From positions 45,447,453-45,511,452 of the forward strand of contig NC_088867.1 of the NCBI RefSeq assembly GCF_032884065.1: DNA of 64,000 nucleotides. The letters run 5' to 3'. Origin of the DNA: Artemia franciscana (Eukaryota > Arthropoda > Branchiopoda > Anostraca > Artemiidae). A program made the position numbers and the translations under genes. Shown piece after piece: positions 1-64,000 of this stretch. Within the stretch, counting starts at the first letter, position 1; every line of letters begins with the position of its first letter. The notes beneath the pieces are model-generated. The model was not told where the DNA came from. It searched no databases and saw only the letters and a list, made by a program, of their open reading frames with translations.

Positions 1-885
1 ATGCAAATAAATTTCCTAAATTAAAAAAAAAAGATTGAAATGGCTCCAAATTCTACTCAAATAACAGGAATTACATTTTCATAACTAAAGGCAGAGAAAA
101 AGCAACTAATAACTGAAAATTAAGGTAAAATGTTGTTTTGTCAAAATTTCTATTGGTATAGACCTGTCATGTAGGCAAATTTCAGGGCCCTCTAGTGGGA
201 GAAGGAGTGGAGGTGGGTACTTTAATATACCTTCCCAGGACATAATTTAGCCTGTAGACCTATCCCTGAAAGTTTCATCTCAACCCAAACTCTTTCCAAG
301 ATAGCAAGAAGTCAATTAACTGGAGTTTTACCAAATAAAACTTTCAGGGATAGGTTTACAGGCAAAATTATGTCCCAGGAAAGTATTTTGAACTACCTAA
401 CTTCACTCTCTTTGCCTCTAGAGGGTCCTAACCTTTGATGACCTTTAAAAATATACGTGTTAGAAAGGTGAAACCTTGCAAAATAGATCTGCTGCTTGAA
501 TGAAGCACAATAAAATTGTTTTCAGCTTCACATTGCTCAATCCCATTTATAAGGTTTAAAGATATGCTAATATATTTCCTTAATTTTGAAGAAAAAAATT
601 TTGATATGGCTCAGAATTCTACTGAAATAACAGAACTAAAGGCAGAGAAAAAGCAACTGGTAGCTGAAAATTTATGTAAAAAAGTGTTTTGTCAAAATTT
701 CAATAGGTATTGACCTGTCATGTAGGCAAATTTTAGGGCCCTCTAGAGGGGGAAGGAGTTTATATGGGTACTTTAAAATACCTTCCTGGGATATACTTTA
801 GCCTGTAGACCCATCCCTAAAAGTTTCATTTTTTTAACGTAACCCCTTTCCAAGATAGTAAGAAGTCACTAAACTAGAATTTTAC
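1..885. repeat. Dispersed repeat, direct copies with an inverted piece
   Basis: Bases about 30-335 recur as a direct copy at about 585-885. Shared landmarks are a 'gacctgtcatgtaggcaaa' block, an 'agggccctctag' block and a 'tttccaagatag' block. Between them, about 336-430 carries part of the same sequence inverted. The family appears again in both orientations at 35990-36730. No coding capacity is visible. It is probably a noncoding mobile element or its relic, but I cannot define its ends. Confidence 0.6.
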
Positions 886-939
886 CAGTACTGGTTTGTC
901 ATGATTAAGTTAAAGAATCTTAAATTTTGACTAAATGTC

Positions 940-2035
940 TAAATATATGTTTTTATCAAATTGGGATTGGTTGGATCAATACAGCAGATGACCCAATAAA
1001 TGATGACCAAAGGCTGCATATTGTCTTTGACACATTAGAAAGTTTGGGAACTGCATGTACCTTCTTCTTGCCTCTAATAACTGTTTCTTTGCAATTGTAC
1101 ATTCATTGTTCCACTGAAAACTCAGTTTACAGTGACTAGGAACTCTTTCACTATTTAGTCAGTTCTTGTGCAATTCCTAGGAGTGAATTTTGAAATGTCT
1201 TTATTTTCCCATTGACATCTTCATAACAGTTCACTTGTGACTTGACGTCTGTTTCTTGTAATTAATTCTTAAAAGCTTCCCAGTTAATTTTCTTCAAATT
1301 AACTTTATTATGTTCTTCATAATTTGTGTATATACTATTATCTAGAGAAATCTCTACCAAAATGGGAAAATGATCACTATATTGGGTAGATTCCTTATCA
1401 CTTATTATTGAAACTTTTGGAGTGAAATGATGAAGCTTCTAATGAAGCTGACCCTATGGTCACTGATCTTCCTGTTCCGCTATTGATTCTAGTTGGGAAA
1501 TCCTTTGGGGTAACCAGGCAGATATCTGATGTTTTAATTAAAAATTCAAGGATTGTTTTTTCATTTCTGTTATCATTTCCACATCCACACCAAAGACCAT
1601 TTTGCACATTTAAATCTCCTATAATGAATAGTTTCTCCCCTCCAGGCACTGTATCTCTAATTTTCATGGTCACTTCAGAGTAAGTTACTGTCTGGTATAT
1701 TAGTATTGAATATATTCAGCTTTACTTTATTTTTAAGATTTAGTTTGCATCCATCAACCTCCATTTGATAACCCTCCTGCATTGACAAATAAATTGTGAT
1801 ATAATTGATGTTCTTATTAATTCCAATAATCACCCCACCTCTCTCTTTATTCCATCTATCTAATCCTGCTATTTTATAATCTCTGAATGATGGATTTATA
1901 TATAGCTTCAATAATAATTAATAGTTCAATTATTATTAATAGTTCGGGTATTAATCTCCATAAATATCTGCAGTGCCTTCTTTTCAGTATTAATCCAAAG
2001 GAATTTATTATTTTTTAGTATTTGCTATGTACCTG
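940..2035 (-). pseudogene. LINE endonuclease fragment (APE-type non-LTR retrotransposon)
   Basis: Read on the minus strand, this stretch follows the N-terminal half of an APE-type LINE ORF2. A segment containing NKFLWINTEKKALQIFMEIN lies at about 2035-1950. YINPSFRDYKIAGLDRWN follows near 1905. The endonuclease motif GDLN is at about 1610, a PKDFPTRIN..TGRS segment at about 1500, and YSDHFPI at about 1380. A linker with WNNEC and ARRRY lies at about 1100-1050. In the family this nuclease nicks target DNA to prime reverse transcription. Frame changes (near 1675) and stops show it is dead. No reverse transcriptase follows, so the copy is truncated. The exact LINE clade cannot be told by eye. 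Confidence 0.8.
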
Positions 2036-2352
2036 TTATTTGAACTGATATTTTTTTACTAATTATTTTTTAAGTATTCTTGTTGGTTTTTCTTTATAAT
2101 TTTTTCGTATCGTTTATGTAATAAACAGAAACCGTAGGGCTTTTGGAGAGGGAAGGTATTAAAAAACATTATTCACTGAAATCTACAGAATAGATTTCGT
2201 GTATTTTGCATTTTGCATTTTGCAGTTGTGAATTTTGGCGTATTTTTTTTAAAGATTATCCTCGAGGGTCGTTAAATCGCGTTGAAGGAATACATCACCG
2301 TTCTATCCCCCTGTTTTGCCATTTCCTTTGAGTAGTAATTTACTTTTTTCAG
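2036..2352. other. No gene seen; ends in a splice-acceptor-like tract
   Basis: This is AT-rich sequence without a recognisable frame. Its last bases form a pyrimidine-rich tract ending in AG at 2351-2352, just before the exon-like stretch that follows. Confidence 0.4.
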
Positions 2353-2549
2353 GAAAGATTATTCATATCGAGAGAATGATGAAGAGCCTAGCTCAAATGT
2401 AAATCCGGATGTGCTTGATTGCAAATTTCGCTTTTACTGCTGCAAATCAAAAAGCTGGGAAACTCATTGAAGGCAAGCCGGCTGTCCTATCAACCCCAGT
2501 TATGAAGAATATTTTAACTGAACGTAATGTAGGAAAGGGTGCAGGATCG
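2353..2549 (+). pseudogene. Exon-like stretch of an unrecognised gene
   Basis: The stretch is bounded by a good 3' splice site (pyrimidine tract plus AG at 2351-2352) and a GTAAGA donor at 2550. Inside, one frame reads KDYSYRENDEEPSSNVNPDVL. After a one-base slip near 2415-2425 the frame continues as ANFAFTAANQKAGKLIEGKP and ends ERNVGKGAGS at the donor. The composition looks like real protein, unlike the surrounding repeats. I do not recognise the family. The slip suggests a decayed exon or a one-base sequence error. Confidence 0.4.
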
Positions 2550-2628
2550 GTAAGATCATAAGACTAGAAAAATTCAGTGTTTTTTTTTAGTTTGCCGTTG
2601 AAAGGAAATTAAGAAAGTTGAAATTGTG

Positions 2629-2832
2629 GTTCATGGCTGCACAAGTAATCAGAGAGGATGTTCCCGTGATATGAGTGGAAACTAATAAAAGGTGTCTCAG
2701 TAAAAACACCATCTTTCATTGCTAAACAAGGTCCTGAAGCTCCTCTTTTTAATTTTTATCTCGGTAAAGACTGCATATCCGTTCAACCAAAGGATGGTTC
2801 ATGGCTGCACAAGTAATCAGAGGGGATGTTAG
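2629..2832 (+). other. Coding-like stretch flanked by a 35-bp direct repeat
   Basis: Bases 2691-2813 read openly as a ~40-residue tail containing KTPSFIAKQGPEAPLFNFYL and ending GSWLHK before a stop. A ~35-bp sequence (ggttcatggctgcacaagta...) occurs at about 2629-2663 and again at 2795-2830, so part of this stretch has been locally duplicated. It may be the next exon of the gene hinted at by 2353-2549, but I see no in-phase acceptor. No function is assigned. Confidence 0.3.
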
Positions 2833-3153
2833 GCAACACTCTATTTTGTTTTCTGCTACACACCCAGCTTTTTCATTACTTATTTCTCATAATTTCTGTT
2901 GATTTTTTTTTCTATTTTGCTATTACTTTTTCGTTATGGGTAGTATCGTATTTAGAACCTTCTTTATGGATATTTTTCTTTATTGGTATATCAAGTATTA
3001 TTATACCCGACTTATATTAATAATAGATCCCCAGTTAGCCATCTTTATGGATCTTTTGGTTTCTTCTCTGTTGACTGAAATCATTTTATTGTCATTTTTA
3101 ATGTTTGCTGCAATAATGTTTTTGGACAACTTTCACTAAATTTCCTAAGATTA
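2833..3153. other. No gene seen
   Basis: T-rich sequence. The short open frames are hydrophobic low-complexity products of T-runs. No repeat boundary or motif is recognised. Confidence 0.4.
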
Positions 3154-4825
3154 TCAAACAGTTCATGGTAACAAACTGTAGTAAGGAGCAATCTGGCTCA
3201 ATAGTAACCGAAACTCTAAAAAACGCAATTTTTAAAACAATAGTTACATCAAAAGAATCGCATTTTAATGCTGATTTTAAATATATAAGTTTCATTAAGT
3301 TTACTTACCCATCAAAAGTTACGAGCCTGAGAAAATTTGCCTTATTTTGGAAAATAGGGGAAAACACCCCCTAAAAGTCATAGAATCTTAACTAAAATCA
3401 CACCATTAGATTCAGCATATCAGAGAACCTTATTGTAGAAGTTTCAAGCTCTTATCTACTAAAATGTGGAATTTTGTTTTATTTGAGAGAATGGATGCCT
3501 GTTGGTTTGTTTGTTTGTTTTTTTTTTGTTTTTTTTAGGGGTGATCGGTTTGACCTAGTTGTCCTAGAATCTTGTGAGAGGGCTCATTCTAACGGAAATG
3601 AAAAGTTCTAGTGCCCTTTTTCAGTGACCAAAAAAATTGGAGGGCACCTAAGCCCCCTCCCACGCTAAATATTTTCCGGAAGTCACCGGATCAAAATTCT
3701 GAGATTGCCATCTTATTCAGCATAGTCGAAAAACCTTATAACTATGTCTTTGCGGACGACTTACTCCCCCACAGTCCCCGTGGGAGGGGCTGCAAGTTAC
3801 AAAGTTTGACCAGTGCTTATATATAGTAATGGTTATTTAGAAGTGTGCAGACGTTTTCAGGGGGATTTTTTGGTTAGGGGGGAAGTTAAAAGAGGGGGAT
3901 ATGTTAGGGGAGCTCTCATTGGAGGAATGTATCATGGGGGAAGAATATTTCCATGAAGGGAGCGCAGGGTTTTCTAGCATTATTTAAAAAAAAACAATGA
4001 AAACATAAAGATGAAAAAGTTTTTTCAACTGAAAGTAAGGAGCAGAATTAAAACCTTAAAACGAACAGAAATTATTACGCATATGATGGGCTCACCTCCT
4101 CCTAATACATCGCTCTTTTCGCTAAAGTATTTTTAGTAATTTCAACTATTTATTCTACCGCGTTTGTGATTCAGGGGTCATTCTTAAGAAATTGGGACAA
4201 AATTTAAGCTTTAGTGTAAACAGCGAGGTACTCACGAGGGGATGAAGCCCTTCATATACGTAATAAAAACATCAGAATACAGAAGTTTGTTACGTAAGCT
4301 AATTTGTAAGTTACGTATATCTTTTACTAATAAAAACATTTGTAAAAAATTAGAAATTCTAGTTGCCTTTTTAAGTTGCCAAAAAACCGGAGGGCGACTA
4401 GGCCTCCTCCCCTGCTCCTTTTTTCTCAAAATCGTTTGATCAAAACTATGAGAAAGCCATTTAGCCAAAAAAATAAATATGCAAATATCGTTTTAAGCAT
4501 TCATCTGCGGAGAGCCAAAATGAAAACGTATTGATTCAAAAACGTTCAGAAACTAAATAAAAAAAAACAAGTTTATTTTACGGAAAGTAAGGAGCGACAT
4601 TAAAACTTAAAACGGACAGAAATTACTTCGTTTGTGAAAGGGGATGCTTCCTCATTAACGCCCCGCTCTTAACGCTAAAGTTTGTTACTATTTAAAAAAG
4701 TAGAGTTAAGAGAAAGAGTCAAAGTTTAACGTAAAGAGCGGGGCATTGATGAGGAAGCAGCCCCTTTCACATACGAAGTAATTTCTGTTCGTTTTAAGTG
4801 TTAATGTAGCTCCTTACTTTCCGTT
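3154..4825 (+). mobile_element. Hairpin-ended noncoding element, copy A
   Basis: One end starts TCAAACAGTTC.TGGTAACAA and the other end is a ~240-bp inverted repeat (4585-4825). The body matches, in order and in the opposite orientation, the element at 57575-59330. Shared blocks include 'gagcctgagaaaatttgc', 'ggctcattctaacggaaatg', 'caagttacaaa.tttgacca' and 'ggggtcattcttaa'. No coding frame exceeds repeat noise. It behaves like a nonautonomous mobile element of about 1.7 kb. Which enzyme moves it is not visible. Confidence 0.65.
4585..4825. repeat. ~240-bp hairpin (inverted repeat) at the element end
   Basis: The left arm 'gaaagtaaggagcgacatta...' is mirrored by '...taatgtagctccttactttc' on the right. 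The inner arm pair is 'gccccgctcttaacgctaaag' and 'ctttaacgtaaagagcgggg'. The same hairpin, variably decayed, recurs at 16636-16926, 17655-17930, 46690-46935 and 57605-57865, and in the second duplication unit. Confidence 0.8.
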
Positions 4826-4969
4826 AATCATCTCATAGTTCTGATTTTTCGTTTGAAATTAGGCCAACATTGCAAGCAGCATTTAGTTTGCATCATACTG
4901 GTCCGAAAGTTTGGATTTTAATCCCAAGAGCTGTGAGAAATTTAATGATGGATTAATTAAGAAAAATTA

Positions 4970-6500
4970 GAAAAAATGCTATTTTTAACTTATGAACAGG
5001 TGATCAGGTCTTAATGAAATTTGATATTTAGAAGGATATCATGTCTCAGAGCTCTTATTTTAAATCCCGACCGGATCTGGTGACATTGGGAGGGGGAAAC
5101 CTAAAATCTTGGAAAACTAGGGATCGGGATGAAACTTGGGTGGAAAAAATAAGCACAAGTGCTAGATACATGATTGACATAACCGGAACGGATCTGCTCT
5201 CATTGGGGTAGTTGGGGGGGGGGGGGGGTAATTCTGAAAAATTAGAAAAAATGAGGTATTTTTAACTTACGAACGGGTGATCGCATCTCAATGAAATTTG
5301 ATATTTAGAAGGATTTTGTGTCTCAAAGCTCTTATTTTAAATCCCGACCGGATCTGGTGACATTGGGGGGAGTTTGGGTTGGGGGAACCTAAAACCATGG
5401 AAAACGCTTAGATTGGAGGGATCGGGGTGAAACATGGTGGGAAAAATAAGCAGAAGTTTTAGATACGTGATTTACATAATTGGAACGGATCCGCTCTATT
5501 GGAGGGGGGGGGGTAATTCGGAAAGATTAGAAAAAATGAGGTATTTTTAACTTATGAAGGAGTGATCGGATCTTCATGAAACTTCATATTTAGAAGGAAC
5601 TCGTAACTCAGATCTCTTATCTTAAATATCAACCGGATCTAGTGTCATTGGGGGGGGGGGGGCAGTTGGGGGGGGGACTGAAAATCTTAGAAAATACTTA
5701 AAGCGGAGAGATCAGGATGAAACTGGATGGGAAGATTAAAAACCTGTGTAAGATACGTGACTGACATAACCGTACCAGATCTGCTCTCTTTGGTGGAGTT
5801 GGGGAGGGGGGGTTAATGTTGAAAATTGGGATATTTGTAACTTACAAAAGGGTGACCAGATCCTAATGAAATTTGATATTTAGAAGGATCTTGGGCTTTA
5901 AAGCTCTAATTTTAAATTCTGACCAGATCCTGTGACATTGGGAGGAGTTGGAGCAGGAAACCGGAATTCGTGGAAAACGTGAAAACTGGGGTATTTTTAT
6001 CTTACGAATAGGTGATCGGATCTTACTGAAATTTGATATTTAGAAGGAATTCATGTCTCAAAGCTCTTACTACAATTCCCGACCAGATCTTTTGACATTG
6101 GGGGAGTTGGAGGGGGAAATCCTGGAAAACACTTGGAGTTTAAGAATTTGGATGAAGCTTGGTGGATAGAATAAGCAAATGTCCTTGATACATGATTAAC
6201 GTGACCGTAATGGATTTGCTCTCTTTGGGGGAGTTGGGGGGGGCGGTTCAGTGATTTGGCGAGTTCGGTGCTTCTGGACTTGCTAGGATGGGGAAAATTG
6301 GCAGGCGTGTCAGGGACCTGCACAAATTGACTTGATAAAGTCGTTTTCCCAAATCCGACCGTCTGGGAGGCAAAAGGGGGAGGAAAGATTAGAAAAAATG
6401 AGGTATTTATAACTTACGAGTGGGTGATCGGATCATAATGAATTTTGATATTTAGAAGGACATCGTTACTCAGAGCTCTTATTTTAAATCCTGACCGGCA
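4970..6500 (+). repeat. Tandem array of ~280-bp units
   Basis: The unit marker 'gtgatcgg..ct.aatgaaatttgatatttagaagg' begins near 4998, 5276, 5558, 5851, 6012 and 6422, so the period is about 280 bp with internal deletions. Each unit carries long G runs ('gttggggggg'), a 'tcttggaaaacactta' block and a 'ggatc.gctctctttgg' block. Related units recur at 9600-10245 and, inverted, at 12060-12460. There is no coding content. The left edge of the large tandem duplication falls inside this array at 5886. Confidence 0.75.
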
Positions 6501-7761
6501 TTAAGCCTCTGATTTTCCTTTTAAATCAATCTATCGATTCTTAGAATTTTGTAAGAGCTCATACCATATGATCTCTTGGCTCTTAGCTCTTCTTGCCTCG
6601 TCACAAGTGCCATATGAGCTCTTAGCTCTTGTTTAATTGTTCTAAACTATCATATACGACGTTTTTTTTTATATACTTTAAATTTCAACAAAGGGTACCG
6701 ACATCTGAAGAATCTTTTGCCAGTACTTGCCTAAGATTCGTCGGCATATCTCAGGTGTCCCCCCCCCCCAAAGGTGAAAGGCTAGTGATGCTCTTGCAGG
6801 TCTATGATTAGAACTAAAAGCACAGAAAAACTAAAGAAAAATTAGTCATATTTTCTTATTATGAACTTCACAGGGGGGGGAGGGGGACTAGGTTTGGAGT
6901 ACTCAGTCGTAATAAGATATAGTTGATAATCATTAATGATGTTTGGTTCCTGGAACACTCCAGACAATTTATGGAACACTCCTGGAAAACTCCATTTTTG
7001 CGCATGCATTGGTAATTACTATCACTTGCAATTTTCAGGGAGTATGATAGGATATAGCTGACTATGGTAAGTATATTATAACGACAGTAGTAAGAAATTC
7101 AGATTGCCGTTTCGAAGGCCTTTGCAGAATTTGAGGATAGGAAGAATCATAGTAAATTGGGGCAAACATAGTTGGAGAATGAACGCAATTATTTAAGGTT
7201 CGTACGCAGAGAGAGGGGATATTTCCTACCTAGTCCTTGCTTTTTTAGTTAATTTACTTTGTTAATACATCATTAAAATTATGGATATTGATTTGTTATG
7301 CCTGTATATATAAAATTGTTAGGACAAAAATTCTCCAAGGATCTACTTGCAAGTCCAGTAGGTTTTGATAACAAATATATGTTACAGTGAGTGTCCGAAA
7401 TCTGGTTAATGTCGACATTCACCGGTGAATGTACGAAATTCTTTTTTCTTTGCTTGGATTTAGTCTGCGCTGCCATTACACTTTTTCAGTCTTATACACG
7501 CTTTGATGGTAAAAGTTTAATTTAGGTTAGGTTATAAAATCCCAGAATAAATATCAGAATCTTAACCTAATCTAACCTATCAGTGATTATTATCAGTAAT
7601 TATTAAGAGATGAATGCAGAGAGAGCTTAGTTCTTCCATTAGTCAATATTCAGGTGTTTGATGCGCTCTTGAGTTTTAACTGTCTAACATTATATTTGCT
7701 TAATTTGTGCTTCACATGGAGTGACTTATTTATAACATTGACTTACATGTGCATATTTTAG
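6501..7761. other. Noncoding; includes an inverted relative of 11870-11960
   Basis: No gene is seen. At 6550-6640 there are several 'agctctt/gagctc' words, and the same material appears inverted near 11880-11960. C and G runs occur near 6760 and 6870. A short 'ttaggttaggtt' at about 7525 is mirrored by 'aacctaatctaacct' at about 7562. Confidence 0.4.
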
Positions 7762-7971
7762 ATACAAAATTCTGATCACAAGCGGAATCGCTCAACATGT
7801 TTTAGATATGTTGGAACAGGGATTACGGACCAAGTCATGGTGACAAATAACGAGAAAGGTTATCAGTTATGTAAAATAAAAGTTAGGTCTGTCTGCATTC
7901 CACAGATTGGCGACAAGTTTGCGTCTTGCCACGGCCAAAAGGGCACATGTGGGATCCAGTGTCGTCAGGAG
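7762..7971 (+). pseudogene. Orphan exon of RNA polymerase II second-largest subunit (RPB2), copy 1
   Basis: Exactly 70 codons lie between an AG acceptor (7760-7761) and a GT donor (7972). Both sites are in phase 0. The frame includes [27 protein letters not shown] and [10 protein letters not shown], the highly conserved hybrid-binding region of RPB2-type subunits near the polymerase active centre. The block that is normally FASRHGQKG reads FASCHGQKG here, and RQED reads RQEV. VRSV.IPQIGD favours Pol II over Pol I or III. No other RPB2 exon is recognisable nearby, so this is an isolated exon. Retained splice sites mean it is not a processed retrocopy. It is most likely a captured or left-over exon and nonfunctional. 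Confidence 0.85.
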
Positions 7972-9342
7972 GTGATTTTTTTTGGTTTTTTGCTCTGAAA
8001 ATTATGGGGTTGGTTCGCGAGAATCAGTGAGATTCAACAAGAAACATTTTTATGTTTGTTTTTTCCTCCCTTAATTAGCTTCGTTTTTTAGCCTAATTTT
8101 AAAGCGAGGGAACCCAATAAAATCAAAAGAACTGTTGCAAGTTTAATTTTAATAAATATTGTAGGTTTAATTCTTATTAATTTTAGAATTGCTGATTAAT
8201 TGTTTAGGTGTGAAGGGGAGGAGTAAGTTTTTTTTTCAAGGACGTGTTTTGTGTTTTTTACTCGTCCCAAACACCCTAATTTCCGTAGTGCGGTAATCTA
8301 TTTTTTGTCAGTACTCGATGGAGATTCAGCTGTTTCCTTATGACCCATTTGTTAATAATAATAATAATAATAATTTAAAAAGAATTTTGGAAAGTACCCA
8401 ACAGCAAGTGGCCGGAATAGTCAAGCGTATTTGAATTCACCTTAAGGAACTTGCCAGCTGTGAATAAGTGAGAAAAATCAGAATGAGTTTCCCACATATT
8501 TTAAGCAAATAAGAACCCCCTGAAGCCTAAAAAAAATTAACTTTCTTATTCATTATTTTATTTAATTGATCTCACAGATTTTCTATTTCCTTTAAGTTTT
8601 CCTTCTCGTTTTGGATAATATTCTGATCTGGGGAACTAATCGAAACGTGTGTTTAAAAATCGCACAAATGGCGGAAGTGTGAGGGTTTTGATCTTGAGTT
8701 GCATCGGATTTTCTAAAAAGTTCCTTGTGGGATATATTTTCTACCACTAGTAAAAAAAATTTTAGAAGTAGTAGCCTCAAAAATTGTAATCCTTTTGAAT
8801 ATACAGCTGTTGGGAGCTAATATTGGCGGTGCACATATGTTTGAATGATATTAATTTGGACCAATTTAATAAAGTTGAGACTGAGCGATCTACCAACTTT
8901 TTTACGCTCTTACATAAAAGGTTTTTTTTCGGGGCCATGTCCTATATATTTATTTATAACCCGCTTACATGAAAAGATAAATAGTGGAATAAACACAAAA
9001 GAAAATCAACAATAACATTAAAACACACACACAAAAATTAAACAACGATAACATTAAATAAATAATTTTAATGAAAAAAACGAATTAAACCATGGCGAGG
9101 CGACAATCGCCAATACGCTGTTTCTAAAATCCTTTTAAAGGTATACTTTCAAGTTAAATGTAAATATTTCTAACTTTCAGTTTTAATTTAAAGAAAATAT
9201 AATTAGTTTAGTGTCCTCAGGTAGCTAATATTAGGTAAATCTCGTCATCTCTATTATTCTATCTTTCAATCTTCACTTCTCTTAGGTAAATCACTCATCC
9301 TCTCTACTTTTCTCTCTTTTACACTTCATGCTGTCACGATTT
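7972..9342. other. Noncoding spacer with an (AAT) microsatellite
   Basis: There is no recognisable gene. (TAA)n lies at 8353-8374. A C/T-rich tract at 9240-9330 leads into the hairpin-ended repeat. Short minus-strand open frames near 8592-8780 are not supported by any motif. Confidence 0.4.
8353..8374. repeat. (AAT)n microsatellite, copy 1
   Basis: About seven AAT units. The same tract is at 21270-21291 in unit 2. Confidence 0.9.
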
Positions 9343-10245
9343 TTATGGCACTTGGTATTAACCAAGTGACATATAGCAATCGCCAATTCTGTCGGTCTGT
9401 CGGTCTGTCTGTCGGTCTGTCTGTCGGTCCCGGTTTCGCTACTTTAGGCACTTCCAGGTAAGCTAGGACGATGAAATTTGGCAGGCGTATCAGTGACATG
9501 ACCAGCTTAAATTAGAAATAGTCTTTTTCCCAGTTTGACCATCTGGGGGGGGGGGGAGTGGGGGCCCGGTTAATTCGTAAAAAATAGAAAAAATGAAGTA
9601 TTTCTAACTTATAAGTGGGGTGATGGGATCTTAATGAAATTTGATGTTTGGAATGATATTATGTCTCAGAGCTCTTATTTTAAATCCCGACCGGATCCGA
9701 AGACATTGGGGGGAGTTGGAGGGGGGGACCTAAAATCTTGGAAAACACTTAGAGTGGAGAGATCGGGATGAAACTTGATGGGAAAAATAAGCACAAGTCC
9801 CAGATACATAATTGACATAATCGGAACGGATCCGCTCTCTTTGGGGTAGTTGGGGGGGGGGTAATTCTGAAAAATGAGGTATTTTTAACTTACGAACGGG
9901 TGATTGGATGTCAATGAAATTTGATGTTTAGAAGGATATCGTGTCTTAGAGCTCTTATTTTAAGGCTTGACCGTATCTGGGGAAAATGGAGGGGGGAGTT
10001 GGGAGGGGAAAACCTAAAACTTGGAAAACACTTAGTGGAGGAATCGGGATGAAACTTGGTGGGAAAAATAAACACAAGCCCTAGATACATGATTGACATA
10101 AAAGGAACGGATCCGCTCTCTTTGGGGTAGTTGGGAGGGGGGTTATTTCTGAAAAATGAGGCATTTTTAACTTACGAACGAGTGATCGGATTTCAATGAA
10201 ATTTGATATTTAGAAGGATATCGTGACACAGAGCTCTTATTTTAA
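9343..10245 (-). mobile_element. Repeat with terminal hairpin, microsatellite and ~280-bp units
   Basis: The end is a 20-nt stem-loop at 9349-9368, CACTTGGT-ATTA-ACCAAGTG. It is followed by a GTCG/GTCT microsatellite (9390-9430), a conserved block with 'aggcacttccaggtaagcta' and 'aatttggcaggcgt', and three ~280-bp units starting near 9613, 9896 and 10177. An inverted relative lies at 11880-12625, and other ends are at 31230-31412 and 34757-34856. A terminal hairpin next to a microsatellite and tandem units resembles nonautonomous Helitron/Helentron-type elements, but I see no decisive terminal motif. Confidence 0.6.
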
Positions 10246-11299
10246 ACCAAAAACAATTGACCCCCCTCCCCTTCCCGCACAAAAAAAGCATACCAAATGT
10301 ATTTGAGCTACTCCAATCCCGTCCAGGTAATAAGAGTCCAGCCTAATGCAGGTTATATTTTAATTACTTATAGTTTTACTGACGAGCAATTCTGATTTTC
10401 ACCTTCTCTTCTTCACTTGGTCAATTGCAATTCCTTTTTTCTAATTGTAGACGTTTCTGTTTTACTCTGGTTTTTACCAGCATTGAGCATGTCTCGTTTG
10501 ACGCATCTAAAGATATTAGCAGCCTTTTTTTCTATCTTTTCTTGTCCTTTTTTTGCTGGCTGGTGTTTAACCCCCCCCCCCAAAAAAAAAAAAACACACG
10601 GTAAATTATCCCCTACGGAAAATACTCTTCTCCTGAAAAAAACGGAAAATACCTCCTCCCCGTGGAAAGTATCATCCCCACGCAGCTGGCTGGTCCCCAA
10701 TCCCCTTGGACTACAAAAAAGGACTAGAAATATCAATTTCTGATGGAATGAGCACATTCTGAAGTTTCTTTGACCTTGAAGTGGAGGTGAGGACAAGAAA
10801 GGGGCAATCCCCCTCCTGTACGCAGTAAATTCTGCTCATATTGGGGTTTAGCGTTATTCTTAACTTCAGAATAACAGTGTAAACCAGAAATCATAAGAGC
10901 GTAGATGTCAATTTCACATTTTTGATGCGTTTTTAAAAGTTTCTTTTGTACCCCCCCCCCCTAACAAATGTTAGAAAATACCCTTTTGCTGGCTTTTTGT
11001 TGGGAAAACTTTTCATGTAGGGGATTACCGGTCTGATGTTAAAAACAATCAGAAATTAGTCTTTATCAAATGAAAGTGCTCAAGAAATATTTTTCACCTG
11101 AGATCGCCCCAAGAAAGTTTCTGGGTGGAATTTTCAGCTAGAATGTAATTGTCTTGGAGGAATTTCACTGGAGGGGGGAATATTTTTTATATGAAAGGAG
11201 CTTTCCACGGTGGAGTTTTTCCGTGGAGGAAGGAATTTTTCATGGAGAGGAGCCAGATTTCCCGGCATTATTTGAGAGCACGATTAAAAATTAAATAAG
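10246..11299. other. Noncoding, C-run and G-rich degenerate motifs
   Basis: Poly-C/poly-A runs lie at 10570-10594 and 10951-10962. Pyrimidine-rich 'ggaaaatacc' words occur near 10610-10680 and G-rich 'gaggaattt' words near 11155-11260. Open frames on both strands overlap each other and run through homopolymers, so I do not support a gene. Confidence 0.4.
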
Positions 11300-11700
11300 A
11301 AAAAAGTTTTTTTTTAACTGGAAGTAAGAAGCAACATCAAAACTTAAAATGGACAGAAATTATTGCGTATACCTTAGTATAGTTCAGTATATAGCATACA
11401 TATGTAGTTTAGTATATAGTATACATAAACTTTAGCATACGTATACTTTAATTAATTGTAAGTTTTGAATTTTTCGTCCTGAAGTAATAGGAAAATAAGT
11501 TTTTTGAACTGAAAGATTAAAATAGTAACCAAAACTCTAAAAACTGATTTTCAATATCAACAAATACATCAACAAAATTCAATTATTATGCTGATTTAAG
11601 ATATATAAGTTTCATAAAGTTTAGTGTTACCCATCAAAAGTTACGGGCCTAGCAAAACTTACCCGATTTCTGAAATAAGGGGTGGAGATATACCCCTTAA
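11300..11700 (+). mobile_element. Foldback-family fragment
   Basis: The fragment contains the 'aactggaagtaagaagcaacat' hairpin edge, then 'atagtaaccaaaactctaaaa' and 'acccatcaaaagttacggg..tag', which are the terminal-arm blocks seen at 3154-3370 and 55900-56100. The order is rearranged and the fragment is truncated. The counterpart in unit 2 is at 24280-24680. Confidence 0.55.
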
Positions 11701-11879
11701 AATTGCAGGAATCTTCAGCGAAGTATTATAAATATGTTAAAAGGATCGACGGAAACTTTAAGTTCTGAAACTTGTACCCTGGTCAATCTCTTAGCGACCT
11801 TGATTTCAGCCCCTCTCAAAAATGTGATGGTTAAATAGTTTCTGAGAACGGAGATGTCCACTCTACCGTCCTCAGTGTA

Positions 11880-12625
11880 TGAAGAAGAATAAACAAGAGC
11901 AAAGAGCTCATATGACCCTTGTAACGGGGTTGAAAGAGCCAAGAGCTCATTTGGTATGAGCTCTAGCAAAATTCTAAGAATCAATAGATTGCTTTAAAAG
12001 GAAAATCGGATGCTTAATGCCGGTCGGAATTAAAAATTAGAGGCTGAGTCACGAGGTCCTTCTAAATATAAAAATTAATAAGGATCCGATCACCCGCTCG
12101 TAAGTTAAAAATACCTCAATTTTTTGATTTTTCCTCTCCCTTCAGCCCCCCAGATGGTCGAATCGGGAAAAAACGACTTTATCAAGTCAATTTGTGCAGC
12201 TCCCTGACACGCCAACCAATTTTATCGTCCTAGCACAACCAGAAGCACCAAACTCGCTAAAGCACCCCATCCCCAAACTCCCCCAAAGAGAGCGGATCCA
12301 GTCCGGTTACGTCAATCGCGACATTTATCTACGACATTTATAGGCGTTTTCCGAGATTTTCGGTTTCCCCGTCCAACTCCCCCCAATGTCAACCGATCTG
12401 GTCGGGATTTGAAATATGAGATCTGAGGAAAATCAGAGGCTTAATGCCGGTCGGAGCCAATTTCTACTTTAATTTGGGCTGGTCCCTGATATGCCTGCCA
12501 AATTTCGCCGTCCTGGCTTGCCTGGAAGTGCCTAAAGTAGGAAAACCGGGAGAGACAGACCGACCGACCGACAGAATTTGTGATAGCTACATGTCACTTG
12601 AAAAATATCAAGTGCCATAAAAAGT
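11880..12625 (+). mobile_element. Hairpin/microsatellite-ended repeat, inverted relative
   Basis: Reading left to right it holds the 'gagctcat' words, an inverted ~280-bp unit (about 12060-12460), 'gccaaatttcg.cgtcctggcttgcctggaagtgcctaaagta', a (GACC)n-type tract at 12551-12576 and a degenerate terminal stem-loop CACTTGA...TCAAGTG at 12595-12614. Together with 9343-10245 it makes an inverted pair enclosing about 3.3 kb. The unit 2 counterpart ends at 25574-25593. Confidence 0.6.
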
Positions 12626-15129
12626 ATAGATGAAAATTTTCAGGATAATATATAAGACAGCCGCCAAATTGAAAACGAAATAGAAATTTAAATAAAAATT
12701 TGCATTTAAAGGTTATTAATTGCTAATACAGACTGTACAAGAATAGTCAATGATGACACATGTACCTAGACCCAGTGTAGCTCTTCTCGAGAAAACACTT
12801 GTATTTATTTGGATTTATTGGATGTCTTATGTCCCTGAGGCCTGTGTCTATGGAATGAAGTTGCATGGCTCAATTCAACGAGACGTCTTATTTCGCGCAG
12901 AAATATTCGTTTTACCACGATCTGTGAAATACTGCACAGTCAGTTTACTAGAATCTGTTACCGATTCGAAGCAGGGATCTAGAGCGACAGAAACTATGTG
13001 TACCCAGGTTGTCCGAATCGCGTATCTATATTACTATAAAAACAGCTTGAGTGTTAGAGTTGAATTTTTGAGAGTTTCTGGGGGTTAATTCAGTCCATAA
13101 TTTTCAACAAGAATATAAGACATTGCACCAAATTGACTCAAAATTGACTGACCAAATTAAGGTGAATTTACAGACTAGCACATAAACACAATAATACCTC
13201 ACACAACCGAGAAAAATTATCACTTTACCAAAAAAGAAAAAAAGCTATTTTCTCTGGATTTCACTAGCTATTGTAAATTAAATTCATTTTTATTTAGAAC
13301 TGATAAAAAAATTGTTCAGTTTGTGAATTTAGTGATGGAGAGACTTGGTATCATTTTTTTTTTGGGGGGGGGGGTTAAAGACTTATGAAAAGGACAACAT
13401 TGAGATGCAAGTCAAATCACAACAGTTTTTGCTTCTCCTTAAAGTTTAAGTTTTTGGTTCTCATATTAAAGTTCTCTTATATATTAAAAAAGTTAACTTG
13501 TTTTAATAAATTAATTTTATTTTACATACCAATAGCGGCAGAGTGAAATATCGGTTCTCATCTGTTGTGCACCGAGTTTGAAGGACAATAAACAGCCTTT
13601 TTCTTTGTAAGAAAGTTTGATTCCCATTTTGCATTTCGTATCAAATTTAGTAGATAAGTGAACATTCTTAATTCTGTAGGATCCAAAAAAAATTGATAGA
13701 ACTTAAAACTGGTTTACATGAATGAACTAGTGGAAAAAGAAAAGGTTTGTCGCCGGTTCTGGAAATACCGTTTTTGATAAGTTCTAAGTTATAATAAGAA
13801 CTGAACACAAATAGGGAAGACTAATAAAGGCATGTACAAACCATTAGCTGATTTTTACATGTTCAACAGCATCCACAGAATTTGCTCTAATTGTTGGGTC
13901 TCATTTATCATCTGTGGTAAATTATTCAAATGAGGAGAGAGAAACAGAAGAAAGGAAGAACACCAGTGCCACTGTAGACCTAGAAAAGTTTCAGTGCGTT
14001 TCGAGGATTATTTAGCTGCCTGAAACTTCAAAAGTGAAGAAAATCATCTTGTTGTTTGTCGTAAAATAAGAATCACTAAATTTTTTTAGGGGTTTGAGGT
14101 GATAATGGGAAACTTGCAAAAAAAAGTTTTTGCAAGTTTTATCTCGCAATAGTAAAATTTTTCGCAAAATTTATTTCGCAATAAATGAAATTTATTTATC
14201 TGGCATATTTTCAATTTATTTTTCAATCTTCAAAAAACCAATTTTTTAAGGAAATTTAGTGGATAGGTAGAGCTGAAGCTTAGATGTGTAAGGATAACGG
14301 AAATGTCGAATTACGTTGAAGGGTTAAAACCTTCAACGAAGGGAAAAATAGCATACCAAAAACTTGCACAGGAAAAAAATTGATTCCTTTGTTTGACAAC
14401 ACTCCAAATTCTCTCGAAGAAAAACAACGAATGCAATAGGGTTCGAATCTTGATGCTTGACACAATTGACAGTTTTTTGAGCATAATAATAGGTTAATTG
14501 AAAAGATTGCCTAAAAATGACTAGTGGCAGTTGTAGTCTTCCTTGCACCGGATGAGAATTATGATCTTAACCCGATGACCCATTCTAATTGCTCCTTTAA
14601 AGTAATGATCTGGTCTTTGTTTATTTATTTATTTTATCACTTCTTTACATGTCTTTTATCTCTAATCGATTAACGTCCCTTTTTCTTTTCTAGGCTAAGC
14701 AGTAGCTGAGCAGTAAATTTTGCAAAACTAACTGTGTAAGCCTGTACAGTGTTGCCGTCTTTTTGTGTGATAGCCTTAATTTTCACAGAGAAAGGCGTTG
14801 CATCAGACCAGGCTTCTTGCAATTTTAAAGTTAAAATAAAAATCAAGGGCTTTCAACCTTAAATTCGTTTCATTCTCTGTAAAATTCTTGTTTGTGCCTT
14901 TTTTCTTCTTCTTTTTCACATTTTAAAAGAAATAGAGCCCTTAACATTTTTGAACTAATTATATTTTTTGCTCATCCTTTGCTAAACGAATTTACTGCAC
15001 ATCCCAGCTCTTCTGCTCTTCGTGAAGTCTACTCAACCAAGAAATTTTAGCATGAGTCATTCTGAGTCAAGAAAATAAATTGAAAATTTTAAATATACTG
15101 ATTTTGCTGATTTAAAATATATAAGTTTC
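12626..15129. other. No gene seen
   Basis: The longest plus frame is 12750-13088 (112 codons, no recognised domain). Both copies of the duplication keep it open with few changes, which recent duplication alone explains. A short inverted 'cttgcaaaaaaaagtttttgcaag' occurs at about 14113. The rest is AT-rich noncoding sequence. Confidence 0.35.
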
Positions 15130-15300
15130 ATCATTTATGTATTTATTATTGTTTTAAAAAGTAGAGTTGTAAAAGAGTCAAACTTTAGCGTAAAGAGCGG
15201 GGTGTTGAGGAGGGAACCACCCTTTTAATATACGGAATAATTTCTGTTCATGTTAAGCTTTAATGTCGCTCCTTACTTGCAGTTAAAAAAAAACTTTTTT
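15130..15300. mobile_element. Half-hairpin of the foldback family
   Basis: It contains 'ctttagcgtaaagagcgggg.gttgaggagg' and '.aatgtcgctccttactt', the right arm of the ~240-bp hairpin without its left arm. The counterpart is at 28110-28290. Confidence 0.55.
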
Positions 15301-16019
15301 TTATTTGTAATTACTTAAGGAACCCTGATTAAAAGGTTGATTCAGCAAAGGTTGAAGCTCATGTGGTAATTAACGTGTATATGCCTACAAATTATAACAA
15401 CAACAATCTGATTCACAATTTGCGTCTGTGTGCAAGCTTTTAGTCAGGTTTCTTAAAAAAGTGGCCTAAGAAGGATAACTTCATATACTGAGCTAATTTC
15501 CTCAACTTTAACTTAAATCATGTTGTTGCTTCGTTTGTCAGTCGCAAGATCAAAGTTTTTAAAGAATGATTCTATTCGGACCTCCTTCCTATCTCTACTT
15601 TCTTTTACTCATCCCCACCTATTACTCAAAATGTAGAATCGAGTTGGTTTTCATACCAAATCTTTTAATTTGAAGACTGTTCTTTATTACTACAGCTCCA
15701 GCAAGCAGTACAGGAAAATCAATCCTTTAAGATTTTTATTGCTATCTGTAGAATCTACTGCACTGTCCATGAATTGGCACTTTTTCAGTATCAGGTGGTG
15801 TTGTTGAGGTAACAGATATTTTAAATAATTCTCCATGTTTGACTATGAAAAATAACCCAGCGTCAAAAACTACCCCAATCAACGCTTAAAATCAATTGTG
15901 TAAGATTGTTATCGCAACTACTACGATTGGTCATGACTTTCCAATCAGATAGACAGCTGAATATAATACTGGGTAATAAGATGGCCACCGCAAATGTATG
16001 ACAAGAAAATATTTTTCAA
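15301..16019. other. No gene seen
   Basis: AT-rich noncoding sequence. No repeat boundary or motif is recognised apart from its duplicate in unit 2. Confidence 0.35.
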
Positions 16020-16935
16020 GAAAACCGAAAAGTTTTACTACCCTTTTTAATTGACCAATAAAACTTGTGGGCAACTAGGCAACCTCCCTGCCAAATATTG
16101 TTTTCAAAAATCCTGCGATAAATTTTCTTAGATAGTCATTTTCTTCATCCTAGTTAAAAGGCCTAAAAACTATGCCCTTGAGTATAACATGACCTGCCCC
16201 CTCCACAGCCCCTGGGTAAAGGTGTTTATGTTATAAAATGTATCTATTGTTTACCAATAGTAGTTGCTATTAAGATGCATGTATAAATTTTCAGGGAGGA
16301 GGGGGAATTTTCTGCTTGGGGTTTTTTCCACGGGGGAATTTTCTACGGGGTTGAAGTTTCCAGGGAGTGAACTTGTCAAGGGAAATTATAGACTAGAAAT
16401 TTGCCAGAATTCTCATAAATTTTTTTTTTATTTGTATTGCTTTCTTTTTCCTGTGTCAATCCTAAGCGTGGAGTGGTTAAAAGTAATTGTTTGGGGCAGA
16501 TTTTAAACGGGATTGAATTATATAGAAGATTTTTCGATGGTAAGGGGGGTTCCATCCGTGGAAATGGGATCAGATTTCCTGGAACTATTTAAAAATAACC
16601 AAAACTCAATAAAAAAAACAAGTTTTTTTTTCTATTGAAAGTAAGGAGCAACATTAAAACTTAAAACAAGCAGTAATAATCTCTAATATGTTGGGGGTTG
16701 CCCTCTCCTCAGGACCTCCATCTGTACGCTATAATTTGAATTGTGTCCCAATTCTTTCAGAATGATTCCTGAAACACAAAAACATTAAATAGAACACAGT
16801 GGCTTTTTTAAAAGTACTGAAAAACTTTAGCGTAAAGACCGAGATTTTGAGGAGGGGGCAACCCCTCTCATTTACGCAATAATTTCTGTTAATTTTAAGT
16901 TTTAATGCTGTTCATTACTTTCAGTTTTTGTGAAG
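16020..16935 (+). mobile_element. Foldback-family fragment with hairpin
   Basis: The body blocks 'gggcaactaggcaacctccc' and 'aacatgacctgccccctcca' are diverged versions of blocks in the hairpin-ended elements. G-rich 'gggggaattttct' words follow at 16280-16350. A hairpin closes it, with arms at about 16636-16725 and 16822-16926. The counterpart is at 29000-29920. Confidence 0.55.
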
Positions 16936-16963
16936 ATAAAAATTGTATTTATTTAATTTTTAC

Positions 16964-17736
16964 CATAAAATACACTTCATTTTAAACAAATTGTAAAGAA
17001 GAGGGGGATATGCTAGTTTAACTTTCAATCGAGGAATTTGTCATAGGGGAAGAAATTTTCCATAAAGGGAGCGCAGGATTTACTAGCATTACTTAAAAAA
17101 AATGAAAAAGTTTTTTTCAGCTGGAAGTAAGCAGCAGCATTAAAACTTAAAACGAACAAAAATTATTACCCATATGAGGGGCTCACCTCCTCCTAATACC
17201 TCACTCTTTACACTAAAGTATTTTTAGTAATTTCAACTATTTATTCTGTGGCTTTTGTGATTCAGGGGTCATTCTTAATGAATTGGGACAAAATTTAAGC
17301 TTTAGTGTAAAGAGCGAGGTACTGACGAGGGGGCAAACCCCCTCATATATATAACAAAAACATAAGACTACAAAAGTTCTTTACGTAAGCTAATTTACAA
17401 GTTACGTATATCTGTTACTTATAAAAAGGTTCGTAGAAAATTTAAAGTTCTAGTTGCCTTTTTAATTAACCGAAAATCAGAGGGCAACTAGGCTTCCTCT
17501 CCCGCTCTTTTTTTCTCAATGCATTCAATCAAAATTATGAGAAAGCCATTCAGCCAAAAAACAAATAAATATAAAAATTTCGTTTTAATTATTCCTCTGC
17601 GGAGAGCCGAAATCTAAACATGCATTGATTCAAAAACGTTCAGGAATTAAATAAAAAAACAAGTTTTTTAAATGAAAGTAAGGAGCGACATTAAAACTTA
17701 AAACGAACAGAAATTACTCCGTATATGAAAGGGGCT
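16964..17736 (+). repeat. 773-bp segment absent from unit 2
   Basis: In unit 2 the sequence jumps directly from 'tttaatttttac' (about 29946) to 'tttccttctcaacgccccg', which in unit 1 are separated by this segment. The segment is foldback-family body plus the left arm of the 17655-17930 hairpin. It is present in the third partial copy at about 56600-57250, so loss from unit 2 is the simpler reading than gain in unit 1. Confidence 0.75.
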
Positions 17737-17930
17737 TTTCCTTCTCAACGCCCCGCTCTTTACGCTAAAGGTTTTTTACCGTTTTAAAATGTAGAGTTAA
17801 GAGAAAGATTCAAACTTTAGCGTAAAGAGTGGGGCGTTGAGAAGGAAAAGCCCCTTTCATATACGGAGTAATATCTGTTCGTTTTAAGTTTTAATGTCGC
17901 TCCTTACTTTCATTTAAAAAACTTGTTTTT
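17655..17930. repeat. ~275-bp hairpin, copy in unit 1
   Basis: A near-perfect inverted repeat. 'gaaagtaaggagcgacatta' with 'cgtatatgaaaggggctttt' on the left pairs with 'aaaagcccctttcatatacg' and 'taatgtcgctccttactttc' on the right. Outside it are 'aaaacaagttttttaaa' and 'tttaaaaaacttgttttttt'. In unit 2 only the right arm survives (about 29946-30130). Confidence 0.85.
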
Positions 17931-17939
17931 TTAATTTAA

Positions 17940-18800
17940 TCGCGGTAAGAGCTTACATACTCTTCCTAGGACACAAACTCAAATCCCTGAAACGGATAAG
18001 CTAAACCGTGGGAAAGAAATCTTCTTAAAAACAGATAGCGGCTTATCATGAGAAAGACCGTACCGAAGGGGACGCTCCCAGGGGTCGTCTATGCATACAC
18101 GTAGTACTTTTCAGTCGTTGTAAAGAAGATGAAGCTGTGCTGTTTGGGGGTTTAATCTAGACTAACTTCTCGGTATTACTAAAATAGTCGACAATGCCAT
18201 GACTGACATTCATTGATGCGGTAGATTACAATAATTTGATAAAATTGCATTTATGCCACTTTTCGATGGCTTGGAAGACTAACTAATGAAAGCTATCAGA
18301 AGTAGATCTACAGCCCAAATAACGAATATCAATTGTAATTCCTTAACAGCGCACAAAAGGGAATTTATTTTAAGCATTTTACATGATTAAATAAGCGTAT
18401 TTCTCCTTACTTTCAGTAGAAAACACTTATTTTTCCTTATCTAATTTCTGTTCGTTGTTTAAATACTCCCGGGAAATTCGGCTTCCCCTATATTGTGAAT
18501 TCCCTTACCCTGCGAAGAGTTTCTCCATGGAGAGAGCCTTTACCAAAAAAAAAGCTTTAAAAATCACATAAAAAACGTTGTTATATGCGCTTCAGTTACT
18601 TTTAGACGATTTGGCCAAAATTTTGACGTGAAGGATTCAAACCCAGTGCTCCCCCTGGATACGGCCTTAGCTTAGTTTATCCACGTCATTCTTTTTCGAT
18701 TGACCTGTAGCGTTAATGATAGAATTCATCCTAATAGAAATTATAAGGAATATGGAAAAGCAAGCGTTTATTTTAAAACCAAAGCAACAACGACAAAAAA
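17940..18800. other. Unique-looking spacer reused as an insertion site elsewhere
   Basis: No gene is seen. Bases about 17940-18296 recur in unit 2 (30145-30530) and, split by an inserted element, at 57440-57574 plus 59331-59575. Around 18628-18690 the minus strand holds a tRNA B-box-like word (GGGTTTGAATCC) without a convincing tRNA fold. Confidence 0.45.
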
Positions 18801-20676
18801 GGATCTTGGGCTTTAAAGCTCTAATTTTAAATTCTGACCAGATCCTGTGACATTGGGAGGAGTTGGAGCAGGAAACCGGAATTCGTGGAAAACGTGAAAA
18901 CTGGGGTATTTTTATCTTACGAATAGGTGATCAGATCTTACTGAAATTTGATATTTAGAAGGAATTCATGTCTCAAAGCTCTTAATACAATTCCCGACCA
19001 GATCTTTTGACATTGGGGGAGTTGGAGGGGGAAATCTTGGAAAACACTTGGAGTGGAAGAATTGGGATGAAGCTTGGTGGATAGAATAAGCAAATGTCCT
19101 TGATACGTGATTAACGTGACCGTAATGGATTCGCTCTCTTTGGGGGAGTTGGGGGGGGCGGTTCAGTGATTTGGTGAGTTCGGTGCTTCTGGACTTGCTA
19201 GGATGGTGAAAATCGGCAGGCGTGTCAGGGACCTGCACAAATTGACTTGATAAAGTCGTTTTCCCAAATTCGACCGTCTAGGAGGCTAAAGGGGGAGGAA
19301 AGATTAGAAAAAATGAGGTATTTATAACTTACGAGTGGGTGATCGGATCATAATGAATTTTGATATTTAGAAGGACATCGTGACTCAGAGCTCTTATTTT
19401 AAATCCTGACCGGCATTAAGCCTCTGATTTTCCTTTTAAATCAATCTATCGATTCTTAGAATTTTGTAAGAGCTCATACCATATGATCTCTTGGCTCTTA
19501 GCTCTTCTTGCCTCGTCACAAGTGCCATATGAGCTCTTAGCTCTTGTTTAATTGTTCTAAACTATCATATACGACGTTTTTTTTATATAGTTTAAATTTC
19601 GACAAAGGGTACCGACATCTGAAGAATTTTTTGTCAGTACTTGCCTAAGATTCGTCGGCATATCTCAGGTGCCCCCCCCCCCAAAGGTGAAAGGCTAGTG
19701 ATGCTCTTGCAGGTCTATGATTAGAACTAAAAGCACAGAAAAACTAAAGAAAAATTAGTCATATTTTCTTATTATGAACTTCACAGGGGGGGGGGAGGGG
19801 GACTAGGTTTGGAGTACTCAGTCGTAATAAGATATAGTTGATAATCATTAATGATGTTTGGTTCCTGGAACACTCCAGATAATTTATGGAACATTCCTGG
19901 AAAACTCCATTTTTGCGCATGCATTGGTAATTACTTTCACTTGCAATTTTCAGGGAGTATGGTAGGATATAGCTGACTATGGTAAGTATATTATAACGAC
20001 AGTAGTAAGAAATTTAGATTGCCGTTTCGAAGGCCTTTGCAGAATTTGAGGATAGGAAGAATCATAGTAAATTGGGGCAAACATAGTTGGAGAATGAACG
20101 CAATTATGTAAGGTTCGTACGCAGAGAGAGGGGATATTTCCTACCTAGTCCTTGCTTTTTTAGTTAATTTACTTTGTTAATACATCATTAAAATTATGGA
20201 TATTGGTTTGTTATGCCTGTATATATAAAATTGTTAAGACAAAAATTCTCCAAGGATCTACTTGCAAGTCCAGTAGGTTTTGATAACAAATATATGTTAC
20301 AGTGAGTGTCCGAAATCTGGTTAATGTCGACGTTCACCGGTGAATGTACGAAATTCTTTTTTCTTTGCTTGGATTTAGTCTGCGCTGCCATTACACTTTT
20401 TCAGTCTTATACACGCTTTGATGGTAAAAGTTTAATTTAGGTTAGGTTATAAAATCCCAGAATAAATATCAGAATCTTAACCTAATCTAACCTATCAGTG
20501 ATTATTATCAGTAATTATTAAGAGATGAATGCAGAGAGAGCTTAGTTCTTCCATTAGTCACTATTCAGGTGTTTGATGCGCTCTTGAGTTTTAACTGTCT
20601 AACATTATATTTGCTTAATTTGTGCTTCACATGAAGTGACTTATTTATAACATTGACTTACATGTGCATATTTTAG

Positions 20677-20886
20677 ATACAAAATTCTGATCACAAGCGG
20701 AATCGCTCAACATTTTTTAGATATGTTGGAACAGGGATTACGGACCAAGTCATGGTGATAAATAACGAGAAACGTTATCAGTTATGTAAAATAAAAGTTA
20801 GGTCTGTCTACATTCCACAGATTGGCGACAAGTTTGCGTCTTGCCACGGCCTAATGGGCACCTCTGGGATCCAGTGTCGTCAGGAG
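20677..20886 (+). pseudogene. Orphan RPB2 exon, copy 2
   Basis: The same 70-codon exon as at 7762-7971, with AG before and GT after still in place. The conserved [10 protein letters not shown] block now reads [10 protein letters not shown]. An RPB2-invariant Lys and Cys are therefore changed in this copy but not in the first. Such changes in one of the most constrained parts of the polymerase indicate no selection on this copy. Confidence 0.85.
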
Positions 20887-21269
20887 GTGATTTTTTTTGG
20901 TTTTTTGCTCTGAAAATTATGGGGTTGGTTCGCGAGAATCAGTGAGATTCAACAAGAAACATTTTTATGTTTGTTTTTTCCTCCCTTAATTAGCTTCTTT
21001 TTTTAGCCTAATTTTATCAGCGAGGGAACCCAATAAAATCAAAAGAACTGTTGCAAGTTTAATTTTAATAAATATTGTAGGTTTAATTCTTATTAATTTT
21101 AGAATTGCTGATTAATTGTTTAGGTGTGAAGGGGAGGAGTAAGTTTTTTTTTCAAGGACGTGTTTTGTGTTTTTTACTCGTCCCAAACACCCTAATTTCC
21201 GTAGTGCGGTAATCTTTTTTTTTGTCAGTACTCGATGGAGATTCAGCTGTTTCCTTATGACCCATTTGT

Positions 21270-21291
21270 TAATAATAATAATAATAATAAT
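21270..21291. repeat. (AAT)n microsatellite, copy 2
   Basis: Counterpart of 8353-8374. Confidence 0.9.
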
Positions 21292-21427
21292 TTAAAAAGA
21301 ATTTTGGAAAGTACCCAACAGCAAGTGGCCGGAATAGTCAAGCGTATTTGAATTCACCTTAAGGAACTTGCCAGCTGTGAATAAGTGAGAAAAATCAGAA
21401 TGCGTTTTCCACATATTTTGCAAATAA

Positions 21428-21496
21428 AGTGAACAAAAAAAAAAGGATTGGCTTTCCCATGAGGGTAAGCTCAAAGTTTAAGCAGCAGGCATCTAG
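21428..21496. repeat. ~69-bp insertion specific to unit 2
   Basis: Unit 1 reads 'gcaaataag-aaccccctgaag'. Unit 2 has about 69 extra bases (A run, then 'ggattggctttcccatgagg' and 'gcagcaggcatctag') before 'aaccccctgaag'. No inverted ends or clear target duplication are visible, so its origin is unknown. Confidence 0.7.
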
Positions 21497-22326
21497 AACC
21501 CCCTGAAGCCTAAAAAAAATTAACTTTCTTATTCATTATTTTATTTAATTGATCTCACAGATTTTCTATTTCCTTTAAGTTTTCCTTCTCGTTTTGGATA
21601 ATATTCTGATCTGGGGAACTAATCGAAACGTGTGTTTAAAAATCGCACAAATGGCGGAAGTGTGAGGGTTTTGATCTTGAGTTGCATCGGATTTTCTAAA
21701 AAGTTCCTTGTGGGATATATTTTCTACCACTAGTAAAAAAAATTTTAGAAGTAGTAGCCTCAAAAATTGTAATCCTTTTGAATATACAGCTGTTGGGAGC
21801 TAATATTGGCGGTGCACATATGTTTGAATGATATTAATTTGGACCAATTTAATAAAGTTGAGACTGAGCGATCTACCAACTTTTTTACGCTCTTACATAA
21901 AAGGTTTTTTTTCGGGGCCATTTCCTATATATTTATTTATAACCCGCTTACATGAAAAGATAAATAGTGGAATAAACACAAAAGAAAATCAACAATAACA
22001 TTAAAAACACACACACAAAAATTAAACAACGATAACATTAAATAAATAATTTTAATGAAAAAAACGAATTAAACCATGGCGAGGCGACAATCGCCAATAC
22101 GCTGTTTCTAAAATCCTTTTAAAGGTATACTTTCAAGTTAAATGTAAATATTTCTAACTTTCAGTTTTAATTTAAAGAAAATATAATTAGTTTAGTGTCC
22201 TCAGGTAGCTAATATTAGGTAAATCTCGTCATCTCTATTATTCTATCTTTCAATCTTCACTTCTCTTAGGTAAATCACTCATCCTCTCTACTTTTCTCTC
22301 TTTTACACTTCATGCTGTCACGATTT

Positions 22327-23228
22327 TTATGGCACTTGGTATTAACCAAGTGACATATAGCAATCGCCAATTCTGTCGGTCTGTCGGTCTGTCTGTCGGT
22401 CTGTCTGTCGGTCCCGGTTTCGCTACTTTAGGCACTTCCAGGTAAGCTAGGACGATGAAATTTGGCAGGCGTATCAGTGACATGACCAGCTTAAATTAGA
22501 AATAGTCTTTTTCCCAGTTTGACCATCTGGGGGGGGGGGGAGTGGGGGCCCGGTTAATTCGTAAAAAATAGAAAAAATGAAGTATTTCTAACTTATAAGC
22601 GGGTGATGGGATCTTAATGAAATTTGATGTTTGGAATGATATTATGTCTCAGAGCTCTTATTTTAAATCCCGACCGGATCCGAAGACATTGGGGGGAGTT
22701 GGAGGGGGGACCTAAAATCTTGGAAAACACTTAGAGTGGAGAGATCGGGATGAAACTTGATGGGAAAAATAAGCACAAGTCCCAGATACATAATTGACAT
22801 AATCGGAACGGATCCGCTCTCTTTGGGGTAGTTGGGGGGGGGTAATTCTGAAAAATGAGGTATTTTTAACTTACGAACGGGTGATTGGATGTCAATGAAA
22901 TTTGATGTTTAGAAGGATATCGTGTCTTAGAGCTCTTATTTTAAGGCTTGACCGTATCTGGGGAAAATGGAGGGGGGAGTTGGGAGGGGAAAACCTAAAA
23001 CTTGGAAAACACTTAGTGGAGGAATCGGGATGAAACTTGGTGGGAAAAATAAACACAAGCCCTAGATACATGATTGACATAAAAGGAACGGATCCGCTCT
23101 CTTTGGGGTAGTTGGGAGGGGGGTTATTTCTGAAAAATGAGGCATTTTTAACTTACGAACGAGTGATCGGATTTCAATGAAATTTGATATTTAGAAGGAT
23201 ATCGTGACACAGAGCTCTTATTTTAAAC
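22327..23228 (-). mobile_element. Hairpin/microsatellite-ended repeat, copy in unit 2
   Basis: Counterpart of 9343-10245. The terminal stem-loop is at 22333-22352, with the same GTCG/GTCT tract and three ~280-bp units. Confidence 0.6.
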
Positions 23229-24859
23229 CAAAAACAATTGACCCCCCTCCCCTTCCCGCACAAAAAAAGCATACCAAATGTATTTGAGCTACTCCAATCC
23301 CGTCCAGGTAATAAGAGTCCAGCCTAATGCAGGTTATATTTTAATTACTTATAGTTTTACTGACGAGCAATTCTGATTTTCACCTTCTCTTCTTCACTTG
23401 GTCAATTGCAATTCCTTTTTTCTAATTGTAGACGTTTCTGTTTTACTCTGGTTTTTACCAGCATTGAGCATGTCTCGTTTGACGCATCTAAAGATATTAG
23501 CAGCCTTTTTTTCTATCTTTTCTTGTCCTTTTTTTGCTGGCTGGTGTTTAACCCCCCCCCCCAAAAAAAAAAAAACACACGGTAAATTATCCCCTACGGA
23601 AAATACTCTTCTCCTGAAAAAACGGAAAATACCTCCTCCCCGTGGAAAGTATCATCCCCACGCAGCTGGCTGGTCCCCAATCCCCTTGGACTACAAAAAA
23701 GGACTAGAAATATCAATTTCTGATGGAATGAGCACATTCTGAAGTTTCTTTGACCTTGAAGTGGAGGTGAGGACAAGAAAGGGGCAATCCCCCTCCTGTA
23801 CGCAGTAAATTCTGCTCATATTGGGGTTTAGCGTTATTCTTAACTTCAGAATAACAGTGTAAACCAGAAATCATAAGAGCGTAGATGTCAATTTCACATT
23901 TTTGATGCGTTTTTAAAAGTTTCTTTTGTACCCCCCCCCCCTAACAAATGTTAGAAAATACCCTTTTGCTGGCTTTTTGTTGGGAAACTTTTCATGTAGG
24001 GGATTACCGGTCTGATGTTAAAAACAATCAGAAATTAGTCTTTATCAAATGAAAGTGCTCAAGAAATATTTTTCACCTGAGATCGCCCCAAGAAAGTTTC
24101 TGGGTGGAATTTTCAGCTAGAATGTAATTGTCTTGGAGGAATTTCACTGGAGGGGGGAATATTTTTTATATGAAAGGAGCTTTCCACGGTGGAGTTTTTC
24201 CGTGGAGGAAGGAATTTTTCATGGAGAGGAGCCAGATTTCCCGGCATTATTTGAGAGCACGATTAAAAATTAAATAAGAAAAAAGTTTTTTTTTAACTGG
24301 AAGTAAGAAGCAACATCAAAACTTAAAATGGACAGAAATTATTGCGTATACCTTAGTATAGTTCAGTATATAGCATACATATGTAGTTTAGTATATAGTA
24401 TACATAAACTTTAGCATACGTATACTTTAATTAATTGTAAGTTTTGAATTTTTCGTCCTGAAGTAATAGGAAAATAAGTTTTTTGAACTGAAAGATTAAA
24501 ATAGTAACCAAAACTCTAAAAACTGATTTTCAATATCAACAAACACATCAACAAAATTCAATTATTATGCTGATTTAAGATATATAAGTTTCATAAAGTT
24601 TAGTGTTACCCATCAAAAGTTACGGGCCTAGCAAAACTTACCCGATTTCTGAAATAAGGGGTGGAGATATACCCCTTAAAATTGCAGGAATCTTCAGCGA
24701 AGTATTATAAATATGTTAAAAGGATCGACGGAAACTTTAAGTTCTGAAACTTGTACCCTGGTCAATCTCTTAGCGACCTTGATTTCAGCCCCTCTCAAAA
24801 ATGTGATGGTTAAATAGTTTCTGAGAACGGAGATGTCCACTCTACCGTCCTCAGTGTAT

Positions 24860-25604
24860 GAAGAAGAATAAACAAGAGCAAAGAGCTCATATGACCCTTG
24901 TAACGGGGTTGAAAGAGCCAAGAGCTCATTTGGTATGAGCTCTAGCAAAATTCTAAGAATCAATAGATTGCTTTAAAAGGAAAATCGGATGCTTAATGCC
25001 GGTCGGAATTAAAAATTAGAGGCTGAGTCACGAGGTCCTTCTAAATATAAAAATTAATAAGGATCCGATCACCCGCTCGTAAGTTAAAAATACCTCAATT
25101 TTTTTGATTTTTCCTCTCCCTTCAGCCCCCCAGATGGTCGAATCGGGAAAAACGACTTTATCAAGTCAATTTGTGCAGCTCCCTGACACGCCAACCAATT
25201 TTATCGTCCTAGCACAACCAGAAGCACCAAACTCGCTAAAGCACCCCATCCCCAAACTCCCCCAAAGAGAGCGGATCCAGTCCGGTTACGTCAATCGCGA
25301 CATTTATCTACGACATTTATAGGCGTTTTCCGAGATTTTCGGTTTCCCCGTCCAACTCCCCCCAATGTCAACCGATCTGGTCGGGATTTGAAATATGAGA
25401 TCTGAGGAAAATCAGAGGCTTAATGCCGGTCGGAGCCAATTTCTACTTTAATTTGGGCTGGTCCCTGATATGCCTGCCAAATTTCGTCGTCCTGGCTTGC
25501 CTGGAAGTGCCTAAAGTAGGAAAACCGGGAGAGACAGACCGACCGACCGACAGAATTTGTGATAGCTACATGTCACTTGAAAGATATCAAGTGCCATAAA
25601 AAGT
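24860..25604 (+). mobile_element. Inverted hairpin/microsatellite relative, copy in unit 2
   Basis: Counterpart of 11880-12625. The terminal stem-loop is at 25574-25593, with one substitution in the loop region. Confidence 0.6.
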
Positions 25605-28600
25605 ATAGATGAAAATTTTCAGGATAATATATAAGACAGCCGCCAAATTGAAAACGAAATAGAAATTTAAATAAAAATTTGCATTTAAAGGTTATTAATT
25701 GCTAATACAGACTGTACAAGAATAGTCAATGATGACACATGTACCTAGACCCAGTGTAGCTCTTCTCGAGAAAACACTTGTATTTATTTGGATTTATTGG
25801 ATGTCTTATGTCCCTGAGGCCTGTGTCTATGGAATGAAGTTGCATGGCTCAATTCAACGAGACGTCTTAATTCGTGCAGAAATATTCGTTTTACCACGAT
25901 CTGTGAAATACTGCACAGTCAGTTTACTAGAATCTGTCACTGATTCGAAGCAGGGATCTAGAGCGACAGAAACTATGTGTACCCAGGTTGTCCGAATCGC
26001 GTATCTATATTACTATAAAAACAGCTTGAGTGTTAGAGTTGAATTTTTGAGAGTTTCTGGGGGTTAATTCAGTCCATAATTTTCCACAAGAATATAAGAC
26101 ATTGCACCAAATTGACTCAAAATTGACTGACCAAATTAAGGTGAATTTACAGACTAGCACATAAACACAATAATACCTCACACAACCGAGAAAAATTATC
26201 ACTTTACCAAAAAAGAAAAAAAGCTATATTATCTGGATTTCACTAGCTATTGTAAATTAAATTCATTTTTATTTAGAACTGATAAAAAAAATTGTTCAGT
26301 TTGTGAATTTAGTGATGGAGAGACTTGGTATCATTTTTTTTTTTGGGGGGGTTAAAGACTTATGAAAAGGACAACATTGAGATGCAAGTCAAATCACAAC
26401 AGTTTTTGCTTCTCCTTAAAGTTTAAGTTTTTGGTTCTCATATTAAAGTTCTCTTATATATTAAAAAAGTTAACTTGTTTTAATAAATTAATTTTATTTT
26501 ACATACCAATAGCGGCAGAGTGAAATATCGGTTCTCATCTGTTGTGCACCGAGTTTGAAGGACAATAAACAGCCTTTTTCTTTGTAAGAAAGTTTGATTC
26601 CCATTTTGCATTTCGTATCAAATTTAGTAGATAAGTGAACATTCTTAATTCTGTAGGATTAAAAAACAATTGATAGAACTTAAAACTGGTTTACATTAAT
26701 GAACTAGTGGAAAAAGAAAAGGTTTGTCGCCGGTTCTGGAAATACCGTTTTTGATAAGTTCTAAGTTATAATAAGAACTGAACACAAGTAGGGAAGACTA
26801 ATAAAGGCATGTACAAACCATTAGCTGATTTTTACAGGTTCAACAGCATCCACAGAATTTGCTCTAATTGTTGGGTCTCATTTATCATCTGTGGTAAATT
26901 ATTCAAATGAGGAGAGAGAAACAGAAGAAAGGAAGGACACCAGTGCCACTGTAGACCTAGAAAAGTTTCAGTGCGTTTCGAGGATTATTTAGCTGCCTGA
27001 AACTTCAAAATGAAGAAAATCATCTTGTTGTTTGTCGTAAAATAAGAATCACTAAATTTTTTTAGGGGTTTGAGGTGATAATGGGAAACTTGCAAAAAAA
27101 AGTTTTTGCAAGTTTTATCTCGCAATAGTAAAATTTTTCGCAAAATTTTATTTCGCAATAAATGAAATTTATTTATCTGACATATTTTCAATTTATTTTT
27201 CAAACTTCAAAAAACCAATTTTTTAAGGAAATTTGGTGGATAGGTAGAGCTGAAGCTTAGATGTGTAAGGATAACGGAAATGTCGAATTACGTTGAAGGG
27301 TTAAAACCACAGGACTTCAGAAAAATAGCATACCAAAAACTTGCACAGGAAAAAAAATCGATTCATTTGTTTGACAACACTCCAAATTCTCTCGAAGAAT
27401 AACAACGAATGCAATAGGGTTCGAATCTTGATGCTTGATACAATGACAGTCTTGTGAGCATAATAATAGGTTAATTGAAAAGATTGCTTAAAAATGACTA
27501 GTGGCGGTTGTAGTCTTCCTTGCACGCGGATCAGAATTATGATCTTAACCCGATGACCCATTCTAATTGCTCCTTTAAAGTAATGATCTGGTCTTTGTTT
27601 ATTTATTTATTTTATCACTTCTTTACATGTCTTTTATCTCTAATCGATTAACGTCCTTTTTTCTTTTCTAGGCTAAGCAGTAGCTGAGCAGTAAATTTTG
27701 AAAAACTAACTGTGTAAGCCTGTACACTGTTGCCGTCTTTTTGCGTGATAGCCTTAATTTTCACAGAGAAAGGCGTTGCATCAGACCAGGCTTCTTGTAA
27801 TGTTAAAGTTAAAATAAAAATCAAGGGCTTTCAACCTTAAATTCGTTTCATTCTCTGTAAAATTCTTGTTTGTGCCTTTTTTCTTCTTCTTTTTCACATT
27901 TTAAAAGAAATAGAGCCCTTAACATTTTTGAACTAATTATATTTTTTGCTCATCCTTTGCTAAACGAATTTACTGCACATCCCAGCTCTTCTGCTCTTCG
28001 TGAAGTCTTCTCAACCAAGAAATTCCAGCATGAGTCTTCCTGAGTTAAGAAAATAAATTGAAAATTTTAAATATACTGATTTTACTGATTTAAAATATAT
28101 AAGTTTCATCATTTATGTATTTATTATTGTTTTAAAAAGTAGAGTTGTAAAAGAGTCAAACTTTAGCGTAAAGAGCGGGGTGTTGAGGAGGGAACCACCC
28201 TTTTAATATACGGAATAATTTCTGTTTATGTTAAGTTTTAATGTCGCTCCTTACTTGCAGTTAAAAAAAAAACTTTTTTTTTATTTGTAATTACTTAAGG
28301 AACCCTGATTAAAAGGTTGATTCAGCAAAGGCTGAAGCTCATGTAGTAATTAACGTGTATATGCCTACAAATTATAACAAGAACAATCTGATTCACAATT
28401 TGCGTCTGTGTGCAAGCTTTTAGTCAGGGTTCTTAAAAAAGTGGCCTAAGAAGGATAACTTCATATACTGAGCTAATTTCCTCAACTTTAACTTAAATCA
28501 TGTTGTTGCTTCGTTTGTCAGTCGCAAGATCAAAGTTTTTAAAGAATGATTCTATTCGGACCTCCTTCCTATCTCTACTTTCTTTTAATCATCCCCACCT

Positions 28601-31020
28601 ATTACTCAAAATGTAGAAGCGAGTTGGTTTTCATACCGAAGCTTTTAATTTGAAGACTGTTCTTTATTACTACAGCTCCAGCAAGCAGTACAGGAAAATC
28701 AATCCTCTTAAGATTTTTATTGCTATCTATAGAATCTATTGCACTGTCCATGAATTGGCACTTTTTCAGTATCAGGTGGTGTTGTTGAGGTAACAGATAT
28801 TTTAAATAATTCTCCATGTTTGACTATGAAAAATAACCCAGCGTCAAAAACTACCCCAATCAACGCTTAAAATCAATTGTGTAAGATTGTTATCCCAACT
28901 ACTACGATTGGTCATGACTTTCCAATCAGATAGGCAGCTGAATATAATACTGGGTAATAAGATGGCCACCGCAAATGTATGACAAGAAAATATTTTTCAA
29001 GAAAACCGAAAAGTTTTACTACCCTTTTTAATTGACCAATAAAACTGGTGGGCAACTAGGCAACCTCCCTGCCAAATATTGTTTTCAAAAATGCTGCGAT
29101 AAATTTTTTTAGATAGCCATTTTCTTCATCCTAGTTAAAAGGCCTAAAAACTATGCCCTTGAGTATAACATGACCTGCCCCCTAAACAGCCCCTGGGTAA
29201 AGGTGTTTATGTTATAAAATGTATCTATTGTTTACCAATAGTAGTTGCTATTAAGATGCAAGTATAAATTTTCAGGGAGGAGGGGGAATTTTCTGCTTGG
29301 GGTTTTTTCCACGGGGGAATTTTCTATGGGGTTGAAGTTTCCAGGGAGTGAACTTGTCAAGGGAAATTATAGACTAGAAATTTGCCAGAATTCTCATAAA
29401 AAATTTTTTTATATGTATTGCTTTCTTTTTCCCGTGTCAATCCTAAGCGTGGAGTGGTTAAAAGTAATTGTTTGGGGCAGATTTTAAACGGGATTGAATT
29501 ATATAGAAGATATTTCTATGGTAAGGGGGGTTCCGTCCGTGGAAATGGGATCATATTTCCTGGAATTATTTAAAAATAACCAAAACTCAATAAAAAAAAC
29601 AAGTTTTTTTTTTTCTATTAAAAGTAAGGAGCAACATTAAAACTTAAAACAAGCAGTAATAATTTCTAATATGTTGGGGGTTGCCCTCTCCTCAGGACCT
29701 CCATCTGTACGCTAAAATTTGATTTGTGTCCCAATTCTTTCAGAATGATTCCTGAAACACAAAAACATTAAATAGAACACAGTGGCTTTTTTAAAAGTAC
29801 TGAAAAACTTTAGCGTAAAGACCGAGATTTTGAGGAGGGAGCAACCCCCCTCATTTACGCAATAATTTCTGTTAGTTTTAAGTTTTAATGCTGTTCATTA
29901 CTTTCAGTTTTTGTGAAGATAAAAATTGTATTTATTTAATTTTTACTTTCCTTCTCAACGCCCCGCTCTTTACGCTAAAGTTTTTTTACTATTTTAAAAT
30001 GTAGAGTTAAGAAAAAGATTCAAACTTTAGCATAAAGAGTGGGGCGTTGAGAAGGAAAAGCCCCTTTCATATACGGAGTAATATCTGTTCGTTTTAAGTT
30101 TTAATGTCGCTCCTTACTTTCATTTAAAAAACTTGTTTTTTTAATTTATTCGCGGTAAGAGCTTACTCTTCCTAGGACATACTCTTCCTAGGACACAAAC
30201 TCAAATCCCTGATACGGATAAGCTAAACCGTGGGAAAGAAATCTTCTTAAAAACAGATAGCGGCTTATCATGAAAAAAACCGTACCGAAGGGGACGCTCC
30301 CAGGGGTCGTCTATGCATACACGTAGTACTTTTCAGTCGTTGTAAAGAAGATGAAGCTGTGCTGTTTGGGGTTTTAATCTAGACTAACTTCTTGGTATTA
30401 CTAAAATAGTCGACAATGCCATGACTGACATTCACTGATGCGGTAGATTACAATAATTTGATAAAATTGCATTTATGCCACTTTTCAATTGCTTGGAAGA
30501 CTAACTAATGAAAGCTATCAGAAGTAGATCTACAGCCCAAATAACGAATATCAATTGTAATTCCTAACAGTGCACAAAAGGGAATATATTTTAAGCATTT
30601 TACATGATTAAATAAGCGTATTTCTCCTTACTTTCAGTAGAAAACACTTATTTTTCCTTATATAATTTCTGTTCGTTGTTTAAATACTCCCGGGAAATTC
30701 GGCTTCCCCTATATTGTGAATTCCCTTACCCTGCGAAGATTTTCTCCATGGAGAGAGCCTTTACCAAAAAAAAGCTTTAAAAATCACATAAAAATGTTGT
30801 TATATGCGCTTCAGTTACTTTTAGACGATTTGGCCAAAATTTTGACGTGAAGGATTCAAACCCAGTGCTCCCCCTGGATACGGCCTTAGCTTAGTTTTAT
30901 CCACGTCATTCTTTTTCGATTGACCTGTAGCGTTAATGATAGAATTCATCCTAATAGAAATTATAAGGAATATAGAAAAGTAAGCGTTTATTTTAAAACC
31001 AAAGCAACAACGACAAAAAA

Positions 31021-31229
31021 AAAATCACAGAATGACTAGAAACGTTCGTGTAATATCCCGGCATCATTAAAAGAACGAACAGAAACTAAATTTAAAAAAC
31101 AATTTTTTTCGGCTAGAAGCAAGGAGTAACATTAAAGTAGTAAGAACTCACTCAAGAAGTGAAGTTAGGATAAAGATTCTTACTTCCTTATATATAGGAT
31201 AACAGGCACGTAATTTTGGAAAACGACTA
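31021..31229. other. Junction spacer after the tandem duplication
   Basis: No gene is seen. It includes a short foldback-like word, 'ggctagaagcaaggagtaacatta', at about 31112. Confidence 0.35.
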
Positions 31230-31412
31230 TTTCGAATTTAATCTGGTCCGGTCCCTGATACGCTTGCCAAATTTCATCGTCCTAGCTTACCTGGAAGTGC
31301 CTAAGGTAGCAAAACTGGGACCGACAGACACACCGACAGACCGACAGACAGAGAGACAGACCGACAGAATTGGCGATTGTTATATGTCACTTGGTTAATA
31401 CCAAGTGCTATA
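31230..31412 (+). mobile_element. Solo hairpin/microsatellite end
   Basis: It contains 'gccaaatttcatcgtcctag', 'cttacctggaagtgcctaa', a GACA/GACC microsatellite (31321-31369), 'ttatatgt' and the terminal 20-nt stem-loop CACTTGGTTAATACCAAGTG at 31388-31407. The ~280-bp units are absent. Confidence 0.6.
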
Positions 31413-31420
31413 AAAAAACA

Positions 31421-33553
31421 CCAGATAAACACGCATCCGTGATTTTTCTTCTGGCAAAAATTGCAAAATTTAACATTTTTGTAACTAGGAGTTAGAGAAC
31501 TCTGCAGTACGGCTCTGGTACCCTGAATATGATGGTGTGATTTTTATTAAGATTGCTTTAATTTTTTGGAGTATTTTCCCCTATTTCAAAAACCAAGCAA
31601 ATTTTCTCAGACTCGTACCTTTTGATTGGTATCACTAAACTTAATGAATCTCGTTTATTTAGAATCAGGACATTAAATTGATTCTTTTCATGTATCTATT
31701 GATATTATAATGCCGTTTTTAGAGTTTCGGTTACTATTGAGCCGAGTCACTCCTTACTTACAGTTTGTTACCATGAACTGTTTGATTGAGTTTGTGTTTT
31801 TAAATGCAATCGAATGAAAACTCTGTTGTTTTCCAACTGGTCATATTTTGTAATATAGAATCTAAGTTAAGTAATGGTTGGAGGGGGCAGTAGCGTTCTT
31901 CATATTAAGGCTGTCTTTGTTCGTTCGCCTTTCAATCGTGACGTTGAGATCTGTCTATGCTAAGTAGACCATGGGTCAGCATGCACAAAAAAACTTTCTG
32001 AAAAAGTTTTTAAGAAAGTAAAAAAAAACGGATAGTAAAGTTTGATTAATGCTCATGAAACAAAACAAAATATGATGAATGTTTAATAGTTTAGAAGCAA
32101 AATTGGCCAATATATTTGCATATTAAGAGTGGGGGTGAGGTTAATGCATAGCATATATTAAATACGTCAGCTAACCATTGCTGTATTTTATATATGCTAT
32201 GCTTGACCCCGCCCCCCTTAATGTGCAAATGTATAGCCCAAGTTTGTTTGCATAAGCCAAGCCAAAATACAAACTAAATAGGCTACTTAAATAAAATATA
32301 ACTACAATTTATTTGCAACCAAATCAAAGCTAATTGTGCGGTATCAAGAAGCTGCTTGACCAGTTTCTTGTGTCATGCTCGCATCATACGTGATCAAGGT
32401 AAATACCCCCAGTCCTGCGGAAAACAGCCCCCCTCCGCGGAAAATACCTCCCAGAAACAGCCTTCCTGGAGAATACCCCATCCCCTGCATATAACCCCTC
32501 GGGAAATACCCCCGTCTCCTCAGAAATACCCCTCTCCCCAAGGTAAATACCCCCCTCCCTTGTATCACATGGAAAATAAGGCTCTCAAAATTTGAGAATT
32601 TTATTTGAATTTAGTTTTTATTTTCCGTACGGGGTAGGAATTTTGGTGCTTGTGTATTATAGGCCACTCACTAAAGCTAACCCCATGTGAAACTTGAGAA
32701 CAAACCGGTTTCTTCGTTAGTTTCTTTAAGCTTAGCACGAGACAAGACAAAGACAAGGGCCAGAATAGATGGGAAATATATAATTTGGGCTATATATTTG
32801 CGCGTAAGGGGAGGGGGTAAAGTATTTGGACAGTCTGAAGTCAGAAAACAAATCTAACTTCAAACTTGCTAAGCCATGTCTTGGCGAGCTTACTTCCCCA
32901 TTTGATTTCATGTTCTCCCAATCCTTTTCTCTGCTCCTTAATATAAACTCTATCAAAAAGAACCATATAACTGTGGGTAGAACACAATCGTTCTTATCTC
33001 CTGATTTAATACGGCAGGAGCTACTAACCTGATTTCCTATCTTAACCTACCCTACTCTTATAGAAACTTTGCTAAGGCTCTTGTATCTGCTGAATCAAAC
33101 GCTAACTTGTAAATTTAAGAGAGTGAGGATTAAGGGTTTTTTGATAACTAAGGCGCTTCTCAATTATTAACCTAAGAGTGGAAATTTGGTCGAAGCATCT
33201 TCTACTCCTTCTAAAATCAAACTGTTATTCTCTTAAAACTATCTAGAGAATATCCAAGTCTTAAAATGTATCATACAAATTTAATTTGCTTCCTACAGAA
33301 ACCAGGCCAATGTCTCTAATTACCACACCCTGTTTATCACCTTTCTTATGGAGGGGTTATTTGACCTTCGTACAATTGTGAACAAGATTGCAATTACAAA
33401 ATTTAATCTGATGCATTTGGGGATAAAAAGGTTTGATGGGGTACTGTTCACCCTCATATCACATTCTACTCTTCAAAAGCGCACACAAACTTTCGATTTC
33501 CAATCAAATTAGCAGCTCGAATGTTTATGCGTCAACCCCCTCCATAGAAACAA
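31421..33553 (+). repeat. Second direct duplication, copy 1 (~2.13 kb)
   Basis: Matches 37651-39765 in the same orientation, about 6.2 kb away, with few differences. The first ~365 bp (31421-31785) are a terminal arm of the hairpin-ended family, finishing 'ccatgaactgtttga'. At 32400-32560 there is a C-rich degenerate minisatellite of 'ggaaatacccc' words. The rest is noncoding. Confidence 0.85.
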
Positions 33554-33841
33554 ATTCTCTACTTATAAAGTGGAGAATTTTGCTTCAAATTCTCCACTTA
33601 TAAAGTGGACATGTCACTCGATGCCTTTTTATCATGTTTTTTGAGAATAAAATAGTCGCTTCTATCGCATCCATAGAAACGATTTTGAGGAAAAAGTGTT
33701 TTCTAGTTGCCCTCCATTTTTTTGGTCTTTTAAAAAGGACAATAGAACTAGAATTAACCAAATCACGACATTTTAGACCCACAGAGTCGATACGATCAAC
33801 CCTGAAAAAACAACAACAAATAAACACCCATCTGCGATCTT
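33554..33841. other. Short palindromes, then noncoding
   Basis: At 33551-33612 the motif 'ctccacttataaagtgga' and its near-copy form two adjacent small palindromes. After that the sequence is diverged foldback-family body ('gaaaaagtgttttctagttgccctcc'). Confidence 0.4.
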
Positions 33842-34153
33842 TTTGGAGCTGGACAAGAAGGCATGGGAGAACCTGGGCAAGGAGATATGGCCAGACCTGT
33901 ACAAGGAGGTATGACCAGACCAAGAGAAGGAGGTATGAGTGGGCCTAGTTGCACTAGAGACTCTGTTATTGACAATAGCTCTAGTGGACCTGGTGGAATT
34001 GTTTTAAGTGTTGCTTCTTGTCTTGGAATGTCCAGTAGTTTTTGAGGAATTTATCTACCTTTGGGTGATGGAAAATATGGAATAAGGGGCTCTGCTCCAG
34101 GAATAATAATTTCAATGATGACGCCCCCAACAGGTGCACCTCAGGCCCATTTT
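33842..34153 (+). pseudogene. Gly/Pro/Met-rich exon-like stretch with splice donor
   Basis: An open frame runs from 33842 with a repeating pattern GEPGQGDMARPVQGGMTR, then GPSCTRDSVIDNSSSGPGG, to a TGA at 34043-34045. It continues in the same frame as GIYLPLGDGKYGIRGSAPG and ends TGAPQAHF exactly at a GTAAGT donor (34154). Composition and codon texture look genic and differ from the repeats around it. I do not recognise the protein. The in-frame stop suggests a decayed exon, or two exons with an intron I cannot delimit. Confidence 0.4.
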
Positions 34154-34756
34154 GTAAGTACAATTTCTGACACTTTTGACACTAGTATTGTATCATAAAC
34201 ACAGTTAAAAGCTAATTTATGTTTCTGAATTTAGCCTATAAAATCTCCTTTAAATTTTTCTAAATGACTGTAAGGGAAAAATTACTTTCAGCACAAAACC
34301 ACAAGTATTAAAAAAAATAATTAGGGGATTTTATATATCCACTGGAAAATTGTTAGGAAAATCTATGCCTACAAATTTACTTACGCCTCACTTCACTCTT
34401 TGCTATCGGTAGCACGAGTCTTTGGTTCTCCCCCCCCCCTCAGACGGTGCTCGAGGCTTCGTCATTTGCAACTTAGTATTATAACCTAGTATTTCCAGAT
34501 ATTAGGTTTCTTCTTCTTTAAGTATAAATATTTCTTTTGAATTTATTCAAAACTTGAGTGCGTCTCAAAAATAAAGCATCCAATAATACATTCGAGGATG
34601 CCTTATCTGACTTATGGGCTTAACACAAAACTATTCTAACGGCGAGCTAGCTGATATACTAAGAAAACTAGGCGAATAACAACCTTAGTTTCGTTTACTC
34701 AACAGCAAGCAAAACTTATTTGTTAATCTACCTAATTAATCATTCATGGTCAGCTT
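34154..34756. other. No gene seen
   Basis: AT-rich sequence following the candidate donor, with a C run at 34431-34440. No next exon is recognisable. Confidence 0.35.
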
Positions 34757-34856
34757 CGTCCAAGCTTACCTGGAAGTGCCTAAAGTAGCAAAACCTGGAC
34801 CGACAGACATAATTTGTGATTGCTATATGTCACTTGGTTAATACCAAGTGCCATAA
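34757..34856 (+). mobile_element. Short hairpin-end remnant
   Basis: The minimal version of the family end: 'cttacctggaagtgcctaaa', a brief GACA remnant and the stem-loop CACTTGGTTAATACCAAGTG at 34831-34850. Confidence 0.6.
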
Positions 34857-35989
34857 GAACTAAGGAGTAATATTAAAACTTGAAAAAAAAGAAATCATCC
34901 CAAATATGAGAAAGATTACCCGCTCCTCAAAATTTCACTATTTATGCTAAAGTTATACGTTTGTTAAAATTCTTTTAAAGCGATGCTGAAGCCGATTGAA
35001 TTAGAATAAGAAATTTTTTTTAAGGCACTGTAGTCGATTACAACTCAATCGGTAAAACTGGTTAAAAAACGCCAAATCTTAAGAAAGAGTACTAGAACGT
35101 TCAATTTTAATTGAATGAACCCCCTTAAAAATTTATTCAACCACCCCTCTTATAAAAACCTTATTTGTTAAAAATCGGCTATTTGTATAGCTTACAGACC
35201 TTGCCCCGGGGGATGGAAGGGGGATTGTCAAACCTAGAGGCATGGCTATTTGACCTTTAGACTATTTTGAACAAAATGTCTTTTCAAAATTGTGATCGAA
35301 TGTGTTTGCGGAAAAAAACAAAGTGGTGAGTGGCTTGTTTCCCTCCAATCACTTTTGTCTCTTGAAAAAAGCCCTAGAACCTTTAATTTCAAGTAGATGC
35401 GACCATCCCTTGTATATGAAGTGCCCCTTACAAAAAATAAATAAATATTAATGCACTGGACGCTTATGGCTCTTTACTATGGGAAACGCTATAGAATTGC
35501 CTCTGACACTGTACCCTTGACCTACTCTGTCGATGCCTTAGGTTTGGAGGCGTTCTCTCCAAATGTGCTTACCTGAAACTTGCTAGAATAAAATATAATA
35601 AATAGAGTAAACATACGATTCAGCTTTATTCAAGAAAATGAAAGATAATATAAAAATATTTCTTTGTCCGTTTCCCTATTCCAAAACTCAAAACAATTAA
35701 AATACTCCCATTTGAAAGTAGAGCTCATTAAAGTAGCCATCCCATTAAAAATATTGCTCTGGGTATTCGCATCCGCTAAATCTCGAGTTATCAAACCAAG
35801 TTGTCATCGAGTTGAACGAATCAACTTACTAGTTTATTTCTAGGGGGTAGTGGATTTGAAGTAGTTGGTAACGAGACTTTGACGAAAATGGTAGGCTTTG
35901 AATCGACAAAGGATAAATTTAGTATTTGAAACAAAGTGTATAAAGAGGTAAAATCTTTGTGATAGGCTAGAGTGGTGTAGATTTAAAGG
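34857..35989. other. Diverged foldback-family debris; no gene
   Basis: Recognisable words include 'ttgccccgggggatgg' and 'gcaactcaatcggtaaaac'. No frame or boundary is supportable. Confidence 0.35.
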
Positions 35990-36730
35990 TGAAATTCTAG
36001 TTAATTGACTTCTTGTTATCTGGGAAAGGGTTTAGATTAGGAAAATGAAACTTTCAGGGATGGATCTATAGGCTAAAGTATGTCCCGGGAAGGTTTTTTA
36101 AACTACCCACCTCCACTCCTCCCTCTAGAGGGCCCTGAAATTTTCCTACATGACATATATAAAAAACAAATGTTGTTTTTTTCAAAAATTAGGAAATATA
36201 TTTGCATATCTTTAAAACCTTATAAAATGGGATTAAGCAAAGTTACAAAGCTGAAAACAATTTTGTTGTACTTCAGTTAAGCAGAAGTTCTATTTTACAA
36301 GGTTTTACTTTTATAACACGTATTTTAAAGGTCATAAAAGGTTAGAGCACTCTAGAAGGAGAAGGAGTGGAGGTAGGTAGTTCAAAACACTTTCCCAGGA
36401 CATACTTTAGCCTTTAGACCCATATCTGAAAATTTCATTTTCCTAACCTAAACCCTTTCTGAGATAGCAGGAAGTCAATTAACTAGAATTTTACCAAATT
36501 CTTATCGTAAAATGTTTTTTTGTCAAAATTTCAATAGGTATAGGACCTGTCATGTAGGCGAATTTCAGAGCCCTCTAGAGGAAGAAGGAGTGGATGTGGG
36601 TACTTCAAAATATCTTCCCAGTCTATTCTTTAGTCTTTAGACCCATTTCTGAAAGTTTCAAGTTCCTAATCTCACCCCTTTCCAAGATAGCAAAAAAGAA
36701 GCTAAACTAGAATTTTACCTTCAAACTTTT
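35990..36730. repeat. Same dispersed repeat as 1-885, in both orientations
   Basis: Bases 35990-36180 carry the 1-885 family inverted ('gactagttaattgacttctt' type block, 'aaactttcagggat', 'agagggccctgaaa'). Bases 36345-36500 and 36510-36720 carry it forward, including 'gacctgtcatgtaggc' and 'ccctttccaagatag'. The inverted and direct arms could fold back. Confidence 0.6.
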
Positions 36731-37548
36731 TTGGGTACTTGTGTAACATACCGAACACACTCAAGAAGTGGAGTTAGATTACTCATACTGAAATATAGTA
36801 TCCAAATCTGATGAAAATATAATACTTTATTTACAAAATTGTAGAAACGACAACGGGCAATTATTGAAACCAGGCCACCCAGAACGTATTATATTAAACA
36901 CCTAACATAACCAACTCTAAATAGCCTATAACAATTTTTAGTTGAAATATACCTGCCTTATAGTTTATCTCACTTAGGTTAATCTGATTATCTCTGAATG
37001 CTCACGGAGAAACCAGCTTTAAACAAGTCAAGAACAACATTGTGGTCGGTATAATAGAAAATTACTATTATTGCCATTTGGAGCTGATTCAGGAATGGTA
37101 ATTATTATTTTCATTAGTCTTAATAGTAAGATATCAGTATCAAAACAAAATTTACAGAAAGTTTTAAAAAGAGCCATAAACCCTCATAGTCATGCTATGA
37201 TATAATTTTTTAGGGGATTCAGGCTCTTCTTAAGAATTCATGCAAGTTTGTTTTCAAAATAAGAATTTACTCCCAAGAAAAGGAAAATTTCAGTTACGAT
37301 TCCTGAATCACCTATAAATGGTCATTTTTTTCACCAGATTTTTTTACAAACGTGTCTGTAAACTATTGGTTACTTCGGATGGTTTTATCGGTTGGGTAAA
37401 ACTTTAAGAAAATTGGGTAACTGAGTGTGAAAAAGTTCTTTGTAAAACCTAAAAAAATATTTGTTCGATTGCACCATTTCCCGATCTTCTAGGACCATTA
37501 TTTTGATACGATCATCCCTTGGAAAAAAGCATAAGAACAAAAAATGGA
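36731..37548. other. No gene seen
   Basis: A 'caccta..ataaccaactctaaatagcctataacaattttt' block at 36899-36945 recurs at 40490-40530, so part of this spacer is repetitive. Otherwise unrecognised. Confidence 0.35.
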
Positions 37549-39765
37549 TAAACACGCATCCGTGATTTGTCTTCTTGCAAAAATTGCAAAATTTAACTTT
37601 TTTGCAGATAGGAGTTGGAGACTTCTACAGTACAAAAAAAAAAAAAAACACCAGATAAACACGCATCCGTGATTTTTCTTCTGGCAAAAATTACAAAATT
37701 TAACATTTTTGCAGATAGGAGTTAGAGAACTCTGCAGTACGGGTCTGGTACCCTGAATCTGATGGTCTGATTTTTATAAGATTGCTATAATTTTTTGGAG
37801 TATATTCCCCTATTTCAAAAACCAAGCAAATTTTCTCAGACTCGTACCTTTTGATTGGTATCACTAAACTTGTTGAATCTCGTTTATTTAGAATCAGGAT
37901 ATTAAATTGATTCTTTTCATCTATCTATTGATATTATAATGCCGTTTTTAGAGTTTCGGTTACTATTGAGCCGAGCCACTCCTTACTTACAGTTTGTTAC
38001 CATAAACTGTTTGATTGAGTTTGTGTTTTTAAATGCAATCGAATGAAAATTCTGTTATTTTCCAACTGGTCATATTTTGTAATATAAAATCTAAGTTAAG
38101 TAATGGTTGGAGGGGGCAGTAGCGTTCTTCATATTCAGGCTATCTTTGTTCGTTCGACTTTCAATCGTGACGTTGAGATATGTCTATGCTACACAGACCA
38201 TGGGTCAGCATGCACAAAAAAACTTTCTGAAAAAGTCTTTAAGAAAGTAAAAAAAAACGGAAAGTAAAGTTTGATTAATGCTCATGGAACAAAACATAAT
38301 ATGATGAATGTATAATAGTTTAGAAGCAAAATTGGCCAATATATTTGCATATTAAGAGTGGGGGTGGGGTTAATGCATAGCTTATATTAAATACGTCAGC
38401 TAACCATTGCTGTATTGAATATATACTATGCTTGACCCCGCCCCCCTTAATGTGCAAATGTATAGCCCAAATTTGTTGGTACAAACTAAATAGGCTACTT
38501 AAATAAAATATAACTACAATTTATTTGCAACCAAACCAAAGCTAATTGTGCGGTATCAAGAAGCTGCTTGACCAGTTTCTTGTTTCATGCTCGCATCATA
38601 CGGGATCTAGGTAAATACCCCCAGTCCGGCGGAAAACAGCCCCCTTCCTCGGAAAATACCTCCCAGAAATAGCCTTCCTGGAGAATACCCCATCCCCTGC
38701 ATATAACCCCTCGGGAAATACCCCCGTCTCCTCAGAAATACCCCTCTCCCCAAGGTAAATACCCCCCTCCCTTGTATCCAGGGAAAATAAGGCTCTCAAA
38801 ATTTGAGAATTTTATTTGAATTTAGTTTTTATTTTCCGTACGGGGTAGGAATTTTGGTGCTTATGTATTATAGGCCACTCACTAAAGTTAACCCCATGTG
38901 ATACTCGGGAACAAACCGGTTTCTTTGTTAGTTTCTTTCAGCTTAGCACGAGACAAGACAAAGACAAGGGCCAGAATAGATGGGAAATATATAATTTGGG
39001 CTATATATTTGTGCGTAAGGGGAGGGGGTAAAGTATTTGGACAGTCTGAAGTCAGAAAACAAATCTAACTTCAAACTTGTTAAGCTATGTCTAGGCGAGC
39101 TTACTTCCCCATTTGATTTCATGTTCTCCCAATCCTTTCCTCTACTCCTTAATATAAACTCTATCAAAAAGAACCATATAAATGTGGGTAGAACACAATC
39201 GTCCTTATCTCCTGATTTAATACGGCAGGAGCTACTAACCTGATTTCCTATCTTAACCTACCCTACACTTATAGAAACTTTGCTAAAGCTCTTGTATCTG
39301 CTGAATCAAACGCTAACTTGTAAATCTAAGAGAGTGAGGATTAAAGGGTTTTTTGATAACTAAGGCGCTTCTCAATTATTAACCTAAGAGTGGAATTTTG
39401 GTCGACGCATCTTCTACTCTTTCTTAAATCAAACTGTTATTCTCTTAAAACTATCTAGAGAATATCCAAGTCTTAAAATGTATCATACAAATGTAATTTG
39501 CTTCCTACAGAAACCAGGCCAATGTCTCTAATTACCACACCCTGTTTATCACCTTTAATATGGAGGGGTTATTTGACCTTTGTACAATTGTCAACAAGAT
39601 TGCAATTATAAAATGTAATCTGATGCATTTGGGGATAAAAAGGTTTGATGGGGTACTGTTCACCCTCATATCACATTCTACTCTTCAAAAGCGCACACAA
39701 ACTTTCGATTTCCAATCAAATTAGCAGCTCGAATGTTTATGCGTCAACCCCCTCCATAGAAACAA
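37549..39765 (+). repeat. Second direct duplication, copy 2, with a local repeat at its left edge
   Basis: Bases 37651-39765 match 31421-33553. Just before it, 37549-37635 repeats the first ~80 bp of the block (a direct repeat separated by an A run at 37634-37648). Its terminal-arm piece ends near 38014, and the C-rich minisatellite is at 38610-38775. Confidence 0.8.
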
Positions 39766-40548
39766 TAAATGTCAACAATTGGAAACTTAGATAGCTTACA
39801 GCCCTTGCCCCTGGAGCTGTAGAGGGATTTAATAAGAGGGGCTTAATGCTACTCCTTACTTTCAGGTGGAAAAACTTGTTTTATATTATTCTAAAAAGCT
39901 TATATCTTATAAAAAGGTGTAGGCCAACGCTTGAGAAATCCGTGGTAAACTAAATTTTTCGGTATATTTTTGTCTTATTTCCTCTTTTTTTCTGACTTGG
40001 AATACCTGGTCTAGTTTTAATTTTTCGAAGTCTTCCTCCGGTCACTTCTTGTGGATGAAGAAAATTTTATTCAGCGTAAGCTTGCTTTTTTAGACTTAGT
40101 TCTTCCCCGATGAGTGGCGCATAAGGCGACAACGGTGGCACTCCACGACCACCTCTCATGCTTTAGACCAAAGGTTTCCAGGTATCGCCACTCCCCTAGT
40201 TTGTCTGACATCTTATGTTAAACTCCTTTTATTTTGAACTCCTATTAGGATACTTAATCTGAATACAAAAAATTGTCGCAATTGTAATTTTTGCATGCCT
40301 TGCCCCCCTTAAGTATATGCTACCTCTCTGTTATGCTATTATTAGTGCCCTCACAGATAAATAATAATAATTATTATTTAGTCAATCACAATTATCAATA
40401 ATAATTTAAAGTAGGAAACATGTTCCTTCTTAGGTTACCAATGGGTTGCAGTTGTGTCAAAATGACACATTTCCAGGTCTAACCTAAACACCTAACCTAA
40501 CCAACTCTAAATAGCCTATAACAATTTTTGACATTACAATTTCACTGA
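39766..40548. other. No gene seen
   Basis: Starts with a foldback-like word ('gcttaatgctactccttactttcag') at about 39842, followed by AT-rich spacer. The 40490-40530 block is shared with 36899-36945. Confidence 0.35.
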
Positions 40549-40805
40549 AACTGCACCGGCTTTATCAAGTATTTAAGTTTTGGCTGATATTAACCCAACT
40601 TCCTGAGGACCGATTGGCTAAACGAGCTTATGATGATTTGCTGCGAATTAATAGGAAAACTACTTGGATTCAACAAATCAAGAAATCTCTTGGCGTCTCT
40701 TATTTGTGGATGGAAGGAAACGGACCCGGAAACACACAATGCCTTCCAGAAATTATGCAGAGATTTAAAGACCAAGAGATACAAGAGTGGGGTTGTTTTA
40801 TGTTT
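40549..40805 (+). pseudogene. LINE ORF2 C-terminal part, 5' piece (split by hAT)
   Basis: A plus-strand frame runs SLKLHRLYQVFKFWLILTQL, then PEDRLAKRAYDDLLRINRKT and TWIQQIKKSL. With a frame change it continues CGWKETDPE...KSGVVLCLV up to the hAT insertion point. This resembles the region after the reverse transcriptase in APE-type LINE ORF2. The frame resumes at 45742 on the far side of the hAT element, giving the order of events: LINE first, hAT later. Confidence 0.65.
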
Positions 40806-40813
40806 AGTACGTT
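40806..40813 (+). repeat. hAT target-site duplication, left copy (AGTACGTT)
   Basis: Eight bases identical to 45734-45741, exactly flanking the inverted ends. Eight bp is the hallmark duplication length of hAT insertion. Confidence 0.95.
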
Positions 40814-40829
40814 CACTGTTGCCAGATTG
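40814..40829 (+). repeat. hAT terminal inverted repeat, left
   Basis: CACTGTTGCCAGATTG, perfectly inverted at the other end. The CA start and internal G..GCCAG fit hAT ends. Confidence 0.95.
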
Positions 40830-41154
40830 GCTTTTTTCAAGCCCCGGTGGCTTTTTTCTCTGGGCTGGGGCGGGCGTTTTTTTTTGCGGGCTTGGGGCGG
40901 AAAACTGGGCTTATTATTTTTTAATTTGGCTTGTTTTGGGCTTTTTTCTACTCCAAAAAATAATATTTCTTATTTTGTTTTTAAGATTTTTTTTTCAAGT
41001 TCATTCTTTTACAAAACTTTCGAGGAAAGAAAAGGAACGGATTTAAGGAAAAGTTTACCCTACGATTCACTAAAGAAGAAGAAGAAAATAAGTAATATGA
41101 ATCACATGGAAATATGTACTGCAGCAGATTACTAGTTACAATTATTTAATAGAA

Positions 41155-41182
41155 ATGTTTCATCTACAAAACATGGATAAAG
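41155..41182 (+). pseudogene. hAT transposase, candidate exon 1
   Basis: ATG at 41155 starts MFHLQNMDK and runs to a GTAAGA donor at 41183. Joined to an acceptor at 41717-41718 (pyrimidine-rich TTTTCTTAG), the frame continues as GITQLDVKARKAEL without a break. The intron would be 536 bp. A BED-type zinc finger, usual upstream in such transposases, is not visible, so either the start lies elsewhere or the N-terminus has been lost. Confidence 0.45.
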
Positions 41183-41718
41183 GTAAGACTCCAAATACTT
41201 TTTTCTTGAAATTGTGTTTGAAATAGATTGAGATGGACTTCACAACCCCCAAGCATGGAACACTCAAAATGTTACAAACGAATACCTTGCAGTTCTACTT
41301 TTGTCCTAGGTCATTTTGAATGTCACATTCATTTTGAATGTGAATGTAGAGTGTAAGGAGGCAAAGGCCAGAAGGCCGAAAAGATCCATATAGCCTCAAT
41401 TTTCATTACATATTCAGGGCCTCACTACATGCAGAACTAGTAGCCTAGACTGTGGTTTGTCAGCTCAAACGATTGAAGTAAAAAAAAATATCACAAACTG
41501 GATGTTACAATCTCAAAGCTTTTTATTCAAAGTCGATACCTGAGAATATGAGGCTTTCCTCAACCTCAGCCTGTGCGTTAGATTGCACAAAAAGTCAGTT
41601 TAGTCTTCTTCCAAATTATTTCTCACTTTTAAAAGTGAGTAACTGTTGAAAGCAGTGCAGGAATTATTTGACACTTTGCAGATATACCTGCCTAATTAAA
41701 ACCCCATTCTTTTCTTAG

Positions 41719-42557
41719 GAATTACTCAGCTTGATGTCAAAGCACGAAAAGCAGAACTGATTTTGGCAGCACATGTCGCGAGTCATTCATCGATTATCAC
41801 TATTGACCACCTATCCACCATTATCAAGAGTGCTTTTCCTGGACCACTTTCCGAGGCAACGAAATTGAAGAGAACAAAATGTTCAGCCCTTATCAAGAAT
41901 GTTCTTGGACCAGAAAGTCTCCAAGAGATTGTTGCTGATGTTGGTGACAGCAGATATTCCCTTATTCTGGACGAATCGACCGACGTTGCCACCATGAAAT
42001 TCATGTGTATTTGTGTGAGATACTATAGCCCCAAGATGAAGAAAGTTCTTTGTGCTACTTTGGGCATGGTTGAAGTACCTTCGACCACTTCTGTGATTTT
42101 ACATCAAGAACTGGAAGACTTCTTAGCTTTATGTGGAATTCCCCTAAAAAATCTGATAGGTATTGGGACAGATGGAGCAAACAACATGTGTGGTGGCAAC
42201 CATTCGCTGTTCACGTTATTACGAGATGACGGGTTGCCTCAACTCCAACTCTTCAAATGTGTATGTCACTCCCTACATTTGTGTGCTTCCGAGGCTGTTG
42301 GAGAGCTTCCAAGCAATTTGGAGTTCATGCTCTCAGAGACTTACAAGTGGTTTAACGTTAGTCCTTTACGAAGAGAGGCATATCAGCAAATGTTCCAGCT
42401 CATAAACGATGGGAATACCCTGTTGAAAATGATTGCTCCTTCCAATACCCGTTGGCTGTCTCGATATAGAGCAGTCGTTCGCATACTCGAGAAGTATTCT
42501 GAGCTGTCAGCGCACTTTCGATTAGCGAAGGAAAAGGAACGTTGCTACACTGCCTGA
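41719..42557 (+). pseudogene. hAT transposase, N-terminal part (before internal stop)
   Basis: Open from the 3' splice site at 41718. Family features of the RNase H-like hAT core include LDESTD (first catalytic Asp at 41970-41972), GIGTDGANNM (second Asp at 42171-42173), FKCVCHSLHLCAS, and the conserved RW of NTRWLSRYRAVV near 42450. It is most like the animal hAT subgroup that also gave host ZNF862/ZBED-type genes. Transposases of this group cut and paste DNA in the nucleus. The frame is broken by TGA at 42555-42557, in a place (KERCYTA-stop-MLHDMY) where an Arg codon is likely, consistent with CGA to TGA. The same frame resumes at once. Confidence 0.85.
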
Positions 42558-43487
42558 ATGCTCCATGATATGTACCTCGATGAACGAAATAAGGCATATA
42601 TTGTTTTCTTGAACCCATTATTGGCCGAATTTCAGAGAATTAACCTCCTTTTCCAACACACTAACGCAGATCACTTTCGTTTATTTCAAGAGCTAAAAGA
42701 GTTTGTATTAAGTCTTCTGCAGTCAATATTGCACACGTCTGCAGTGTCATTAACAGTGAATATGGACTTCGAAATTTATTACCTTCCTACAGCCCAGGTT
42801 GACTACGGATACGAGTTCAATTTGGAGCTTGAAAGATCTAAGCTGACCAGTCATCAAAAGGAAGAAGTAAAGCTGCGTTGCCTCAAATTTCTCAAGACAG
42901 CAGCTAGAGCAGTTTTAAAGCGCTTGCCCCCAGCTCTTGATTCTCTGCTGAAACTGAAAGTGCTTCCTCCGACCATTTGTTTGTCGCAGTTGCGTCCTCG
43001 ATTTAGTGATTTGCCTTTGGATGTTATTCCAGTGCTGAATATTAGTGAGTTAGAGAGTCAGTGGAGAAGACTCTTGGTAGTTGACTGGGCATCAGCTTGT
43101 GGTGGAGAAATTCCAAGTGACTCTTGTGAATTCTGGGTCAAGGTCCTGCACCATCTTGATCCAGCTGGTGTTCCTCCATGTCGTGACTTAGCAAGGTGGG
43201 CATTGACCCTCCTCAGCCTGCCAATAAGCAATGCTGTAGTTGAGAGGTCATTTTCTATGATGAATATTAAGAAGAACAAACTTCGGAATCGAATGTTGTT
43301 GCCTATGCTGAACTCAATAGCAGTCTTTCGTCTTTGGTTGTCAGTGTGTGGTATTTGCTGTTCCCAGTTTGAGCCTACTAAAAAAATGTTGCAGTTCAAC
43401 AGTGAAATCTATAGGCTTGGGGGTTCCACTGCAACCACAGATATAAATTTTAACAATGATCTTGATGACATACTGGTTTTACTGTAG
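42558..43487 (+). pseudogene. hAT transposase, C-terminal part with dimerisation domain
   Basis: In frame with the preceding part after one stop codon. About 310 codons comprise the insertion domain and a C-terminal hAT dimerisation region: EFWVKVLHHLDPAGVPPCRD, WALTLLSLPISNAVVERSFS, then MMNIKKNKLRNRM. The Glu of ERSFS (43242-43244) is the expected third catalytic residue. The natural stop is TAG at 43485-43487. Apart from the single internal stop the whole reading frame is intact, so inactivation is recent, or the stop is allelic or a sequence error. Confidence 0.85.
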
Positions 43488-43589
43488 AATTGCAGAACTG
43501 GCTCTTTATTCGTTTTCTTTTCATCTGATGCTGTTTTTCTCTTGGTGTTCTTTTCTAACTTCTTGAGTTGTAGATATACACTTTAAAAA

Positions 43590-43930
43590 AAAATGGATTT
43601 CCAACAAGAAAATGCGTTGAACTTTCAATTGCTTAAAAAAAAAAAAAATTATAATTGAATTTTCAGCAAAGGTGTAAAATCGAAAAAGTGAATGTGATCT
43701 TCAACGATTTGTTTAACTTTCCAACAAAAAACGTTTAAAGTCCAGCGAAAAGTTTGATATTTCATGTTCTCTTGACTTTCCAATACCCAATTTTTCAAAG
43801 TCCAACCAATTAGTTTGGAATTCCAATGAAAGAATTTTATATTTTACACTCTGCTGACTTTCCAAAAAAAAAAAATTGAAAATCCAACGAAAAAGCTTAA
43901 TATTCTACGTTTTCCTGTTTATTCTAGCAA
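43590..43930. repeat. Degenerate short tandem repeats in the hAT 3' region
   Basis: Words such as 'aaagtccagcgaaaagtttg', 'aaagtccaaccaattagttt' and 'gaaaatccaacgaaaaagct' recur roughly every 60-80 bp with 'gactttcca' spacers and A runs. The rest of the hAT noncoding tail (43931-45717) has repeated 'agctgcca.acagctt' words at about 44791, 45309 and 45372 and no gene. Confidence 0.5.
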
Positions 43931-45717
43931 ATAATGTTGAAAATAAGATTCGAAATTATTTTTTAATAAAAGTTTTTTTTTCAATTTGCACCTCAAGGTA
44001 CGAATAGGAATTGAATAGGAAACCATCGGTTTAAAAAAAAAAAGAAGAAAAACGAATGTTGGAATTCTTCAGATTCTGTGAAATTAATATAAAAATGAGC
44101 CCCTTCAGTGGAACCAAAACTAGGAATCTTCGGGTTGAAGCCTGATTTGTAAAAGAAATCGATTGATAAGTTGCATTTAAAAACCAAAATGCTGTATTAC
44201 AAGATAATCAGCCTTTGATATGCATATTTTCCTAAGGTGATGACGCTGAAATTTTAGCTTGCAGTTAGCTTTTTTAAATCAAAAGTTCCTCGTGTTCGTT
44301 CAATATATTGGTATTTCAGCTGTTGTAGCATTTTTTTTTGTCAAAAGCTGTACATAGTATCTCATTTCTCAAAAATTATTTTTAATTTTTCTTACTTGAG
44401 GTACTAAGAAAATGTACCAAAAGTATTGAGAGTTTTCAATCATTGCGTTTATTCTCTTGAAGCTTTTTTCCTTTGTATTACAAAATTTCAAGCTTCAATT
44501 ATTTTCTTTTTTGCATTTTACCATTCTATCCAAAGAAGTAATTAAGCCTGTGTATTTCTTGTCGTGATAGTTTGGCCAAAATTCGGTTTTGTTCACAAAA
44601 ATTATTTTGCTTATTGAAGAGATCTCATTGTGTTTTCTGTTACTAGTGAATTTTTTTTTGTTGTATTACGAAGTCAATACATTAAGAAATAGCTGAGAAC
44701 CGCGTCCATTAAAACTAGGTGACGAGAAAAAAAAAGGTTTTCAGTTAAAAGTCTTAACATCCGAAATAATCATAAAAGTTCAAAATATATAGCTGCCACG
44801 TAGCTGAAGGTAATTTTTAGATTAAATAATCTTGCTTCAAAATAGGTTTCTAAAGAGATAAACATAAAGAAAACATAATATTTAGTGACAAATTAAAAAA
44901 ATATCACTTATTAGGGCAGTAGCGCATGGGGAAGCGGCTTTATTTGTATATGGCTATAGCTTTCGGAAGGGCATGGAGAGGCGGCAAATTTGTTGAAAGG
45001 TGTAAATTCGGAGGGAAAACTGAAACTGTAAGGAATAATAACATATTAGGATTCGCCTCGAGGGCTCGGCTGGGAAAAGGCCCCTTTGTCTTTTTTATCT
45101 AGCTTTCATCTAAAATAGCAGCAGTCACAATTAAATGGTCAACTTTGATCCTAGGTCTGAACACATAATCTTTGATTCCAAAAGTCTCGAGTTTGAAAAT
45201 TCTATGGACGAATTCGTTTCCAAGTAAGCAGTTTTACTTTCGCACCATAAGTTTGTCAATGCAAAAGCTTAGCGTCAGAAAAAAAAAACATGAGTTCAAA
45301 ATATTTAGCTGCCATACAGCTTAAAAAAGAAACGAAAGATTAACTCGATATTAGGCGAGGCCAGAGCTATGGGCTGCCATACAGCTTAAGGTATTTCTTT
45401 TATATTTCAAACTTAAAAGCAGAAAAAAATGTCAAGTATTCCCGCCTGCCGGGTAGGTTTATTCTTCTTCCCTGCAAATGTTGAGGGGAGATCAACAAAA
45501 TTGAGACTCTTCCAGAAGTTTAAAGAAAAAACGATGAGAATAGCTTTGGACTGAAAATTCAGTATTAATTCTGCATCTAGATATAGCATTCTTCGTGAAA
45601 CAAGGTTTCGTACGCGCTCACTATGAAGTGGAATCTCAAAAGTGGATTATTTCGGTAAAATTTTCTGGGGCTTGTTCGGGCTTGTTTTGAAAACCCCTGG
45701 GCGTTTTTCTGCGTTGA

Positions 45718-45733
45718 CAATCTGGCAACAGTG
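45718..45733 (-). repeat. hAT terminal inverted repeat, right
   Basis: CAATCTGGCAACAGTG, the reverse complement of 40814-40829. Confidence 0.95.
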
Positions 45734-45741
45734 AGTACGTT
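45734..45741 (+). repeat. hAT target-site duplication, right copy (AGTACGTT)
   Basis: Identical to 40806-40813. Confidence 0.95.
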
Positions 45742-46135
45742 CGTCGGAAACACTGAATGAATATAATAAAGTAAAAGAAACTTTTGGGGAAGAATATTAT
45801 TTTAAGGTAAATTTACCTTTTAAATATTTAAAATCATGGATCCAGTTGAGGGGAAATTGCCTTCCAGTACATAGGGAACAGAAATTAAAAAAATAAAATA
45901 TGGGAACAAATGGTAAGTGTGGGTATTGCAGAAAAGAGGATAATAATTTAGCTCATTTTCTCATGGAGTGCCAGGAGCTTGAAAGTCTTAAGGATGAAAT
46001 TTGGGGGGACCATTGGTTGGTGCTACTTTCTGATATCCTGAGGTCTTCGAAGCCTGGAACCATATGCAAAATGGCACGATATGTGAAAAAGGCGGGAGAG
46101 GCTCGGTCGAGCCCGAGTGAATGAAAACAAGTATT
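45742..46135 (+). pseudogene. LINE ORF2 C-terminal part, 3' piece
   Basis: Resumes the LINE frame after the hAT element (SETLNEYNKVKETFGEEYYF, then NLPFKYLKSWIQLRGNCLP). A frame slip at an A run near 45886-45896 separates it from a final stretch starting at 45900: GTNGKCGYCRKEDNNLAHFL, MECQELESLKDEIW. The C-x2-C...H-x4-C pattern is the zinc-knuckle-like C-terminus common in APE-type LINE ORF2 proteins. Stop at 46122-46124. The role in the family is nucleic-acid binding. This copy is a remnant. Confidence 0.7.
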
Positions 46136-46689
46136 GTTATATATTGATTGTGTGTTCTATGCAGTGTTGTATTATTAAATTGTTGAATATGGGAGGGGGC
46201 TACGTGGGAGGATCTTCCCTTGGAGGAATTTGTAATGGGAGAAAATAAATTCTATGAAGGGGGCGCAGAACTTTCTAGCATTATTTTTCTTAAAAGCAAT
46301 TTCAACTGAAAGTAAGGACGAACATTAAAACTTAAACGAACATGGATTATTACGCATGTGTGTTATATTTTAAAGAATTGGGACAAAATTAAAGCTTTAG
46401 TATAAAGACCGAGGTATCAACGAGGGGGCCAAACCCCATCATATAAATAATGAGAATATACGAATATAGAAGTTCATTACGTAAGTTAATTCGTAAGTAA
46501 CGTATATTTTTTTTTCTAATAAGAACGTTAAAATAAAAAATTATAATTATCTTTTTAAGTAGCCGAAAAATTGGAGGGCAACTAGGCGTCCTCCCCAACC
46601 CCTTTTTCCCAAAATCGTCTGATCAATCCTTCTGATCAAAACATGCATTAATTCAAAAACGTCCAGATATTAAATTAAAAAAAAATTAA

Positions 46690-46935
46690 CTGAAAGTAAG
46701 GAATGACATTAAAACTTAAAACGAAGAGAAATTACTTCGTATATGAAAGGGGCTTTTCCTCCTCAACGCCCCGCTCTTAACGCTAAAGTTTTTTACTGTT
46801 TTAAAAAGTGGAGTGGAGAAAGAGTCAAACTTTAGCGTAAAGAGCTAGGCGTTGAGGGGGAAACGCTCCTTTCATATACGAAGTAATTTCTGTTCGTTTT
46901 AAGTTTTAATGTCGCTCCTTACTTTCAGTTTAAAA
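46690..46935. repeat. ~245-bp hairpin
   Basis: Arms 'gaaagtaaggaatgacatta...' and '...taatgtcgctccttactttc', same family as 4585-4825. Confidence 0.75.
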
Positions 46936-47504
46936 AAAACTTTTGTTTCTGTGCGTGTTTTTTTTTCAGCGGTCGTCGTATCGACCAAGTAGTCCTAGAA
47001 TGTCGCAAGAGGGCTCATTCTAACGGAAATGAAAAAATTTCCCAAAGTCAACGGATCAAAATTCTTAGATAGCCATTTTGTTCAAAATAGTCGAAAATCA
47101 TAATAAATATGTCTCTGGGATGACTTACTCTCCCACATTCCCCAAGGGAGGGGCTGCAAGTTACAAACTTTGACCAGCGTTTATATACAGTAATGGTTAT
47201 TGGGAAGTGTGCAGATGTTTTCAGGGGGATTATTTTGGGTTAGGGTGAGGGGTTAAGGGAAGGGGTTTATGCGAGAGGATCTTTCTTTGGAAGAATATGT
47301 CATAGGGGAAGATAAATTCAATGAAGGGGGCACAAGATTTCTAACATTATAATAAAAAAAATATGAAAATTAAAACTTCAAACGAACAGAGATTATTACG
47401 CATATGAGGGATTCATCTCCTCCTAAATACCTCGCTCTTTACGCTAAAGTATTTTTAGTAACTTCAACTGTTTGTTTTACGGCCTTTCTGATTCAGGAGT
47501 CATT

Positions 47505-47630
47505 AAATAACGACGAAAACCACACTGCCTTTTCATCACGAACACCAAAAACAAGAGAAACAATAGGGAATTGCTTCCCACTGTCTTAAAAAATCCCCTA
47601 TTGTTCTTCTTGTTTTTGGTGTTTGCAGAG
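47505..47630. mobile_element. 126-bp insertion with inverted arms
   Basis: Interrupts the foldback-family block 'gattcagg.gtcattctta'. GTCATT lies on both sides (47499-47504 and 47631-47636). Inside, 47541-47569 ('aacaccaaaaacaag...') is inverted at 47593-47622. It is most likely a small hairpin element with a 6-bp duplication. The inverted arms are internal rather than terminal, so its class is unclear. Confidence 0.5.
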
Positions 47631-47905
47631 GTCATTCTTAAAGAGTTTTGGCAAAATTTCAGCTTTAGTGCAAAGAGTGAGGTATCAACGGGGGGACAGA
47701 CCCCCTCATATACATAATAAAAATACAAGAATATAAAAGTTCGATACGTAAGTTAATTCTTAAGTTGCGTATATTTTTTACTAATAAAAACGTTCGTTAA
47801 AAATTAAAAGTTCTAGTTTCCTTTTCAAGTAACCAAAAATTTGGAGGGCAATTAGGCCTCCTCCCCGCCCTTTTTTCCCAAAATCGTCAGATCAAAATTT
47901 TTTTG

Positions 47906-48075
47906 TAGCTTCCGGTAAAAAAAGAAACAAGACAGTCACCTGTTGTGTCTCTAACTATTAACATTACTCAATTGACATTATCAAACGCTTTTTTAAGTCC
48001 AAAAATGCAACATATAACTAATTTTTTCCTGATCCATAATTTTCAATTAATCCACTTAAAACAAACACTCTATCT
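47906..48075 (-). pseudogene. LINE reverse transcriptase fragment, downstream piece
   Basis: Minus-strand frame RVFVLSGLIENYGSGKKLV, then ICCIFGLKKAFDNVN and a stop. This is the part of the LINE RT domain around the first catalytic motif (usually F-L-D-F-K-K-A-F-D). Here the Asp position reads Gly, so the polymerase would be inactive. It joins the 51941-52985 part when the intervening transposon and one ATCT are set aside. Confidence 0.8.
48072..48075 (+). repeat. Target-site duplication ATCT, left
   Basis: The same four bases follow the right end at 51937-51940. Confidence 0.85.
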
Positions 48076-48102
48076 CGGCCCTCCAAAGGTAAAAGTACGT
48101 AT
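48076..48102 (+). repeat. Transposon terminal inverted repeat, left
   Basis: 27 bp, a perfect inverse of 51910-51936. It contains the element's internal ~20-bp repeat word, so the likely transposase-binding site is part of the end itself. Confidence 0.95.
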
Positions 48103-48251
48103 ATGCACAATTTTTCACTTCTCGACTTAATGCCACCACCATACTAAAAAAAATGTGCTGAATCGAATGGTATATGTAAGAAGGCTCTAGTCCAAATATT
48201 AACGGAAATAGCATATGGATAAAGTACGTATCTGAAAAATTTCTGGGCGCA

Positions 48252-48368
48252 TCCAAAGGTAAAAGTACGTATCTGTGTAGATACGTACTTTCACCCTTGG
48301 TACGTACTTTTGCCTTTGGCCGGCACATTAAAATGAGAAAGGAAACCAAAGGTCAAAGTACGTATATG
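48252..48368. repeat. Subterminal repeat cluster, left
   Basis: Copies of the ~20-bp end word lie at 48253-48272 (plus), 48281-48300 (minus, diverged), 48301-48319 (minus) and 48346-48367 (plus, one change). The first two face each other around a short centre and form a small palindrome. This is typical of clustered transposase-binding sites. They could also act on the promoter, since the gene starts about 90 bp further on. Confidence 0.8.
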
Positions 48369-48458
48369 TCATGATTCAGCACAATCATCATTGTTTGTTT
48401 ACCAGAGCAGAGCTGAACAACCAGCCAACTCTGAGCTATTAAAGAGTACTGGCATAGA

Positions 48459-48520
48459 ATGTCAAGAGGCTTTCTAAATTTACAGAGAGCGTTGATTATA
48501 CAAAAGGAAAGAGATTTAAG
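48459..48520 (+). CDS. DUF7869-type transposase, candidate exon 1
   Basis: ATG at 48459 opens MSRGFLNLQRALIIQKERDL and runs to a consensus GTAAGA donor at 48521. The next good acceptor (TTTTTCAG, ending 48987) joins it in frame to a Ser/Thr/Glu-rich stretch (TLACQASTNEASTSNTDLPS). The intron would be 467 bp. Support is the matching splice phase and the absence of any in-frame ATG between the stop at 49075 and the long frame, which forces the start to be upstream. Confidence 0.6.
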
Positions 48521-48987
48521 GTAAGAAAATTTTGCTTCATGCCATTTTGGAACCTTTTCTCCAAGTAGGCCTAAACCCTCTGGTAAAACCCCATCTGTAC
48601 TACCAGGTGGGTACAACAGACCCGCTACAACCAGTTTACACAGCTAGCTATGTAGCTGTCGAATTAGTACAGGAGAGCAGCGTCATACCAAATTACCAAC
48701 CAACCACCTAAAGCCATTTTTTTAGTATTGCCTACAAACATGACTTACCTTTGAAATAAAATAAAAAACAAGGGATGCATCAAAATAACCCCTAGAACCT
48801 TCTCTGTCATCTGAGATAATCAGGGATTAGTTTGGTCAACTATTACAACATTGAGAAAAAATTGAGGGCCTCTAAATATTGCTTACCTTAGAAACAAAAA
48901 AAAATGTATCAAAATAGCCCTAGAACCCCCTCTTTCATCTGAGATAATCAAGGTTGATAACAAGTTCTTAGAATTCCAATTTTTCAG

Positions 48988-49090
48988 GACATTGGCATGT
49001 CAAGCAAGTACAAATGAGGCATCAACTTCAAATACCGACTTGCCATCTTCCAGTGAAGAGCAACGAGGAGCTAGTTCCTGTTCCCCCCAG
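48988..49090 (+). CDS. DUF7869-type transposase, start of exon 2 (before frameshift)
   Basis: After the acceptor at 48986-48987, the frame from exon 1 stays open through SSSEEQRGASSCSP and reaches a run of six C at 49083-49088. Beyond that run this frame stops at once, while the frame of the long downstream ORF opens at 49078. One more C in the run would join them. The simplest reading is a single-base loss, or a homopolymer sequencing error, in an otherwise continuous gene. Confidence 0.6.
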
Positions 49091-51414
49091 AAATCATCCA
49101 GATAAATCAAACAACAGACATATCACCCAATTTTTCTGGACATTCTCGATCAAGGGACACCACTGATGGAGAAGCTAAAACTAAGGCACAGTTAAAACAC
49201 TTTGCTGATGAAGAATTCGAAAAAGAAGATTTAAGTAGAGGTGATAGTGATGAGTCTGATATTGACTGGGAGGACGTTGAAGGGACATTTGGGTCTTCTG
49301 ATGATGAAAGGCAGACAACTTTGAAGAAGAGGAGAAAGCTCTTTACAGATTTAGTTCCTCTTTCGGTCAGTAATGATCTTACATCAGATCATCCAGAGTA
49401 CAATCTGATCCATTTTCCTACCGATCCTTTCCTGCCCTTGGAAGATTCGGCTTCGGATGCAGCAGCTTATGAGACCCAAGATGACCAGCTAAATTTGGAC
49501 AATCAACCATCTAATGAAAGCAACAATGCTGTTTGTGAACCTGATTCCTCAGACCATGTCATGTGTGTAATTGACGCTGTAGCAGCAAGGTCTGTGGGAC
49601 AAGATAGAGAAAATAGACGTGAAGAAAATGGTGGAGGAGAAGGAAGGTCTATTGTTGACCTTACTCCAAAACGAGTTCGCTCAGAAAAAGATAAATTTGA
49701 AAGAGATGTTAAGAAGTATCCATTTCCTGACGAACCTGGCTGTAAATCTAACAAATGTACAAACTCATGTTTGAGGTTTTCCAGTGTAGAATTCAGGAAA
49801 ATTTATGACACATGTTGGAGCAAAGAATATAAATCAAGACAAATGTGGCTCGCTTCTTTGCTGACATTCCTACCAGTTAAAAGAAGGACTATTGCCCCAG
49901 AAGCTGCGTGTAGAAAAAAAACTACAGTTAGGTACAGCCTTCCCAGAAATTTGAATGAATACCCCACACTTACCCCAAAAGTTGAAAACTTGCCAGTTTG
50001 CAAGTCTACATTCCTTGGTTGTCTAGGATTTGGCAAGAATGACAGAGTGATTTTTACAATCAAGTCAAAAATTGAAAGGGATGCTCTTGGGAATGAGCTC
50101 AAGGACGGAAGGGGCCATAAAGTGGCAGGGCCACCAAACAAAGTTGATCGAAGCCTTGTGATGCAGCACATTGAAAGCTTTCTGCCAGCAATTCCACACT
50201 ATCGTCGAGCTCACGCTCCAAATGTTCGGTACCTTTCTCGTGATTTGAGCTACAAATTTATGGCAGAAGACTTTAATGAAAAATATCCAGCAAATAAAAT
50301 CTGTGATGAGACATATAGGAAGATTCTTAATGGTATGAAAGTATCATTGTGCATGCCCCAAAGTGACAGCTGTGACATTTGCACACTATTAAAAGAGAAA
50401 GTAGGGGCTGCGAGAACTCCTGGTACAAATGGTGAGGCAACCGAGAAAGAGACTGAACTGTACAGAAAGCACAGAGATCTTGTTGAACAGGTTTCAAAAG
50501 TATTTTCTGAAGATAAGCAGAAATACGAAAAAGATTCAACTACCATGTTGTTCACCGTGGACCTACAAAAAGTGTTATTGCTTCCCATCATGCACAGCAG
50601 AAAGGAGGCCTTTTTTCTATCAAGACCCGTGTGTTTTAATGAGACGTTTGCCCCCGTTAAGGCCACCCAACAAAACCAGAACCTTTGCGTTATTTGGAAC
50701 GAATCTCGACAAGGACGTGATGCACCTGATATAGGTAGTGCATTCCACAAGGTCTTAAAGATGAATAGGGATATCTTGCACTTCATTTTTTATACTGACA
50801 ATTGCTGTGCCCAGAACAAAAATTGGACAATTTTTAGTGAATTTGTACTGATAGTCAACAGTGAAGGAGGACCTGAAACGATTCGTATCAAGTATCTAGT
50901 GAAAGGCCATACGCACATGGGGGCTGACTCCATACACGGATCGATTGAGTCTCGAATTCGAAAAAGGGATGTTCTTGACTTTCAAGATTTGTGCGACACC
51001 ATAGAAAAAAGTAGAAAATTCACGAAAGCCGTGAAAATGGACATAGAAGACTTTTGCCAGTGGAAAAGCTTAAAAGCTCCTGGCATCGTCATGAAGAACT
51101 TGGGCGTGACCATTGATGAGTTCAGTGAGGTCTGTTTTAAGAAGGGAAAAACAGAACTGTTCTATAAAACTAGCCCTGAGGGTGAAGAAAAGAGTCTAAG
51201 TTTTGTGCCAAAAAAGCTGGTTAGTACAATCAAAGAGGCAAAGTATCCTTTGCCAGATCCGATTCTTGGCGCAAGGGGGGTAAAGCCAGAAAAGAAAAAG
51301 GCCATCTTGGAAAAACTTGTACCTTTTATGAATGAGAATCGCCGTACATTTTGGCGCACTATGCCTTCATCAACAGCTTCTGTCGATTTGCTGAAGCACG
51401 GCTGTGTTTCTTAG
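49078..51414 (+). CDS. DUF7869-type putative transposase, main reading frame
   Basis: About 779 codons are open, with no ATG before 49561, so the real start is in upstream exons. Order (numbers counted from 49321): acidic N-terminus; C141-x4-C-x3-C cluster (CKSNKCTNSC); a Cys pair region CMPQSDSCDIC (C344, C351, C354); then a core with FTVDLQK (D414), FYTDNCCAQNKNW (D493) and YLVKGHTHMGADSIHGSIE (H530, H532, D536, E543). This matches the DUF7869-type proteins common in invertebrate genomes, where YTDNC..QNKN and KGHT motifs recur. An RNase H-like DD(E/D) transposase is an inference from the motif layout and from its place alone between inverted ends. Stop TAG at 51412-51414. Confidence 0.85.
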   Translation: MFPPEIIQINQTTDISPNFSGHSRSRDTTDGEAKTKAQLKHFADEEFEKEDLSRGDSDESDIDWEDVEGTFGSSDDERQTTLKKRRKLFTDLVPLSVSNDLTSDHPEYNLIHFPTDPFLPLEDSASDAAAYETQDDQLNLDNQPSNESNNAVCEPDSSDHVMCVIDAVAARSVGQDRENRREENGGGEGRSIVDLTPKRVRSEKDKFERDVKKYPFPDEPGCKSNKCTNSCLRFSSVEFRKIYDTCWSKEYKSRQMWLASLLTFLPVKRRTIAPEAACRKKTTVRYSLPRNLNEYPTLTPKVENLPVCKSTFLGCLGFGKNDRVIFTIKSKIERDALGNELKDGRGHKVAGPPNKVDRSLVMQHIESFLPAIPHYRRAHAPNVRYLSRDLSYKFMAEDFNEKYPANKICDETYRKILNGMKVSLCMPQSDSCDICTLLKEKVGAARTPGTNGEATEKETELYRKHRDLVEQVSKVFSEDKQKYEKDSTTMLFTVDLQKVLLLPIMHSRKEAFFLSRPVCFNETFAPVKATQQNQNLCVIWNESRQGRDAPDIGSAFHKVLKMNRDILHFIFYTDNCCAQNKNWTIFSEFVLIVNSEGGPETIRIKYLVKGHTHMGADSIHGSIESRIRKRDVLDFQDLCDTIEKSRKFTKAVKMDIEDFCQWKSLKAPGIVMKNLGVTIDEFSEVCFKKGKTELFYKTSPEGEEKSLSFVPKKLVSTIKEAKYPLPDPILGARGVKPEKKKAILEKLVPFMNENRRTFWRTMPSSTASVDLLKHGCVS

Positions 51415-51476
51415 CTGCCTGCAGTATTTCAGTGATTTCTTTTGATTTTTTTTATTTTTTAACTTCTAATTATTTG

Positions 51477-51482
51477 AATAAA
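51477..51482 (+). terminator. Polyadenylation signal AATAAA
   Basis: Lies 62 bp after the stop codon of the transposase gene, in an A/T-rich context, and is well placed to end its transcript before the right subterminal repeats. Confidence 0.7.
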
Positions 51483-51626
51483 AAAATGACTTGTTGTACA
51501 TGCTTCATACGTGGTTTTACCTTCGGTATACGTCATAGATACGGGGTTTTGGGCAGAGTAAAAGTGCGTTTTATGTTTTATACAGACTTTTACCTTTGGG
51601 ACTTCATTCGAATTCGAGTCTCGAGT

Positions 51627-51720
51627 CAAAGGTAAAAGTACGTATATGTCATATACGCACTTTTACCTTTTGAGAGCGCCTCTTTATATGAGTAACGGTC
51701 CAATGGTAAAAGTACGTATC
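51627..51720. repeat. Subterminal repeat cluster, right
   Basis: The ~20-bp end word is at 51627-51648 (plus), 51652-51671 (minus) and 51700-51719 (plus, one change). Diverged forms lie at about 51515-51600. The first pair is palindromic around 'atgtcat'. It mirrors the left cluster. Confidence 0.8.
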
Positions 51721-51909
51721 TACTGTTTCAGGCTTCGGGGCAGTAATAATAGAAAATTTTACTTAAAAATATGAAATCCCCATATTTGTTTACCTATTTA
51801 ACTAATTTCCAGAATTAGCCAGTGTCCAGTTTCACCGTAAACCGTATTTGAAGCTCTCAAAAGTACTCAAACTTTGAGCCGTGATTTATCGAAATAATGA
51901 AAAGTGTAG

Positions 51910-51936
51910 ATACGTACTTTTACCTTTGGAGGGCCG
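51910..51936 (-). repeat. Transposon terminal inverted repeat, right
   Basis: Reverse complement of 48076-48102 over 27 bp, without mismatch. Confidence 0.95.
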
Positions 51937-51940
51937 ATCT
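51937..51940 (+). repeat. Target-site duplication ATCT, right
   Basis: Matches 48072-48075. The minus-strand LINE frame crosses this point. Confidence 0.85.
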
Positions 51941-52985
51941 GTGGTACTATAATCTTTTCTAAAACTTCTCTGTTCTTCTTTTGCGACTCCAATACACTCT
52001 AGCCAATCATTTAACTGGCTCTCTAAAATTTTCTCTAAGATTTTGCTAAGCATAAGAGCTAAGGCTATCACCAAGTAACTCTCATGATCCCTGGCACTCC
52101 CCCTTTGGAATATAGGTACCATTATCGATGTGCGTCATGTAGAAGGCCATACTCCATCACTAATAATTCTATCAAATATGTAAACTTATACAGGTAATAT
52201 CACATTAAGTGACCTCTTTATCAAAATTGCTCGTTCTCCATCTGTTCCTGATCCAGACCTTCCTTTTATATTCCTGACAACTTTCCTAACTTCTTCTGAC
52301 GACACATCTCTTACCAATTCATAACCATTTTCTCTCAAAAGGAACAACTTTAAATCGCTCCAATTTTCCCTAATTGCATTCCCCTTCTATGCTCTCTAAA
52401 TAACTTGACGAAGTATCGGCCTCTGGGATATCAGATAGGGCCTATCTTTTATGATCATTTGATTTCATTTTTGACCAGAAATCTTTTGTATTACCTAGAT
52501 TAAAAGCTAGCTCAAGCTCCTTTTGCTCTTCTCTAGGGTTCTGCCACTTTTTTTCTTTTTATCAACCTTATATATTTTCTTCTTTTTCTTTAAATCTTAA
52601 GAATAATTCATGATTTTCCTCCGATGAAGAGTAATTTTTAACTGCCTCTAGTAGATCTTCTTAATAATTTTTCATAACTTTCCATTCGTTGTCAAAGAAA
52701 TTTACACTTATTTTCATATTTAACCTTTCAGACTTTAGAGCACAATTATAAATAACTGAACCCAATTCACTCAGTGTCATATTAACATCCATTGATGATT
52801 TGTACATAATTTTAAGCCTTTTAATTGCCTCAGGCCTTAAAAGTTTATTTCCCAACAACTCCAGCTCCTCGCCACTCCACTTGGTCATTAAATGTCTCTC
52901 ATAATAAGCACGTTCTTCAAAATCATCTCTAGTCTTCTTCACTACATTTGTTGGTACTCCACCCATAATAATTAAAATTTGTGAT
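51941..52985 (-). pseudogene. LINE ORF2 linker and reverse transcriptase, upstream piece
   Basis: Minus strand in order: GGVPTNVVKKTRDDFEERAY and KWSGEELELLGNKLL (52966-52840); SELGSVIYNCALKSERLN (about 52760); NPREEQKELELAFNLGNTKD (about 52540-52470); SSEEVRKVVRNIKGRSGSGT (about 52310-52250); then RT blocks VPIFQRGS, LSKILEKILESQLNDWLE, EEQRSFRKDYSTTD up to the insertion point. This is the classic order of an APE-type LINE ORF2 before the first catalytic Asp. Several stops and frame changes show an old copy. The match to the left-flank piece dates the transposon as younger. Confidence 0.85.
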
Positions 52986-53987
52986 CTTGAATATCCATCG
53001 TTTTGACATGGTAAAAAAATAGGGCAAGCTAGTTAGAGCAGCCCATTCCATAGGAAAATTCCTTTTCAAGCAGGGAATAAAACGAGTTATTTTTCCATTG
53101 AGAATAAAGCGACACTGAAACTATAACGAATGTAAATTATCCTATACATGATGGTTGTTATCGCTCTCCTTAACCCCCTACTATTTACGCTTTGACTAGT
53201 GTGTTCCTGAAAACACTACGAAATGCAACAGTTATAGCCAATTAGTAGCTACTATTGTCATATTTATTTATCTCCTCAATATGCAGGAGGATGCCACTCC
53301 CCTCAAAGCCCTATTTGTTAGGCGTAAATTCAACCTTTACCAGCTTTGATGTTAAAAACTAGTTTTCCTTTCAAACACCCTATTGTGCAACAATAGAAGA
53401 GCTATCACCCTCTTTACATCAATATAGAAAGCTTGGTTCAAATATATTTCTCCAAACAGAAGAATTTGGGGGGGGGGCAAATTCTTCATCTCTGATATTG
53501 ATGTGAACGATGTTTGATGCAAATTTTAATATTTTGGCTTAAAAAATGTACGTTGAAGAGTACCCAGAGTCGTTTTATTGGGAGACAGAGGAGGCGATTG
53601 CCCCGGGTGCAAAAATTCTAGGAGGACAAATTCCAATTAAATAATGTCACGGTATTTATTATTTTGAATTTTTTTATTTTTACTATACTAAATTAGATGG
53701 CGTAGTAGGTAGTAAGCATAAGTAAACTGAATCCAACATTCTCCTTCATCTCTATCTATAAAAAATAAATAACTAGACTGAATTTGATTCATTTTTATGT
53801 TTTTGTAACGTTTGCATATACATTTTATTATTAGATGACATTTTTTTCAAAATGGGACCTGCAAATATTTGTGAAACAAAAGGAGGCAACAATCAAGATA
53901 TTGCCCTGGGCGTAAAAGGCCAGAACCACAACTGGATGAGCCCCCCTCCCCATACGCATACACACAAATCCACATCTGACACTGACA
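52986..53987. other. No gene seen
   Basis: Noncoding. Words 'ttgcccc.ggg..gcaaaa' near 53597 and 53903 hint at diverged internal repeats. There is a G run at 53469-53477. Confidence 0.35.
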
Positions 53988-54459
53988 TTTATTTTCTGAC
54001 ACTGATTCATTAATGGTAACAATTATTTTGGTTCGTCTTAAAAGTAAAGTTTAATTGCGAAAAGAAATTTATTTTGATTTCGAAAAAAGCCTGAAACCCA
54101 TCAGTTCTTCAGTTATCAGTTAGGTCTTTGGGATTCAAATTGGATAGAATTATAGTTTTTTTCTTCTGAGTGTAAAAAAGACCAATTTTAAATAGAAATA
54201 TCTTTCAAATAATTAAAAAATTAAATAAATACGGAAGGAAACATAGCAGGAAATAGGGAGTAAAAGGGAACGACAGCCCATAATAAGCAAAAGTTAAAAA
54301 AACGCATTTGAACAAAAACTGCCAAGTGAAAAACAAATTTATTATCTGACACTGATTCAGCAATGGTAAAAAATTTTTTGGTTCGTCTTAAAAGTAAAGT
54401 TTAATTGCGAAAAGAAATTTATTTTGATTTCAAAAAAAGCCTGAAACCCATCAGTTCTT
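53988..54459. repeat. ~120-bp direct repeats, 348 bp apart
   Basis: Bases 53988-54109 ('attta.t.tctgacactgatt...catcagttctt') recur at 54336-54459 with few changes. Following sequence ('atttcaaataatt', 'aacatagcaggaaata') also echoes, suggesting two diverged units of a ~350-bp tandem repeat. Confidence 0.7.
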
Positions 54460-55782
54460 AAGTACCATTTCAAATAATTTAAAAAGGTTATATAACAACG
54501 GAATCAAACTTAGCAGAAAATAACGAGCCCAGCGGTACTACTTTATTTATATATCATCCTACCAGAACATCCCAGACATGTTTCTTTTTAAGCTATCCCT
54601 CATATCTATGTTCACTTCTTATAAATTTCACCGTCTGCAAGTTCCAAATGACAATAAAACGGCACCTTTGGTGCCATATCTCGGGTGGAAAAGTTGGGGC
54701 TATTGGGCTATCAGAACTTACAAGAGTTATGTTTAATGGCTCATTTGAAAGCTATTGCTCATATATACATGTTTTTTTTTCAGTTTATCATTCATAAGTG
54801 CAATATAGCACTGAAAACAACACTTTTGGAGCCATTTCTTAAGTGGAAAGGCTCTGAAGAACAAAACCGGTACTATGCTAATAGTTATGTTCAAGAGCCC
54901 TTAATTGGAGGTTTACAAGAACCCCTCCCATGCACTCCCCCTCCTAGCCCCCTAAGTAAGTTGCATAAATCGTCTGCTCATCAGTAAGCTGCTGTGATTT
55001 TACAAATGATGCCAAAACTTTCCATTGCCTTAAATAAACAGCAGTAAAATAGTGACATGATATGTACCAAAACATTAATCTTTGTTGGTCAATGCAGCGG
55101 TTTTACCAACTCATGAAGTGATTTTACGTGTTGTATTCGAAATGGACATTATGCTAATTATTAACTAAAACAGTCGGTAAAAATTCTTGCCCCCCCCCAA
55201 CATTTTGGCTAGTAACGACACTGGTCATGATTAGTTTGTAGACAAATTCGAAGTAAACCCATCTTGATAGTATTAGGACTATAGACTAGCTTTGGAATTT
55301 GTATCATAGCTTGAAATTCACCGTTGTATACAGAGATATAGCCAGATTTCCAGAGTTCATATTATGTCTTTTTTTTATATTCATTGCAAGTAATACTAAA
55401 GCATATTTCTTACAATTTAAGATTGTATATTACTCACTATTGGTATTATAGCTGGTGAGACCAAAATGCTACCTGATAAATCAATCCAATGTTTCTGTAT
55501 GCTGTTCAATTACTTTGCCGTTATTAAGATATCTAATTCTGCGCTCATGTTTTTAAGATAATTATAATTGTATACTGAAAGTTATTGATGTCACAACTTG
55601 TGTAAGACTATGAAAAGCTTCATGCATTATTATTGTTGTCAGGGTATATACTCACTTTTGACTCCCAAATAAATATTCTAGTTTTTATGCTTGACTTTTG
55701 TGTTTTCAGTAAAGCGCTAGTTTTTGATAATCCTAGAAACATAGCAAAACATATTTAGTCGAATTATTTGGACTAGTTTTAT

Positions 55783-55784
<2 letters not shown>
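54460..55784. other. No gene seen
   Basis: A plus frame at 54685-54987 has no recognised motif. Its two halves echo each other weakly ('ggtgccatatctcgggtgga' and 'ggagccatttcttaagtgga'), so it is probably an old repeat. Confidence 0.35.

Positions 55785-55819
<35 letters not shown>
55785..55819. repeat. (AT)n microsatellite
   Basis: About 17 AT units. Confidence 0.95.
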
Positions 55820-55822
<3 letters not shown>

Positions 55823-55870
55823 TCTACGACAAACATATTTCTGTATCGTCACTTTCTTACTTTACACTTA

Positions 55871-57440
55871 TCAAACAGTTCGTGGTAACGAACGTGGTGA
55901 GTAAGGAGCGACCCGGCTCAATAGTAACCAAAAGTCTAAAAAATGGAATTTTGTTACCAATAACTACATCAAAAGAATTGCATTTTAATGCTGATTTTAA
56001 ATATATAAGTTTCATCAAGTTTAGTCTTACCCATCAAAAGTTACGAGCCTGAGAAAATTTGCGTTATTTTAGAAAATAGGGGGAAACACCCCCTAAAAGT
56101 CATAGAATCTTAACAAAAATCACACCATCAGATTCAGCGTATCAGAGGACACTACTGTAGAAGTTTCGAAGCTCCTATCTACAAAAATGTGGAATTTTAT
56201 ATTTTTTGCCAAAAGGCAGATCACGGATGCGTGTTTTTTTTGTTTTGTTTTTTATTTCCAGGGGTCATCGTATCGACCCAGTTGTCCTAGAATGTTGCAA
56301 GAAGGCTCATTCTAACGGAAATGAAAAGTTCTAGTGCCCTTTTAAGTGACCAAAAAATTGGTGGGCACCTAGGCCCCTCCCACGCTAATTATTTTCCCAA
56401 AGTCAACGGATCAAAATTCTGAGATAGCCATTTTATTCAGCGTAGTCGAAAAACCTTATAACTATGTCTTCGGGGACGACTTACTCCCCACAGTCCCCGT
56501 GGGAGGGGTTACAAGTTCAAAACTTTGACCAGTGCTTACATATAGTAATGGTTATTGGGAAGTGTACAGGCGTTTTCAAGAGGATTTTTTGGTTGGAGGC
56601 AGGGATTAAGAAGAGGAGGACATGCTAGGGGAGCTTTCAATCGAGGAATTTGTCATAGGGGAAGAAATTTTCCATAAAGGGAGCGCAGGATTTACTAGCA
56701 TTACTTAAAAAAAAAGTTTTTTTCAGCTGGAAGTAAGCAGCAGCACTAAAACTTAAAACGAACAAAAATTATTACCCATATGAGGGGCTCACCTCCTCCT
56801 AATGCCTCACTCTTTACACTAAAGTATTTTCAGTAATTGCAACTATTTATTCTGCTGCTTTTGTGATTCAGGGGTCATTCTTAATGAATTGGGACAAAAT
56901 TTAAGCTTTAGTGTAAAGAGCGAGGTACTGACGAGGGGGCAAACCCCTTCATATATATAACAAAAACATAAGACTACAAAAGTTCTTTACGTAAGCTAAT
57001 TTACAAGTTACGTATATCTTTTACTTATAAAAAGGTTCGTAAAAAATTTAAAGTTCTAGTTGCCTTTTTAATTAACCGAAAATCAGAGGGCAACTAGGCT
57101 TCCTCTCCCGCTCTTTTTTTCTCAATGCATTCGATCAAAATTATGAGAAAACCATTTAGCCAAAAAACAAATGAATATATAAATTTCGTTTTAATTATTC
57201 CTCTGCGGAGAGCCAAAATCTAAACATGCATTGATTAAAAAACGTTCAGGAATTCTCAACGCCCCTCAACGCCCCGCTCTTTACGCTAAAGTTTTTTTAC
57301 TGTTTCAAAATGTAGAGTTAAGAGAAAGATTCAAACTTTAGCGTAAAGAGTGGGGCGTTGAGAAAGAATAGCCCCTTTTTTATACGGAGTAATTTCTGTT
57401 CGTTTTAAGTTTTAATGTCGCTCCTTACTTTCATTTAAAA
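55871..57440 (+). mobile_element. Hairpin-ended family, arm facing right
   Basis: Starts TCAAACAGTTCGTGGTAACG, the inverse of the right end at 59308-59330. Blocks follow the order of copy A (3154-4825): 'gagcctgagaaaatttgcg', 'ggctcattctaacggaaatg', 'ggggtcattcttaatgaatt', and a partial hairpin at 57250-57440. From about 56600 the sequence is also close to 17000-17935 of duplication unit 1, so this is the third copy of that region. Confidence 0.65.
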
Positions 57441-57574
57441 AACTTGTTTTTTTAATTTAATCGCGGTAAGAGCTTACATACTCTTCCTAGGACACAAACT
57501 CAAATCCCTGAAACTGATGAGCTATACCGTGGGAAAGAAATCTTCTTAAAAACAGATAGCGGCTTATCATGAGA
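57441..57574 (+). repeat. Third copy of the duplicated spacer, left part
   Basis: Matches 17936-18052 ('atcgcggtaagagcttacat' to 'ggcttatcatgaga'). The match resumes at 59331, on the far side of the inserted element. Confidence 0.85.
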
Positions 57575-59330
57575 ATTAAATAATAAAAAAACTAATTTTT
57601 TTTTAGATGAAAGTAAGGAGCGACATTAAAACTTAAAACGAACAGAAATTACTCCGTATATGAAATGGGTTGTCCCCTCCGCAATTCCTCGCTCTTTACG
57701 CTAAAGCTTTTAATTGTTTTAAAAAGTAGAATTGTGGCAAAGAGTCAAACTTTAGCGTAAAAAGCGATGGATTGCGGAGGGGACAACCCATTTCATATAC
57801 GGAGTAATTTCCGTTCGTTTTAAGTTTTAATGTCACTCCTTACTTTCAGCTAAAAAAAAATAGTTTTTTTTTATTTAATTTCTGAACGTTTTTGAATTAA
57901 TGCATGTTTGGTTTTGGCTTTCCGCACATAAATTATTAAAATGAAATTTGTATATTAATTCTTTTTGGCTAAATGGCTTTCTCTTAGTTTTGACCAGACG
58001 ATTTTGAGAAATAAGGGGTGGAGAAGGAGGTGTAGCTGCCCTCCATTTTTTCCGTTACTTAAAAAGGCAACTAGAACTTTTAATTTTTAACGAACGTTTT
58101 TATTAGTAAAAAATATACGTAACTTTAGAATTAACTTACGTAACAAACTTTCACAACCTTATATTTTTATTATGTATAAGAGAGGGTTTGTACCCTCGTT
58201 AATACCTGGCTCTTTACACTAAATCGTAAGTTTTGTCCCAATTCTTTAAGAATGACCCCTGAATCAGAAAGGCCGTAGAATAAATAGTTGAAATTACTAA
58301 AAACACTTTAGCATAAAGAGCGAAGTATTTATCTCCTCCTAAATACCTCGCTCTTTATGCTAAAGTATTATTAGAACCCCTCATGTTCGTAATAATATCT
58401 GTTCGTTTTATGTTTCAATGCTACTCCTTCCTTTCATTTGAAAAAAGTTTTCATGTTTATTTTTCATTGTTTTCTTATAGTAATGCTAGAAAATCCTGCG
58501 CCCTTTTCATTGAATTTTTCTTTCCCCATGACAGATTCCTCCAAGGAAAGATCCTCCAACATAGCCCCCTCTCCTCAGCCCCACCCCCAAACAAAATAAA
58601 ATCCCCCTGAAAACGTCTGTACACTTCCCAATAACCATTACTATATGTAAACACTGGTCAAAGTTTGTAACTTGCAGCCCCTCCCCCAGGGATTGTGGGG
58701 GAGTAAGTCATCCCCAAAGACCTAGTTATTATGGTTTTCGACTATGTTGAACAAAATGGCTATCTCAAAATTTTGATCCGTTGACTTTGGGAAAAAATGA
58801 GTGTGGGAGGGGGCCTAGATGCCCTCAAATATTTTTGTTCACTTAAAAAGGGCACTAGAACTTTTCATTTCCGTTAGAATGAGCCCTCTTGCGACATTCT
58901 ATGACCACTTGGTCGATACGATGTCCCCTGGGAAAAAGAAAAAAACAAAACAAAAAAACAAACAAATAAACCCGCACCCGTGATTTGTCTTCTGGCAAAA
59001 AAATACAAAATTCCACATTTTTGTAGATAGGAGCTTGAAACTTCTACAGTAGGGTTCTCTGATACGCTGAATCTGATGGTGTCATTTTTGTTAAGATCCT
59101 ACGACCTTTAGGGGGTGTTTTCCCCTATTTTCTTAAATAGGGCAAATTTTCTCAGGCTCGTAACTTTTGATGGGTAAGACTAAACTTGATGTAAGTTATA
59201 TATTTAAAATTAGCATTAAAATGCAATTCCTTTGATGTAGCTATTGATATCAAAATTCAATTGTTTAGAGTTTTGGTTACTATTGAGCCGGGTCGCTCCT
59301 TACTACAGTTCGTTACCACGAACTGTTTGA
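57575..59330 (-). mobile_element. Hairpin-ended noncoding element, copy C (1.75 kb) with known empty site
   Basis: Begins with the hairpin (57605-57865) and ends GTTCGTTACCACGAACTGTTTGA. Both units of the big duplication have the uninterrupted site ('ttatcatga.aaa.accgtacc' at about 18045 and 30268), so these limits are confirmed by comparison. Only two or three A bases could be target duplication. The family therefore has one end with a short CAGTTCGT..ACGAACTG stem and the other end with a ~260-bp hairpin. No coding frame. Confidence 0.75.
57605..57865. repeat. ~260-bp hairpin at the end of copy C
   Basis: 'gaaagtaaggagcgacatta', 'atatgaaatgggttgtcccc' and 'gctctttacgctaaagcttt' are each inverted on the right side ('ggggacaacccatttcatat', 'taatgtcactccttactttc'). 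Confidence 0.85.
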
Positions 59331-59575
59331 AAACCGTACCGAAGGGGACGTTCCCAAGGGTCGTCTATGCATACACGTAGTACTTTTCAGTCGTTGTACA
59401 GAAGATGAAGCTGTGCTGTTTGGGGGTTTAATCTAGACTAACTTCTTGGTACTACTAAAATAGTCGACAAAGCCATGACTGACATTTATTGATGCGGTAG
59501 ACTACAATAATTTGATAAAATTGCATTTATGCCACTTTTCGATAGCTTGGAGGACTAACTAATGAAAGCTATTTG
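59331..59575 (+). repeat. Third copy of the duplicated spacer, right part
   Basis: Matches 18055-18296 ('accgtaccgaaggggacg' to 'ctaactaatgaaagctat'). The match ends abruptly at 59575, where a foldback-like word ('gttttaagttttaatgtcgc') follows. Confidence 0.85.
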
Positions 59576-61543
59576 TTTTAAGTTTTAATGTCGCCCTTTA
59601 TTTTCAGTTTTATAAAAATTTTATTATTTAAGTCCTTAATATTTTTGAATTAATGCAGGTTTTGAATTTGGCTCACCGTACATGAATAATTAAAACAAAG
59701 CTTTACCTTTTTCTTAATTGATCTGTGATCCCTACACTCATGTTTTTCAGTTTTTCTGTTAGCTTTTATTGTTCTTTGTTTCTCTTTTTTATTCGTTTTC
59801 TCATTGTTAAAAGAAAGAATAATTACCATGTTTGTGGCTTTAAACTATCTTACGTGATAGCCGATTCAAAATTATTCGAACTTTTTTATTTTTATTTTTA
59901 TTTTTTTTTTGTAACTATATTAGGTAGGCTATTATTGGTATGCATTGTTGCGTATAGTCAATACTTTTGGAGTAGAGGTCGTTTTTACCCGGGTGATGAA
60001 AGTGCTGGAAATTTCTAATTTTTTTAAAATACAGCGTTTACCGTATTTTCTTCATGTTGAAAGTAGAGTAGTTGCTTCTTACTTTGTTATTATTGTCCAT
60101 TCACTGCATCATTTCGTTTTCGAGTATTTTCATTCTTTCAATTTCGGTTACTATTTTTAAAGACCACACTGCATTTCTTATTTGAACTTATTTATGATTT
60201 GATTATTTTTTTCAATTTTCTCTATTAGTATATAAATATTAAAAAAAAATAAAATAAAGGGTGAGTCTTGCTGATAGTAAGTAACTCTAAAGACAAAGAT
60301 TAAGAATCTTTTGTACGATTTGTAGTTTCCCATTTTGACAATGATTCCTGTGTTGGTGCGCTGGATTTAGGATTCTTTGTCCGAGTGAGCGAGGATTTAA
60401 AAAAGTTGAAAAGGTGTCCAAACAAAAGTTTTCATATAGTTATATCACTCAGATAGTTCTTGTACAAATTTCTTCTCCTCTTCATTATTCATAAAGCTTT
60501 TCACTAATATTTCTATCTGCGTGCCTAAATTTCTTCCCTGAAAAGAAATTTATTCCATCCATTTTCCAGGTTGTCAGATTTTAAACTCTCCAGTTTAATA
60601 TTCAATTGTTTCTGGAAAATTTCTCTTAAATTCTCATCCTGGAGTCTACCCACATTGTAACTTCCCGAGGGCTAGTTACTCTTCCAAATTTTCAACTTTA
60701 AATTAACCCTAGACCCCTTTAAATTAACCAAAACCCCATTTTCTAGGACAAAATTTTTTTTTTTTTTCCTTCTCCTTTTTGGAAATCATGTGTCTTTATC
60801 TCTAATTATATTGTATGTTTAATACTTTTTTTAACTTTCTCATTGTCATTACGGATTACTTGTAAAAAATCTGGCATTTATCGTTTGCTAGTATTTTAAT
60901 TTTCCTATCCGCTTAACTTGCCAAAACGTTGTCATCTGTAGGCACGGTGTCACTTCATTCATTATTTACTAATCCTTTTATTTTACTTTTTTTCAAGAAT
61001 AGTCGAATCAAACAGTTTTAGTTAATAGCCATAGGCTCTTTCCCAGCTATATCAAGATGTGAAGCTAGAGAAATGGTACAATATCTTATTATATTGGTCC
61101 AGACTTAGCAGATTATACTTAGACTATTTTTATATGCAATGGGAACAAGTACGATAAACCTTATTTTGATCAGAACAATTAATTTGCTTAAAATTCAATA
61201 CTCTAAGTCTGGGCCAAGTTCTCCAACCTCAAATTTGTCTCAAGTTCCCCTTTTCTGGATAAATTAAAAAGAGGGACCAAAATATGTTTCTTAATTTGAA
61301 AATTTCCAATCTTAAAAATCTTTATGATTCTCGTTTTTCTTTTTATTTAACCATTTTGGATGCTTTTCGACCTTTTCAAATACCTTCGTAGCTGCTATTC
61401 GTTTTCTACTAATAATGTTACTTTTGATCCGATTCACTTGGCTCTATGTCAATTTATACTAATGATAATACATCAAAAGTTACAAATCCAAAGGTAATTT
61501 TAGTTGAACAACATCCGGGCACAGCTATTTTCTACGGAGGGTA
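59576..61543. other. No gene seen
   Basis: Very T-rich. The hydrophobic open frames at 59725-60160 come from T runs and overlap one another in two frames. Nothing else is recognised. Confidence 0.35.
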
Positions 61544-61651
61544 ATGGACACAAGAACTGGAACTTTACAGAGCCGAAAAGTGGAGATATCAGAATATTGG
61601 TCCAACCTCCTGAAGACTGGTTTATTTGAAATGGAAAATCATTTCAGGGTA
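61544..61651 (+). other. Possible exon with GTATGT donor
   Basis: An ATG frame (MDTRTGTLQSRKVEISEYWS, ending ENHFR) runs into GGTATGT at about 61649-61655, a fair splice donor. The overlapping frame (NGHKNWNFTEPKSGDIRILV) is also open for over 30 codons, so the frame is not decided. No family recognised. Confidence 0.2.
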
Positions 61652-62366
61652 TGTAACTTGCTTATACAGTCAATCATATTTTGTTTTCTTGGCATAATAA
61701 ACGTGAAGCTAATCTGTAGTTCAGAGTCATGGATTTTACTAATCTGTCTAATATGCCGACTTCCCTCGATGTGATCATCACAGTTAGCAACAAATGCTCA
61801 TCCAGCCGCAGGGGTGGTAAAGAATAATAATAATACCACATTCGCTCTAAAATATAGAGCAGAGTGTAATACCTGCCAATCAAAAGTAGCATTAGGAGGA
61901 TGGGCCAAGAACCAAGAGTAGTTCAGAGAGGAACAAGGCTGCAAATAAAAGTTATTTAGGTCTTGTTTTTCAAATATTCCGTTGTTTAGCAAACTTGAAA
62001 GGAGTGGAAGGAAGGGGTTAAATACAGTATCTTAATCCTGCAACTCCGTGAATACCATTTATTTATGTAGAACTTCTAAAAAGTGAGCTTTTAGCTTATA
62101 CATGTATAAAAGATCAAAAATTTTGTGGCACAGGCCAGATTTGTTTGATATAGCCATGTAATAAGTATGTGGAATAACGCTTAAATCTCCTACGCCATAA
62201 TTAATAAAGAAGTGTCGAAATATACTGACACTATTGAAGAATAAAACAAAAATTGATTTTACGTAATTACTCAGTAGTCATCTGAACTTTCCATTCAGGG
62301 GAAACGCTAAAAAACGATCGATACAATGGGAAAATCGATCGGTTGATCACATAGTACTGATTCGTT
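61652..62366. other. No gene seen
   Basis: AT-rich, no motif or repeat recognised. Confidence 0.3.
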
Positions 62367-62778
62367 GAAACACATGCTAAGTTAAGACACCCAAGGTTCC
62401 AAGGCGTCAGCACTGCGTACCAATACACATATCAAAAATCAACTTCTTTATCAGAAAAATATATGTACTTTATTTTTGCGCATCTGTTTTACCTTGTTTT
62501 GAAATCCCTTTTTCATCTGATTCAATATTTACATGCTTGTTATTAGCATTGTAAATAATTTTACTACTCTCTGGAAGTTCTTGGATTTCAAGAAGAAGGC
62601 AGAAATATGATTCTGAATTTTGTCCTCTTCTCTCCCCCTCCTCCAGGGGCGAAGCTTGGGTTTGAAGTTTAGGGGTAGAAGGAATAAGGAATTTGCCAAT
62701 AAAATCGTCCAGTCTGCTAACAAAAGCAGAAACACATGCTCAATTAAGACGACCAAGGCGTCAGCACTGCGTACCAAT
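62367..62778. repeat. ~55-bp direct repeat pair, 360 bp apart
   Basis: Bases 62367-62424 and 62729-62778 share 'gaaacacatgct.a.ttaaga' and 'aaggcgtcagcactgcgtac' with an 8-bp length difference. Between them is unrecognised sequence. Confidence 0.75.
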
Positions 62779-62966
62779 GCCTTAGAACTCTGGTTTTTTT
62801 TTTTGGGGGGGGGGTGCCCTCCCCTCTTAGCTGCTTCACCTTCCCTAAAAAGCTCTACATTTCAATATAAAATGGCAATAATCTGATTACAATTAAAAAA
62901 AGAGGAAAGCTTTCTAAAAAACTTAAAGGAAACGACACACTAGGCTAAAACTGGTTGGAATGGGAT

Positions 62967-63174
62967 CTGAAAGTGAAACTGAATGCCCAGTGGATAAATT
63001 TGGAGCTGCTGAGGTTGACCTTAGAAGGACTATATTTAGCAAAATAAGTGGGACCATCATATTTACATGCCTGAAAGTGAAACAGAATGCCCAATGAATA
63101 AATTTGAAGCTGGTGATGTTGGCCCTAGAGGGGCTAGAAATAGGATAGTAAGTGGGACCATTATAATTTATTGA
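62967..63174. repeat. Two tandem units of 104 bp
   Basis: Unit starts 'ctgaaagtgaaac.gaatgcc' at 62967 and 63071, and unit ends 'aagtgggaccat.at'. About one difference in ten by eye. Confidence 0.85.
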
Positions 63175-63179
63175 CAATT

Positions 63180-64000
63180 ATTGTGGATTGGAATCCTCTG
63201 ACTACATTGATTTAGTCGTAATATATAATTTTAAAGTGACTGTACACTAGGGACAACAAAAAAACGCCTCTTTAGAAAATGCAAATAAAGCCTAATTTCA
63301 TATCTCTTTATTTATTTGGTGTTATATAGGAAGGTATGTATGGGATTTTTCAGGTCTAAGCCCTCAAAAGATATTCAAATCCTTCTGGTTTTCCCATACT
63401 ATCTATTTAAGTAGCCTGGTCTTTTGTGGTTGAACACCTCTCTCCTCCTTTTTGAAATAAGTTCTATGTATGTGGTCAAAATGATATACATGCTTTACTG
63501 TAAAAATGAAGTTTCATGCTGATGTTGAGCAACTACAGAAAAAGTAATTTACGCTGACAAATTTAAGTATTATGCTATTTTAATGTATTTTTTTTTCTAA
63601 AAAAAATTGAGTGTCCAAACTGTAATAAGTGTTAGCTATCAAAAAGTTATAGCTTCAAATAATAAATTAGTGTAAAATCTTAGCAAGAAATTATCATTTT
63701 GGTGTTGAACTTTAAATAATGAAAGTAAAAATAACTTTCTTTTATTACCAGGAGTTTGCAATTCAATGATATTATAGACAGGGTTGACTTAGATCATTGA
63801 AAACAAGCAGCAAAACTACAATATCTTAAGAAAATCAGCCTGCCTTCATTCAGTGGATTGCCAAAAATTCATGAATAATTATTTTTTTTTTAATTCAAGT
63901 AGATTCAAATTTTGATTTGTGAGGATCCAGGGAGGATTCATTGATCCTTAGTGCAATAATAAGATAGTGCCACAGAAAAGTGGCGTTTTCTGTAAAATTC
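63180..64000. other. No gene seen
   Basis: AT-rich noncoding sequence to the end of the window. Confidence 0.35.

What the first reader, a model, noticed from the sequence alone, without database searches (positions are those of the whole stretch)
48076..51936. Complete DNA transposon built around a DUF7869-type protein
Seen directly: 27-bp perfect inverted ends starting CGGCCCTCC, ATCT on both sides, one spliced gene inside, and subterminal repeats. Known: DUF7869-type proteins are abundant and mostly unassigned in invertebrate genomes. Inferred: the protein is the transposase of an element group with a 4-bp target duplication and GGCC ends that I cannot match to a named superfamily. D414, D493 and the H530/D536/E543 region would be its catalytic core.
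Basis: partly seen in the sequence, partly recalled or inferred. Interest (0 to 1): 0.88.

Follow-up and report, generated by a model that had tools for sequence, protein, structure and literature searches.

The report
Recently active Sola-like brine shrimp transposon
This is a complete, recently multiplied cut-and-paste jumping gene in what appears to be the brine shrimp genome, and it suggests that a protein domain listed as having unknown function is the enzyme that moves such elements.

Summary
Window 48076-51936 is a DNA transposon with 27-bp perfect inverted ends and an ATCT duplication. Of 33 examined, 32 have both ends, and all 32 have a perfect 4-bp target duplication that varies from site to site. 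Twenty of these 32 encode a full-length spliced protein of 829 aa; the window copy is frameshifted. The protein carries Pfam DUF7869. Its predicted core resembles retroviral integrase and Mos1 transposase. In 82 chosen relatives the catalytic triad is D-D-D (81, 82, 82 of 82); the third residue is D536, not E543. A second family in this genome, 26% identical in protein, has 4-bp duplications in 8 of 11 copies examined. Across the joined flanks a LINE reverse-transcriptase-like frame stays open, fitting exact insertion. The 4-bp TSD, DDD transposase, size and TIR length match the published description of Sola. No labelled Sola transposase was available, so membership (about 0.65) is inferred. 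The mechanism is ordinary cut-and-paste; what is new is the assignment of DUF7869 as a Sola-like DDD transposase with a very young, intact family.

The parts
48072..48075 (.). Left copy of the 4-bp target site duplication (ATCT)
   Evidence: Sequence; 32 of 32 two-ended copies have a perfect 4-bp TSD
48076..48102 (+). Left terminal inverted repeat, 27 bp, 5'-CGGCCCTCCAAAGGTAAAAGTACGTAT
48084..48365 (.). Left subterminal array: 6 copies of the 19-bp motif CAAAGGTAAAAGTACGTAT in both orientations (0 to 5 mismatches; the first lies in the terminal repeat); inferred transposase binding sites
48459..48520 (+). Exon 1 (62 nt, starts ATG TCA AGA GGC)
   Evidence: Exon length 62 and GT donor in 32 of 32 two-ended copies
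48521..48987 (+). Phase-2 GT-AG intron, 467 nt
   Evidence: GT and AG in 32 of 32 copies; leaving it out gives an 829-aa protein in 20 of 32. Not tested with RNA
48988..51414 (+). Exon 2: transposase with DUF7869 (profile match at about 50794-51072); catalytic D414 codon 50560-50562, D493 codon 50797-50799, D536 codon 50926-50928 (numbering of the 697-aa ORF from 49321)
   Evidence: Pfam PF25273 E=1.1e-11; conservation in 82 sequences; predicted RNase H-like core
49083..49088 (+). C6 run: frameshift of the window copy relative to the other copies
   Evidence: an assembly error is not excluded
51507..51928 (.). Right subterminal array: 6 copies of the same 19-bp motif in both orientations (0 to 3 mismatches; the last lies in the terminal repeat)
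51910..51936 (-). Right terminal inverted repeat, 27 bp
51937..51940 (.). Right copy of the 4-bp target site duplication (ATCT)

Best explanation
An autonomous cut-and-paste DNA transposon family of the Sola kind in what appears to be Artemia franciscana. Its 829-aa DUF7869 protein is an RNase H-fold DDD transposase. Inferred steps: the protein binds the repeated 19-bp subterminal motifs and the 27-bp ends, cuts the element out, and joins it to staggered cuts 4 bp apart in new DNA with only a weak palindromic preference; repair of the gaps makes the 4-bp duplication. Shown here: ends, TSDs, multi-copy young family, intact genes, conserved DDD, predicted fold. Inferred: catalysis, motif binding, and Sola membership (about 0.65; the DNA-transposon-with-DDD-transposase part about 0.95).
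Against: No sequence labelled Sola could be compared, so membership rests on TSD length, triad, size and TIR length. The Sola2 families in PMC3627910 have AT-rich TSDs, while this family's are mixed (e.g. CCCG, TGCG). PMC3985635 (passage) groups Sola with RNase H1-like proteins, whereas the best solved matches of this model are integrases and Mos1 and RNase H1 appears only weakly (2qkk_N, E 0.13). The AlphaFold model is modest overall (pLDDT 64.8, pTM 0.48) and Foldseek gave 0 of 448 matches at E<=0.001. 3 of 11 copies of the second family show no TSD at the expected point. No expression or transposition evidence. The window copy cannot make the full protein as assembled.
Confidence: 0.76

Rival explanations
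1. A cut-and-paste DDD transposon of a superfamily distinct from Sola: DUF7869 proteins form their own lineage with 4-bp TSDs.
For: Pfam still lists DUF7869 as unknown and no held paper mentions it. The TSD preference here (mostly W-G-Y-W, never G first nor C last in 31 sites) differs from the AWWT given for Sola2. PMC3985635 places Sola near RNase H1 (passage), while this model's best solved matches are integrases and Mos1.
Against: 4-bp TSD, DDD triad, size and TIR length all fit Sola. The second DUF7869 family has A-N-W-T duplications in 8 of 8 TSD-bearing copies, 6 of them AWWT as published for Sola2.
Confidence: 0.2
2. The DUF7869 protein is a passenger, and the family is moved by another element's transposase.
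For: No transposition data; the window copy is itself frameshifted.
Against: It is the only long gene between the ends, the DDD triad is nearly invariant, and a different set of ends with the same TSD length also encloses a DUF7869 gene.
Confidence: 0.02
3. Member of another named superfamily (Kolobok, piggyBac, hAT, Dada, KDZ, Academ, Ginger).
For: Kolobok and piggyBac also make 4-bp TSDs; piggyBac has a DDD motif (PMC9499001, abstract in listing). Ginger1 makes 4-bp TSDs (passage in PMC10045372).
Against: Kolobok and piggyBac TSDs are TTAA-specific (passage), and 0 of 31 sites here are TTAA. Pfam scans reported only DUF7869, at E<=10 for the window product and E<=1 for P0001. Features of hAT, Academ, Dada and KDZ are recalled and were not tested one by one.
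Confidence: 0.02

Closest known systems
Sola superfamily (Sola1, Sola2, Sola3)
   Same: 4-bp TSD, DDD transposase, 3.9 kb size and 27-bp TIR inside the published ranges; the second DUF7869 family has A-N-W-T TSDs, near the AWWT of Sola2
   Different: Transposase sequence not compared (none labelled was available); this family's TSDs are not only AT-rich; ends start CGGCC; solved matches point to integrase and Mos1 rather than to RNase H1, beside which PMC3985635 puts Sola
Mos1 mariner transposase
   Different: Mariner relatives in general duplicate TA (passage); phmmer against solved structures did not list Mos1; long N-terminal part here
Retroviral integrase core
   Different: DDE rather than DDD (recalled); here the gene lies in an element with TIRs and no retroviral genes seen
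piggyBac and Kolobok
   Same: 4-bp TSD
   Different: TTAA target only; no Pfam match to either in the window product

Membership tests
Sola superfamily | 4-bp target site duplication | tested here: met
   32 of 32 two-ended copies
Sola superfamily | DDD transposase | tested here: met
   D524/D603/D646 (P0001 numbering) are D in 81, 82, 82 of 82 chosen relatives; the catalytic role is inferred
Sola superfamily | Size mostly 2-9 kb; TIR 11-1124 bp | tested here: met
   3861 bp and 27 bp against the ranges in PMC10741241
Sola superfamily | Transposase similar in sequence to Sola1, 2 or 3 | not testable with these tools
   No labelled Sola protein held; Bao et al. 2009 not held
Sola superfamily | RNase H1-like clade (helix variant) given for Sola in PMC3985635 | not tested
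   Passage seen; model coordinates were not examined for the helix variant; best solved matches are integrases and Mos1
Sola2 group | AT-rich 4-bp TSD as in the two amoebozoan cases (not shown to define the group) | tested here: not met
   31 sites include CCCG, TGCG, CGCA, AGCA. The more distant L046 family comes close: 8 of 8 TSDs A-N-W-T, 6 of 8 AWWT
piggyBac / Kolobok | TTAA target | tested here: not met
   0 of 31 sites are TTAA
RNase H-like transposase/integrase fold | b1-b2-b3-aA-b4-aB-b5-aC core with acidic residues on b1, b4 and aC | tested here: met
   Predicted order E518-531, E546-555, E564-570, H578-591, E597-603, H612-622, E630-636, H644-658 carrying D524, D603, D646; structural alignments. 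Model, not experiment; Foldseek alone gave no match at E<=0.001
hAT, Dada, KDZ, Academ, Ginger, Mariner | Family-specific domains | tested here: inconclusive
   No Pfam match other than DUF7869; weak homologues can be missed

The most novel reading that the evidence does not exclude
DUF7869 proteins are the transposases of an invertebrate-wide superfamily separate from Sola, with DD(73-87)D(40-43)D cores, invariant C-x2-C and H positions before the core, 4-bp TSDs and multiple subterminal binding sites; the Artemia family is a living, intact representative.
Probability: 0.2. Interest if true: 0.7.

Novelty: new member of a known kind. Interest (0 to 1): 0.45.

Why it matters
Relatives were found in beetles, moths, stick insects, a psyllid, a sand fly, two gastropods and brine shrimp (names; only part of them carry the DUF7869 label), and the name gives no function. 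Two families with mapped ends and 4-bp duplications, plus a nearly invariant DDD triad, turn the label into a testable enzyme assignment. The window family has full-length genes in 20 of 32 nearly identical copies, so it may still be mobile in a widely kept laboratory animal and could be a source of an active transposase of a poorly studied type.

Full report
WHAT IS THERE. The window segment 48076-51936 (3861 bp) has perfect 27-bp inverted ends and is flanked by ATCT on both sides. It holds one long gene: exon 1 at 48459-48520, a GT-AG intron of 467 nt, and exon 2 at 48988-51414. A 19-bp motif, which makes up the inner 19 bases of each end, occurs 12 times in both orientations near the two ends (up to 5 mismatches); 200 shuffles of the element gave a mean of 0.26 and a maximum of 2.

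COPIES IN THE GENOME. The genome search listed 31 full-length matches including the window's own, plus one lacking the left end, one in two pieces and two cut at query base 3599 (the tool scores only the best candidates, so these are lower bounds). I examined 33 places (the window copy and L009-L040); the two cut at 3599 were not among them. Of the 33, 32 have both ends, and all 32 have a perfect 4-bp duplication; none has a 5-bp one. L031 and L035 share their flanks, so these are 31 independent sites.

TARGET SITE. The 31 duplications vary (ATCT, TCAT, TTTT, CCCG, TGTA ...). None begins with G and none ends with C. Counted on both strands there is a weak palindromic preference, A-C-[W-G-C-W]-G-T. 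Its summed information over 12 positions is 2.46 bits; of 1000 sets of random window positions, 1 reached this (mean 1.15, maximum 2.99). Background positions came from the window only, so the test is rough.

AGE AND INTACTNESS. Thirty copies were aligned (L035 dropped as a duplicate, L039 as one-ended, L040 as deleted inside). They differ from their majority sequence by 0.03-0.52%, and the mean pairwise difference is 0.288% over 435 pairs. Twenty of 32 two-ended copies encode a full 829-aa protein once the intron is left out; 12 do not. The window copy is one of the 12: it has six C where 31 of the 32 others have seven (in one the pattern was not found), and its reading ends after 59 residues. 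An assembly error in this copy is possible. Minor alleles per site at codon positions 1, 2 and 3 are 0.050, 0.042 and 0.057, and 0.037 outside exon 2, so the copies show no sign of purifying selection since they spread.

EMPTY SITE. On the minus strand the right flank carries a LINE reverse-transcriptase-like reading (label by recalled motif). When the element and one ATCT are left out, the frame stays open across the junction (...FRKDYSTTDRVFVLSGLIENYGSGKN) and meets a stop 18 codons past it, after which RT-like residues go on. This fits precise insertion into an older LINE copy. A search for an uninterrupted copy elsewhere did not complete.

HOST. Two proteins named Artemia franciscana lie on contigs of 40,553,139 and 45,252,357 bases, the lengths of C6 and C17 here. 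The published female A. franciscana assembly is 1.27 Gb with 21 chromosome-size scaffolds and N50 45,252,357 (PMC11492255, passages read). Two figures differ: the paper gives 6,486 scaffolds and a longest one of about 67.3 Mb; G000 has 6,468 contigs and C1 is 71.5 Mb. It may be another version of that assembly.

THE PROTEIN. Pfam gives only DUF7869 (E=1.1e-11). A protein search returned 15 relatives: one 98% identical from an ENA contig of 3951 bases (P0001), the others 29-37% identical. A search with three other DUF7869 proteins of this genome returned 97 (only the best 7,993 candidates were scored). I aligned 82 sequences: 78 of the 113 retrieved proteins, 35 left out by choice (mostly shorter or lower-scoring ones), plus four genome translations. 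D524 is D in 81, D603 in 82 and D646 in 82 of 82; E653 is E in 63. The spacing, in the 81 with all three, is 73-87 residues between the first two and 40-43 between the last two. The one exception at the first position is L047, which has E.

A SECOND FAMILY. A different DUF7869 gene (L046; 26% identity to P0001, E=2e-33 for the pair) lies in an element with ends 5'-CGTCGCTGTTACGCC. I examined L046 and ten other copies picked from the matches. Of these 11, 8 have a perfect 4-bp duplication at exactly the same point (ACAT, ATTT, ATAT, ATAT, ACTT, ATAT, ATTT, AAAT); 3 do not (L050, L066, L068). Two divergent DUF7869 families thus share the 4-bp duplication, which ties it to the protein rather than to one set of ends.

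WHAT IT WORKS LIKE. The evidence points to a normal cut-and-paste DDD transposase. Shown: ends, duplications, copies, intact genes, conservation, predicted fold. Inferred: binding to the subterminal motifs, excision, strand transfer across a 4-bp stagger.

WHAT IT BELONGS TO. Sola is described as encoding a DDD transposase with 4-bp TSDs, mostly 2-9 kb, TIRs of 11-1124 bp (PMC10741241, passages). Repbase divides it into Sola1, Sola2 and Sola3 (PMC4455052, passages). Sola2 elements in two amoebozoa have AT-rich 4-bp TSDs, AWWT in one (PMC3627910, passages). The window family fits the superfamily description but not the AT bias; the second family comes close to it (6 of 8 AWWT). Against membership, PMC3985635 groups Sola with RNase H1-like proteins (passage), while this model's best solved matches are integrases and Mos1. 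The founding paper (Bao 2009), Yuan and Wessler 2011 and a Kojima review were not held, so no labelled Sola sequence could be tested. I put Sola membership at about 0.65. No held paper contains 'DUF7869'; a search for Sola with Artemia returned two papers, by their titles on a yeast and a penaeid shrimp genome (listing only).

VERDICT. Real, well supported, and probably a new, young member of a known kind. The main gain is a likely function for DUF7869.

Noticed in passing
window 41763-43487 (+): Two adjoining open frames in one frame (264 and 309 aa) that look by recalled motifs like one hAT-type transposase interrupted by a stop; not tested by profile.
   Followed up: no
window about 47000-48075 and 51941-53200 (-): The transposon sits inside a LINE reverse-transcriptase-like frame that stays open across the joined flanks.
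   Followed up: partly
G000:C18:4934962, 4945557 and 4956152 (L041, L011): Three copies spaced exactly 10,595 bases apart; the first two match only to query base 3599. A tandem duplication of a 10.6-kb unit or an assembly effect.
   Followed up: no
L046 family, query points 2200/2201 and 2528/2529: Many copies carry about 100 and several hundred extra bases at the same two points, while the L046 type lacks both: lost introns or shared insertions, in copies that keep terminal repeats.
   Followed up: no
L042-L045: Older relatives of the window element at 67-80% DNA identity; L043 and L044 still show CGGCC at an end.
   Followed up: partly
P0037, P0041, P0068: DUF7869 proteins that also carry PF02338 or PF04843 (recalled as protease-type domains), possibly captured passenger domains.
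   Followed up: no
G000:C17:33248475-33268693: Four DUF7869 matches in a row about 6.6 kb apart, each with one TGA and one TAA inside.
   Followed up: no
L047:2049-4277 (+): A long open DUF7869 frame with E instead of the first catalytic D; may be inactive or host-adopted.
   Followed up: no
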